Positions 1 through 64,000 of a DNA stretch of 64,000 nucleotides are shown here, one piece after another. The translations under genes and the position numbers were made by a program. How positions within the stretch are numbered: position 1 is the first letter of the stretch; every line of letters begins with the position of its first letter. Origin of the DNA: Eretmocerus hayati (Eukaryota; Arthropoda; Insecta; Hymenoptera; Aphelinidae); the NCBI GenBank assembly GCA_029851415.1, contig CM056741.1, positions 67,198,282 through 67,262,281 of the forward strand, given 5' to 3'. Below the pieces are notes generated by a model. That model was not told the DNA's origin and did no database searches. It worked only from the letters and a program-made list of their open reading frames with translations.

Positions 1-167
1 TGAATATGGCATATATATGTGCCACAAATAATTATAACCACGCACCAGACCGTCTAGCTACCGCCTCAAGAACCTGTCCACACACCCGCCCGACCATCAA
101 CCTACCCACCAACCGAATCTCACGCACCCCCACCCATAATCCGCATGTCCATGTATTATATTTCAAC

Positions 168-372
168 CAGCCCAGCCCAGCCCAGCCTACGTTCCAGTCA
201 GACCGCCTCGGACTATACTAGATCGTCCTGGACCGTTCCAGATCGTACTAGACTTTCCTAGACCATTTCCAGGCTGTAACAACCAGTTTCAGACCATCCA
301 AGCTCGTTCAAGACCGTCCCAGATCCTCCTCAACCATTTTAGACCGTTCCAAACCGACCAGACCGGACGGTA
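168..372. repeat. Pentamer run followed by degenerate minisatellite
   Basis: A short run of CCCAG units (about 168-187) is followed by roughly 180 bases of degenerate repeats resembling AGACCGTTCCAG, with variants such as AGATCGTACTAG and AGACCATTTCCAG. The period is about 11-23 bases and the copies are imperfect. No coding signal is seen; the short open frames here come from the repeat. Confidence 0.6.
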
Positions 373-2662
373 CGTACCAAACTATCCATACACCTGATCA
401 CCCACTCATCCATTACCTATACGGTCAACCATTATACTTCACTTCTTTAACGTAGGCAATTCAATGCGCGGGATACGGATAAACAAATTTTAGCTAGGCC
501 TTTGAATATTATAAATAAAATAGTTTGGTAGATCTTGGTGAAATACTGATATACATCGAAGCCGTTGGACGGATTGCTCAGACAACTCAGCATTTTGTAT
601 TCCATTATCTTTTTGAGATCAACTCGAATACCGTAAACTCCGGTGCAGCATGGACAGTGCATACGCGATATTGTGATCTATCCAGAAAATTACTCTTTCC
701 ACACATGAATCCTAATTACACTCACAGATGTCGAAGTATCATGAATTCCAGCTGATTTTGTAGATTTATTCAACGGGAATATGAATTTTGAATGCCTGGA
801 TGGATTTCGCATTATTGCTGGTAAAGTTTGATCCGAATGCATCACCAACTCATCAAAATGCTTGAATAAATTATCAAAATCGACGAATCTCGACACAACT
901 CATGGGAATCGTTGCCAACACTGCTTCCGGCTCGTACAGATACACTTTGAACATCATGAACAAGACGTGGAATGGGGCGAATCGGTACCCGATCTGTCGG
1001 CCCCGTCGCAGCGAAAATGTTAAAACTCATCCTTGTCCATGCAAAAACAGATGTTGTTTCGCAAGCTCATGTCAGTACATAGTGTGCTGCGCGAGAGCGT
1101 AACACGTTGTTCATTTGTAAATAAATCCTTAGATCTAGTGGATGTTAGATCTCATAACGAGCGATTCGGAACCGGCGGCAGCAAACACGGATTTCTGATA
1201 AAACGCTGCAAATGTATGCATGTATACATCGTGTATATGCATACAATCAAGAAGTGCGGTTTAATAGTCTATACCTAACAGCGATTAAGCAGCACACATG
1301 CTCGATCGCTGTACGAAAAACATCCCTACGTATATGATTGGACAGCCGCGATCTATATTCTACGCTAATTCGGGTCGAACTGTGTCTGCGTGACGGATCC
1401 GAGCGCGGGCGCGTTTACCTATGCAAATTCAATTAGCCCGGGCCGTGACGCGGCCGAGAGCTTGCAGAAATACGTCGGTCGGGGGCTCAACTCTTAATTG
1501 ACGTGCAACTTGCGCCGAGCCGGGTGATAGCGCGCCTATATACGAGTTGGATGCTTCGCGAAAACTTTGCTCGGGTTCGTCCAAGCTCGAAACTTGGCAA
1601 ATATCGAATTGCGCTGTTGAATCGAGCTGCGTACCACACATCCGTGCAATAATAAAAAATTTCATGGACATTACTCGTAACTGAAATATCCGTCGGTGCG
1701 ATTTGAGGCTAGCTTTTTGCGAGCGATAAATTTGTTGAGCCATGTGGACCAAAGTTCGCCCGGTAATTCGACCCAAATTTGTGAAATTTCCGTGTGCGAA
1801 TATGATTCGGTGTAGCTTCAGTTTCTCCGTGTAAATTTCATCAGATATTCTCGGAATGTTGTGAGCGGAGGGATGAATTCATCGCTAGTGAGTGCAAAAT
1901 TTGATTCGTGCAATGTTTGTGGTCAAAGGGGTATTTGACTCAATGTTAGTTGGACGTAGTTATTTTCATTGCACGTCGGACAAGTTCTGCTCATCTCTAT
2001 ACAATTTGACAGATTGTAAAACACTATAATTTTGACGATTCCATTCATAGAGTTATCATTGCAGGAATCAGTCAATCGTCTTCTCAATTTTATAATTCAA
2101 CATTTTTTATTCTAAATAATTTTTCCAAAATCGATCTGGAACCACGTAGCTGTTTTGCAAAAACACCAACTTGTCCAAAGTATAAATTTTCACGAAAGGT
2201 CGACATCTTTTTGATGTAATTTGCAACGGATTAGAATGATTTTCCAGATCTGCATAGGGATGTGGAAAAGAACGTAGTGCTTGTTTAACCCGTGCCTTGT
2301 TTCGCTGTTGCACGAATTCCCGCAGAGAATCTGAGGGGAGTCTATCATTCCAATTTCAAACTTCCCGAACGAGCCATACACGAGCGTCGGGCCAATTTAT
2401 ACGCAAAGTATTTCATCCCTCGTTCGGCAGCATCAAATCGAGCGTCAAATGTATGCACAGCGAGTCTACAGAATATGTACAGTGCGGATGCATTTCGAAG
2501 AACTCGTCATTATTTTTTAATCCCAAGCCGAGGCCATACGGGTATAATAATTTGATTCACTCTCACCATCACGGCTCATCTTCGTGAGGTTATTCGAGGG
2601 GTTATTAGATTTTCCCAATATATCCGTGAAGAGAAGTGCACTCTTGGCATCGAAAAAAATCG
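373..2662. other. No gene recognised
   Basis: Only short open frames without recognisable domains occur on either strand. I see no convincing exon, RNA gene or promoter. The stretch could be an intron or the 5' flank of the phosphatase gene downstream. Confidence 0.5.
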
Positions 2663-2664
2663 TA

Positions 2665-3453
2665 GTAGAAACTTCCTAACTCGAAACTCCCTAACTTGAA
2701 CAATCCCCTATCGCAAAGTAAAAGGCCAGGCTCTTGAGAAAAACTATCTTACTTGGAAAAATACACAGTAAACTGAAGACCCCCTAACTGGGAAAAAAAT
2801 TCTACAGCAAAAACTCCTCAAGTCAAAAATTTGATCGATTCTCGCCTATATTTTGAACCAAAAACTTTCTAACTCGAATTTTTGACCAAGCAAAAGTTCG
2901 GATGTTGTGATAAGGGCTTTGGGTGTCGGTGGTATGACTTTCAAGGAATTTTTTTATTTTGACACTAATATCGCAACGTAAGTCTGTTCGAGTGATGAAT
3001 ATATCTTATATCTATAGTGTGACTTTCATGGAGTAGAACAGTGGATTTTTTAATTGATGGGAACAATTGGATGATGAAAACAAGAGTGGCATGAATCGAG
3101 AATCTGAAATCGATGATGTTGTAATATTGAGAGAGCTGGAGGGATCGTGAGGGAGATATTCTCAGATCTGTTTCGATTAGAGGATGTTAATGGTTGTGTG
3201 AAATTGCAGTCTTAATACATCAATCGAAAATGACTTATTTTATGTAATAACTGAGATTGAAAATTCTCATGATATTTTTTTCCAATACATATGATCTGAT
3301 GATGCGATTCAAGTAGATTGAGTTTAGAATACATTAATCTGTTGACGATACTACATGTCGGATGTCGTCTCAAAAAACTTTCAAACCCGAAAAACTCCCT
3401 GACTTGAACTCTTCGTCGGATCTCTCGAGATTCGAGTTAGAGAGTTTCTACTG
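2665..3453. mobile_element. MITE-like element with AGTAGAAAC-type termini
   Basis: The left end reads GTAGAAACTTCCTAACTCG and the right end is its near reverse complement, CGAGTTAGAGAGTTTCTAC. TA dinucleotides lie at both outer edges. The interior carries many copies of 'CTAACTCGAA/CTAACTTGAA' and 'AAAACTCCCT'-like words. It has no coding capacity. The TA target site and short inverted ends fit a non-autonomous Tc1/mariner-type element, but the family assignment is inference. Confidence 0.6.
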
Positions 3454-3455
3454 TA

Positions 3456-6400
3456 CTCCATAGAAAATTGACTCGAACCGCTAGAACGCAAAATTTCTTC
3501 CCATTCTATCGCCTTGATTCCAGAGGGACACACCATGCTAATTCGCAAACGTCACTCGCTCTATAAAATTGAAACTTACGGATATTACAACCATATCAGC
3601 TTCTTCTTCGATAATTCAAGTACAACTTCCCTTCACAATTGATTCGATACATTTAGTTAGGGCCGATCGAAGCGATCCGAAAATACCCGACCGCGACGCG
3701 ACGTCACGAGAGCCAAGAAGTCTGCAGTGAGCGCTCTAAAATCATTTCGGTGTCTCGTTCGATTGGGTATGCGATCATCAATATTCAGTCGGCTCTTGTG
3801 CCCCGAATCTCGCGCAGGGTGCTCATCGTTTGGCTCTCCTTCTCGAAGTTACAATCGGCTCTCGATAAAATTTGGAACAGCTCAATCAGCTCGAAGCTAC
3901 CCTCACTTTGAGATCTCACACTTATATGCTCACACACGTGTACAAAAAGGGGATCCAGTGAATCGGGAAAATTGCATTGGTGAATCAGAGGCTGCGGAGT
4001 TGTGAACAGAGTCGACATCGATTGCGGGACAAGGCATACTCCCTTACATGGTGTGTTTGCTCGCCGAGGGCATATCGAGCCTGTTGACGATCATAACCGC
4101 AAACACGACGAGTTGATCCTGTGATAGGTCGAGATCGCAATTTATTGCGGAATCTCGTCCAAAATCTCAAAATATCTCGTTATAGTATTGCCCTGTGCCT
4201 CGTCCTGCGCTCAGATGCTTCATGTACCTTTGGCAGATTACTTTACTCTTTATTGTCGCTGAAATTTGCTGGGTAATGAAGTTTTGAATTTAAAAATAAT
4301 GGTTTTCATTGAGCCCGGAAAATGCAATTAATATCATCCGTATTTTTTTGGCTACAAATGCACTTGACTACTACCAAGGCCGTTCTGCACAGAGCCCAAG
4401 AAATACGACCTTTAAAGACACGGCGATGCAATATTGCACTTTACTCAAGATTCTTTCCGCGAAAGAGAGCGAGTCACCCTTTTCACAAGAGTTTTCCGAG
4501 GCTCGCGAACAACTCGAGTGCTCCCTTCGTTCCTCTGTTCTTGAGCGGCAGCGGCAGTTAGCGCTCAATATTTATGAGACACGATAACTTTTCCTCCTTT
4601 ACAAAAATGGATGATCGATCTTTCACTTAGTTGCGATAAAAAGAGTCTGGGCCGTGTTCTAAATTTGACGTCAAAGTTAGAATACGGCCCTTGTGGGACT
4701 CACTTACGAATACAGGCACGGCATCTTTGAGAAGTTGAATTTCAAATTGAGAGCTCAATCCGATCAACGTCACATTTTACTTGGATCAATGTTAAAAGTC
4801 ATGAGTAATCGCCATCGGAAAATAGTGCTCTCTGACCAAATTATACCATTCATGTCGTATATAATGTCAATCATGGGAAGAATTCGGACCAAGCTCATCC
4901 TTGCAAATGAGAAATTCTGTCATCCATTGATAGAAACTACTGTCACGATGTTGTAATTTTCATCACCCGGTGTCTGGCAACTATACGATGATCGTCGGTA
5001 TTTATGGCCATTGTCCGATTGTGAAAGATAACATGTAAGCCTCGTCTTACGATTAATTAACATTCATTGATCTTCAAGATTGCATATCAACCAGATTTTC
5101 GAAGAAAAAACTCGCTGACAAAATTTTCATTAGCATTCTTTTAGGATGGTTTGATGTTTATGCCTGTTACAACACGTCATCATCTGGGAACATTCAATTA
5201 CCATAATTGGAATTTACGGTCATTTCCATTCACTCGTACTAAATAATTCAACAGGTAGATGAAACTTTGATACGTTCAACCTGAAGAATGAAATTCTAGA
5301 TTATCATACTCAACAATCGACCCGAGAGCTTTGCGCGAGTACCGACACGTTCAGCTCTACTTTAATTGATCTTTATCCAGAGCATACGTACATTGAGTAT
5401 GCTCCAAAACTTTGTTTAACTTTGCCATTCAGTTCAATTCAATTATGTCTACTGCAAACCAATAATTCGGTTACGTAAGTAGGAGCTCAAATGAAATGGG
5501 TTTCTGAAGAAAAATACCTTATAATTTGTGTGAAATCGGCCTTACATGATCAAACGTGTCCAAAAATGTGTTGATTCGACAAACCGAAAGCCCGACATCG
5601 ATGCACGTATATGAAAAACGTTTCGTATATGAATAGTTCCGTCGAAAATTTGAAACAATGTGTGCCATCTCTCACGATCTCTCAAAACGATTGAAAAAAC
5701 AATTAATTAACTCATTATCGGTGTAATTTTTGTGCTCTCTGTGGCGCAATCGTTAGTTTTCCGATCCAGAGCTACCCGAAAATATTAGGTATCATCGAAA
5801 TAGGGGTCGAAATGTCAATTCCGTGCGCTGTGCTTACTTTTTCCGGACTTTGTGAGTGTGAAGCGTCGCGGTGGGGCTCGCTCGGATTTAGGCCGGGCAA
5901 ATTTATCGAATATAATGGTAGTAAGCATCATCTCCCAGAGCTACAAGGACCAAAAAACCACTTTTTGGATGCATGGCGAGCACGTACATTTTGTGGCGCA
6001 ACTTTTCCTCGATAAAAGTGAATTTGCCTCATTCCAGGGCTTTCTGCACCAGTTCATTCTTAAAATTGATCGTCTCGCCCAACTTTTCTATGCGTACAAA
6101 AATCGACTGGAACTGATTTTCGACCTCTGCGGAGTACTTTTCCGACAAAATCTACTTCAAACCGTTTGGCCGTGAGAGCAATTTTGGTGTCAAAATGTCA
6201 GATCCGTCCGTGGCTTCAAAATGTCAGTCGCGTCTCCCCGTATTATTTTTATGGTACCGATGATTGGAAATATTCATAAACATGCGTGACTTGAATTATG
6301 CTTCGTATGTTTCGAAAAGTCGGGAAATACACCTTAGAACCTTCGGATGTCAGATTTGGGGTTGGCACATTTTCGACCGTAAAATATCGAAATTTTCACG

Positions 6401-7627
6401 GAACTACTCATATTCTGATCAATTGCGGTTAGGAACTGTAATAAATGAATTTTCGACATCCATATTGCTCGAGTCAACTCAACCATTCAGAATTCAACCT
6501 CAGTATAACGGTAATCGCGTGAATTTGAGGTACGAGGATAGATAAAATGAACAACTATTCGAGGATGGTTTGATTCGATTGGTATTAAATCCAAGAAATA
6601 GCAATAGAATCTATTGTCTCGACAACATCTCAGTAGACAACATCTCAGCTAGATAAGTATAACGGTGTTGCATTGCCACTATCCTCGACATTATCCGGCG
6701 AGTGAGCTCTATAGCATTATGGACGCGAGCGCCTCGTGGTCCATTTATTGATTAACAGCATTATTCCTTCTGGCCAGTGCACGACACTCAAATTATCCCG
6801 TACATCAGTAGACTCTACACATGTACTACACAATACTCCAATAGGATAGTTTATCCGTACTATATCAGCCTGTTGTGTGCAAAAGGGAGAAAGTGGTGCG
6901 ACTCGACGAATGGTCAGACGGAACGATGTGATGCGATTCCTCGCGATATCCGGCACGTATACGCGATGACACGACAAGCCATACGCATTGGCGATAGACG
7001 GATAGAATTTCCGCCTGTCGTTACTAGTGGAATTATATCTATAAAGCGATTCGTGAACAAATCGATTTCTCTTTCAGCCTGCGCGCAATTCCGAAGCTTC
7101 TCATCGTACCCGTACACCTTCTCAACGCTTCTCGTCATTTCTATAGATATATTGGAGATGGAGCACACCTGTGCGAGCGTTCCATCGTAGTTTCAAAAGG
7201 CTCAAGAATCGGGGCAGGAAAAAGAGATACGAAAGCGCTAATGGATTGCCTCGGAGGATTATGAGGCCGTAATTAAGCTGCTGAGATCGCGCTAAGGATT
7301 TATATTGTCGACATTTGTGAAATCACCGGATTCCCTTCTTCTTGCTCTGCTAGCGATCGATACCCTTCAGGCATCGAGCCTCGTTATCCTGATTAGCGTG
7401 GTTGGGGCGAGGGAGGGGGTGGCTCGAAAATTGGAAAATGATAGGAACCTAGAATAAGTGCATATCGCACTGTAATTGCGCTCGGGTGCCGTTTCACCTC
7501 TTGAGGGTCTAACGATTGTATTACCAGCTTCTGGGGGGAAATTTTTTGGATGAAAAATTTTCCCGACGATGCTGGATATTGAGTTATCCTTAACTCATCA
7601 AGAGTAATTTTGTACATTTTTCGTTCT
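3456..7627. other. No gene recognised apart from a short palindrome
   Basis: Open frames of up to about 137 codons occur on both strands (for example at 6777-7190 on +), but none shows a recognisable domain, Kozak context with supporting splice sites, or biased composition. The only structure I can support is the CRE-centred palindrome listed separately. Confidence 0.5.
4649..4690. repeat. 42-bp palindrome centred on a perfect CRE (TGACGTCA)
   Basis: Two 21-base arms (4649-4669 and 4670-4690) are reverse complements with two mismatches. The outer arms read GGGCCGTRTTCTAA and the centre is TTTGACGTCAAA, containing the full palindromic CRE TGACGTCA at 4666-4673. It may be the remnant of a tiny foldback element or a bZIP binding site; which is not decided by sequence. 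Confidence 0.7.
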
Positions 7628-7699
7628 TGAGATGATTATTCGGTCTCATCGATCTTGACTTCCGTCCTTCAAGATCGATGAGACCAAATAATCATCTCA
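7628..7699. repeat. Hairpin with 31-bp arms
   Basis: The arm at 7628-7658 is the reverse complement of 7669-7699 with about two mismatches; the loop is 10 bases (7659-7668). The flanks also share TTAACTCATCAA (near 7587 and 7705), the latter in direct orientation. Small foldback element or hairpin; no gene. Confidence 0.8.
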
Positions 7700-7868
7700 T
7701 ATACTTAACTCATCAAATTCATTCGGCCGAGTAAATGTGCGAGACCAAAATCTTGATCTTCTACGTTTATCCTAGGAGCGATGATCACGGTATTTTTGTA
7801 ACAAATCTCTATAATCAATCGATGCAATCGGACATCGCACTCAATGTTTGTGAGAGTTTAGTGAATTA

Positions 7869-8691
7869 GGTGAGAGTGCCCAACATGCTTCTCCCCCCTC
7901 GAGTCGTTTTAACAATCGTTTTGGTCTCCATGAATATTGTCCAGCCAAATTCAGCTTATTCTGAAGTTTGTTTCAAACCCTTCGAAATGAGCTGGGGTAC
8001 GTCTGATTCTGATCAATTGGAGCCGAGCTACTCTGGTTTAACCAAGAAGTAATTTTTGAGCGTTTACAAAAATGTGTACCTACCTTGCCGACTCTTTAAA
8101 ACAATGTAAATCGGATATGAAAAATGTATAATCGTTTTTATCGCCATACAACCACATATAGAGCTTTTCCATCGGTCGAAATCACTCTTTCCAAATTATT
8201 TTGATGCGATTAACACATTTTGAGTAGTGAAAAACGTCGTTCTGCACGCTCTTCTGAGATAACCAAATAGGGGCATGTTGATTACACACCAATTTTTACT
8301 TTCATGTATTGCATACGATCTCTGTATTTTGCTCATAAATCGCTTCAAGTTCAAATTTTGCAACTCTGAAAAGCAAATTTCAATGGTCTCGAAACTAGAA
8401 ATCGAATGCTGTAAAGTACGTTGAAATTAGCCCAACCAATATTGTTTGGTATCAGTCTTATTGAACGCAATTTTGTTGGCCATTTCTTAGCTGTTTATTT
8501 TCTAGCAAACGTGAAGAATCAAGAAATCACTCATTTTCTGGGGAACGCAGAAATCATCCGGGATCGGTCCAAACAACTAATTTTCTCATAATCCAACATA
8601 ACAAATGTGAAAAAAGTTTGAGGAACGGTCAACGAGGGCCCATTCCCTCATACAAGATTGGCATGTGGGGGCATTTTGGATACACTTACCT
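7869..8691. mobile_element. Degraded copy of a TA-flanked MITE (same family as 42.0 kb)
   Basis: The right end reads GGATACACTTACCTTA and the left end GGTGAGAGTGCCCAAC, a decayed version of the terminal repeats of the 42025-42858 element. Both copies lie in the same orientation and share interior segments, such as 'GGAGCCGAGCT', 'TTTAAAACAATGTAAATCGG' and 'CGAGATAACCA'-like words. TA is present at both borders. Non-coding. Confidence 0.75.
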
Positions 8692-8693
8692 TA

Positions 8694-11600
8694 CATTCGA
8701 TCGGCTTTTTCGAGTCGAAGTATATGAATCACAATTGGCTGACCAAACCAGGGGTTGGAATGAGTCACTCCGCTGTATTTTCATTCAAGTTTTTCGATTG
8801 AATACTGTTCCGATAGCTGTTTCAAGGTTGATCCAACATTTCTTCAATCATGCATCGCACTCGTTGTATTGATAATGGGTCGTCGACAAGGCTCACCAAT
8901 TGATCCCATTGCGAGGAGCGTAATCGATAACAAACTGAATGTTGTCATTCAAAAATGTTTGGCCTCTGTCACACCGAAACATGTATCCATGGATCTTATT
9001 GCGCTCGAAATCACAGTTGACTAATGAAGTGACATCGTGTTACCAAAATCATTCTACAAATTCAAAAACGAAGAGAACTTTCCGAAATCAGAGCGTGATG
9101 TACGAGAAACTCAAAATGAGTATCCAGCGAGTGAGCGCGCAGTGGCGAATTCTCTCAGAGAACAGTTCCAATGTCTTCTCCCGTGCAATACCCTCGCAAC
9201 ATTGTATATTTCGTTATCAAATATACGCATAGATACGCAAACTTCTTGCACTTGACTTTTTGTACACCTTCAGAAACAATCAAAACTTTTGAGGCGGATG
9301 AGAGAAAAACTAGCTGTACCGACAATCAAATTCCAATTCTCAACAAAACTTTCCAGCTCACGGAGAATCGAATGAAAGGAAACGATCCGGCGAAAGGTTT
9401 CAACTTTTATTCTCAAGTTGCAATCGAACAACGGAATTTGTCTCTTTCTATCTCGTGACTGACATTGGTATCCATACGAAATAGTGACACTTTCTTCTTC
9501 CACATAGACGAGAAAAAGATGCAGAAGTAACTGCTGCGACGAAAGCAGTAAAGGAAGGCACGAAATGTTCGGCAGTGAAATGAAAGTGCATCACGTACAT
9601 ACAACGTGTCAGCGTGTCTCATGCCTCGTTCTCTTTAATGCTTGTGCGCACTTCTTGTATGCTAAAGCTGCTGGCATTATGATTGCTCTTTTTGGTATTA
9701 TTGTCGAGGAACTGACTGTAGCATTCGTTGATTCAAAAAAACTCAATGCCGAAGAAGAAGCCCGTGAAAAGTATTCAGCGCCCCCTGCTGGCGGTCATTA
9801 TTATCCCGAATCAACCTGCACAATGGAATTTCGCCTTTTTTCTGCACCATCGCCGTATGTGTGAGAAGGAAGAGAGCGGAAAAGCAGAGTGCAAACGGAT
9901 ATAAAAATCGCAAAAAGAAGAAGGAAAAGCCAGAGACAATAGCACAAACGGTTGCTTTTTGCGCTCTTTCAGAATACAGATGAATGCGACTAGAGCTAGA
10001 CAGCGCGATAACTCGTCGATGACGCTTCAATTTCTGCTTGCATCTTTCCTCTGCTCCATCCACACATTTCTCAATATCGATTCCTACACGATTCCATTTG
10101 TCGTTTTTCAATGCGGTATCAATTCAAAACTTTCAATATTTCAATACGCCGTTCGGATATTGGACTTGTGCGATTCTCAAAAAAGCGAAATCAACAACTG
10201 CAAAACGAATTAGGACTTTCTCAAAAACTGCCATTGCAGCAGACTCGCATTCAATAACTAATGAAACTGAAATTTGATTCTCATTTATGTAGGATTACTT
10301 GTTTACGTGAACAACATTCATCGGTCAATAGTTTCAAAAAACCTTTTTTGACACACTGCGCGATAAAGTATCCCATCACTCGGACGCGAGAAAGTTTTTT
10401 CATCACTCTAACCTAAAAATGCCGCGTTCAAATGGGATTTTAGGGTTCTTGTAATGAAAAAATACACCCGTACTTCGCTTGCAAGCCCATTTTGGGCACT
10501 GGAGAACATTACTGTTTCGCTTCGCTCAACGGACAAAACTGTCCTAGTGCCCGAAATGGGCTAAGACGCTCTCCGTACGGAAACGTAATATCATACCCTT
10601 GTATCAAAATGTACTACATCGCACCCTCGCCATGGAACCCATCTCATGGACGCGAATAATAGTATATTATGAATATTATGACACTGCTCATAGAATAGGT
10701 AGTTTTGTGCGAAGGACTGTTCATGGCACGAGCAAAGCGAGCGTGCTATAAGTCCCTCGTAACAAAACCACTCATTTGCACGCAGTCTCACACTATGTTT
10801 TATTACACGAGAATCCAAAAATAGTGTTCAAAGTTGCGATTTTTAGGTTGGAGTGCTATAAAAGTTGTTATACCCTCGTATCGAAATATACTATTTTGAT
10901 GCATTGTAAGGACCATTTTCTTGTCCCGAATTACATATTTTTTTGAGCGAACAAAAATTTTCTTGATGCAAAAGATACTTTGATGACTTATGGGAAAGTT
11001 TTGAAATATTTTTCGAAGATAGTGTGCTTACGTTTTTTGCGCATGCCTCACCTCATTCTGTCTCGTTTTCCAATATATTTCTGATTTGCATTATTCTTAT
11101 TAAAAACTTGTCGGCTGCGTCTTGAAGACTCAATTTCTCTCGCTCTTACGTATTGATCGATTCGATCTTGTCTTGCATAAACGTAAAATTGTCTTGCAGT
11201 CTTGGCCGTTTACGTTTTCAACCCACCATAGGCTAATACGGCCCGAGTGAGTTGACAAAGATGGCCCGACTGACGAGTAATGTTGGGCAAGTATCTGTTC
11301 AAGTGTCGATCCTTAGGTATTCGTAAAGGGGGTTGCCGGTTGTTCAGAGTATCTGCTAATGGAAGAGGTCGATTTTCAAAGAAAAATATTGCATTTCTGC
11401 CAGTCGCACAAAAATCAGCAGTTATGAAGAGGTGTCCGCTTCTCAGAATGATCTTTGAGGGAGATTCATTACGATCATTGTGAATTGTACGAGTAATATT
11501 GAGACCTTATTTTAGAAACTGTTTGTCATCTTTCATCAGAATAGTTCATATATCACTCAGATTCATCGCGATTCTGTGCGGAACTGTTAAATTTTTTTAG

Positions 11601-12581
11601 GAATATCAAGAAATAGATAAAGTAATCTGTGCAGGTTCTGAAGTGAGAGTAAAAATTTTCTACCAAGAATCTTCCAATTTATTACTTGAAAACAATGTGA
11701 AATTAAAAAACTTGGTTTTTTCTTACAACCTAGTGCCCCAACTCAATCTATATCACTCATAAATGATACACAATTTCATACAACTAAATACTCGAATCAT
11801 CAAAGGGTTTTGAGAAGAGTAAGATATTGTGAAAGTGGCTCACGTTCGGTATGAAATTCTGTGTTCGCGTGATGCAAATTACTCGTCTCGGGAGCATATA
11901 AGCGTGGCTCTTTGACTCGCCTATACCACTGATGTGGCTTTTCTTGCGTACATCAACCGTAGTCCTCGGTACATATATATTTGAGAAGCTCGCTCGCTCG
12001 CGAGTCTTGCACTCTTGCGGTCGCATCGCCATATACCTAAACTACTTCTATCTCTATGACGTACCCATCAAGCATCCCCAAGTTGCACTGTCTCTTCTCT
12101 GAACCCAGCGCGCGCGTACACACACACACACACTCAAGCACTGTCAAGCCTCTCGACCTTCTTTCTTTTCTCTAGTGACGTTTACACACGCGCAAACCTC
12201 TTAACGCAAGAGTTTTTCCGCCTTCTTTACATCGCGTCTCTATCCAAAGACACTCTCTACTACTTTTTCTCTCGACTGTGGTTTTTCTCGGCTCGCAAAA
12301 GCGTATGCAAAATAATGCGAGTGGGAGGAAAGATGGAAATTTTGTCGAGTCGCGTACGGCACTCGTTCTTGCTACAAGGGGGAAAAAATTACGATTTTCT
12401 CTGAGGAAGAGGAGAATCAAAAATATATTTCAGGGATATACTGTCACACTGGTGCCAGATTCGGCAGAATTTATTTAAACATGTTGTGAGGACGTTTTCA
12501 TTGCATAACTTATCAGAAATAATGGATTCCTCAGGAAGAGTTCAATTTTCCAAGGCAGTCTGCTAAAAAGTTGCTATGAAC
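8694..12581. other. No gene recognised; contains an inverted-repeat element and a CA microsatellite
   Basis: A + strand frame at 9565-9864 has a hydrophobic patch but acidic residues inside it, so it is not a convincing transmembrane exon. No domain is recognised in any frame. An (AC)n microsatellite after a CG-rich run lies at about 12108-12133. Confidence 0.5.
10404..10855. mobile_element. Putative foldback/MITE element
   Basis: Outer arms at 10404-10432 and 10826-10855 are imperfect reverse complements sharing 'CACTCYAACCTAAAAAT'. Inside lies a second inverted repeat with 17-bp arms (10484-10500 and 10546-10562; one mismatch) reading AGCCCATTTYGGGCACT. No coding capacity. The outer boundaries are approximate. 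Confidence 0.55.
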
Positions 12582-13548
12582 ATTGAGGGGGTGGGTGGAA
12601 AAAGGGCGTAACCACCATTATGCCCTTCTTCCGGACATCGCTTTTTTTGAGCCCCTATACCAAGATCTACCACCCCCCGAAATCCGTTTTCCGTAAGACC
12701 CCAAAAACCGTCTGGCAGATAAAAGGGCGCAACCGCCATTACGCCCTTTCATCTGCACGATAAAAGGGCGTAAGTGCGATGATAGAATGTTGAAAGGGCG
12801 TAACTGCTACGATAAGATGTTAAAAGGGCGTAACTGCTGTGATAACATTTCAAAAGCAGGGCTTAATTTTTTGCTCAGCCCAACAGGATTTGGGAAAAGG
12901 GCTCAAGTACCTGAATGAAAAGCTTTAAAAGGGTTTAATTACTCTGTAACAGGGCGTAAGTGCAGAGGGCGGATCTGGAAAAAGGGCCTAATTACCAAGG
13001 AAAAATTTTATAGAAATTCTCCAGAGCCTGGAAACGCTTTTCCACCTGATATTACGATGAAAACATGTTGTTTTACTTTCAAATTGAGTGTTTTTACCCT
13101 CCCCTAGTGAAAATAATGTCTCGTCATTTTCACACGGCTGATGGACGCTTCTCGTGTCCATAGAACCGTGGAGCATGATTCGAACCACCTCTTAGCTCCT
13201 AGTAATCAGATATCTTTCAAAACATGTTCAGGAATACTCTCAAAAAATTTTGAGATTATTGGACTTGATCTCGAGATTTAATTCCACTTTTTGTGAGGGA
13301 GAAAGGCCAAAATTTAACCCTGTATTCGAAAAAAGGGCGTAATTGCATCATTTGAAGTTGCTGAGAAAATCTCAAAATTAAATTTCATCCCCCGGCTCGG
13401 ATTGGGCTATTTCGAGAATGCTATCTTCTTCGAAATAAGTCAGTTCAACTCGTCCAATTATGTCTGTAGCGGTTTTTTTTAAGTTTTTATTGATTTTCTC
13501 AAAATGACCGTTTTGCAATTACGCCCTTTTTCCACCCACCCCCTCAAT
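12582..13548. mobile_element. Non-autonomous element with AAAAGGGCGTAA repeats
   Basis: The termini are inverted: ATTGAGGGGGTGGGTGGAAA at the left and its reverse complement at 13529-13548. Inside are about ten copies of a 12-base word close to AAAAGGGCGTAA, in both orientations (for example near 12600, 12722, 12769, 12792, 12820, 12981 and 13333). Such arrays are typical of transposase-binding subterminal repeats. There is no open frame of note. It ends only 88 bases before the first recognised phosphatase exon. Confidence 0.75.
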
Positions 13549-13636
13549 TATCTTCAATAAAAATATGGTAATTAGTATCTCCACGAAACCGAGCTCACAA
13601 AACTTATGCATTCCCTTTTTGCTTGAATTGTTTCAG

Positions 13637-13724
13637 ACGGCAACCAAAGTTGAAACGCACTCGTGTAAACACGCCACAAAGGAAATAAATAGGGAGAAGA
13701 ATCAAAATAAAAAATGTATTCCAT
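13637..13724 (+). CDS. PTP exon 1 in window: start of domain 1
   Basis: The acceptor is TTTCAG at 13631-13636 and the donor GTAAGT at 13725. It encodes the KNR-like segment before the IPY motif. It ends in phase 1, so the Tyr codon is split. A preceding exon ending in phase 0 must exist but was not found. Confidence 0.85.
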
Positions 13725-16700
13725 GTAAGTATACGATGTGAAATTATTAAGGAGGATTTCGAATCAATTTTATTAATGATTTGTGAATTTATTTTTTTCC
13801 AGATGATTATAACAGGGTCGTTTTGGAAACTATAAGTGGTCAGCCAGACTCAGATTATATAAATGCGTCTTATGTAGATGTGAGCACACTTACTGTTTAT
13901 ATCGCATCCATATTTCAATCTAAAAATGTTTTTGCAATCATTCGCATTCATACATAGTCGAAATCTATTAGATTTTGATAGCGTACTTCGACATTTTCCA
14001 TCGACTCGAAACCAGTTATTACGTTGGTGAAAATTGTTCAAGCATTCGAAATTCAGAAATTTGAAAGAAATTTCTCATACTTGTTTTCACGATCACGTAA
14101 AATCTTGAAAAAAACAGCCAAAAATTGATCAAAGCCACGCCCAGTCGAAAATTTCGTTCACGTCGGCATTGGCTTGAAGGAACGGCTATGAAAATTTTTC
14201 ATTACTCGTCTCATTATCACTGCAAAAAACTCGATGCGTTGGTGAGCTCCTTGACGCTGAGGAATTTTGGGCTTGTTATCAAACCATGATGTTCTTCTCA
14301 TTTGTTCATTTTTGTGTTTTTAAATGCCCAGTGCGATTTTTAAGTGCTAAGGTACAAAGTCACAAAAATTGTGTAAGATCAAACCAGAACACGAAGAATG
14401 ATTTCTTATGTCCTTTTTTCAGAGTTTATTAAAACCTAATGCCTACATCGTAACTCAGGGACCTATTGAAACTACCGTGATAGACTTTTGGAGAATGGTT
14501 TGGCAGGAGCAAGCTGCGTGTATAGTCATGTTGACCAAGACATTTGACTTCATCAAGGTAATCAATATCTCCTCGCAATAATGACTTAGAAAGACGAGGA
14601 AAGAGTGTCGGTGGCAGTGGTGCCAAACTTGACACCGCATCCATTCATTTATCATTCAGTCGCGCCCAACAGAAATAAGCACTCCTCCTAATACTGGTGT
14701 TTTGATAAATATTTTTCGTAGCTCAATATGACGATTTTGTCTTCAAAATAGTAGCTCAGAAAGTATCTAATCATGCGTTCATGACAACAGGTCATGTGTG
14801 TACAATACTGGCCAGCGAGTCCAGACAAAGACGAAAACTACGGAGGAATAGGGGTTTCGGTACAAAAGGAGGAAGAGCAAGCAAACTTTCACATACGCAC
14901 AATAAAATTGTATAAGACGGATGATACTGGGGTGAGTTAATCAATGATTCTGATACAATTTTTTTCAACGATCTACCACAAAATACAGGAAAACATTACC
15001 GGACAATCTTCCCGTTGCAAAACGGTGATATTATGAAACCAATTTATATCATTAAATTCTTCAGAGTACTTTGCATTCGCTAAATTTTGTATTCATACTA
15101 TCATCTTCAACAAGCCAAACAAGTTACTCATAAACTTTATCTCAATGAGATATACTCTTACTTTCATCACTCTACGTCCATTTCGGTGCTTTTACAGCGG
15201 ACGAGTTTCAGATTTCTTTTATGACTGATGAGTAATAAGACGTAGTTTGGTCGTTTCATAGTGAAAATGCATACTTTGGTCTGAAAATGTTCATTTTCTG
15301 TCCAGGGAGTCACAGAAGAGCGAACGATATTACAATTTCACTACACTGAGTGGCATTCGCACACGTGCCCTTTCGGCAATGCAGTGCTGGAATTCCGAAG
15401 GCGCGTGCGAGCGGTCGTTGGATCGACTTTGAAAAGCGAAGCTGGCCCAATGGTCGTACATTGCAAGTGAGTTATCAGATCTTGGTTCACTTCTCTTTAT
15501 GGAAAAAATCAATGATTCGATTGGTATCTTAACTTACATGTTCTGGTTTTTGCTTATAGTGACGGTGGGGGTCGATCTGGTGTCTTCCTTGCCATTGATG
15601 CAAATATGGAATTAGCGGAAGAAGAAGATGCATTCGATGTATATGGGTACCTGAAAAAATTGAGACAAAGTAGAAGAGGTCTCATAGAAAATCTGGTAAG
15701 TCTTTCAGCGTGAAGCCAACCAAGACTCCGATGGGGTTCTGTCCATCATTGATTACGATATTCTTTCTCGCTTTTGATAACGAAATACTCAAACAGAATA
15801 TGAAATCCGGGATATAGTGAATTCTAACTTACCTTATTCTTTATTTCCATCACTTAAAAGTTGAAAATTTCACATACCCATCAGCAGAGAGGTTTTATAA
15901 GGGTGTGTCCACATACGAAGCATATGCATGCATATATGCAGTGCACACTGCACACGTGCACATGAGAAGTTCATCAGATTTGAGCAGAGAATGAAGGGCT
16001 CAAACCAGAGAATCTCGGATTTGAGCCACTTTGTCTGCTTCTCCGTTACCGACTGGTCCAAAACATAACTCGACGAGTTCCGGAGGGTTCCGGCTAAAAT
16101 TTGAATAGCTGCACATGTGCACGTGTGCAGTGCATAAGAGCAGTGTGCACTGCACATGCATGCATATGTATCGTTTATCGATACACCCTTATGGGGATTT
16201 GAACACACTCCCCCTTCTCCCACCTTCTTCCCAGAGCTGAGGATCAAGGTTTTTCGAGAACTTCCAAATGAATAATGAAATTCATCCAATGAAACTAAGA
16301 AATTTTCAACAAAAATTCTCTGTCTAGCTCAACTTCCATTCAGTTCGTCTTTGAGTCATTCATTTCGATAATGATACTGCTCTAAGCTTTAGGGTGCGTC
16401 CCCAAATGATGCACAGTATGTGCAGCTTATCGAAATTGAGCAAAAATTGAAGGGCTCGCATCAGAGAACTTCTGATATGAATCGGGTTTCATCTTTGCTG
16501 CGTTACCGGCTGATCCAAAGCAGATCTAGACGAGTTCCATCTGGTTTTGGCTAAAATTTGATGAGCTGCACATGTGCACGTGCGCAGTGCATATGCGCAG
16601 TGTACACTGCATATGCATGCATCATTTGAGGACGCACCCTTACTCTCAAATATCCCCCAAAAAACCATCCAACCTTCGAATATTAGTTATCTGCCCAAGA

Positions 16701-19700
16701 AGTGACAATGATCTACTCTCGTCTACTTCAATTGTATCAACAAATGATATTTGCATCCTTTGACAACCGTCTCTCTTTCTAATTTGCATGAAAATTCACA
16801 GGAACAGTATAAATTTATCTACGACACACTCGAAGAATTTGTAGTATGTGGTGTCTCGTGGTTTCCTGTAGCGGAGCTATCCAGAAGACTGAAACTCAAG
16901 AGCCAAAAGAATCCAGTAACAAAGATGAATGAGTACCAAAGAGAATATCAGCAAATCTGCAAGCAAACTCCACGGTTTACTATAGGTGACTGCGCCGGTG
17001 GACACAGAGCCGACAATCGTGAAAAGAATAGAGATGTTCTCGTCGTACCTCGTGAGTTTTATGATCTTTGATCTCTTCATCCTCCCGTTTCCGTGTCTCA
17101 GCTAACTTTCGATATCGTTCGTGATTTGACTCTCAAAAACTTACTCGGGTTGCAACATCGTGCGGATTATTCAGTTTATGCCTGTAAAGAGATCAAACTT
17201 CCTTTCGTTGCCATCTGAATCTTCCTGGGGTTACCCGAGTTTCCTTCGCAAAATTATCAATCAGCTCATCAAAATTTGATTGATGCACATTTAAAATTTT
17301 GTCAATATCGCATAGCTATTGAGGTAGGTAGATTGTTTAGAACGAGAATTCGAAATCTAAACCTAAAAACTGCGAGCCGACCAATCATTCTTATCCTCAA
17401 TCTATCGACTGGAACAAAATATCTAAACAGAATTTCCATTTCTCTTTTCAGCCGACAATTTTAGACCTTACCTAACAAGTTTCCAAGGAAATACGTACAC
17501 GGATTACATAAATGCAGTTTTCGTCGACGTAAGTTCTATCTCCACTAGTGTTTTTTCCTTTCCGTTACCACTTATCGCAACCAAATATCTTTATATCTGA
17601 TACCCGCACCAAAAGAATCGAAATCGAATCGATCATACAGCTTAAAAACGATTGCACTAAATATCGAGTGATTTCCAATAAGAGTACCAGTCTCGATTAA
17701 ATTTTTTTCCAATAATCCCGTACATGTCAAACGCCTAGTGAAAAACAAGTGTTTCCCGTCTCTCGAAAGCGGATAGCAGCTCAAGTGTGTTCTAACGAGA
17801 TCGAGTACCCTTCATGCACCTCTGTCCGACTTATTTTTTTGAAATCGCTCTGCCTGCAGTATTGGCGCGACAAAAGTTCACTCGACTGCGGTGCTTTCAA
17901 TTTCAATCAAACGTGCACGTATAGCTATGTAGAGAGCTTGTAGAATCGAATTCGATAGCGGATATTGAGCCTGAGCTAACCGAAATCACTTGTGATTTGA
18001 TGCAGGGCTATACAAAGCCGCGCGAGTACATAGTGACCGAGTGGCCAGTAACGAAGAGCCTCGGCGAGTTTTGGTCGCTGGTGTACGACTACGAGTGTTC
18101 GGCAGTAGTCATACTCTGCGTGCCACCAACTGGATCTACCAACTACCCCAGCTTCTGGCCAGAAGGCAGACATTCCAAAAAGTACGGGCCCGTCTTTACG
18201 ATAGACCACATTAGTCACAACCATTACACCAACATCAAGACTTGGGTAAGGCTTTGAGGACGAGGTTTATATCATAATGCATTTACATTAAGAAATACTC
18301 AATTAATTGGAGTAATTGTTCATCGTTATCTGGGATTGAATATGTCGTATTGCTTGTTGATCGGTCCCTTTGTCTACTATTTGATGATAACAGCTCGGGG
18401 GCTGTCTCGAGACCAAATTAATTAATACGCATGAAGTTGATCAGAAATAAGGAATATGTAACCAAGAGACCGATCAATTTTGTAGTTGTACTTGGAAACT
18501 GTTTGCGAATTTGAGTCAGACCAGTCATACTTCTGGTTCAAACAACACAGTCGGATCCTGATTAGGTTTGAATCGAAGGAAAAACTTATTCGATTCGCAT
18601 TTCTATGGAATTTTTCAAAACTCCGAATTTACTATCTGATAGCAGCATTATGGACAAGGATTCTAATATAGTTAGACCATAGCTTGTAAAATCTTAGAGA
18701 AAATTGAAGCTAACCGCAAATGGTTTACCAATTCAGTTGTTTGGATGGCAAACCTTTAGTTAGCTTGGTAACGGTGATAGCAGAGAATGGACACCAATGA
18801 TAGGGAAAATTTTCATCCTTCGTGACTTTACACGTGAAGATCTTGTCATGTTCTCGAGTCGCGTATAAGCTGAATCGCAGATTCGTAAGGACCACAGAAA
18901 CGGCATCCATGTTTTTTACCCGGTCTAAGACAGGTAAAGCTTCTAGTCAGCTCTTCGTACAACTGATCAAAGAAGGGGCCTTGCACAAAAGACATCCGCA
19001 CGATTTTCAAGTGTTTTGGACTTCTACCTCCTCCCTTGTCATACCTTGTCACATTCGAGCAGAGTTCCCCCACCCTAAATAGATGTCATGACCCCCTCTT
19101 CTTGACCAAAATTCCATCCGAGTTCTTTATGGGTAATGAGATGATCGTAAAGTGACAAACCTACCAAAAACATGATCTAAATGATGACATTTACATTTCA
19201 TGCCCATTGTTATTCAATCAACGATGACATTGGAATTTGATCAAGAACGTCAAGATCTGACAAGAATTCAAAAGTTGGCATAACTCGCCGAAGACGTCAC
19301 AACGAGTCAGCCTCCCCCCCCCCCTACGTCCGGAAGTGTCACTTTTTGTTATACCCCTCCCATCTCCTCAGGAGCAGACGCCTTTTGTGCAAGTCTCCAA
19401 ATATCTAATTAAACCATTCTTATTCTATGAGAGCAAAGGTTTGTCTGTGATAATTCTGTTTAAATTATCTTGATAGCCCGTGACCGTGGGAATTCATTGA
19501 GAGCTAACGCCAAACAACTGCAACGCCATTAAGAGCGCACAGTAAGTAGTAAAAGACACGCTGTGGTCAGACGGGGAACATCAGCCACAACTTCATTGAT
19601 CTGTGCCTGTCCTGCGATTCTTATTGGAATCTTCCATTCAAAATCTTCAAAAAATAAGTGGAAGCATGTTGATTAGTTGAGGGCAGGATCAAGTATCATC

Positions 19701-21017
19701 GTCTTCGGCTACTCTTTATCTGACTTCAATTTCATCTTCAGGTTTTCCGGATCAACAAGAAGATCGTGTCGTTGACGGAGCTGATGGCTGGGGTGAAAGC
19801 ACCACCAAAAACAGTTCAGTTGTTCCAGCTGACGTGTTGGCCTATGGGACAGGCGGTGCCTACGTCGACCAATAGCCTAGTTGAGTTGATGAACATGGTA
19901 GAGCGATGGCGGCAGCGCACCGACTATGGGCCCGTTGCCGTCGTCTCACCGGATGGACGCAGCCGCTGCGGAGTCTACTGCGCAGCCAACGCTTGCATTG
20001 AGCAAGTCATCCAGCATGGAGAAGTTGATGTATTCCAAGCAGTCAAAACTGTTCGACGACATCGGCCCCAGCTTGTTGAGAACATGGTAAAGTCTTACAT
20101 CCTTGCACGGCATGCACGGCACCCTCCTTAAATTCCAGTTGGTTATAATTTTTAGATTATGGCATCGTTATCTCAACAGTGTTGGAATGGCGATGACAAT
20201 TTGAAATAATACCAATCCGCTCTGATAGTATCATGATACGAGGAATTCTTACCCTCGTCCTACAGCACTTGAATGGATTGGAATTACATTCATATTGATT
20301 GGTTTCTATTTGATTCAATAGCTTCTGTTTGCGGTTGTGCAATGCCGCATGAGCCAACCGCAAATTCCAATATCTAATATATTGCATCAGACAGGTTAAC
20401 ACTCGATCAGAATATAAATCAATTCTCGGTACTTTCAGTGGTTGTTGTTGTAATTAAAGTTGAGACCCGTGATAGTAAAGAGTAAAATTGACTCTAATCA
20501 TTTCAGAATCAGCCAAAGTGCAATTTTCTGATCATATTATTTTTCACGGATCCTGCGGTTTTCTAAAATTGAGATCGATTTAATTAATGCCGTTGGCGAT
20601 TTTTCCCAAGTAATATTTTCAATGAAAAGGTATCATCTTCTCCAAATGTGGTCGAACAGTATATAATCCAAACTTTTTCGATGCTCTTCCATAGCCTCGA
20701 TTATAATGGTGGTAAGGAATGCAATATTGTTAATGAAATTAAGTAATCCACAATATGCGTTATCGACATCGAAAACTTGAAGGGTCTGAAACGCTGCTCA
20801 ATTTTTAAATTACAGCCTGATGTTCGGATGTTTATGATCTGACACCAACAGAGTTACAAACAGTTCTTTGATTCAGAAACAAATTGAAACTTCGAATTCC
20901 CGAGGACTTTTATGCTGACTTTCGTCTCTATTACAGACGGAGTACAAATACTGTTATGACCTGGTTCTACACTACGTGCTGCACTACCTGAACAAAGACA
21001 TGAACGAAAAGAAGTGA
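13637..21017 (+). CDS. Receptor-type protein tyrosine phosphatase, 3' part with tandem PTP domains (5' exons not found)
   Basis: Eleven exons with GT-AG introns and consistent phase encode 576 codons ending at TGA 21015-21017. They encode two PTP domains in tandem, as in receptor phosphatases, which act on phosphotyrosine at the inner face of the plasma membrane. Domain 1 (about residues 1-260 of this part) carries [28 protein letters not shown], the P-loop HCNDGGGRSG (C200, R206) and [12 protein letters not shown]. Its WPD loop reads WHSH (S165 where Asp is usual). Domain 2 (about 300-576) has [12 protein letters not shown] instead of WPD (468-470) and [11 protein letters not shown] instead of HCxxGxGR[ST]G, so Ser504 replaces the catalytic Cys. 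Domain 2 should be inactive and domain 1 is likely weakened. The signal peptide, ectodomain and membrane segment are not recognisable here and are probably upstream. The motifs resemble insect R2-type receptor phosphatases (a Ptp36E or kappa-like protein); I am not sure of the orthologue. Confidence 0.9.
13803..13879 (+). CDS. PTP exon 2: DYNRV and DYINASYVD motifs
   Basis: The acceptor is TTTTTTCCAG and the donor GTGAGC. It encodes the conserved phosphotyrosine-recognition start of domain 1 with YDYNRV and DYINASYVD. The intron before it is only 78 bases. Confidence 0.9.
14423..14557 (+). CDS. PTP exon 3: YIVTQGP and FWRMVW motifs
   Basis: Phase 0 at both ends. It encodes AYIVTQGP...[17 protein letters not shown], typical of the PTP core. 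Confidence 0.9.
14791..14931 (+). CDS. PTP exon 4: CVQYWP segment
   Basis: Phase 0 at both ends; the donor is GTGAGT. It encodes [18 protein letters not shown], matching the C-x-x-YWP strand of PTP domains. Confidence 0.9.
15306..15466 (+). CDS. PTP exon 5: altered WPD loop and catalytic HC
   Basis: It encodes [14 protein letters not shown], the position of the WPD loop; the general-acid Asp is replaced (Trp-His-Ser). The exon ends within the P-loop right after the catalytic Cys codon (TGC 15462-15464), in phase 2. Confidence 0.9.
15560..15695 (+). CDS. PTP exon 6: P-loop DGGGRSG and following helix
   Basis: It completes the HCNDGGGRSG loop and encodes [20 protein letters not shown] and the [10 protein letters not shown] helix of domain 1. 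Confidence 0.9.
15900..16190. mobile_element. MITE with AGGGTGTGTCC termini, copy 1
   Basis: The left end is AGGGTGTGTCC and the right end is a partial reverse complement, ACACCCT. Subterminal palindromic words (TGCATGCATATGCAGTGCAC-like) flank a middle shared with copy 2: 'GAAGGGCTC', 'CCGTTACCG', 'GACGAGTTCC', 'GCTAAAATTTGA'. The long antisense open frame here is a by-product of the repeat. The short termini are hAT-like, but no clear target duplication was found. Confidence 0.75.
16391..16640. mobile_element. MITE with AGGGTGCGTCC termini, copy 2
   Basis: It starts AGGGTGCGTCC and ends GGACGCACCCT, a perfect 11-bp terminal inverted repeat. It shares the interior words of copy 1 in the same orientation, 200 bases away. 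Non-coding, inside the same intron. Confidence 0.8.
16802..17051 (+). CDS. PTP exon 7: end of domain 1, linker, start of domain 2
   Basis: It starts [17 protein letters not shown], the Q-motif helix closing domain 1. It then runs through [17 protein letters not shown] to the [14 protein letters not shown] segment that begins domain 2. It ends in phase 1. Confidence 0.9.
17452..17528 (+). CDS. PTP exon 8: DYINAVFVD of domain 2
   Basis: The acceptor is TTTTCAG at 17445-17451 and the donor GTAAGT. It encodes DNFRPYL...[10 protein letters not shown] and matches exon 2 of domain 1 in length (77 bases), as expected for duplicated PTP domains. Confidence 0.9.
18006..18245 (+). CDS. PTP exon 9: domain 2 core
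   Basis: Phase 0 at both ends. It encodes [19 protein letters not shown] and [16 protein letters not shown], the domain 2 counterparts of TQGP/FW and YWP. Confidence 0.9.
18975..19398. mobile_element. Inverted-repeat element in a PTP intron
   Basis: The ends at 18975-18999 and 19374-19398 are reverse complements over about 25 bases with a few mismatches, sharing CTTGCACAAAAG. The interior has no domain. An 11-base C run lies at about 19314-19324. Probably a MITE inserted in the intron between exons 9 and 10. Confidence 0.6.
19742..20086 (+). CDS. PTP exon 10: WPM and SPDGRSRCG, degenerate domain 2 active site
   Basis: It encodes [14 protein letters not shown] where an active enzyme has WPD, and [20 protein letters not shown] where it has HCxxGxGR[ST]G. 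Ser occupies the catalytic Cys position (residue 504 of this part), while the Arg (R510) is kept. Confidence 0.92.
20937..21017 (+). CDS. PTP exon 11: canonical C-terminus ending at TGA
   Basis: The acceptor is TATTACAG. It encodes [20 protein letters not shown] followed by DMNEKK and TGA (21015-21017). The sequence continues open in the same frame, as described in the next entry. Confidence 0.9.
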   Translation, partial: TEYKYCYDLVLHYVLHYLNKDMNEKK

Positions 21018-23822
21018 GAAAGCGAGTTGCGGGACGAGCTGTGGTTCATCGAGTTTGGCCGGGGTGTCGCGCTGCCACTCACCCCGGAAGAAGCACCGGC
21101 CGATGGGGAGCCGGTCGTACCGTGCGCCCAAGGCCGTGTCGTCGTCGAGAGTGTGAAGCCTGCGGCGCCTTGTTTTGCCACGTGTTCCGCTTACCGACGT
21201 CCACTCGACGATCAACAGCCGTCATCCGCCAGCGTAGAGCAGCAAGCATCCGTCATCAGTATAGGAGCGCCTTCGAACATCGCTCGCAGCGCCGAGGCTC
21301 CCATTATCGGTTCCGCCAGGCATCGCATGGCAACGTTCGCGCGCAGTGCCACACAAGTGCAGTTGCCGGTCGAGCTGTCGTTCAATAGCAATCGGGCTGG
21401 ATCAGCGAGCCCAGCGCCAACGAGGCCGGACGAGCTGCGTCTTATATCGTGGTTCGATGTTGAGCAGCCTCAATCTCTGGAGATAGCAGGTCGAGCTCCA
21501 ACTATCGAAACGGCCTGCAGCACACGTGCCAGCAGTGTCGAGAGCAGCGATTTGCAGCAACAGCAACAACAGCCTGCGAGGCCGCGCAGAGCGTGCATGG
21601 ACCTCATGGAAGCAATGGCTTTGCTCGACGAGACGTGCCCAAATCCACCGGAGCCCAGCCCGCCCCAGAGTCCATTTACGCCACGCTCACGCAACAAGCG
21701 TGCCCGCTCCAAGAGTAGCGATGGCTCGTCTAATTACAGCTGCGAACGGCTGGACTCGAGGGAGCGAGAACCTCAACCAGCCCCGCGCAGCAGAAGACCC
21801 TTCCTCAAGAAGATCGGTATATCAATGACTGAAGATAGACCTCTGCTAGCCAAATTGGCACCCAGGCTCATGCTTGGGAGGCCGCACCTGGAGCGAAGTG
21901 GTGCCGTACACGGTGACGCGAATAGGCCATTCCTCGACAAAATCGGACCGTCCCGCACAGTCGAACGCTTCACCTTCGACGCAAATTCTAAAAACCAGCA
22001 ACAGCAGCAGTCTCCTTCAAGTATTGCCGAAGAGGAGTCGGCCGCTGGAGCAAAAAGACGCGCTGAGATCCGTGGCTTCTCCACCGGTGAACGGCGTAAA
22101 TCTGGCAAAAGCTTCCTCGCCAAGATGTATTCGTTCGAAACGGAAGATCTCGAGGAGAATGGCTCGCTCGGATCAGCCAAAGCCAGGTCCCGAGCGCGTG
22201 CAGCGCCATCTCGAGGTGTCTCACTCGACGATACGCTTGAGGTGCCTTCGGGTCCCGGTAGCTTGGCGCGCATCAGCGAGACCAGCCCTGCAGATCGGGC
22301 GCCCACGCGGCCAAGTAGCGCCAGTACAGTGGAGCTCGTACGTTGCCGCGTTACGACCAGCGAGGAAATAATCTCGGCCGCGAATTCGCCGATGCAACCA
22401 CTAGCCTCGCAAGCAGCGCTAGAGGATGCGAATAGCGCTCAACGGTCTCAACCGGGTGGCGCCACTGTCCCCAACTCACCGACCAAGCGGATGCACTCGG
22501 TGACACCGGAACGTGTGACGGCACGCTACCGTCAGCTGGAGCAACTCCGGAACAGTAGCAGACAAATGTCCGAAGACACGCTTGACCGACGCGAGCCTCG
22601 GATACGTCCGGAACCGTCAAGAGGCGCTTCTGCAGATAATTTAGTCACAAGACCACCCAAAAACCCGCCTCGACCAGTGTTCGCCGAGATCGGTTCTAGT
22701 GGTGGAGGTCCTGGTAGTGGCTCCAACGCATCAGTCGCTTCATCAAGCTGCTCTGGAACAGCAGTCGGAGCAGCCGGCGTCGTGCATGGAGAGAGCTATG
22801 CCGAATTCAAGCGCAGCAGAACGCAACAGAACAACGCCAATGCTCTCAAACGGCTGGCGTTGCGAGAAAGAAACGCTTCGCCAGCTCCTCCTACGGTGGC
22901 TGTTCCAGCTCCCGTCGAACTCGCGCTCGCCACGAGCTCACCGAAGCCCCGGTCAAGATCAGAGGAAAACGCGGGTCGCAATCCAAACGGACTGAACCGC
23001 ACCGCGACGAGAAACCGTTCGGTACTCCGTAAGCAGCATAACATCGACCAGCCACACTACGACCCGATGAAGCGCGAGCCATCACAAGAGACGCTGGAAC
23101 TTCTGTCAGGCTTGGCCAAATTGAAGGGATCGCTAGGCGACGGGGGAGACACTATCCCTAGTATTGACGAAAACAAAGTGTCACAGTCTGCTCCGAGAAG
23201 GATACTCCTGACCGACAACGAATTCTGCCTTTCGCTGGAGAGAGAGGGTAGTGTTCGCGTGAAAGCCACGTCACCAAAGGCCAGTCGACGAGGTGCAGGC
23301 CCTCGGCTTTCGCTCGATTTGCTGGCTGAAGATGGCAGTGGCGATGTAGGAAACAAGACCAAACCGGAACCGAGAGCGTTGTCGCTGGCATCGGCAAGGA
23401 TCGATGAACCTCGTGGTGCCGGAACAGCGCCACTGGGCTCGCTCGACAGTAGTTGCTGCGAGCTGTCGAGGAGCTTCGGTTCGGAGGACGTGTTTGGCTC
23501 GCCCACTGCAGAGGAGGAAGCGGTGTTGCGGGCTCAACGGCCTAGGGCCACTGGCAACTTGCTCACGAGTAGCTCAAACGGTACGGAGCAGACCCAGACA
23601 CAGCTCAGTCCTAAGAGGAAGAGCGCGAGTGACTCGGTGGAGACGAGCGGGGGCTCGCCGAAGGCCGCTACAGGATTCCGCATGAAGATGAGGCTAGGCA
23701 GAATTTCGGTGGAGCAGACCGAGCCCAAGCACAGTGAGAGCTTCTCCGTGGCGAGTAAACCAGAATGCAAGGAACTTGCCACACAAACTGCTCAAAAGAA
23801 GCCAAAGTGCCTGCCATTATAA
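21018..23822 (+). CDS. 934-codon in-frame extension of the PTP after TGA; candidate readthrough or retained-intron product
   Basis: The frame of the last PTP exon stays open for 934 codons after TGA and ends at TAA 23820-23822. There is no ATG until 21327, so about 100 codons are open with no start codon. Base use is GC-rich like the exons and unlike the AT-rich introns. The predicted tail is low-complexity, rich in Ser, Arg and Pro with many SP/TP sites. It has two Gln runs (residues 180-185 and 327-331 after the stop) and a repeated motif like RPFLxKIG at about 260-267, 274-280, 303-310 and 364-370. Proline motifs such as PPEPSPPQSP and RPPKNPPRPV could bind SH3 domains. The end reads KKPKCLPL, a poor CaaX match. 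No enzyme domain is recognised. Alternatives: a separate protein from the ATG at 21327 (831 aa), or splicing of a 306-base segment. Confidence 0.65.
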   Translation, partial: ESELRDELWFIEFGRGVALPLTPEEAPADGEPVVPCAQGRVVVESVKPAAPCFATCSAYRRPLDDQQPSSASVEQQASVISIGAPSNIARSAEAPIIGSARHRMATFARSATQVQLPVELSFNSNRAGSASPAPTRPDELRLISWFDVEQPQSLEIAGRAPTIETACSTRASSVESSDLQQQQQQPARPRRACMDLMEAMALLDETCPNPPEPSPPQSPFTPRSRNKRARSKSSDGSSNYSCERLDSREREPQPAPRSRRPFLKKIGISMTEDRPLLAKLAPRLMLGRPHLERSGAVHGDANRPFLDKIGPSRTVERFTFDANSKNQQQQQSPSSIAEEESAAGAKRRAEIRGFSTGERRKSGKSFLAKMYSFETEDLEENGSLGSAKARSRARAAPSRGVSLDDTLEVPSGPGSLARISETSPADRAPTRPSSASTVELVRCRVTTSEEIISAANSPMQPLASQAALEDANSAQRSQPGGATVPNSPTKRMHSVTPERVTARYRQLEQLRNSSRQMSEDTLDRREPRIRPEPSRGASADNLVTRPPKNPPRPVFAEIGSSGGGPGSGSNASVASSSCSGTAVGAAGVVHGESYAEFKRSRTQQNNANALKRLALRERNASPAPPTVAVPAPVELALATSSPKPRSRSEENAGRNPNGLNRTATRNRSVLRKQHNIDQPHYDPMKREPSQETLELLSGLAKLKGSLGDGGDTIPSIDENKVSQSAPRRILLTDNEFCLSLEREGSVRVKATSPKASRRGAGPRLSLDLLAEDGSGDVGNKTKPEPRALSLASARIDEPRGAGTAPLGSLDSSCCELSRSFGSEDVFGSPTAEEEAVLRAQRPRATGNLLTSSSNGTEQTQTQLSPKRKSASDSVETSGGSPKAATGFRMKMRLGRISVEQTEPKHSESFSVASKPECKELATQTAQKKPKCLPL
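21059..21087 (+). promoter_or_regulatory. Stem-loop 42 nt downstream of the PTP TGA
   Basis: CCGGGGTG (21059-21066) pairs perfectly with CACCCCGG (21080-21087) across a 13-base loop. A second short stem (ACCGGC/GCCGGT) follows at about 21094. Downstream RNA structure can aid readthrough in some insect genes. Its role here is inference. Confidence 0.35.
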
Positions 23823-24701
23823 CAGTCGAAGGTCGAGCCCGCCGTGGCTGCAACACCGCGACCAAGGCCTTACTGAAACCAGCCCACGCGCTAGTTACGG
23901 GCTCTCGAGGACCATTTTTCTATGATAGGTATTACATCAGCTGTATCATGCCACTGTTCACGACAATTGCCACTCACACTCGCCAGTGTACGTGAATATG
24001 TTGCAGACCAGTTCGCTGTCTGTTCGCGGACCGCCAGTGGTTCACTGTCGAATTTATACGATTGTAGATAGTTTTTTGCGGCGTGATATTCTAATCTAGA
24101 TGCGTAAGTATTGTCGTGTTGTTTCGTTATACGTACTTACTGCGAATTCAGAAGAGCGTCCCAAAAGATTTCCGTATTGAGCTATAAGCTTCTGTGACGA
24201 GTGAAGATAAATGATTGTGTGCTATGAAGAATGAATATGTGTGCTATGAATCTAATTTCAAATCCCCTCGAGAAGCCTGCATAAGAGAGTGTTGGTTGTG
24301 ATTCAAAGTCAGCATTTAAGGTGAGCTTGGATTCCATGAGAGTATGAAAACGTTTGGAATCCTTCCTTCAAAATCCCGGTATCCGTGTTAGAAAAGGCCC
24401 GGTGAAAATAAGGATTTTCTGTCTCGCTCATTTATTTGATAACTGATTGTAAAGAATGGATTATATATTCAAGTCATGAATACAGGTCGAGATTTTCCCG
24501 GGTTAGTATCTTGGTCAAAGTAGTTTTCGTGTGGGAAGAATTTTATTTGAGGGGTTGAAGACCCCGAAATGTATCGATTGATAAGAATTCTGTGCAAAAA
24601 AGTGCTTATGCCTCGAAAATTTGATGTAAAAAGTGAGAACCACGATTATTTCTCATCAATGAACGTGTGTAGCGAATAGTGATCTTAAGAAGAGCAATAA
24701 A
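23823..24701 (+). other. Probable PTP 3' UTR with poly(A) signal
   Basis: No coding signal follows TAA. A canonical AATAAA lies at 24696-24701 in AGAGCAATAAAG, a plausible cleavage signal for the phosphatase transcript. Other AATAAA-like words follow near 24870. Confidence 0.5.
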
Positions 24702-27214
24702 GTAATTATACGCTGCACTATACGAGGGGTGATATAATTACGGTATCCCATTCTCCAATTAGGTCTGTTCAGGAGGTGAAAGTGATAGATTTGCCTGATG
24801 GGTTACGTTATTGGGATGATTTTCTTGTCTAATTTCATCAAAATCCATATCTTGGCGATTCCAGCAAACTGCAAAAATAAAAAAATAATTCGTAGAAGTA
24901 GTCCCAATTTTGTTAAAATAGGTGTGAAAGCATCTTGATTGTAATGTAGGCCTTACTAAGTGAAGATTCATGCTCGAAGTTTGATAAATATAACCTTCGA
25001 TCCAAACTCTGAACGTGTTCCCCATATAACTGAGATTGTGAATGAGTGTACAAACAGCATAGAAAAATGCACAGCTTGGACTGTCGAGAATCTCGTTTAT
25101 TTATTTGTAAGTTTTCAGACTAGTTTTCAGTGAGTATTTGAATGATTTGTTGTTTAAACATAAAATCAGATTCAAAAAACATGCAGATTTGAAACACTTA
25201 TTGTTGCGAGGAGTGCCACAGTGAAAAAAAGTGGAGACTCTGTAACTGATGGTCCTTGCCACAATGATTGTGTTAAGTTTATTCTCCATTCTTGGCGATC
25301 ACTTGAAAATCGCACATCGAGGCTTGAAACCAGCTCTAAGGTGCTTCTAACAAACAAATAGGATGACAAAATGACGTAGATAAAACTATTCAATGCATGA
25401 CTTCATCGCAAAATTCTCATGAAGTTTGGTGGCTAATCATCCTCAGCACATAAGATTCTTTCAAAATGAAAAGAAAAGTGGATTGGGAAGTTTGGTGTTT
25501 TCCGGTTTTGTTTTTAAAGTCATTTCGATGAATAGAGAGATAGCTATTGAAGTCGAACAGTGCCTTGTCTCTGATTTTTTAATGGATGAAAAATTATTAG
25601 ATATCATGACATGCACCATGTTTTTTTGGAGACTCAACGTATGAACACCCCAACGCTCCCGTTCGACAAACGTCCCGGACAAGACTTGATAATGTCGATT
25701 TCCTATGTTATGAACGCGATTGGTGATTGAGAGAGAAATTTGCATCGTTAATGCAATGTTAGGCAGAAAAAAAACTGCTAGACATATTATTGCTTTCTGA
25801 AAGCCGTAAAAAATGGCCTCTTTTCATTTTGATTTTTATGAATTTTCTCTCAATAGAGCAATTCTGGCATGTATTCTATTGATACCTACAAAATTTCATG
25901 TGATTTGGTTAAATAATTCGAGATATTTACAGAATGGATTCCACTTTATCTCGCTATATATTCAACATGGCGTCTGACTACGGCCACGCGTTAAGGAAAA
26001 TAGTGTAGAGTGCTTCCTCTGAAAGAAATGTATCAATTCGATTCGATGAGCTCAATTACTCACTCTAGAGGCTGATTTCTCGGAAACTCAAGCAAGTTTT
26101 ATTTATTGTACAGAGCATTTGCATAGTCGGTTCCTTCTATGGTCCTCTGCGGGTGCAACTCAAGAATGTTTTAGGAATCATAACGGTTGAGCGAACTGAT
26201 GATCACGATTTCAATTTGTTAATAGTAAACGTGAAAGGAGCTCCAAGTTAAAGATAATAATATAAACATGTTGTGACTGAATAATCTCGTAAAATCTATG
26301 TATAAAAAACAAAGGATATTAATAATGTATAGTATAATAAGTTGAAAAATACTCATCGAAAGTCTATGATGTCGGTAACGGCAAATACCATAGTTCCAGT
26401 GGAATTGCGCCATTCTGTTAATTCGTATACTATTCATTTGATCGTGGAGTTGTTTTCCTGATCCTCAGATGGCTTCAAAGTACAAGCAATGTGGGATTCA
26501 ACTGCGAGCACCGATAGTTCTATCGTGATTGACAAATATATTACAGTGGTGTGTATTTGTCTTACTGCAATTTTCAGTGGGTTGGATCAAATGAGATTGA
26601 AGGCTCTGAGCTCCAGGATGATTTCCAGGAATATCAAATTGGAAACAATATATATGAGAGGGTAAATACCTACTCCTTTAACTCGTTCGGTTTGTTTAAA
26701 GGATATCTGATCTCTTCTTTTCATCATACCTAGCCTATGAAGAACAAGGATAGAATAATAATACTGGAATTCGTTTCCGACCCAATCTTTTGCGTGCATT
26801 CGCCTGAACCCACATTCCAGATTATTCAAAGTTCTGATATGACAAACGGTCCCAAATTGAAATAAATGTTGTATTAATTATGTTGTATGAAATTATCAAG
26901 GCGAGAAATTCATCTTACCTCGGCTCTAAAAGTGAGGATACTAAGAGTATTATACTTTCGACTCGTCTGTATGAATTCGCATGTAAGAAAATTCGGATGT
27001 TTTGATCCGCCGTCGCTGAGCAGCTCTGACAAGAGATATCTCAACGGTCTATGAAGTGTTCCATGCGCCTGCAAAATGTATTTCATTGTAAGGAGAATCA
27101 GGAAGAAATGTGAGAAATGATAGGCAAGGCAATCGTACTAAACAATTTTTCTTGACATCGTGATGTCTCATGAAGAACTATTCTCATCGCAGGTCTCAGA
27201 AACATCATCCTACG
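24702..27214. other. No gene recognised
   Basis: Short open frames only; no domains, RNA genes or clear repeats were recognised. Confidence 0.5.
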
Positions 27215-27528
27215 AGGAAGACCTAGGGGTTCTGGAACACGGAATTGGCTGAAACTTTCGGGTGGTCTCCTTTAACTTTCAACAGATGAACCCCAGGAGC
27301 CACACTTGCAAATGCCCAATCGTTTTCCAGCTGTTGCTCATAACATTAGCATTACGAGTATATCTATACAATCTTTTTTGAACATGGTCCTAGATGGGCA
27401 ATGCTAATCATTTCTGCTGTAGCTCAAGAACGGTTGGGCATTTGCAAACGCGGCTCTGGGTTCCTAAATTTGGTGGTGAAAATCCCCAGAGTTTCAGCCA
27501 AATTCGTGCCCCACGCCTGGGTGTTCCT
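27215..27528. mobile_element. Foldback element with conserved core, copy A
   Basis: Two imperfect arms of about 100 bases or more are reverse complements, for example GGCTGAAACTTTCGGG against the reverse complement of CCCAGAGTTTCAGCC. The centre, read on the minus strand, has TTAGCATTGCCCATCTAGG, ACCATGTT and TATAGATATACTCG. These words recur in the copies at 44.2 and 45.2 kb. No coding capacity. Confidence 0.8.
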
Positions 27529-30500
27529 TATTAGTACAGGCATTTCGTATAGAGGTTGATCTGTGAGCGAAAGTGCAGACATTGTTTCCCGAGTTGTTTC
27601 CTTTTGGAGCTTCACTCAAGCTCTACACTCTCCTGGTAACTTTTTTTATTCTTCTACCATCAGCTTTAGTATCTGCACACAACACTCGTTTAGATAGTCC
27701 TCAAGTGCGACTCAATATGAATACTAGACATTCATACACTAACGCTAACGAAAGTGCCAAAAATCCTCATTTGAATCCTAATAAACTTCAAGTGTTCTTC
27801 AGAAGAACACGCGGAACCTCTTCATTCTGGAAATTTACCAATTTTCTTGTGATTTAAAAAAAAAAATTATAAAAGCAGTTTTCTTTCGGGAGTGCTGTGT
27901 GTATTTGCGAATGTCATAGTAGTGTGTGTGCACACATGTAAATTTGGAAATCAAATTATAATCACTCGTGTTCTTTAGTTCTTTGTGATTATGTACTTTG
28001 GAAGTTGACCGTCAGGGCTTTCATTGACTAATATATGGCAACAGATCGTAATCACAAGTCCTTATTTTTTCGTATCTTGCATTCGTATGGAGAATGTTGT
28101 ACGATTTTTTGATATTTCTACTTTGAATAGAAGTAGATGTAAAATATGAATTACTAAGAATAGTTCGTCCGACTGCTTGACGGCAGGTATCCGTCCATCA
28201 TCGTAGCTGTCAAGAGACATTCAGCTAACTGTAATGATGGCCCATTTTTTTACTCTCAATAGTAATAGTAAAGTAAAATGATGCCGTGCGGCAAATGAAA
28301 AATTTCTCCTTTATTCTCGCAGGCGAGATTAAGGACTCTACAACGTGTTTCCTTGTGTTTCCAAATGCTAGAAAGGTTCATCTGGTGTGAGATTTTGCAC
28401 AGAACACTCAATGGCGCCCTTATATAGAAATCGTATATATCTCATTGTACATGAACCTGTATTTGCGTAATTTTCGAGGAATAATGGTAATTAATACAGT
28501 ATTAAGTTTTTTATTCGTTCATCGACAATAAGTGATATACTGGAATGAAAATTCTGATTTCCCTTCGACACATACTAGATTCCTGTTAGCTCAAATATTG
28601 ACTGTACGAAATAAACCACTTGGAGTATAGCTTGCCGTGCTCAAATTTGTGCAGATAAAACACGTTGACCGTGTGACATTTCTTCCCCAGAGAGATGATA
28701 TTTATTATATTCATGACTATACAATAAGGAATTTGAATGTATGTGTGTACATCGTTACTATCTTACTGTTATATGTCATCAGGTGACTCAGAGCAAATAT
28801 GATAGATGGTTTACTATAAAGGTTACTAGGATCAATTGTGTGAGGAAATGTATGATTATGTCACTTTCAGTTTTCTTCGGTCACATGTTGCGACCAACGT
28901 TGTCCATGTCATACGATATTATTATCTCGAGAATTCCAGTTACCGCATGTTCACTGTGGTTGCGGCGGTGGAGTTATACGCGACATTGTACTTTTTCTGC
29001 TATTATGGTAAATTTTGTTCATAAATTACTGTTTTTGACTATGTATGGTAGGTATTTGATCAAGCATGCTGGTCATACTGAGGCAATTGTTCGCTTGGCA
29101 GGCTCACCTCTTGTTAAGAAAATTAACCCATCCAAGCCCCACTACGCTGCGCCGGTGGGATCTACCGCAGGAGAAGTTAGATTTTCAAGGAATATCGTTT
29201 GATTAAATACCAAATCTTTCTACCAAGATTCGAACTGGTTCAAACTCATTTTGCAAGATTCTGTGACAGACTTTGTTCAAACACAGATGATATTTGTATT
29301 TGTTGTTCAGATGACTGGACTCACTTGTAAATAGTGATACAAATACCAGTTCCACGTGGAGTGTAGAAGAATTGCGTGTATATCGTGCAAAAATTATTCA
29401 ACAGATATTTTATAAACAATGCGATATTGACAGATTATGTGAATAATATGAATTCATATGTTGTAAATAAAAGAAATAATAGATTGACAAATTCATATCT
29501 TTCAGTCTCCCGCTGACCACCCATGATATGCACTCTCGTCTGGAAAAGTGCTACCTCATATTCAACATCAAGAATTTTGATATAGCCCGAAGGGCCCAAA
29601 ATTGCTACGCCAATCGTCTAGGGCGCTCATTTTTCCCTCGATTTTTCCTATGCATGCAGTTTTCTTTTCCTCGTTTTCTGGAACGAATATTGATTGGAAG
29701 AACGTAGAAAAAATAATTTTGACGGAGATCGTGGCATGCCCACACTCAACTTTAGGACATTCAGAGAACAAATTTGAAAACTAAAATCTAGTTGCATCGA
29801 TTCAATTCATTTCGAACATTGACTTTGTCCTGGATCTTTCAAGTTTTCCAACCTGACCTGTGCACTTCCAAGCCCCGTTAAGAGAAAAAAAAAGATGCTT
29901 CAAGAACTGTAATGGAGGCCCGATGGTGGAAATGTGACATGTTAAAGTTTGCTAGCTGAGATTTCATGCCTCATTTGTTCCTCTAACTCAAAACTGGCAT
30001 CCTCGACTCTGAAGTATCTCGAAAGGATCTTTACTCATTCACCTGATACAAGGCTATCACATCCGAGATATAAAGTAACCTATCTGACTTTGAACCCCTG
30101 AATGACGCACTTCCACCACCAATCATCAATGACACACTGGGGTCGAATCGACCCCAATTCAAGGACTATAAAATAATTGGCTATATATTGATATTGGTAC
30201 TTTTAGCATTTGCCTATATCGATATTGTTATTGGTTCTAAGAATTATTGAGGTCCATTTATTGCTATTATATCAATCTTGACCAATAATTATTGCGATAT
30301 TTATCGTTATCGTGCATAAATGTACGGCTGCGGTTCGAAATAAAATGGAGACCATTCTGATGATTTTGAGGAAGATAACTCTCAAGTATTCCTATAGTAG
30401 ATGTGAGAAATCGATGGATCAGCACATGCGATCTGTTCGAAGTTGTTCAACATCTCAAGCCAACTTTAGAGTAGCTGTGTAGACACTCAAAAGCCTACAA

Positions 30501-32905
30501 CACAAAATACACTTTGAATCAACGTAAATGGATAATCATCCAGTAAATCCTCGATTTTCCCAAAAAGTTCAGAGTACTATCTGGCTTAGTCTCAGGTAAG
30601 GAAAGCGCTAATTTATCCAAAACCACTGGCTTCTTGAAGGCCAGTACGGAGTCCCCGCAGAGCCGCAGCCAGATACGCACCGGCGTACTTATGTGGCTTG
30701 TGTCTGCATGCAATGATTCTGAGAGCGGTATTATTGTTTATACGCTTTTATTGGTATTGCATTCTTTGCTGAGATAGTATTTCGCATTTGGAATATCACA
30801 TCACGAGACCATGCGAAGTTTTATGGCATTTCGTTCATTACAAACTGAGAAAAACTTGAAAGGAATATTTGTCGAGACAAAGCGTAGCCTTAATTATTCC
30901 TATTCATTCCTCAACAACAAAACACTTTTGGCTAATATCAGATACTAGGCCATCCGTGGATTGGAATTTCCTGTCAAATGAGCCCTCCCACCCCCGAAAA
31001 TTCGAAATCTAGTTCGCAAAAAACTTGAACTAGTGCGAGCATCGAGCAGTATAACTCGCTCAACGAGCCAAAGAACTACGATTTTCTGGAGATATAGAAT
31101 GAATCCCCGGGTGTGGAACAACTCATTCGACGGGAAATATCATGGTGTTTCAGTTGCCATATCTCGTTTGGGTCGAAAATGTGAGGTTGAAATACTATGA
31201 GGCAAAAAATTGGTCATTAATTTCCCATCGCACATGCAGTGTGTAAGGTATGAAATCCCGGCATACACACATACTCTATAGGGGATGTATGTTCCCCAGG
31301 CAATCAGAGTGACGGAAGCTCTGTCAAGAACTCTAGCTTTGATAAGGAATGCCTCGCAATTCGGCCGTTTCTCTCATGATATATTGAAACATAGCGAGGG
31401 TACAATTTTCAATATTATATGCACGTTTGGTGCATATGGGCAAATCTCACGAAGTATGCGGTTTGGCCGAACAGGCCTATTTTCACGTTGTCAGAACAAC
31501 AGTCGCGTTATTTCCGCCGCTCGCATTAGATCATTTTGAAGATCTACTCATATTTAATAGTTCTGCATCATTCAGAAGTCTAAAAATTGCTATAGAAAGG
31601 TACTGGGAGACGCTTCTTCGTGACAAAATCACAATTTTCGACCGAACAGGGCCATAGTTCTCTCACGCCTTAGCTCGCCACAGGCGGGGCGGTTCACCGA
31701 TCGGTCTGAAAATTGGATATGTGATGGATTATAATACATAGAAACATATAATTTTCGCCCGAGGCTGTGCCTATCAATGCGTCGGAGTGCCGATGATTCG
31801 TTGGAGCGAACTCCGATTCTACATTTTCTCCTGTATCGCTCTTCTAATGGATGCAGCACTCGGGGCGGTGAATATTTCGTATCTGTAGAAACGACATATT
31901 ATTCTACATCCAAAAACCTACAAATCTAGCCCAAGAACGATAGTGTGCTCGATTCCGCACGACGATGCGGCTTGAAATGAGAAAAGTTATTTTCGCGTAA
32001 ATGGGGTCAAAAAAATCGTTTTTCGTGTAGCACACGAAAATTTCGATTCCGTTGGGATGGAAACCACGTGTAAACTGATATTTGTACCTCAAGAAATGCC
32101 TATGAGAATCGCCCCTACTACAGCCTCATATCGGTCGCGATGCGAGGCTTGTGAGGATCGACAAATGACGAAAATGAGCGTTTCGACGGTTGAGGCACAT
32201 CTACATTTTGTACCACAGACCTTCAGAAAACACTGTAAACCATTGAACTCATCTCTCTTCTTCTATTCCAACACCAAGGATGCCATGTATTCACATACAC
32301 ACGAGCCAATTAGAATTACGAAAATATGAGGGTCCCACGCAAATACATGGGAAAAACTTCTACACCCTCACAAATCCACGGCGGGGCTCCAAAATGATTT
32401 ACGCAAGTATTTCATCATTGTTTGAGCATTACTTGGACCAAACAAAAGTTTATCGGAGATGTGCTGCCATTCTGGAAATTCTCGAAATTTCAAAGTCGAA
32501 ACCGCATAGTTCCTGAGATTTGCCCATATACGTTTGTCGTTCGCATTTAATTCTATCTCATTAAATCCGATACTTACAAGTGCGATCAAAGCGCCATCAA
32601 TCGGGCAAAATATTCGGATCCTTTCCGGACTAGCCTTACTCAAAGATACAAGAAAAACCCTGCAACGCGCCTATTTTGCACATTCTATTCCTGACCTTGA
32701 CTTTTGGGAAAACCGTCGCTCAAACCTCATCAGAGTAAGGAAGAAAGTTGGCAGACTTTTAATTGCAAACATTTTGAGCTATCATACATGTCGATCAGAC
32801 CACTATTGAAGGATTCACGACGCTCGGAGCGAGAAAAATATCGGAGCGAGTCGAAGCATAAACGATGACTTGAGCGGTGGCCGCAACGTTCATGCAAAAA
32901 GCATA
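27529..32905. other. No gene recognised
   Basis: A 153-codon open frame on + (28741-29202) shows no recognisable domain and lacks coding-like composition. A TE-like patch with several medium frames near 31.3-31.9 kb has no identifiable motif. A 17-base palindrome, GGGGTCGAATCGACCCC, lies near 30140. Confidence 0.45.
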
Positions 32906-34014
32906 CCCAGCAAACATTTCGACAAGTCTACGACAAGATTACGATGTCGTCTACGACATCGTAGAACGTCCCGTACGTCATCTTTCCGACGTCGTAATGA
33001 CGTCGAATGTCAAGACAAAAGACGTCGTGAAGATGTCAATTAGGGATGTCGGGTTTTCGACATTCTGTGGACTTTTTTTCATTATAGGTTTTTAGGTCAA
33101 GTTCTTATTTTCTTAATTTAGAGTGTAAAAATAAGGTCAATTACGAGCTAAGCATATTGACATGTCCAAATGGACACAATTGTTTGCTCAACTCGTAATC
33201 TGACCCCATATTCATCACTCTAAATGAGTGAATTTGGTACCAAATGATTGTTTCAGGATATAAACTTTATTGAATTGAGAACTCTCAATAATAATCAGTA
33301 AATGCACGTTACATGTAATAATTTTGTAGAAATAAGAGATTTCTACAAGCGCAATGTAAGTCTACAGATTTTTCTGCGCAGTGAGAAGAAAACAGTCTAC
33401 AGATATACGATACTAATACAGAATCATTTGGAGGTATAATCAAATCCCTACATACTATTTTCATAATAGCGAGCGATAAAACCTCAGAGTACCAAAGTAA
33501 AACACGATTAGTTACAGATTTGTAGAGAGTACAATGAAGTCATGAACGAATTGAACGCTGCTTTTTCGTGACAGCTCTCGAGGAAGAAATAAAATCAATG
33601 GTCAGTTTTCAGAGAAACCGATTGAGGTCACGCAATAGTACTTTTGCGCGGTCAACGCGACACTATTATAAAGTACCTGATACAAAAGAAAGTCAGATTT
33701 AGCTCTTCAGAGTATACTAATAATAAGTCATAGAGTTGTCCTCAAATTTACGCAATAGACCTACGATACAAAACGAAATCAACTATCAATTTTTAAAAAG
33801 AGTTGTACAAAAAATGTAAATAGACAGTCATCATGCACAATAAAAAGCCTCTTCGTTTACGACGAGTGATATAAACAGGAATAAGAAAATACGAAATTTT
33901 TAAAAGAACGAACATCAAGTAAGGCAAACAATGATGAATTATTCCACGAGTCGATATCAGTACAGAACGTGACTACCATCGAGGCATAGGAGCGCCCCAT
34001 AACGTCGTAGAATT

Positions 34015-36857
34015 CTACTTGGGTTGCTGTGAAGACTTTTTGAGGGCGTTCTTAGCATCTTGCTTTAGCCTATCTGAGGATCGTCGCACCCACTCTTGCA
34101 TACTTTCAGAGATAGCATCAGTAGTTGGCGGTTCTTGGAAATTCATGCCCAGTATCATAGCTGCAAAAGAAATGTGTCGTCAATAAAAATGATCACAGTA
34201 GCAGACATTCATGCATGCTTGAAAAATTTTATTCCACACCAGGAAGTTTTTTCAAAACAGCTAAATCTCGGAACCACTAACGAAAATATTAGTCATAAAA
34301 TATCAGCTCATATCGTACCTGTCATGACTTGGACGAAATGAAAATCAGCTAAGAGAAGTTTTTTGCCTCTATTCTGAATCCATGTGCAATGGTCCGAGCA
34401 CACGTTGGTCATGACTTTTCGGAACATTCTGTTCACAACTACGTCAATAGTACCACCACAGAGGCCCCAACTGAGGTATGCGATCTAAAATGAATGAGAC
34501 AAAAAATCATCAAGTTGCGATTGAAAAAATTGAAACTGTACGGAAGAATTGAATTGGAGATTCAACTTACAAACTGTGACTGTACCTCCTCAAGATTTGG
34601 AGGAGGAACAGGATCTTCGCCTTGCTCCTTTGTGCCCCCGAGAATCGCATCAAATTCTATCAACTCGTCTGTTGTTTTCAGTGGGAACTTAGGTAGCAGA
34701 GAATATTCCTCAGCGGGCATTTGGAAAACTGGATTTTTTTGTCCTGCGGTGAGAATAGCCATTATGGTATTCAGCTTACTCAATGCGAGATCCAGTTTTG
34801 TACAACAGAGTCCTGAAATTTCATATTTTTAGCAAACTACAATAATGATAGTGTGAGCAGAATACGATGATTGCGGTGAAACTTACGGCAGCAATAGTCT
34901 CCATGAAGTTCTTTTTCAACTTCTTTCAAATTTCTCTGAACATTGCGCAAAGCCTCAGATACTTGAGAAATTTCTATAGGTGGATGTTGTGCAATAGAAG
35001 CTGGTTCAGAGTGCGTTAATGATTCTGGAACTTGATTGACGTTGCCGCTCTACTCGTTATCATCAGTCACAGAGAGACCCGCGTACAAGTCTTCTTTAGG
35101 AGTTTGAATTCCAATGTTGTTGAGAGCAAGATCATCATCTACCTCTCCTGTGTCTTGTGATAGAAAATCAATATCGTTGAGAGCAGGGCCGTCATCTACA
35201 TCTTCTATGTCTTGTGATGGTAGAGGGGAACGAGATGGAGAATTTATAGGCGAGATATCGGGTGTAACGAGCTTTGTATCATCATGCTGCAAGGATTGAG
35301 CAGAGTCGTCATCATCATTAGGCGCGTCGTAATTTTCAGAAACCTTGCCAGTAGCCCCAGTTTCTTTAGGAGTCTGATGATTGACGAATGCTCCCAAATC
35401 TAAGAGCCCATTTTGAGAATCTGTTCAAAAATATAATTTAATAGAGGTGATAATGTCGAATATTCAGATGAGCCTCACAAGGTGACTGACACTTACGTTG
35501 GTTGAGAATGGTCTGAAATTGGTTCATGGTCATCATTTGCGAACTAACATTGATGTCTTGATTATTGCCCTCTTGCACCACTCGATTATTCATTATAGTC
35601 AACGTAGTAATGCCATTATCTGAAATTCAATAAATGATTGCAAATTATGATGAAGGAGATGAGATTAACAGTAATATTGAATAAATTTCTCATCCCTGAC
35701 TCACTTTGTTGTTCATTTGTTACTGTACTAGAGTCAGTGGATGGACAAGGAATTCCTTGATCATGAACTTGTTGCCACATAACAGACGTTTGAGGCTGAT
35801 GAACGAGCACGGGTTGAATGCATTTTTCTGGTCCCTTTTGCCCACCTTTTGTTCCTCGCGTAGTTGCTTTATTTTTCTTGGCCAATGCTTTCGAGTCTGC
35901 GACTTTCTTCAAGATTGCTTCATCGACCACCACTTTGGCATTAGGAACTGTATTGATTTCTGAAAGAAATTTGAAAGTAAAAATCAAGATACTCTGAATA
36001 GCTACGAGTTTACTCCAGAATTCCACACATAACAGTATGATACAAAATAATGTAAGGGAAAGTGCAATAGCATAACATGGTGTGACACATACGACTACAT
36101 AATGTGCAATAAAATGGGACGAAGTGCAATCAAATAATGTAACCCTAAGTGTCTGTCCATCCAATTAGTTTACACGCAGACAACACGAAATCACATCAAA
36201 CCTAGAGATTTGATACTTACTTGGCTTTTTATTCGGCTTTGAATCTTTCCCTTCTTTTGTTCGAGTCCTTTTTGCAGCCCCTTGCTCGGTGGATTTCTGC
36301 AGATTACTCTTGGTGGCAGCCAAGAGATTAGATACTTGATTCGTGGATGACCCTGGTACTCTTTGAGTTTTGCTGCCACTTGCAGCCTGCAAGGGTATTG
36401 CAGATGAAGGCAACAATGGGCTCTGTACATGTGAAACTAATTGAACTCGTGGTGACTTTGGTGCTCCTAGAGTTTTACCGCCATTTGCAGCCAGCAAAGG
36501 TATCGGAGATGAAAGCAACGATGGGCTCTGTACATAAGAAACTGATTGAACTCTTGATGGCCCTGGTGCTCCTTGAGTTTTGCTTCCATTTGCAGCCAGC
36601 AAAGGTATTGGAGATGAAAGCATCGATGGGCTCCGTACATGGGGAACTATTTGAACTCTTGATGACCCCAGTGCTCCTTGTTGAGTTTTGCTGCCACTTG
36701 CAACTACCATGAGAGGTCTTGAAGATGAAGTAAGTGATGGGCTTGGTACATGAGAAACCATTCGTCCAGTTGGGCTCAGTAAAACTAATCGTGGAGGTAT
36801 AATTTGCTTATTCCCTTGTGGATGAGGGAATCTGTTCATCTGGTTTGATGGGTTCAT
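34015..36857 (-). pseudogene. DUF4806-domain transposon protein gene, seven exons, interrupted by an in-frame TAG
   Basis: Minus-strand exons with GT-AG introns and matching phases: 36857-36221, 35959-35705, 35619-35497, 35420-34887, 34812-34571, 34484-34319 and 34160-34015 (stop TAG 34017-34015). An in-frame intron acceptor just upstream (36875) hints at a further 5' exon. The N-terminal exon encodes four tandem repeats of about 35 residues (SPSLLSSPIPLLAANGSKT type). The middle is acidic and the 35.4-34.9 kb exon ends in a likely coiled segment. The C-terminal 150 residues match DUF4806 (PLKTTDELIEFDAILGG, YLSWGLCGGTID, and a W then GKK before LLLADFHF). TAG at 35052-35050 interrupts exon 4, with open frame on both sides, so the copy is probably inactivated by one nonsense change. 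It may be the element's second, DNA-binding protein; that is inference. Confidence 0.75.
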
Positions 36858-36989
36858 TATGAATGCCTCTCCTATCTAAAACACAATGATTCATTCATGA
36901 GAGATGAGATTTGGATATTGGGGAATCTTGTCTACATTGAAGGGAGCAATTCTGACTATTGCTATCGAGTATCGTTGCAAGTGCAATTG

Positions 36990-37114
36990 CTGAAAAGTGT
37001 GAAGAGTTTGGCTACGAGCTCTTGAATAATGAAATAGTTTGTAAAAAACTTTCTGAAAAGTGTAAAGAGTTTGGCTTGGAGCTCTTGAATAATGAAATAG
37101 TTTGTAAAAAACTT
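36990..37114. repeat. Tandem duplication of a 63-bp unit
   Basis: Two copies of a 63-bp unit, starting at 36990 and 37053, differ at only a few positions. Both contain AGAGTTTGGCT and GAATAATGAAATAGTTTGTA. They lie in non-coding DNA between the two transposon genes. Confidence 0.85.
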
Positions 37115-37216
37115 GAGGGAATGAAAATCTGCTGAATAAGCTTCCCTTGTGTTGCTATCACCTAAAATTATTGTACATGACTGTGATGAAGCACAGGAAA
37201 AAAAATTCAAGCAATA

Positions 37217-37255
37217 CATTCTGATGATTGCTTTAGACATGCAATCATCAGAATG
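37217..37255. repeat. Hairpin with perfect 15-bp arms
   Basis: CATTCTGATGATTGC (37217-37231) and GCAATCATCAGAATG (37241-37255) are perfect reverse complements around a 9-base loop. Confidence 0.9.
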
Positions 37256-37287
37256 CGTTGTTATGATGCCACTTTGACTTCCTCCAA

Positions 37288-37467
37288 GGCAGGGTTGCAA
37301 AAGAAACCTACTTGACGTAGAATACCATTATACTATTAAGTATAATAAAAAGATGGCTGCGAAGTGCCTACACCACCAATGACTAACTCAAGAACTTGGC
37401 AGCCATGATATTGGCTGATACGGTGGTATTCTACGTAGAATAGGTTTCTTTTTTTTAAAACTCTGCT
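37288..37467. mobile_element. 180-bp MITE nested in the transposon
   Basis: The arms at both ends share AAAGAAACCTA and ACGTAGAATACCA in inverted orientation. The left arm lies at about 37288-37327 and the right at about 37424-37467. The outermost parts match with gaps. No coding capacity. Confidence 0.7.
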
Positions 37468-37577
37468 CCTAGGTCTACTTATGCCTGAGTCAGATAGCAG
37501 ACACAGTTTTGCAGGATGGTGGCCACCTAACCTCAACTAACCTTGAGTAGCATTTCAAGTTTTGACAGTCAACAAGT

Positions 37578-37631
37578 ACCATTGTCACGCAGCAGACAGC
37601 TGTGAACAGCTGTCTGCTGCGTGACAATGGT
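37578..37631. repeat. Perfect palindrome, 26-bp arms, 2-bp spacer
   Basis: Bases 37578-37603 are an exact reverse complement of 37606-37631, with GA between. The arms begin ACCATTGTCACGC and end at ACAGCTGT. It stops four bases before the nested element at 37636. It could form a strong cruciform or RNA hairpin. Confidence 0.95.
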
Positions 37632-37635
37632 ATTT

Positions 37636-38969
37636 CCCGGGTAGAAAATGCTCAAGATAGGCCGGACGAAAGATCCGACCCGGATCCGAGCTGCGTCCGG
37701 CTGGCCGGAGCTTACGTCCGTCGGTCGTCCGGACAGCTAACCCGGTTTGGACCCAAGCCGGACAATTCTCCGGATCAACTTTTTTGAGTACTGCAGCCAG
37801 ACCACGGACGGACCGTAGCCGGATGAACACTCAGAACAGGTTGTAAGGTCTACATAACCTTGTATTCTATTTATATTTCTTAATTTCTTTATCTCTCAAA
37901 AGTTTCACAATTGAATTGATATTAATCAATTCACCCAAGAGCTACTGGATGATGTGATTTTATTGATCCAAAAAATGCCAACATCCAGCTGCTATATATT
38001 TCTCGCATTTGAGCGTTGAGTAGCGCAGCTACTTCTGGCATTCTGACACTTATAGTGTTTTTCATCTCTCTGAGATTATCATCACATTATATAGGACTTT
38101 ACGAAGACTAAATGGGACGAAATTACCTCAAAAATATAGAAATTTAATCAAAGTTGCTCTAAGCTAGCGTAAAACACTTGGGTTTGAACATAATGTGTCA
38201 TCAATTAAAGGATAACATTAACAAGGAGGATAGAATCCATCAGTCGAAATATTCAAATGAAATCCTAGAAAGCTGCACTCCAACTATCTTGGATCATAGC
38301 AAAGCTATGGGTGAATATAGTTTGTAACTCCATTTCTCATGGGATTCTTGAAGTCACTTTCTTCGAAGACCATTGGTTTTCATCTTTCGAAGAAACATCC
38401 TAAGCCCAGTCACAGTGCTCGAATGACACAAATCAAAATCATGAATGATTTTTAGATCAATGTTGTTGAGATATGCCTGAAAATCAATCTAAATATGTTG
38501 TGCGAATAAGAGTAATCCAAGAAAATTTAGTCATCCAAAATGATGAGTGTGCACGACACAGTGACCAAGTATGAAGCAAATTCAACTCTAGCGGCACAAA
38601 AACTGTGGGTATATTCTAATAACTACATCAGCTCTCTCGTTATAATTAATATTGTATATCCAATCTTAGCAATCATACATAAAGATGTGCTTCCCAACAT
38701 GCACCTTAGATTTCTACTTCATCATCTTATAACCGCAAGAGTAAATAGTAAACAAGGTTATGGGGGCTCGCATCCCGTCCAACAGCTGATCCGTCCATCA
38801 TCCGTCTGTGATCCGGGGAACACAGCTGTACGGACTTGATCCGGAGAATCGTCCGTTTTTGATCCTAGCCGGGTTAGCTGGCCGGACGACCGACGGATCC
38901 GGACATCGTCCTCCTAGCTTTGCCCCGGATCCGGGCTGGATCTTTGGCGGATCGCATTTTCTACCCGGG
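37636..38969. mobile_element. 1.33-kb non-autonomous element nested in the transposon
   Basis: The ends are CCCGGGTAGAAAATG (37636-37650) and its exact reverse complement (38955-38969). The GC-rich subterminal regions on both sides carry many copies of CCGGA/TCCGG-containing words and match each other in inverted orientation over about 200 bases. The middle is AT-rich and non-coding. T-runs flank both sides, giving a possible TTT duplication. It separates the two genes of the host transposon. Confidence 0.85.
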
Positions 38970-39026
38970 TTTTGTTGGTGAAGCTCAGTAGTATTTGTTG
39001 GGATCAAGTTCACTCGCTGTTTTGAA

Positions 39027-41219
39027 TTAGTGAAGCATTGGAACAAAATAGTAATAGCCATTGAAGAACATCTGGAAAACTTTCTTTTTTATCATACTGA
39101 CAGGGCATTCAAATACATTTTCACTCAGTGTGTTTGATCTGCAAATTCCAACTTCTCTTGAGTCTATTGGGTAGTTATCTATAGGAAGACAATCAGTGAA
39201 TTTTTTGAAGAGAATGACATCATCCGCAGTGCCAATTCTTCTACAAATGAAGTCAATCACGACAAGGGTCCCATCATTGAGATAGCAGCAGTTGTTAGGT
39301 TTAGAGTTTGTCAAGGTGAAGTTTTGGAATTTGATTAGCTTACGAGGAGCCCAAAAACCTTGCGGAGGATCTACATTTTTTAATTCCTCAAGGATTCTGA
39401 AACCTTGAGGATAATTGATCAGCTCTTGGATCTTACCTTTGGACCTTGATAATGCAACCACAGCTTGCTCATTACTTCTTTTGATAACTTGAGCAAGCAC
39501 CTGATTACCCTTCCTGATGTTTTTCCGAACAAACCTCAAGTGATTTTCATAACGCCAAGCACTGAATGAATCCAGTGGACCATGTCTCATGACTTCATCA
39601 GGAAGGTGAAGGTTGTTGTGGGCATTATAAATTATATTATGGACCCCGTAAAGAAAAATTAATTCAACTACATATTCTTTTAACAATGCTTTTGCATCAG
39701 CATTTTTAGTGTAACAATACTCCTCAGAAGTTAAGTATCGGATGGCTAGGCTGAATTTATTAAAGTGTTTCATGGATACCTCATTCATATATTTGGAGAA
39801 CACAATGGAAGCTGTATAAAGATCTAAGGTGCGAAACTCTTCAGCTTTGAAATGCACAAAGTCCTTAAAACTTCTTGGTTTTCTACCAAATTCCATTGGA
39901 GTCCATTTCTTGAGGCTCTCATAATCCTGATTCAACTCTTTCAGCAACTCATCACTGCCTAAGCTCTTTAGAGTTGATATAAAAAAAGTCATATGCTTTT
40001 TACCTTGCCCAAGATGCACTTGATGCATGGGCTCTAATGGAACCTGGTAGATAGGATCAACAGCCTCCTCAAGTTGAGAAGAATCTTCATATTTTTCAGG
40101 AACACCTTCTCTAAGATTTTGTGCAGTACGTGGAGGTGCATCATGATTCAGAAAGAGGCACCTTCTGCCCAAAGTGAAACCATCTTGAATGCATCGCCCA
40201 CATCTGCTATTATGGGGTGGGAATTTAAGTATGAAATTTCTAGCCGGTGTATCAGCAACCACCTTATCTAGATGAATTTGATAATGAACATCTTTATAAA
40301 TGAAATCATTAGTTTGTAAGTCCTCTAATTCTTCTAAGAGAGGCCTCAAGTACTCATCAGCATCTTCCGGCTTAGAATCTCCATGATGAGCACCAATGAT
40401 GAAACATTCTTTAAGCAATTCACAATTATTCACACACCCTAAAATTGTAAAAAGCTCACTCTTAGAACTTTTAGAAACTGTAACACCATCAACATGAACA
40501 TCAAAATGAATGGTTCTAGGGATAAAACGTTGAGGGATACAATGAAGCTGTTCAACCAAAGCTTTACAGAGCCCATAATGAGCATAACTGCCATTACCCA
40601 TTGGTATGATTTCTACACTTGCAGGTGTCTTAAGAAGGGTACGGGCATCTTTGGGTAATTCAGTGTGCCCAGCTTGGATTAAACCAGAAAGAAGTGATGA
40701 TGTAGCACACAATGTGATGTTATTAGTTAGACTCCATTCCCTTAGAAATGACTTGAGATCAAATTGATCTGCCCCATCATCATCAGATTCATCGCTGGAT
40801 ACATAATTTGATTCAGAATCTGAATCTTGAACTGATCTCTCTTGATCTGATTCTGCATCATCCTGAGATTGTGCAGGTGAATCATCGTGTGATGAGGGAT
40901 GAGATGGCACAGATTCATTATCAGAGTCATTTGAAGGGGCAGGATTTTGATAATAATCATCATCGTTGTCACTCAAAGCATGAGCTTGAACATCCATTTC
41001 ATCAGTAATAGAGCTGTTAGTCGGCGGATTATTGATCGATAGACCGCGATTCAGAGGAATATTTTGTAGCCGCGCTAATTCTGAAGAAACAACTCTCTCG
41101 CGGTCAGTTATATCTAGTTTTTCGATACGTCTCTTTTTTTGCCTCTCTGAGAGGTTATGAAACTCTTTCCTCAAGCTCATGACAAAAGAGACGGATACCA
41201 AATGCAAATTAATTGTCAA
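39027..41219 (-). CDS. TNP2/CACTA-like transposase, intact
   Basis: A single uninterrupted frame of 730 codons; the better start is the internal Met at 41180 (MSLRKEFHNLSERQ), giving 717 residues. It would cut and join the ends of the element. Residues are counted from 41219. An acidic Asp/Ser-rich N-terminus (about 70-150) precedes the core. IHFDVHVDGVTVSKSS (about 237-252) and DKVVADTPARNF followed by CGRC (318-343) match the TNP2 pattern of Asp residues and a Cys pair. PMHQVHLG (397-404) follows, and FKAEEFRTLDLY supplies a candidate Glu (about 460). NAHNNLHLPDEV with HGPLDSFSAWRYENHLRFVR (532-565) resembles the DUF4218 part of plant CACTA transposases. The C-terminus, with VVIDFICRRIG, is unassigned. 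The fold and triad assignment are inference. Confidence 0.8.
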   Translation of the reverse strand: MTINLHLVSVSFVMSLRKEFHNLSERQKKRRIEKLDITDRERVVSSELARLQNIPLNRGLSINNPPTNSSITDEMDVQAHALSDNDDDYYQNPAPSNDSDNESVPSHPSSHDDSPAQSQDDAESDQERSVQDSDSESNYVSSDESDDDGADQFDLKSFLREWSLTNNITLCATSSLLSGLIQAGHTELPKDARTLLKTPASVEIIPMGNGSYAHYGLCKALVEQLHCIPQRFIPRTIHFDVHVDGVTVSKSSKSELFTILGCVNNCELLKECFIIGAHHGDSKPEDADEYLRPLLEELEDLQTNDFIYKDVHYQIHLDKVVADTPARNFILKFPPHNSRCGRCIQDGFTLGRRCLFLNHDAPPRTAQNLREGVPEKYEDSSQLEEAVDPIYQVPLEPMHQVHLGQGKKHMTFFISTLKSLGSDELLKELNQDYESLKKWTPMEFGRKPRSFKDFVHFKAEEFRTLDLYTASIVFSKYMNEVSMKHFNKFSLAIRYLTSEEYCYTKNADAKALLKEYVVELIFLYGVHNIIYNAHNNLHLPDEVMRHGPLDSFSAWRYENHLRFVRKNIRKGNQVLAQVIKRSNEQAVVALSRSKGKIQELINYPQGFRILEELKNVDPPQGFWAPRKLIKFQNFTLTNSKPNNCCYLNDGTLVVIDFICRRIGTADDVILFKKFTDCLPIDNYPIDSREVGICRSNTLSENVFECPVSMIKKKVFQMFFNGYYYFVPMLH

Positions 41220-42024
41220 CTTGAAGAGTTAGAGATGTACTATTCTAGGATTAATAATATAATAAATATTATACTCAAATTTCGATGGGGAATTCAGCGT
41301 TCTCTAGGAGTTGAAGAGGGTCCTCTGCGGTTTGCTCCCTGTGGATGCTCCAAAAAGACTGGGTAAAAGCACACTTTTATTATTATTATTGCGCGCGCGA
41401 TAAATCATCACACATGTCGATTAGATGTCGTCAAGACTTCGTCAACACATATCGTGCGAGGTTTTCGCGCCGTCTTGCGGCAGACATCCGACAGACATCT
41501 GTACGATGACTTCGAGTATTCGTGTTCAATTCATCTAGATTACGACGAGTATACGACAAAATTACGATGTCGCTGACTTGTCAATGTCGAACGCAATGTT
41601 TGCTGGGTAGGCAAAGTTCGCTCTAATTTGCTCAATTTTGCTCGGATTCAGACTCACGAGCGCTCAACCTCTTCGTTTCTGAAAACCCTACAATCGCATA
41701 CTGTTGTCTGATCCAAGTTATTGATTTTGAGCTAAATGCATAAGAAGACTGAAGCCCGCACTAAACACGTTTGACTGCTCCCTACCGTGGCATGCCATTT
41801 TCCGCCACCCGGATGCGCTGAAACTCATACTTCCCATAACAGCAACAGAAGGCTGGAATTTCGGTAGAGGTTTGTACCTAATCCTATACTTTGAGATAAA
41901 TTCATCATCAATAACCGACCTCCCAAGAGCCACGTTTAACGTGGAGAATTACGGAGGCAAGCGAGTAGAGTTTCTTGCATCCAAAAAAAAGAAATGTATC
42001 GAAAACTTACTCATATATTAAATA

Positions 42025-42858
42025 AGGTAAGTGTACCCAACTTGCCCCCATTAAGCCATTTTCTTAAAAACTTTGGCCCATCTCCATATTTTCCAACGTA
42101 CCTTAGCTCATTTTAAAGCTTGTCTCAAGACCTTTGAAATGAGCTAAGATACGTCCAATTTGGATATAGTGGAGCCGAGCTGTTTGAATTCTCCCAAAAG
42201 GTGATTTTTGAGAGTTTACAAAAGTGTGTACCCAACTTGCCCCTATCATTTAAAACAATGTAAATCGGCGATGAAATGCGAAAAATGGCTTTGATCCATT
42301 TTGATCACCGTGCAGCGGCATTTGTAGCTTTTAGCTGGCCCAAGACATCGTTTCCGACCTATTTTGACGTGATAAACACATTCTGAGTGGTAAAAAAAGC
42401 CATACTGCACGCCTTTCCGAGATAACCATATGGGGGCATGTTGGGTACACTCCGATGTCAGCCTTCTTGATTCTCAAACCATCTTCGTGTTTTGTACATA
42501 AAATCGCTCCAAATCAGAGTTTTTCAACTCTGGAAAGCGGATTTTGAAGGTCTTGAGACAAGGAATTGAATGCGCTGAGGTACGTCAAGATTGGTCGAAT
42601 AAAAATAAATTGGCACCGGTTTTAGTGAACGCGATTTCCTCGGTGATTTCTTAGCCGTGCAAACACGAAAAATGGAAAACTCACTTTATATTTTCTGGAG
42701 AACGCACAAATGATCCGGAGTCGATGCGAACTACTTACTTTCTCATATTTTAACATAACAAACGTAAAAAAATATGCGGGAAGGTCAGCGAGCGCCCATT
42801 CCTGAGATCGGCATATGGGGGCAAGTTGGGTACAGAGGCAAGTTGGGTACACTTACCT
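42025..42858. mobile_element. TA-flanked 834-bp MITE with AGGTAAGTGTACCC termini
   Basis: The left end is AGGTAAGTGTACCCAACTTG and the right end is its reverse complement, with TA at both borders. An extra internal copy of GGCAAGTTGGGTAC sits near the right end. Interior words match the decayed copy at 7869-8691, and a piece at about 52.8 kb in reverse. No coding capacity. Confidence 0.85.
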
Positions 42859-42860
42859 TA

Positions 42861-44079
42861 GTAACGGAAAGAGTAATAAGCGAATCGGTTCTAAACACGA
42901 CCCCCAACACTATTGGTATTGGCGACAGAACCTAATAGAAGCAGAGAAAAATTAGGCTCCGATTAGGTTTGATCTGCATAAATCACACACTGGGACCTGG
43001 GACCAGGCTGACCTTAGCGGAAATCACGTTACGTCTGACGGACGCGAGACTATGGCCCATTTCATCAAAATGACTGTGCCAAGTGGTCAGTGGGAGGTTT
43101 CCTTAGCTTTCCAATAAAATTAGTTTCGGCGGCCTAAATTTCTGCGCATGCTCAGAAAAACTCATTTTTCACCCGAAGAGGCTGAAGAGATCAATAGAAC
43201 GGGAAGAAAACGGTAGCATAGGACCCGAAAACAGGGTTTAGGACTATTTTTTCTGAAAGAGCGCAATATTTCGCATCAAAATAGGAATTTTCCAGATTTG
43301 AAGAAAATGGACTTCTGCCTAATATAATTTTTACTGTTCTTCACTTGTTTGCTGCTAGGGGACGTCCAGAAGCTCATTTTAGTCAACATGTAATTCGATG
43401 GATTATTTTGCTACCTTTCGAATGCCATCAACCGATCACTATCAAAAAAATATTCCCTGGAGAAACAAAAAGATTTTTGTACCCCAAGCGATATGAAATT
43501 TTCCATTTTTGGACCATAGAATCGGTTTAGAATTGTGGAAAAACAATCTGAGACATGTCTGCTATTCGTGGTCCGTTTTCGCGTGGAACTACTCATATCT
43601 CACCTTCTATATTGCAGATATGGGATTTTTTTCCAGATTGATTGTACCACCCACTCTACCGTGCATATCTTACGGACAACTTATTGTGTACCTAATGAAC
43701 CCCCGCCTCGCTCCCACGTGCAAAAAATTCTGCGTGTAACAACGACAATTTCCATCGCTTTTTCGTAAAAATAATCTGGGAAACATCAACAACTCGGGAT
43801 TTCGGTCCTTCTCTTGTCAGCCACTGGTTGCTTGGAAACTGTATATGTATACGACACCTGTATGGCCAGTTAATCAACAACATTATTTCATTCGGTGAAA
43901 TCATCGGGAATGATCAAGTATTTTTAAAGGAAAGATCTGCTGTTATCAAACAAATATAAGTTGCTGTCTCTCTTACTCTCACGGCTATCATGGGTGCACG
44001 AGGGCGTTGATTGGTATTCTGACGAAAAGTCCTCAAGAGTTTGAATCGAGTTTTGAATTGACTTTTATCAAGTTTTATA
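42861..44079. other. No gene recognised; right part may belong to the LINE remnant
   Basis: Open frames of up to 77 codons without domains. From about 43.92 kb, broken + strand frames give reverse-transcriptase-like text in pieces with stops, so the LINE remnant may begin here. Confidence 0.4.
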
Positions 44080-45105
44080 TCTGGTGTCCCGAGAGGTTCG
44101 CATCTCGGACCCACATTATTTATAATCTTCATCAATGATTTATCAAGTTGCTTTGATAAATGTATGGAATTGGTTCATGTTGATGACGTAAAAATGTTTT
44201 CAAGAATCAACTCACCAAGAAAGTGTTTCAAGATTTGGCTGAAATTTTGGAAATAGTCTTTTTTCGGTGCCAAGAGACGATATCCAGAATTATAGGCCCT
44301 ACCGCTCAAGCGTTTCCGAGCTACAGTCACAAACTTTAGCATTGCCCATGTAGGTCCATGTTAAAAATTATGCACATAGGTATATCTGCAATGCTAATGT
44401 TTGTGGCTGGAGCTCGGAAACGCTTGAGCGTGAGGGTCTGTAATTTAGGATATCATCTTTTGGCACCGAAAAACGACTATTTCCAAACTTCCGCCAAATC
44501 CGTGATCCGGATCTGAAACACTCTCCTGGTCAGTCCTTGGTGCAACGAGACTGCAACGTGATCTAGATAGATTAGTTGGCTGCTCTGAAAAGAAGATACT
44601 ATAACTTGAAATATTGGGAAATGTAGCGTCTTGTTTTTCATCCAGAACCAGAAGCTGATGAAATTCGACCATAGCATTGAAGTCAATGATCTCACTAGAG
44701 TGAGTAGAATCAGAGACTCGGGAGTCATGCCAGGTTTTATCGAAGGGAGCACGTCCGATTTTACGAATCCAGACTGTATAGTCCATCTATTTTCCACTCT
44801 TATAAAACCAAAGGTTAGCTTTGGTTCTCCCATTTGGAGACCTCATATCGATTATATGAACTATGAGTTGGAAAAAATTCAGCATAAATTGCTCATATAC
44901 GTAGCATTGGAAGAGTGAGATTTTTTTCCACGAATTCAATCACAATTTACACGACTAAAATTGGAGTACGGTTTGATTATAATGACATGTTAACCACTCA
45001 TTCTTTGGTGAAAATTAGGGACGACATTCCCTATTTTGGGAATGAATTGTTGGATTATAATCAGCCACATGAAACGAGAACAAACATTGCTCTCCGTTAG
45101 AGTTT
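44080..45105 (+). pseudogene. Jockey-like LINE reverse transcriptase remnant, split by a foldback element
   Basis: Codons from 44080 read SGVPRGSHLGPTLFIIFIND, then VHVDDVKMF. This is the finger/palm core of a non-LTR reverse transcriptase, with the catalytic [FY]xDD box as HVDD. The frame then breaks at the foldback element (44222-44523). The downstream part resumes in 44621-45100 with GKCSVLFF, RVSRIRDSGVM, FTNPDCIVHLFSTLIKPKVS and HIDYMNYELEKIQHKLL, typical of the C-terminal region of jockey-type polymerases. It is truncated at the 5' side and cannot be functional. Confidence 0.8.
44222..44523. mobile_element. Foldback element with conserved core, copy B
   Basis: The arms of about 120 bases are near-perfect reverse complements over GGAAATAGTCKTTTTTCGG and GCTCAAGCGTTTCCGAGCT. 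The centre has TTAGCATTGCCCATGTAGG, TCCATGTTAAAA and GCAATGCTAATG. It sits inside the reverse-transcriptase remnant. Confidence 0.85.
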
Positions 45106-45203
45106 AGTATACATCCAAGGGAGGCTCTAACTCAAACATACCTAGATGCATTACTTTATGCAACAACTTGCTCCCTCTTGTAACATCAGAGAATGACTGA
45201 CAA

Positions 45204-45507
45204 GGAAAACACCAAACTTGTGGGTCGTGGATCTTAACGAAACTTCGGGAATCATCTTGTTTTGGTGAAAAATGAAGGTACCCAAAAGGGTTTTGTCCAA
45301 TGCAGCTATGGAAATTAGCATTGTCCATATAGGCCCATGTTAAAATGACACATATATAGATATACTCGCAATGCTAATCTCCATAGCTGTATCTCAGGAT
45401 AAGAGCCCCATTGGACAAAACCCTTTTGGGTACCTTCATTTTTCACCAAAACAAGGAGATTCCCGAAGTTTCGTCAAGATCCAGGACCCGCAAGGTTGGT
45501 GCTCCCC
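45204..45507. mobile_element. Foldback element with conserved core, copy C
   Basis: The arms of about 120 bases are nearly identical reverse complements through GAAACTTCGGGAATC, TTTTGGTGAAAAATGAAGG and CCCAAAAGGGTTTTGTCCAA. The core has TTAGCATTGTCCATATAGG, CCCATGTTAAAA and TATAGATATACTCGCAATGC. Non-coding. Confidence 0.88.
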
Positions 45508-45641
45508 TCGTGAGTGAATTTTGAACGATTGCTAAAGAATGAACTTTCCGAACTCGGACGTTTGGGCTGACTCCACTTCGATTTCATGTGCCATTTCATG
45601 TATCTTTAGTTTATATAATATATTATATCCTATCTTGTTTG

Positions 45642-45795
45642 ACATTGTCGAATCCACAAGCCGTTCGATGAATTATTGAGATTTCGCAATTCCAATAGTA
45701 ACGTCGATTCTATGGACCAAACGAAGTATCGGCGTTATTCATTAGAATTGGGATATCTTAAAAACCCATCGAACGGCTTGTGGATTCGACAATGT
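45642..45795. mobile_element. Small foldback with perfect 29-bp arms
   Basis: Bases 45642-45670 are an exact reverse complement of 45767-45795, around ACATTGTCGAATCCACAAG. Pairing continues imperfectly inward. It is non-coding, probably a MITE. Confidence 0.9.
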
Positions 45796-46645
45796 CGGTA
45801 TCAGACATCCTCTTAATACTTAATTTAATAATTTGAAAAATCTCATCACCAAAATGCCTCTATGTCTCATAATGTTCTCTGGGTCACGCGGACTCGTTAA
45901 ATTTTCTCAATAAGATAAAGATAAAATGAAATAAATTGCGCTGCTGGTTAAAGACCATTCGGATTCGGTCCATGAAGGTAGCGGATGAGATTAGAATCAC
46001 GTGTCCGCTTACTTCACGATGTCACCGATGATTTTATGTCAGTCTTGCTTCAACAAATGAACCCCCCTTCAAATTCAATTATTTGAGTCGAACGTAGATA
46101 TTTTATACCACAATCATCGCTACCTACCTTATCAACATTTATTTCCGTCACAACCGACTGTAGATACGTGCGTCTTTGTTGAGTTAGTGGAATGCTTCAT
46201 TATCGAGATGGAGCCACCTCATCCTGATTCTGGGACGAAGATGCGACGAGAACGAATTCTGACTTCACAATTCCTGTTATAATTGGTACAAATGTTCAAG
46301 TAATGATTGGTGGTAAACGTACATCTGATACAAATAATAACGGCGAGATGAAGCTATATTGTTTTGATACTTCGGGGAACATTTTTGAGAGGTAATATCA
46401 TACTGGCGCTGAAAATTGAGATGAGTTTTTCGGAATAAATCAAAATGGTACAATGTAACTGATAAATGAGTTGGTCAGAGTCAAGTGGATTAATTGCATT
46501 CCACTTTAGACGAAATATACTTTTGACCTCGCACTTCGACAGATGAAGATGAATAAGTCTCTCTTGATCCAAATTATGGGTCAAGTCCTCTGTGACTCTA
46601 AACAATTCAAATGAGAAATGATACTTTACCAGCTAGCTTTCAACC

Positions 46646-47000
46646 GAGGAACGCCAACTTTGGGAGACACTGATTTAGACCAATTTTTGAGAATCATCTT
46701 GCTTCAGTGAGAAATAGAGGTATCTCAGAGAATTTTGGCTAATGGAACTTCCTATTTGGAGAAAGAAAAAAACAGCTACACAGGTTAGTATTCCCCAGTA
46801 TAATTACATTATCAGTATACAACTTTATGAAGGGTATGTCTATAAGCAACGCCAATATCGAGGCCAATATTCTCAGCTGTAACTTGAAATGGGACTCTCG
46901 TGAAGACAAAACCCTCTGAGATACCTTCGTTTTTCACCGGAATCACATAATTTCGAAAATTTTGACCAAATGCTTGATCCGTAGAGTTCGGAGCTCCCAT
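46646..47000. mobile_element. Foldback element, diverged copy D of the same family
   Basis: The arms pair imperfectly, for example GAGGTATCTCAGAG with CTCTGAGATACCTTC. The outer parts resemble copy C (TTTCACCGGAATCA, TTTTGACCAAATGCTTGATC). The core is degraded. Boundaries are approximate. Confidence 0.6.
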
Positions 47001-47003
47001 TCT

Positions 47004-50000
47004 TGGTTTCAATATTAGATTTTTGACACATTTAGACCCTGATGACACCCATTATAATTGTTCCTTATTTTGATTGCACACCAATTACCGGGAATTTAAT
47101 TCTCTATTAGAGGGCAGTTAGATAATAGAATTGAATTTGAAAGTACTTGAGTACCAAACATTACCGTGATTCGAGTTGATTACATTTTTGATTGAATCAA
47201 TAGAGCACAACGCACGACCCATAGAACAATGTCAAAGTCTTGTAATCTGGCTATTTCAGACCCCTTGGAGGGACTAGAAAAATATTCAGCGTCAAAAACA
47301 ATCTGAGAATTTTGAGGTTTCATAGGATTTTCATGGATGCCGAGAGAAAGTAGCAGATAAACTGTTCTTTAAAGGGGGGGGGGGGGGGAGCGCCCACAGG
47401 AAGGCTTGGGGTGGCATGAATCCTAAATCCGCCCATGCCATCAGATATCGTTTATTGGATATTTGAATATCTGGGATTGATTCTAAATCTTGAACCTTTC
47501 TTCGCGATGGCTGTGAGGAGAGGGAGAGTGCAATACTTGTACAGCGAATTCTGTCTAAATTGGGCACCCTCGGTTCCAGGAAAAAACGCCCAAAATAGAC
47601 ACGTGCCCAATATACGGAGGGCATTTAACATGTAAAGTCCCCCATTGGAGTGCCCAATTTAAGAGGTTTCACTGTACGTCCTATGGGGTCCTGGGGTTCG
47701 CAGGTCCAAACATGTTTCACCAATGGTCGATGAACCGCCAAACCTCGTTCCCCCTCCGCCCTTCTTTTAGAATAAAGTTTATCTATCCGTTTATTATCTA
47801 CCTCCTCCAACCGATACAGAGTGTCGTAGAATGAACGAGTTGGATAATCAAACAGTGATATTTATTTACGAGATCAAAAAAGCCTATTTACACAGCAAGT
47901 TGTCGTGAACACTGAAAATGTCATCACCTGGTGTCACAAGGATGATTTCGATGGTGATACACGTCAAATCGAGCGTCAAATTTTAGCAACCTAGTTGACA
48001 TGAGTCGTTTATCCATCAGTCAACGCGTGGTGTGCTGAATTCATGCTTTCGGTTTATCTGCAATTCTTCGTTTTGGATAAACAAATCTTCGAACAGATCA
48101 CTCCGCGGGAGTTGGTAACGGCATGCGCAGCAACTTGGCCGTAAACAAAACAGCTATATACATGTATCTTCTCAGCTCTGGGTCATGGAGTTCTGGACCC
48201 TCGCGACGGGGGGCAATACAGCACGCGGATGTTGGCACGCGCGGATTCTCGAAATTTTGGACAAACCGGTCGATTCGGGTCGATCCCGCAACCGGTCCCA
48301 ACTTGCGCGAGAGCGCGGCAATTTTGGGAAAACGAACGATCGCTCTCTTATCTTATCTGATGGAAAGCAGCTGTTGACTTGTGTGATATACGATACGCAC
48401 AGCTCGAGTTCGAAAAACACTATATTGAACTCATTACTCCTGTATCTACCTCTGATAAATGGATATATAGGATTTATGACCATGAATGAGATGAATCACG
48501 CTTGAATCTCTTGACTTTATTTTGACTTTAACTATTTTGACTTTAATCGTGCTCCGAGATGAATCTTGGATACAGATATAAATGAAACGTAAACCAATTT
48601 GGTTGATTATAGGTTAGCTGCACCGCGTAATACACAGATATTTGCCGCTTATTGTAAATGATTATTCAACGTATAAACTCTGTGTAATGACATTTATACC
48701 CGCACGTATATGAATTTATCTTTCGAATTATCATTCCCAATACCTTGACCACGTGAGCTGAGTAAACAATCAGGCTCAATAAGCTCGAGGTGTCTATTAT
48801 CCGTACAGTAAGATGCAAAGCAGAATTTTTATCGGCTACTTCCAAGAAAAATAAAGCGATTCGAGCGAATCTTGATCGGATGCGATCATAAAATATGCAT
48901 CGTCCACCGCAAGACGACGCTTATATGCGATAATTGAATGCGCTTCTCGATCTCGTTGAGACCGAGAAAGCCATCGATGACCATACCGCGAAGATAATAT
49001 CCAGAAGCTGCATGAAAGGCTGTTGCATCAACAATCTCGAGCGAGATCTTGCAAGTTTAGCCGATTTTAACTTGCCGAAGCCTATTGTACAAATCCCATC
49101 GTAAATCAGTCTCAGATTTTGCCCGATTCAAAATGCGCCACACAAAATAGAAAGTGCTCATGAAAATGAGATAAGACGTGTCCTCAACCTTCGCATTCCT
49201 AACGATTTTTCAATTTCGGCTATGAGTCGGATTCCGCTACACCCAATAACACTACAGACCAAACTACTGACTTGCATTGCGACTTCGAGGGTGCAGCACT
49301 CGGTGCAGCATGTATAGTCACACAATAGTACGAACAGTCTCATGCGTGCAATTACACGTGTTGAGCTCGCAGCTGCGGTAATGAATGGCACGACCGTTTG
49401 GCGCGTGAGTATCACCACGTTATGCATATTATTGGTGAACCGCGTGGATATTTTTGCGATCGGGGCCCACGGGTGTGACACTTATTGGCACATTGTTCGT
49501 TAAGTCTGTGAGAGTACATAATGAATAAATATTGTAATATAGGTATCACACAATAAGGCGCGCAATGAGCACAGAAATCAACAGAGGATAAGCGCTTCTT
49601 TCGGGCGATAAATCGTACCGCAGGAAACAATAAGGACGAGCTGAGCTTCGACGCTACGCATCTGGTTTTCTTTTATTCTTTTTTGGCGACTCTGCTGTCT
49701 GTTGCACATGAATTTGCGATCGTGACCCAGTGCAGATTTTCAAAGTCATTCATCGTGTGCAGGTTTTAATGATGGTAAACGCAGCTACGCCAAAGTCATA
49801 TTTTTTTTTGTGTTGCACCGATCTATACTGCATGCCAGTTATATGCCATGGCAAATTGCCAAGTGTAGGCCTGTTCAACGCGCTGATGATCGCAAAATTT
49901 GACGAGCGTCGTTTGCGTGGGATCCCAAACATTACTTTTTACTCGGTGCCGTTTGGATAGTTTCTCGATTTTATTTTGCCTGGTCTCCGAATTGCCTCTT

Positions 50001-51830
50001 TTTCAACTCGCTTTTTATTGTTTGCCGGAACGTTCACCTTGTTTCAAGGTTGACCATGTCAGCAATGTGCATCAGCATCATTGGATCAAAACTCAACTTT
50101 ATGGTTACATTCGCTCACGATCGAAAGTATTAGTCGGTTACACTATAGACAAAATGATGAATTTTCAGTAATTCAAGCCTGTACCCTATTATTTCGGAAT
50201 TTTCAATAGCCGACTAAATTTTGCGGAATTTGCTCGTCGACGAGTTTCGAGCGAATTGCTTCTATTGCCGAAAGATTCGCGCAATTCTGAGAATAGATCT
50301 TGTCAAATAAACTAAGCTAAATCGTATCTTTGAAAACAGTGCGCCACGATAAAAGCAGCCAAGTTCAATTTTTGTTTTTCGACCCAATTGGAATTTTGTT
50401 GCTCTCTTGGCTTGGAAAATTTCAAACTCGCGATAGGTAAGCACTCGTAAGCACTGGCGAGGTAGTCGAGGGTAAATTTTGCAACATACGAGGCTCGCGC
50501 TCGAAATAAGAGAACCCGAGACCCTAAGCTCGCGCGTCGATTTATCTAATGCAACATTCTTGTTCGCTCGCGGCACTGCAAAGTGTTGTGAAAATATTCG
50601 CGAGAGCCGTGGACACAAGCCGCAAACCGATTGCGCCTCTTCTAATAAGCTTGTGCTAATAAAAGTGCTATCGCCATGCACACAGAAGCCAAAGCAGACG
50701 ATTCAATCGATTCAATTTCAAATCATGATTCAGTAGTCGGTCCAAAGGGCTCAAGATCGGATTGTTCTCGAGGCCTGGTTATCATTTTATTCTTAAATCA
50801 GCTAGCAATTAGGAGATTCTACATGTTTTTGGGAGCTAGTGACTGACAATAGGGTTTAGAGTGTACTGCCGTACAAGTCGAAAAAGACGTGACATTTTGC
50901 CCGAATTTGTGTTTTTCGCGTGGCTGTATAGCTTGAAAAAATTCGAATCTGTCCCTGCATCTCAAAAAAATCTGCAAAAATCATATATACTCGGAAATTC
51001 AATTAATAAGTTGACAAATTCTGGCTGAAAGTGAAAGAAAGGATGTGAGTGGCGCCGAGTAAATGAATAGCGAATTAAAATTTCAAGTGCGTTGTATAAA
51101 GCGCAATTCAAACGTGGAACGCGTGATTCGGCGCAGCGAAGTTCGATAAAAAGGGCAATATAATAGATCAACTTGGAAACTATGCAGAAACACTGCCAAG
51201 CCATATCATCATACGCAGGCCGCCGGCACCGTAATCTTGACAACAGTAGTGTTAGTAGTGGTAGCAACAGCTGTTGCAGCAGCCTTGATATTCTCTGCAT
51301 AGCATCATCATTATCTCGAATTATCTCGCCGCACAACGCGCTCTAATCCGAGCGACTGGCCCTGCCTCTGTGCGTCTATCGGTCCATATCTCTTTTCCAG
51401 CAGCACATGTGCGCCCGATATAAGCGAGTGCACAAAAGATACATACTTATACTGTATGTAACCAAAAGTATTGTACATTGACAGCAGCCGGCGTGGACTG
51501 TGTATATGCTTTTGTGCAGCAAATATGTATTAACTAATGTACATAGCCTAGCCACCTACACACGTGTGTAATACGGTCACCACCCGCGGCCCGAGGCGGC
51601 CGGGCCCTCCCGCCCAGATTTTGCGCGACTTTTATTATCTCAGTTCTCAGCTCCCCGGCGAGTGAACTTGTTTCATATGCAGCTGCTGCATAATATGCCC
51701 GGATCATGTAAGAAATAAACGTACAACCTCGTGCGAGTTGCATTCACATGTGTAATATATATGCAAAATACTTGCACTTGCGAGCGCGATACGCAGCCCT
51801 TTATTCAGCTGCGTATACCGAATTGGGCAG
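47004..51830. other. No gene recognised
   Basis: A 15-base G run lies at about 47374-47388. No exon, RNA gene or transposon domain was identified in either strand. The many 60-139 codon frames show no motifs. Distal regulatory DNA of Jun could lie here. Confidence 0.45.
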
Positions 51831-51849
51831 CATATACTCTCTAAACCTG

Positions 51850-51985
51850 TTGGAGTCAATTTTGACTCCAAGGGATTCAGATTCGTGCGACTCCAAGCTT
51901 TGAGTCGCACGAATCTGACTCCAAATGAGTCAAATTTGACTCACTTGGAGTGAAATTCAAGTGAAGCTCACTCCAACGAGTTAAG
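51850..51985. repeat. Palindrome built of GAGTCA/TGACTC units, with two perfect AP-1 sites
   Basis: The centre is CAGATTCGTGCGACTC, an 8-base loop, then GAGTCGCACGAATCTG: perfect 16-bp arms. Outer parts add TTGGAGTCAATTTTGACTCC, TGAGTCA (51926-51932) and TGACTCA (51937-51943). It lies about 1.8 kb upstream of the Jun promoter. It may be a foldback element. Confidence 0.8.
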
Positions 51986-52009
51986 CATGTATGCGAAAAT
52001 CCGGCTTCT

Positions 52010-53600
52010 TATTATGTCTCTAGATCGGGGCATTCTGTTTCCAGATGATTTCGACCACTTTCACCTGCAAACGTTTGAGGGAACCAACGAAAAGCTCGAG
52101 TAATACAGCATTTGAAATAATGGGTCGGAGGGAGATGTCTTGCAAAGGGCATTTTAAGTCTTGTTCCTCGGTCTAACGCCTGCACAACTAAGGACATCAC
52201 GGGAATGGTTAATATAAATTTCATCAACATCAGACACACTTTGAACACCAAAATCAGTCCAATTCTTCACATTCCCACGTGAAATCCACCGTAACAGGCA
52301 CTATCGAGGGCACTATATAATCTCGCGCGAGTTGATCGAACAAATCTATAATGGATTGAAGATCACCCAAGTAAGTCTGTGCCCCATGACTTATTGCCAC
52401 CAAATACGCCACCTTCCCTTTCATGATTTTCCTCTGCCTCAATTGATTTAGAAAACTTATTGAAATTCAATATCCCTCAAATACCTTGGCGTTCGTTGTG
52501 AATTAAGGTGGAATGAATTTCAATGCCATAGTAGTATTTTAATAGCTGAAAATTGTCTGTGTTTCCGTTATAGGATCCATAAAATCAAATTTTCGATTGA
52601 AACGTGAAGGATTTAAAACAAAGCAATGGCAGCATTCAAAAAAGAATTGAATGGTCTCAGAAGAGTGAATTGAAGTAACCCAGCTAATTTCATCATTATC
52701 TTTGTTAGATGAAAAGAAAACACTGACCAATAAGCATATTTGCTGAACTTGATTAAAGATAAATTTGATAAAATCATAGTCTTTGATGTAGAGGGATTGA
52801 GAATCATGATAGCTCGGCTCCAATTGATCAGGCCTCAACGTATCAGCTCATTTTGAAGGTCTTGAAACAAGCTTAAAATCACGTTAAAGTACGTTGGAAA
52901 TTGTTTAGGTGTGATTCTGCGAATGAAAAATTCTGTGGTGATTCATCGTGGGAACCTCAAAAACACTCTTAAAACGAACTCATTAGTTAAAATTGATAAA
53001 CGTGGGAAATTTTACCCAGAGATTCCATGCCGTGGCCTACATGCTGCGAACGTAAACACTCAGCTCCGTGTCGATTATTTACCCGGCAAAATCGGGTGCC
53101 CCCACCGCGGTAATTCGGAAAAAACGCGAGTAGAGTGTTAGACAAAATTTTCGCGAGACAGCTTGACGCTATTATACTTACATCGGAAGCCGAGATGCGC
53201 GATGAAACTGCGAATTCACGATTCGCGCTAATAGAGAGCGTTGAGAACGTAGCAATCATGCAATATCCATACAGGAAACAGAATAGTTCGCGAGCGTGAA
53301 AAAAATGGCATAAGACGAGCGTAAGCACGATCAGGGAGAGTGTCCGTGACGCTATATATTGCTATTGAGAGGAAGAAGGAGGCAGAGAAAATTACGCGCA
53401 AGAGGCCGGGAAAAACCCATCCCAACATCACAGCTGGCAGAGCACAGCGCTCGCCACACCTACACTCTCGCGCAGTATCTCCTAGTCCCCCGCGGGCAGC
53501 ATATCTCAGCATCAGATTCAGCGAAAAGCCCGTCGCTCGGCGAAATCGAGGCGATCGCACGGCATGGTACGGCCGGCCGCATCTTTCAAAAGTCACCGCT
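52010..53600. other. No gene recognised; contains a reversed fragment of the 42-kb MITE
   Basis: At about 52807-52900 the words AGCTCGGCTCCA, AGCTCATTTTGAAGGTCTTG and GTACGTTGGAAA match the reverse complement of 42100-42190. Two minus-strand frames (52442-52254 and 52251-52012) are in different frames and show no domain. Confidence 0.5.
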
Positions 53601-53639
53601 CGCGCCACGACCATTTGCGCATGCGCCAACTCCATTCGA

Positions 53640-53740
53640 CCAATGAGAACGTCGGCCTGTCGTCACCGGCAGCCAATCGGACGGCCGGGATCTGACGCCA
53701 CTTCTATATTTAGCCCGCGCTGTGAGTCACGAGATATAAG
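53640..53740 (+). promoter_or_regulatory. Jun core promoter with CCAAT, CRE-like, TATA-like and AP-1 motifs
   Basis: CCAAT occurs at 53640-53644 and 53673-53677, a CRE/ATF-like TGACGCCA at 53693-53700, TATATTTA at 53705-53712, a consensus AP-1 site TGAGTCA at 53723-53729 and a second TATAAG at 53735-53740. The order and tight spacing fit a stress- and AP-1-responsive promoter. The AP-1 site would allow Jun to act on its own gene, as known for vertebrate c-jun. The start site itself is not visible. Confidence 0.6.
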
Positions 53741-53758
53741 CTCAGTCGCTCGCTCGAC

Positions 53759-54124
53759 TTGGGCGCAGAAGCAGTGCAGAATTGGCGCTCGGCGCTTCTG
53801 GACGTGCCTCCACGATATAAGAGCTCGCCTCGTGGCCGCTCCCACGTTCATACCTTGTTGACAGTGCGGGCGCGACCGATCATCCGCGCTCCACGATTTT
53901 CTTGTTATACCCGGTGCAGTGCTCTCACTCTCTCTGAACGGACGCCCACTTTGAGAACGTTCGAGGCCTCCTCCGCGGTTGTGCATTACGTAAGCCCGAC
54001 GAGCCTACGCGGCTCTTGCATCTACAAACCAGTGAGTGCGCGAGACATCTCCCACGTGCCCGGAATACAAAATCCAGAAGCAGCAGCAGTAGCTGCCCCA
54101 ATGGTACGTAACTCCGTCATCACC
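53759..54124 (+). other. Jun 5' leader with an unusually long in-frame open stretch
   Basis: The frame of Jun is open for 122 codons upstream of the chosen ATG, from a TTG at 53759; the only ATG in it is at 54101. Predicted text is low-complexity with no domain. Most likely this is a GC-rich 5' UTR. A non-AUG N-terminal extension cannot be excluded. Confidence 0.4.
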
Positions 54125-55021
54125 ATGGAGCCTACGTTCTACGAGGAGCAGATGTACGGCTCGCCCGGAGCCCGACCCCTCGCCCTCACGTCGGGCCTCA
54201 GTCCAAATCCGTCGGGTGGTCCCCTCAAGCGACCCAACCTCAGCCTCGATCTAAACAGTGCCACGGCCGTCGGAGCCGGTATTGGAACGCCCGGCACGAG
54301 AACGCCCGGTGGTAGCAAACGCTCAAGGTTACTCAGTAGTCTGGGCTCGGCTGCGGGGCTACTCACGCCGCTGCTCAACTCGCCCGGCGATCTGCTCAAG
54401 ATCAATTCGCCAGAGTTCGAAAAATTGTTGATCGCTCAGCAGGACGGCGGCATCGTCACGACCATGCCAACGCCAACGTCGCAGATCTACTTCGGAGAAA
54501 AAATCGTCACCGAGGAGCAGGAACAGTACGCCCGGGGCTTCGTCGAAGCTCTGAACGAGCTTCACCACTCGGACAGCTCGCAAGAGCCCAGCAGCATTCA
54601 CGGAGGTGGCAGTAATTCGACAACCTACACGAATCTTGAGCCACCTCTGCACGTGGGCGACTCGCCGGTGCACCTGCCCGGACACTACGGACTGTTGCAC
54701 CACGTGAAGGACGAGCCACAGACGGTGCCGAGCGTGTCGAGTTCACCGGGGCCGATGTCGCCGATCGACATGGAATCGCAGGAGAAGATCAAGCTCGAGC
54801 GCAAGAGACAGCGGAATCGCGTTGCCGCCTCCAAGTGCCGGCGACGCAAGCTCGAAAGAATATCGAGGCTCGAGGACAAAGTGAAGCTCCTCAAGGGTGA
54901 AAACAGCGATCTCAGCCAGGTGGTCAACAGGCTGCGCGAGCACGTGGCTAGGCTCAAGGAACAGGTCATCGATCATATGCACTCCGGCTGCCAGATATCC
55001 AGTCTACCCGGCATCATCTGA
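54125..55021 (+). CDS. Jra: Jun, AP-1 bZIP transcription factor, intronless
   Basis: A 298-residue protein in one exon, as is usual for Jun genes. Start chosen at 54125 ([20 protein letters not shown]) because it matches the Jun N-terminus; an in-frame ATG also lies 24 bases upstream at 54101. Residues 34-44 ([11 protein letters not shown]) correspond to the JNK-docking delta region. T81-P, S86-P and S95-P within [20 protein letters not shown] correspond to the JNK-phosphorylated activation sites. The basic region at about 221-245 has [16 protein letters not shown] with the redox-sensitive Cys238. The zipper leucines fall at 249, 256, 263, 270 and 277, exact heptads. It works in the nucleus as a dimer with Fos or itself on TGA(C/G)TCA sites at the end of JNK signalling. 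Confidence 0.96.
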
Positions 55022-58000
55022 AGTAACGTGCTGTTGCTGTGTCGTGGTGCGGAGGCACACCCTGGACGCCATTCGAGTGCGGATAACTTTGTGTAATTGT
55101 TCCAAATGCCCATAACTACTACTTACCTGGTGCAAAGTGTTCCGTGGACACTCCCGGGCTTGTTTTTTTAAGCCAGCGCCATTTTGGAGAACGGCCCCGA
55201 GGCGCGGTTATGCGAACCAACTCGACCGCCGGCCGACGAATTTTTGATATTGCGTTGGCACACGATAGCCAATTGTACATTTTGTATTTATACCTCTAGC
55301 ACGTAGGTGACGTTAGTTTTTTACAAAGAGTCTGACGGGATGTCGCTTCGATAACAGCGCTAAAAAGTTCTCGAGCGACATCGCTTCCAATGACGTGTGT
55401 ATCTCTCGCAGCTCACACCAACATGAATTGTTGCATCATTCTGCAGGCCTGTTCGAACTTGTCCTGTCATTTGCTGCTTTGCTGTGCAGCTGATATTTTT
55501 CTTGTTCTCATGCTCGCAGCGCGTGCGTGCATCTAGTCCCAAAGTTTGCACGTCTCGCTCAATTGCTAATTCAGAGATTTTCAAGGTGCTGATTGATCCA
55601 CAAACCTTTTCGAGCTTTCCGAGCTTCGACGCGAGAGGTACACAGTCGCTGTAATTGTTTATTTTGTATTATACATGCATGACGACGTTTGACCGACGCA
55701 TTGCTTCTTGGCACCGCTGTGTCTTATTTTTGAAAAACGAGAATGGAAGACGAATTACGAGTCTTATTTCCAGAATCTCGCTACTTTTGAAAACACACCT
55801 GTCTTTCCAATCACGAGCGTTGTAAGAAAGCCTAGAATTTTATCTTTCTCCAACAGAGAAAATAATGACCCTATCTTCTTTTAATTCAATTTTTGAGCAG
55901 GCAACCTGTTAATTAATGATTCAATGGTAATATCCCAAAATTGCAACACTTTTCAATCATTGAGAAGTTGATTAAAAATATCATGGAGTCAATTTCTATA
56001 TCTTGTTTTGTTGATCAAAAGTTCCAAATCACCTTGCATCTTGTTATATGATTTCTTTCTACAGTCAGGACTTCTGTCCACATCAAGTGAGCATGCAATA
56101 TGATGCAAATCCAACAACTCTTGTGACATTGTCCGCCATAACTGTTTTTACCATGGATCCATCTGATCTCTGATTGTTCTATTTTTATAAACAGATCAAC
56201 TAGAATGAATAATTCTTAGATTTCTACCTCCAGTTACAATAATTTTCATGCTTATTGTGTCATGAAATACCATGAATTGTGAAGAATGAAGTGCAACAGA
56301 ATAATCTGGCCGTGAAGATAATACTTTCATGCTCATGTTTTAATACGAAATGAGGGAATGTTGATCCATTGCTTGTTTTGAGAGAAAATCCAATCAGGCA
56401 GATGAAAATTCTCAAATTTTGGCATTTTAAGTACAGAACAAATCTTATTGGGTGTTTCCTTATCCTGCAACTTGATTTCGAATTTTGTTGGAAATTGAAG
56501 ATTGTATAGTGTGTAAGGACTCATTTTCAATTTTGTGTACTTGAAGATAATCCATTTTATTAAGAAAGTCTATGTGCAAGCTTCTTAGACTTTCTGGGCA
56601 ATCAATTCACTGCACATTGTGCCTTTCAATGAGATCCAAACAATTAGTGCTGGTTGGCTCTTGGATACCGACTCACTGATTGTGGCCTTTGTTTTATTTG
56701 GTTATGCATTAGCTCGAATGAAATCAAGCAAGAGATATTATTCAAAATGCTTTTTATACTGTTTCCTGAAATCATTCTACTAAAATGAACAAGAATAGAG
56801 ATAAAGAGGAAGAAAAAGAATTGTACATTTACACATGTATATACTACAGCCATATTTTTGTAAAATGCCTCTTGTGGCATGTTGCTGAAGTTGGTTACTG
56901 ACTGAAGAGTAACAAATGATTATGTGAATACTATTGTTAAAATCTTTTGCACAACAAGGGATTTTGTGTAAAGCAAATCTAGCCAAAAGTTCTCTTGAAG
57001 ACGGATATTTTACACATCTTTAGCGTTGACTTTTGTTTTTCATGTCTTGAAGCTTCAGAAGCAGATGCACAAACGTATGAAAGTAAATGAAACATGTGAT
57101 TTAGAGTTTAAGGAAATACCGTAGAGCATATTATTTTGTATTATCAATGCAAGTGAATAATGTGGTGCAAACAGATGATGAACTGAAACTTTTGAACTTT
57201 CCTGTTGAACAGTAATGAATTTCCAAAATTGTATTTTTAAATTGAATCGACTCAAGAGATGGAGAAAATCGGTTGATCATTACACATTACCGCGGGAGTA
57301 TCCCCTTGCATACAAAGACCTACAAAGATGTATGATTATAATGATTATTATACAAATATATACATTGCGCATCGACAAAGAGCGAAAAATCTTTTATACA
57401 AATAATTTTATTTTTGAACGAATTATGAGAATAAAATTGATTTTAATTATTGAATATATGCCTTCTATTTGTCTTGACGACCCTAACTTTTAAATCATTA
57501 CCAATTGGTATTGCAATGTTAACTGGAACCAATTAGATTCAATGCCAGCTCCTTCAGATCAACTTTTAGAAGAGTTTCTTAACAAATCACTTATGAGAAT
57601 CTCACTTCTGCACGATAAACTGAATAAAAGAAATTCATCGTCCGTCACTGAAAAACGAGTGAACAAGTACACTGAAGATAAGTGATGCGCACAATTCTCC
57701 GAGCAATATTCAGTATGAAGATCATTAGAAAGTTGAAGAAGATTTGATCTTGCTTCGTTACACCGATGGGGACTATCCGAGTCACGATACAGTGCATGGA
57801 TCTCGGACCACTTTATCGTAGTTTGTTTTATATAGGAAGTCGTAGAGAAAACAACCACTCGGATTTCGACAATTGCAACTGAGGATTTCAGGCTGGAAAA
57901 TGGAATGAAAACTCGAAATTGTTAAGAAATTTATAAGTCATGGTCCACGATCTTCGATGAACGATGAAATTTTCTTGAAGAAAAAAAACCTCGGCATCCG

Positions 58001-60198
58001 TTCAAATGTGAGTCCGTTTCCACAGCGTTGCGGGATAACTGCTATAGACCATAGTATTGTCTCAAGGGAAAACTTTATCTCAACATTTGATGGATTTTCA
58101 TTTCGTCGCAGTGTTTTACAAATCATTTTCCCATCAAAGTTATTTCATCACAGGATTCCCACTCTGTCCCATATTTCCTATATTTTTGAGTGAAGATGAG
58201 GAAAGATGTTTAATTTAAAAATCGTGGATTATTCACTTTTTTCTGTTTCTGATACCCTTAACACGTCCAAACCTTTTAGTTGCTCGATGGCTCATAGCTC
58301 GGATGTCATAAGTCGTGGAGAGACGTCTGAAGATATATATCATGTACCGAGTTACGGAAACGCAATTTCTGCACGAGGTACATGAGCTATTTTATCGCCT
58401 GAGTACGGAAACAGCGTTTATCCATCTGCGTCGGCCGACGGAAACACAACGTTTCCGTAAGGAAGGTGATAAAATATTTGGTAAACCCTGAAAATGATTA
58501 CAAGATCCCGCAACAATTTTTACAGTATGGTTGGCATAGAAATTCAGACTGGAGTGATTGAAATGGAAATGTTTTGATTTGGAGCTCGGTTGGACAAGCG
58601 GTTGAAGCATCGGATCTCTGAATGATTCAGAGGAGACAGCATTTGAGCAATTTTTTTCGTTATTCAATTATTCTTCGTAAGACTGTCTACACCCAATAGG
58701 GCATCAGAGCCATCGCTGTTTTTGCGAGGGTATCCGTGTTTCGTTTCTAACTGGAGGTACTTAGAGCTTGGGTGAAATTCTATTCAAAGAGGATGTAGGT
58801 CTACTCTGAAGCCTTACGACTTTAATACTGATGTCTATCAACGTCCCATATTTGTCCCATATTTTCTAGCCAAATGTCTCGTGATTTCCATAAAATTTTT
58901 GAAATATGGAGTGGAAACCCTGCGATCATGTCTCAAGAATAATTCCATCGGGCCTCCAAGCTCTGAGACAACTAGGTAGGTGTAGACGAAGGGTGGTCGA
59001 AAACTATTAAGGGGATGAAGGGCTCACAATTTTATTATCCGCCTGATTCGTATAAAGCCTCGCGCTCCATTCAAACGAGATGGATCAGAGTAAAGCCACG
59101 TTGCAGCTCTAGCTAAGTGCGACAACGAGGGATCGTAAAGAGCGTTCGTTATCATCGAGGGAGAAGCACTTGCCCACAGCATGCGACGCGCTCTAAATTC
59201 CAGCCGCGATCTTGTAATGGGCTTGCCGTATAGGCCTCAAGTTAAGTGCGAGAATCCGATGTTGCGGAGTTAGTAAGTATGGGTTCAAGGCTTGTTTATT
59301 GCGGGCAAGGAAAGTGTTATGCATATGCCAACTTGAGAGTGAATGCAGTAATAGTAATGCGTCACATCGTTCAAACAGCGAGACGCTTAAGTATGTCGAT
59401 CCGGAAATGAACATCAAGAGTGGTACCCACTCGTCGTTGTCGCCATGCCGCCGCAATAACAAGATACCGCAAACGCTCACTTTCCTCTTCTTTTCCATCG
59501 GAGCCTGTTATTCCCGTGGAAAACCTCAAACGAGATGCTTTCGTTTTCCATTTTCAGAGCTACATACACAAGGTAATGTCATAGAAATTCTGGTTTTCAT
59601 AGAATAAAAGATCGTTTCCTTATTATGATCTAGATGCAAATAAAAAAAGTACTGCACTTGATGGACCTGATTTAGAATAATTTCCATGATGTCGTTGGAA
59701 AGGATGGATTTGGAAGAATTCACATTCATTGAGAATAAGCCACAGCTCACCTTGGAGTTGTGCTCAATCAATTCAGCCCCCTCATTTCACCCCAGCTTCG
59801 TTCTTCATGTCACATGGAACATTTCATTCGTATTACCTGACCAAACTTTTGCAATTCTTGCATCTCTGTATCTTTTTTGTTTGTATCTTATCAGGCTTCA
59901 TAGATAGTGGAGAATTGTGAAAAAACCAGATTCCTGAGAATGACCTCTTTCTACGTGACATTTCCTTCGATTTCAATGTTTAATATTCGAGGGAATATTT
60001 GGCATTTGCTGGGATTTCTATTCCAACACACGGAGTGAATCACACGAAAGTTCCTATTATTTGTGGTTCCAGATGAACTAAGGCTTTGCACACAGAACCA
60101 TCCACTTTGATTTTGATTTAGAATTGACTAATGAGCAGCTTCACAGTAACATGCTGTTATGTCTGTTTTTCAATATAGCTTTTTTTATCAAACATCAA
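55022..60198. other. Jun 3' UTR and downstream non-coding DNA
   Basis: The first several hundred bases after the Jun stop are the likely 3' UTR. ATTTA occurs near 55286, as in unstable early-response messages. No canonical AATAAA is evident close by; ATTAAA occurs near 55970. Farther on I see no gene. A small inverted repeat is listed separately. Confidence 0.5.
58389..58475. repeat. Short inverted repeat, MITE-like
   Basis: The arms at 58389-58412 and 58451-58475 are imperfect reverse complements sharing ATTTTATC and ACGGAAAC. Another ACGGAAACG word lies just to the left. No gene. Confidence 0.5.
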
Positions 60199-60962
60199 CC
60201 CTGCTGAAAATAATTTCGTGGGACCCCATGGGATCCCATGGGACTTCGTGGGACCTGGCCCTGGTAAAATATCTAATTTCTATATTTTGCAAAATTTGGC
60301 ACCGAAGACGTGCAGCATACAAGTTTCGAACATTATTTCTCCGGCCCACGAAGTGGTTGATACATGGGAAGTAAAGAATAGATGCTATGTGGATTCTGAT
60401 CTCGATCTCTGAATGATTATACGGGTATGAATATTTGAAATCGACTGATACTCCAAGTCTGTAAAAAAACCAAGCATTGAGAATCAATCCCTTCATTTCT
60501 CTCAAAATGTGCCTTTAGCCGAGAGAAGATGCCTATGATGTCGTCACGTGTCAACAGATCAAGTGAAGATCAATGCTCAGAGCGACACATGACGTGGGTT
60601 TAATTTCAAGAACGTGTAGATACTGAGTCATCTAATGATAAGGACTCGTAGCAATGATGTTTTATACATAATATTAGGTTCTTGAGAATTTTTTCACGCG
60701 AATTAAACAAGTTCTCATGATGGGATTGGAAGAAGAATATATTCAAACTATCTTTCATGGTCTGGTTCCATCAACCCCTTCGTGGGCCGGGGGAATAATG
60801 TTCGAAATTTGTATGCTGCACGTCTGCGGTGCCAAATTTTGCAAAATATAGAAATTAGATATTTTACCAGGGCCAAGTCCCACGAAGTCCCATGGGATAC
60901 CATGGGACCCCACGGGATCCGGTGGGATACCATGGGATCCCACGAAATTATTTTCAGCAGGG
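60199..60962. mobile_element. 764-bp foldback element with GTGGGA tandem repeats
   Basis: The ends are CCCTGCTGAAAATAATTTCG (60199) and its reverse complement ending at 60962. The arms of about 170-190 bases are about 90% alike. Just inside each end lies an array of palindromic units around TCCCATGGGA and GTGGGACC, expanded in the right arm. The middle (about 60370-60770) is unique and non-coding. The flanks AAACATCAA and AAACATTGA suggest a 9-bp target duplication with two mismatches. Confidence 0.85.
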
Positions 60963-61225
60963 AAACATTGATTCGTGATGTCTCAGACATCTTTTGCCAA
61001 TCAACAAGTGCAAGTGCTGTACAATGTACACGTGGGTTGAAAACATTGTATTTTAGATCTTCTCGGCCATATGAACATTTTTGTGCATATCACCGAATAT
61101 GTATCAGATTATTTAGAAGTATACTGAACACCTGAAAGTTTTTTTCTTACTCTTACGGGCTTTGCACTAATCTAAGTACTGTTCGTGATCAAGGAACTCA
61201 TCAGTGCGTCGACCAGGTCACCGTG

Positions 61226-61582
61226 CACCGTACACGCTGAAAGTTATTCCCACTTTTCTCCGAGATTCTTGCGATTTGGACTAGACGACGAGAAGACGAA
61301 TACTTATTATCATCCAACTCGGGTTCGTCTTCTCGTCGTTTAGCTCAAATCGCAAAAGAATTGGATGAAAGTGGGAATAACTTGATCGCGGGCACCTCCT
61401 AACCTATAATATAGGCACATTGTAATTCTCACTTTTATCCGATTCTTTTGCGATTTGAGCTAAACGACGAGAAGACGAACTCAAGTTAGATGATAATAAG
61501 TATTCCTCTTCTCGTCGTCTACGTAGTCCAAATCGCGAGAATATCGGAGAAAAGTGAGAATAACTTTCAGTGTGTACGGTGA
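61226..61582. repeat. 357-bp nested palindrome (inverted repeat made of inverted repeats)
   Basis: The outer arms begin CACCGTACACGCTGAAAG and end with the near reverse complement CTTTCAGTGTGTACGGTG. Each half is itself palindromic, with GACGACGAGAAGACGAA and TTCGTCTTCTCGTCGT, and GCGATTTG and CAAATCGC. The overall centre is near 61404. Non-coding. Confidence 0.85.
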
Positions 61583-61786
61583 CCGCATCGCCTTAAAAGG
61601 ACCACCTTCACCTTCCAAACTCACTTTAATGGCTCAAAAAAAATGCACAAGTGTCGTATGCAAATTCCTCTCACCAAAATTGTATCGTTCTTCCTTTTTC
61701 CCAAGCTTTTATATGTATTAGTCTGGGCACTCACCGATGCTCCTGTATGCACTTCATTTCCCCCGAGAAACCTTGACGTTTACCTA

Positions 61787-62717
61787 TACGTATTTTGATG
61801 TGCTGAATCGATTTCTCGATGTCACTTTCCCAAGTTTCTTTTTGTTATTAATAATTTTCTGTGCAAGATCATGATTTTTTGCCAATATTTCGAGTCATAT
61901 GCATTTCCCGGGGAAGTTTCATCGGATCAAAGTTGCAGATCGTAAAATTTTTCACAAGAAAGGTCTACACAAGTTCCCTGGGAAATGAAAACTCTGCCCA
62001 GAAAATGCGCGAAAAGCGCTGGCCGCGGTTAACATGCGTTTACATATGACCGTCAAAGTTGCATTGTTAAATGCGCTGACAATTTGACAGTTGTCATATT
62101 CTGGCAAAGCAACCAAGTGCATCTTGAAGAGGATAAAATTTCCTTCAGAATGGCATAAGTCGTACCTCGCTGAGAACGTATACTCAGCCCTTTGAGCATG
62201 GCTCAAAAGAGGGAGAAATAAATGTGTCAAATCGCTATTCTCCGAGCTAAATTGCCCGCACGCGGCGCTCAGAATCTGCACTTTTTCACTTTTTCTCGCT
62301 CTACACTAGGAAGTCTTTGTACTTGGTGAGATACGACCTGTACCATTTTGAAAGGAATTTCATCCTCTTGAAGATGCACTTGGTTGCTTGTCCAAAAAAT
62401 GACAACTGTCAAGTTAGCAGCGCATCTAACAACGCAACGTTGACGGTTCCATTTGAATGCATGTTTACCGTGCCAAGCGCTTTTCGCGCACTTACTGACT
62501 CGGATTTTCATTTTCCAGGAAACTTGTGGGGACCTTTTTTGGGGAAAATCTCACTATCTACAACTGTAATCCGATGAGTTTTTCCGGAAATGCATATAAC
62601 TCGAGATATTGGCAAAAAAACCCTCTATTTTGCACACAAAATTGTTAATAACAAGAAAAGTAATTGAAATTTGGGAAAGCGACCTCGAAAAATCGATTCG
62701 CCGCGTCAAAATATGTA
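61787..62717. mobile_element. 930-bp inverted repeat with arms of about 400 bases
   Basis: Left arm (61787-62185) and right arm (62315-62717) are reverse complements over nearly their whole length at roughly 75-80% identity. They share AAGTGCATCTT and GCATTTCC words and CTTTCCCAA near the outer ends. The centre of about 130 bases is not repeated. Open frames inside are short and have no domain. It is probably an old foldback element; identity is estimated by eye. Confidence 0.75.
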
Positions 62718-62827
62718 CTTTCTCCGCCGGAATCAGTGGGAATCGCTCCCAACCACTGATTCGCAGTGGAATTCACTGCAAAGTAGTGAGTTGTGAGCGA
62801 TTTTCACTGATTCAAGCGGAGAAAGTA
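62716..62827. repeat. 112-bp palindromic MITE-like repeat
   Basis: TACTTTCTCCGC at the left pairs with GCGGAGAAAGTA at the right, and pairing continues inward through AATCAGTG, AATCGCTC and GCAGTGAATTCCACTG. It abuts the right arm of the previous inverted repeat. Confidence 0.85.
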
Positions 62828-63560
62828 GGAAAACGTGTAGATTTTACGGAGGAATTGGAGTGCATACGGGAGCATCGGTGGGCGCCCAAACTATATCAAA
62901 CCACACTGTGAAATCGGAGTTATTCAATCGAGTGGCATTTCTTCTAAGCTGAGCCAATTTTTTTTTTTTTTCATCGAAGAACGACGAGGCTTGCACGCGG
63001 CGGTGTGGCGCCTCCGAATTCCGTTCATTCAATCGCGGGCTCTTTCGGAATTCCACGTGCGGCAGCTCTCGCACGCGCCACCCATCGCACGCAGAATAGA
63101 AGAAAGAGGTGGCTCCTCACATGCGTATACATCTACCACAAGTATGTCTACAGGCATGTGTGCATTGGTAAATATACATATATGAGCTTTATGGAACGAT
63201 CGAAACCGGAAACAGGCTGGCCGGTCGGAATTTCGGCAGTCGGCCAACGCTGCAGGCGGATTGCGCGAAGGCACTCATATACAGTGGGAACCCATTTGAC
63301 TGATATTGTAGCGTGCACCGATTGCAGTATAGAAGGCTTGCGTACGGGATCGAGATCATACGTCATCGCGGTTCGGCGCGTTCAATAAGTTGCTCGCTCT
63401 TGCAAGCTTCCGCAAGCTCGCTATGGTGAACTGTGCGATTGATCCGTCCATATCCTCTCCGGTCATCAATACTCATGAATATGGGATTACATACATGTAG
63501 GTTTGGATTGCCATGCATGGATAAATGGATATTATAGCCGCCGCGGCTATAAAAATGCGT
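62828..63560. other. No gene recognised
   Basis: Short frames only on both strands (up to 127 codons, no domains). A small palindrome TATAGCCGCCGCGGCTATA lies near 63533-63551. Confidence 0.45.
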
Positions 63561-63837
63561 GTGCACTTCGTTGCGTAATCGCGGCTTTATACGTCCATAC
63601 GTAGAAAAAGCGCGTTTCTGCGTACAGACGTAGAAAACTGCATACGCGTCTCGTGACGAAACATTGTTCCTTCGGGAAAACCAAGCTGGACGGTGCCATC
63701 GCCCACGTCCAGCTCGGTTTCCCGAAGGAAAAAATGTTTCCAGCACTCGACGCGTAATGTACTATTCCATCACTCGGGCTGAAAACTGCGTTTTCAGCCC
63801 TCGTCATGGAAATCCCGCGATTACGCAACTCAAGTGC
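63561..63837. mobile_element. 277-bp MITE with nested hairpins
   Basis: The ends carry GTTGCGTAATCGCGG and its reverse complement CCGCGATTACGCAAC with CACTT/AAGTG outside. Inside, 63659-63692 pairs with 63706-63739 (arms of 34, few mismatches), and GGGCTGAAAAC/GTTTTCAGCCC form a perfect 11-bp stem at 63776-63800. The small frames inside are products of the repeat. Confidence 0.8.
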
Positions 63838-64000
63838 ATAATCTACTAGATCGCGCGGGAATCTTTCTTTAGGATATAAGTATGTCTGAACGCGCGTGAT
63901 GCTCAGGCTCACTCTCGTTATAACGAATTAGCCTTGACTCGCGGCGGTACGGGTTGAGGACGACCACTTGCGCAGATCCAGTATGTGTGTGTCCGGACAC

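Follow-up and report, generated by a model that had tools for sequence, protein, structure and literature searches.

Stop-codon readthrough is already known to be abundant in insects. Its products can be long (the kelch extension is longer than the 316 residues tabulated for it), and among the genes concerned is Ptp10D, a receptor-type tyrosine phosphatase. Ptp10D is another phosphatase case that has been reported (PMC13170385), and a table of fly extensions gives 316 residues for KEL, 430 for HDC, 154 for OAF, 356 for SXL and 444 for SYN (PMC4999894). Here we describe a candidate extension behind a phosphatase of a different type, Ptp36E. The main text of a bumblebee readthrough study (PMC7826183) does not contain the word “phosphatase”, and words beginning with “Ptp” are absent from the main texts of two studies of Drosophila and Anopheles (PMC5100048, PMC3840789); a bumblebee orthologue may be in the supplementary table of the first, and the Anopheles candidate tables may list the gene. 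At the level of titles and abstract openings, no title among the Ptp36E papers listed is on readthrough, and published candidate lists may include the gene. A literature search combining readthrough with CG7180, which we take to be the gene number of Ptp36E, found nothing. What is new here, on the evidence of sequence comparison, is that the start and the last four residues of the extension are kept between insect orders, with a middle that is unalignable.

The window analyzed is a stretch of 64,000 nucleotides of the Eretmocerus hayati genome (contig CM056741.1). Using three hymenopteran orthologues (P0114, P0116, and P0118) as tblastn queries, we recovered a Ptp36E-type tandem tyrosine phosphatase (PTP) gene of 11 exons on the forward strand (13637-21017), with consistent phases and GT-AG at all borders. 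Ten exons (13637-13724, 13803-13879, 14423-14557, 14791-14931, 15306-15466, 15560-15695, 16802-17051, 17452-17528, 18006-18245, and 19742-20086) precede the last one (20937..21017, forward strand), which encodes 26 residues and then TGA. All 26 residues are identical to those of the Phymastichus, Trachymyrmex, and Polistes proteins by tblastn, and the N-terminal ~120-135 residues of the three queries had no match within the window. Pfam family PF00102 was found on two of the PTP exons of the window, and the orthologue P0114 contains two PF00102 stretches, as a tandem PTP should. Domain 1 carries what we take to be the CX5R motif (HCNDGGGRSG) but has WHS at the position where we would expect WPD, and domain 2 presumably lacks the catalytic cysteine. 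Orthologues are labeled Ptp36E in a butterfly record (P0152) and “receptor-type tyrosine-protein phosphatase kappa” in many others. However named, the protein as terminated at the TGA is probably an intracellular tandem PTP: on the Kyte-Doolittle scale, where the usual threshold for a transmembrane helix is 1.6, the most hydrophobic 19 residues reach 1.29-1.48 in seven of eight arthropod orthologues (P0114, P0116, P0118, P0123, P0143, P0182, and P0192), so no transmembrane helix is predicted for the short form. The eighth, P0208, scores 1.83 at its odd C-terminus. The closest same-frame stop 5' of the last exon, at 20916, is inside the intron.

The TGA (21015..21017, forward strand) lies in the context AAG AAG TGA GAA AGC and is followed, in phase with the PTP, by an open frame of 934 codons (21018..23819) that closes at a TAA (23820..23822), just as an earlier note on this DNA had described. 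A run of 934 codons without a stop has a probability of ~10^-14 in sequence of the tail's base composition; in 300 dinucleotide shuffles the longest open run was 356 codons, and the other two forward frames contain 22 and 35 stops across the full tail. The same note had counted about 100 open codons before the first ATG, and the count is accurate, since the first ATG is codon 104 (21327) and 103 codons precede it. Openness of this pre-ATG stretch is weak evidence by itself, because one of the two other forward frames is also stop-free over the same 309 nt. We therefore draw on codon usage, modeled on the PTP exons and the later tail. The 103 codons score -0.6 bits, compared with a mean of -22.8 (sd 8.6) and a maximum of -1.5 in 500 shuffles, and the other five frames of the 309 nt all score lower (-10.6 to -52.7). 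The frame directly 3' of the stop is coding-like with no ATG needed. The segment had also been called GC-rich like the exons; it is GC-rich, but it is not like the exons, with GC by codon position of 0.61/0.57/0.60 compared with 0.51/0.38/0.51 in the joined PTP exons. In a search of 20900-26500, we found neither AATAAA nor ATTAAA between the TGA and the tail end, and the first AATAAA 3' of the last PTP exon is at 24696..24701 (forward strand); a single mRNA would thus carry both stops.

A search with the tail returned 113 proteins at E<=1e-3 among 7982 scored. All relatives listed with a species name are Hymenoptera, from sawflies through ants and bees, and the top-scoring one is from Phymastichus coffea. 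In many genomes the tail is its own “uncharacterized protein” locus, which together with the in-frame ATG at 21327 would suit an independent gene with a start of its own. The starts of the annotated models argue otherwise. Six begin at tail codon 1, 3 at codon 2, 42 at codon 4, 2 at codon 5, and 26 at codons 8-34; 33 more lack the anchor sequence, and P0061 continues from the PTP. Only 2 of the 113 run on from the PTP, namely P0061 and P0091, the latter one of the 33 without anchor. The nine models whose start falls on codon 1 or 2 are without exception species-named records labeled “partial”, and models other than those at or near codon 1 begin variously within or behind the conserved block described below. 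The 42 models starting at codon 4 have M where species-named models have L and the window has TTG, as though an automatic caller had taken the first permitted start after a closed frame; for the rows without species name, this reading assumes a caller that uses an internal start only if the frame is closed upstream. The last PTP exon of the window holds an ATG nine codons before this position, which such a caller could have used had the frame been open.

Conservation along the tail is likewise hard to reconcile with a start at 21327. We aligned all 113 hits and kept 63 non-redundant of 114 rows, without counting late starts as gaps. In a scan of 60-codon windows, codons 1-60 (21018..21197, forward strand) rank highest, with a mean majority of 0.89 compared with 0.57 for the rest, at a depth of only 5-6 rows over codons 1-4 and at least 25 rows from codon 5 on. 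The core of this block, RDELWFIEFGRGxALPLTPEEAP, lies at 21030-21098 on the forward strand, and the stretches at codons 201-240 (0.89) and 261-320 (0.86) are nearly as well conserved. Thus the best-conserved part of the tail falls within the 103 coding-like codons before the ATG, and together with the comparison between orders given below, the profile shows protein-level conservation from the first extension codons. We consider a separate gene very unlikely. A second gene copy was also set aside: the last PTP exon and the tail start with its conserved block each have a single match in the 692-Mb genome (17 contigs).

In a search with the PTP part, the best 120 of 327 matches at E<=1e-100 were listed, and among the 118 new ones, 39 models have ...EKK as their exact last residues, right where the window has its stop. 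These models span Hymenoptera, Lepidoptera, a flea, bugs, a cricket, a stick insect, a louse, and mosquitoes. Beetles, higher flies, and crustaceans among the matches listed have different PTP ends, and given those in the beetles and higher flies the feature is not universal. The EKK ends, taken with the “partial” starts at codon 1 or 2, make the stop itself look conserved among relatives, as read from annotated model ends and starts. PTP and a separate tail gene probably share one scaffold in Trachymyrmex cornetzi, Phymastichus, Habropoda, Trichogramma, and Prorops, because in each of these five species the longest contig has the same length for both. The Habropoda PTP model has an end that differs from ...EKK. 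Scans of viral contigs and genome contigs turned up no DNA from relatives. The earlier observation that the stop context is TGA-G and not the leaky TGA-C is correct for the window, so a context that contributes to readthrough, although it is not obligatory, is absent. The base after the stop is probably G in all six relatives with a visible tail codon 1 as well, because that codon encodes Glu or Asp, whose codons start with G.

Outside Hymenoptera, the block occurs in gene models in which the PTP is joined to the tail: ten lepidopteran models (1082-1336 residues), two from Timema, one from Blattella, and one from Anopheles maculatus. Together with P0061 and P0091, 16 models in relatives join PTP and tail past the stop, apparently via predicted introns, and three lepidopteran models share one join. 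These models raise the possibility that the TGA is lost by alternative splicing, which would connect PTP and tail in frame, and that the form with the stop is an isoform retaining the intron. Also in favor of such splicing, the sequence A/GTGAGA over the TGA scores 5.2 bits as a donor, slightly under the 5.7 of the gene's weakest donor. The 16 models, however, use 13 different joins, among them DLVLHY/DELWF (three Lepidoptera), DLVLHY/FGRG, CYDL/FGRG, NEKN/PP, NEKN/HG, NEKN/PS, NEKK/LL, KEKK/FIEFGRG (the mosquito), and KEKN/EQEQLWY (Timema). Thirteen incompatible joins suggest that gene finders see a coding frame after the stop and invent introns to reach it. Five models with a GTGAG donor (P0091, P0122, P0125, P0128, and P0195) delete the most conserved block, and a splice of this kind, to an acceptor behind the block, cannot explain the conservation of what it removes.

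We scored splice sites in the window with a small matrix, built from the 10 donors and 11 acceptors of this gene and scored on its own training sites, where donors reach 5.7-10.8 bits and acceptors 9.4-15.2. Across 21020-21500 the strongest AG reaches 3.6 bits. An AG at codons 3/4, which would spare the block, scores -13.1 with 15% pyrimidines preceding it, and a pyrimidine-poor acceptor was set aside on this account. Where the three lepidopteran models place their shared acceptor, the window reads CGG and lacks an AG. Moreover, wherever the residues EKK*E/D are kept, they force a purine-rich run before the block into which no acceptor tract would fit. By this own-gene matrix there is no plausible splice route around the stop within the window, and we regard splicing as improbable. 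The shared 19-codon excision in three lepidopteran models (P0140, P0142, and P0152) could be a real intron in those species, and in Timema, whose two models read KEKNEQEQLWY, the genome may have no stop here.

The comparison between orders shows which parts of the tail have been kept. With hhalign, the wasp profile matched the lepidopteran one at E 1e-12 over the first 60 residues and the Blattella group at E 2e-7 over the first 26 residues; behind this shared start block, nothing better than E 0.1 was found between orders. The far end of the tail is kept as well. In the window it reads CLPL (23808..23819, forward strand), and the form C-x-P-L or C-x-P-F closes 127 of the 132 tail rows, including all 113 proteins of the tail search, 8 of the 10 lepidopteran models, Blattella, four close relatives, and P0237. 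The five exceptions (P0195, P0200, P0204, P0205, and P0208) have ends that look chimeric or cut. Residues before the terminal Cys are basic in wasps and Lepidoptera and not in the two Blattella-group rows examined.

The last four residues resemble a CaaX box in part. A box ending in L or F is accepted by geranylgeranyltransferase I or farnesyltransferase, and a Cys at -4 with such a last residue is present in 127 of 132 rows. The +2 residue is not aliphatic, as the box would have it, but is proline in all 127; a proline at +2 of a prenylation box is known from the hepatitis delta antigen (PMC1175975). C-x-P-L/F could thus be a prenylation site or, alternatively, a PDZ ligand. Ribosome-profiling data from flies include one extension predicted to carry a prenylation signal (PMC3840789), which offers a precedent for an anchor of this kind. 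Between its ends, the window tail is rich in S/A/R/P and carries four RPxL motifs (at residues 260, 274, 288, and 303), and Pfam found no family in it or in P0014. An AlphaFold model of P0208 (27 sequences) had a mean pLDDT of 41.8 and was set aside. That the tail start and the last four residues are kept, while the middle is unalignable between orders, suggests an anchor or docking end that depends on readthrough.

We also considered whether RNA structure could act at the stop. The stable stem-loop pointed out in the earlier note, CCGGGGUG...CACCCCGG (21059..21087, forward strand), does exist and starts 42 nt after the stop. As a readthrough stimulator it finds no support in the wider folds: four of five folds were no better than shuffles, with z of +0.35 for 60 nt, +0.49 for 80 nt, -0.30 for 123 nt, and +0.51 for 204 nt; the fifth, the hairpin excised alone (41 nt), reached z -2.1 in a segment chosen post hoc. 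In the predicted mRNA fold, the TGA sits in a loop closed by a long pairing, an arrangement that might invite ADAR to edit UGA to UGG (Trp), such that the stop would be removed in the RNA and not passed by the ribosome. The large hepatitis delta antigen sets the example of a stop recoded by editing to add a prenylated tail ending in C-x-P-x. The proline at +2 is documented (PMC1175975). The fold in question is, however, the one with z +0.51, no better than shuffles. The target A is also preceded by G, a neighbor that ADAR disfavors, and editing seems a most doubtful explanation. Selenocysteine insertion has in its favor that the TGA is in frame. Against it, no Rfam match at E<=1 was obtained in 20500-26000, hence no SECIS was found. 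Wasp and honey bee are described as being without selenoproteins (PMC2500217), and loss has been noted for wasp, bee, silkworm, and flour-beetle genomes (PMC2500217, PMC4561486). We give this possibility almost no weight.

Taken together, these results support what the earlier note had proposed, programmed stop-codon readthrough with a long tail: the conservation begins at the first post-stop codons, annotated models end and start at the stop, and neither splicing, a second copy, nor SECIS finds support in the window or genome. The signaling role that the note gave to the tail is a presumed one. We judge programmed readthrough of TGA 21015-21017 to be the best explanation, with a probability of roughly 0.8 as far as sequence can tell. 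Under this explanation, some ribosomes would pass the TGA of the Ptp36E-type frame, so that the same mRNA would also yield a protein with 934 additional residues. In the long form, the block DELWFIEFGRG..PLTPEE would be set beside PTP domain 2 and followed by a fast-evolving, probably flexible spacer, and the terminal C-x-P-L/F, if prenylated or bound by a PDZ domain, could tether the phosphatase to a membrane or scaffold. Two conserved tail ends and a middle that varies between orders are as expected of a leash. Leakage of the stop would presumably be regulated and occur in a minority of cases, and the long form would presumably differ in location. More speculatively, the leaky stop may act, from early winged insects onward, as a translational switch of localization between a soluble PTP and a PTP on a long disordered leash with a lipidated or docking C-x-P-L/F, of which only the two ends are kept and which annotations mask as “partial” genes or invented introns; we offer this broader picture tentatively.

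If the readthrough reading is right, an extension of great length and age has escaped notice, since annotation pipelines split the locus into two genes. The locus would also provide a natural test of what lets a TGA-G stop leak when no known motif is present, and of whether the location of a signaling enzyme can be decided by recoding. Both ideas could be tested with small constructs, as the conserved parts are short and sit at the two ends.

How does this locus compare with recoding systems already described? The large hepatitis delta antigen is alike in that recoding of a stop adds a tail with a prenylation box. In that box, proline stands at +2 (PMC1175975). The antigen differs in being viral, in using RNA editing, and in having a short tail; prenylation here is a prediction. 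Closer in lineage is SPS1-UGA, for which a conserved readthrough of UGA without selenocysteine has been proposed in Hymenoptera (PMC4561486). There, UGA is followed by GGG-UG[C/U] and strong RNA structure (PMC4561486), whereas at our locus the hexanucleotide is absent and the fold is no better than shuffles. Readthrough is abundant in bees, with 851 candidates in the bumblebee (PMC7826183). Ptp10D of the Drosophila brain (cited in PMC13170385) is a PTP with programmed readthrough, as proposed for the gene here, and is a different phosphatase from the Ptp36E type. Programmed readthrough in Drosophila and Anopheles genes (PMC3840789, PMC5100048), of a kind abundant in insects, shares with this locus a same-frame, protein-conserved extension after a stop that is conserved there and looks conserved here, and the TGA-G context is a difference. 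Extensions in flies are often disordered and rich in motifs (PMC4999894), a likeness to the tail described here. At 934 codons, this tail is about twice the length of the validated fly extensions of 154-444 residues (PMC4999894), and whereas for many paired extensions of mosquitoes and flies no relation can be seen (PMC5100048), the start of this extension is conserved between orders.

In many genomes, the protein relatives found in a search with the tail (the 934-codon frame behind the stop of the Ptp36E-type tandem phosphatase gene PTP, 21018-23819, +; relatives P0001-P0113) are annotated as a separate "uncharacterized protein, partial", "titin-like", "myb-like protein Q" or "cell wall protein DAN4". 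Such separate-gene annotation of the tail is likely a widespread misannotation. Within the tail, four spaced RPxL motifs occupy residues 260-306 (21795-21935, +), and this stretch is kept across Hymenoptera, where it takes the form PFLxKIGxS.

Elsewhere in the window, a single open frame (53726-55021, +) has matches to PF03957 and bZIP and is of Jun type; its Jun match starts only at residue 135, and the frame is therefore open well upstream of the conserved part. On the opposite strand, a 733-residue ORF (39027-41228, -) with a weak, sub-threshold DUF4218 match has the appearance of a mobile element.

By eye, the region 15900-16630 (+), intron sequence between PTP exons, contains two look-alike stretches rich in ATGCAT/CACGTG.

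Judging from the residues encoded at 15306-15695 and 19742-20086 (+), both phosphatase domains of PTP, D1 and D2, appear catalytically altered. In the window exons, D1 contains the CX5R motif (HCNDGGGRSG) and has WHS at the expected WPD position, and D2 lacks the catalytic Cys. Residues at these positions of both domains are identical in the PTP orthologues compared.
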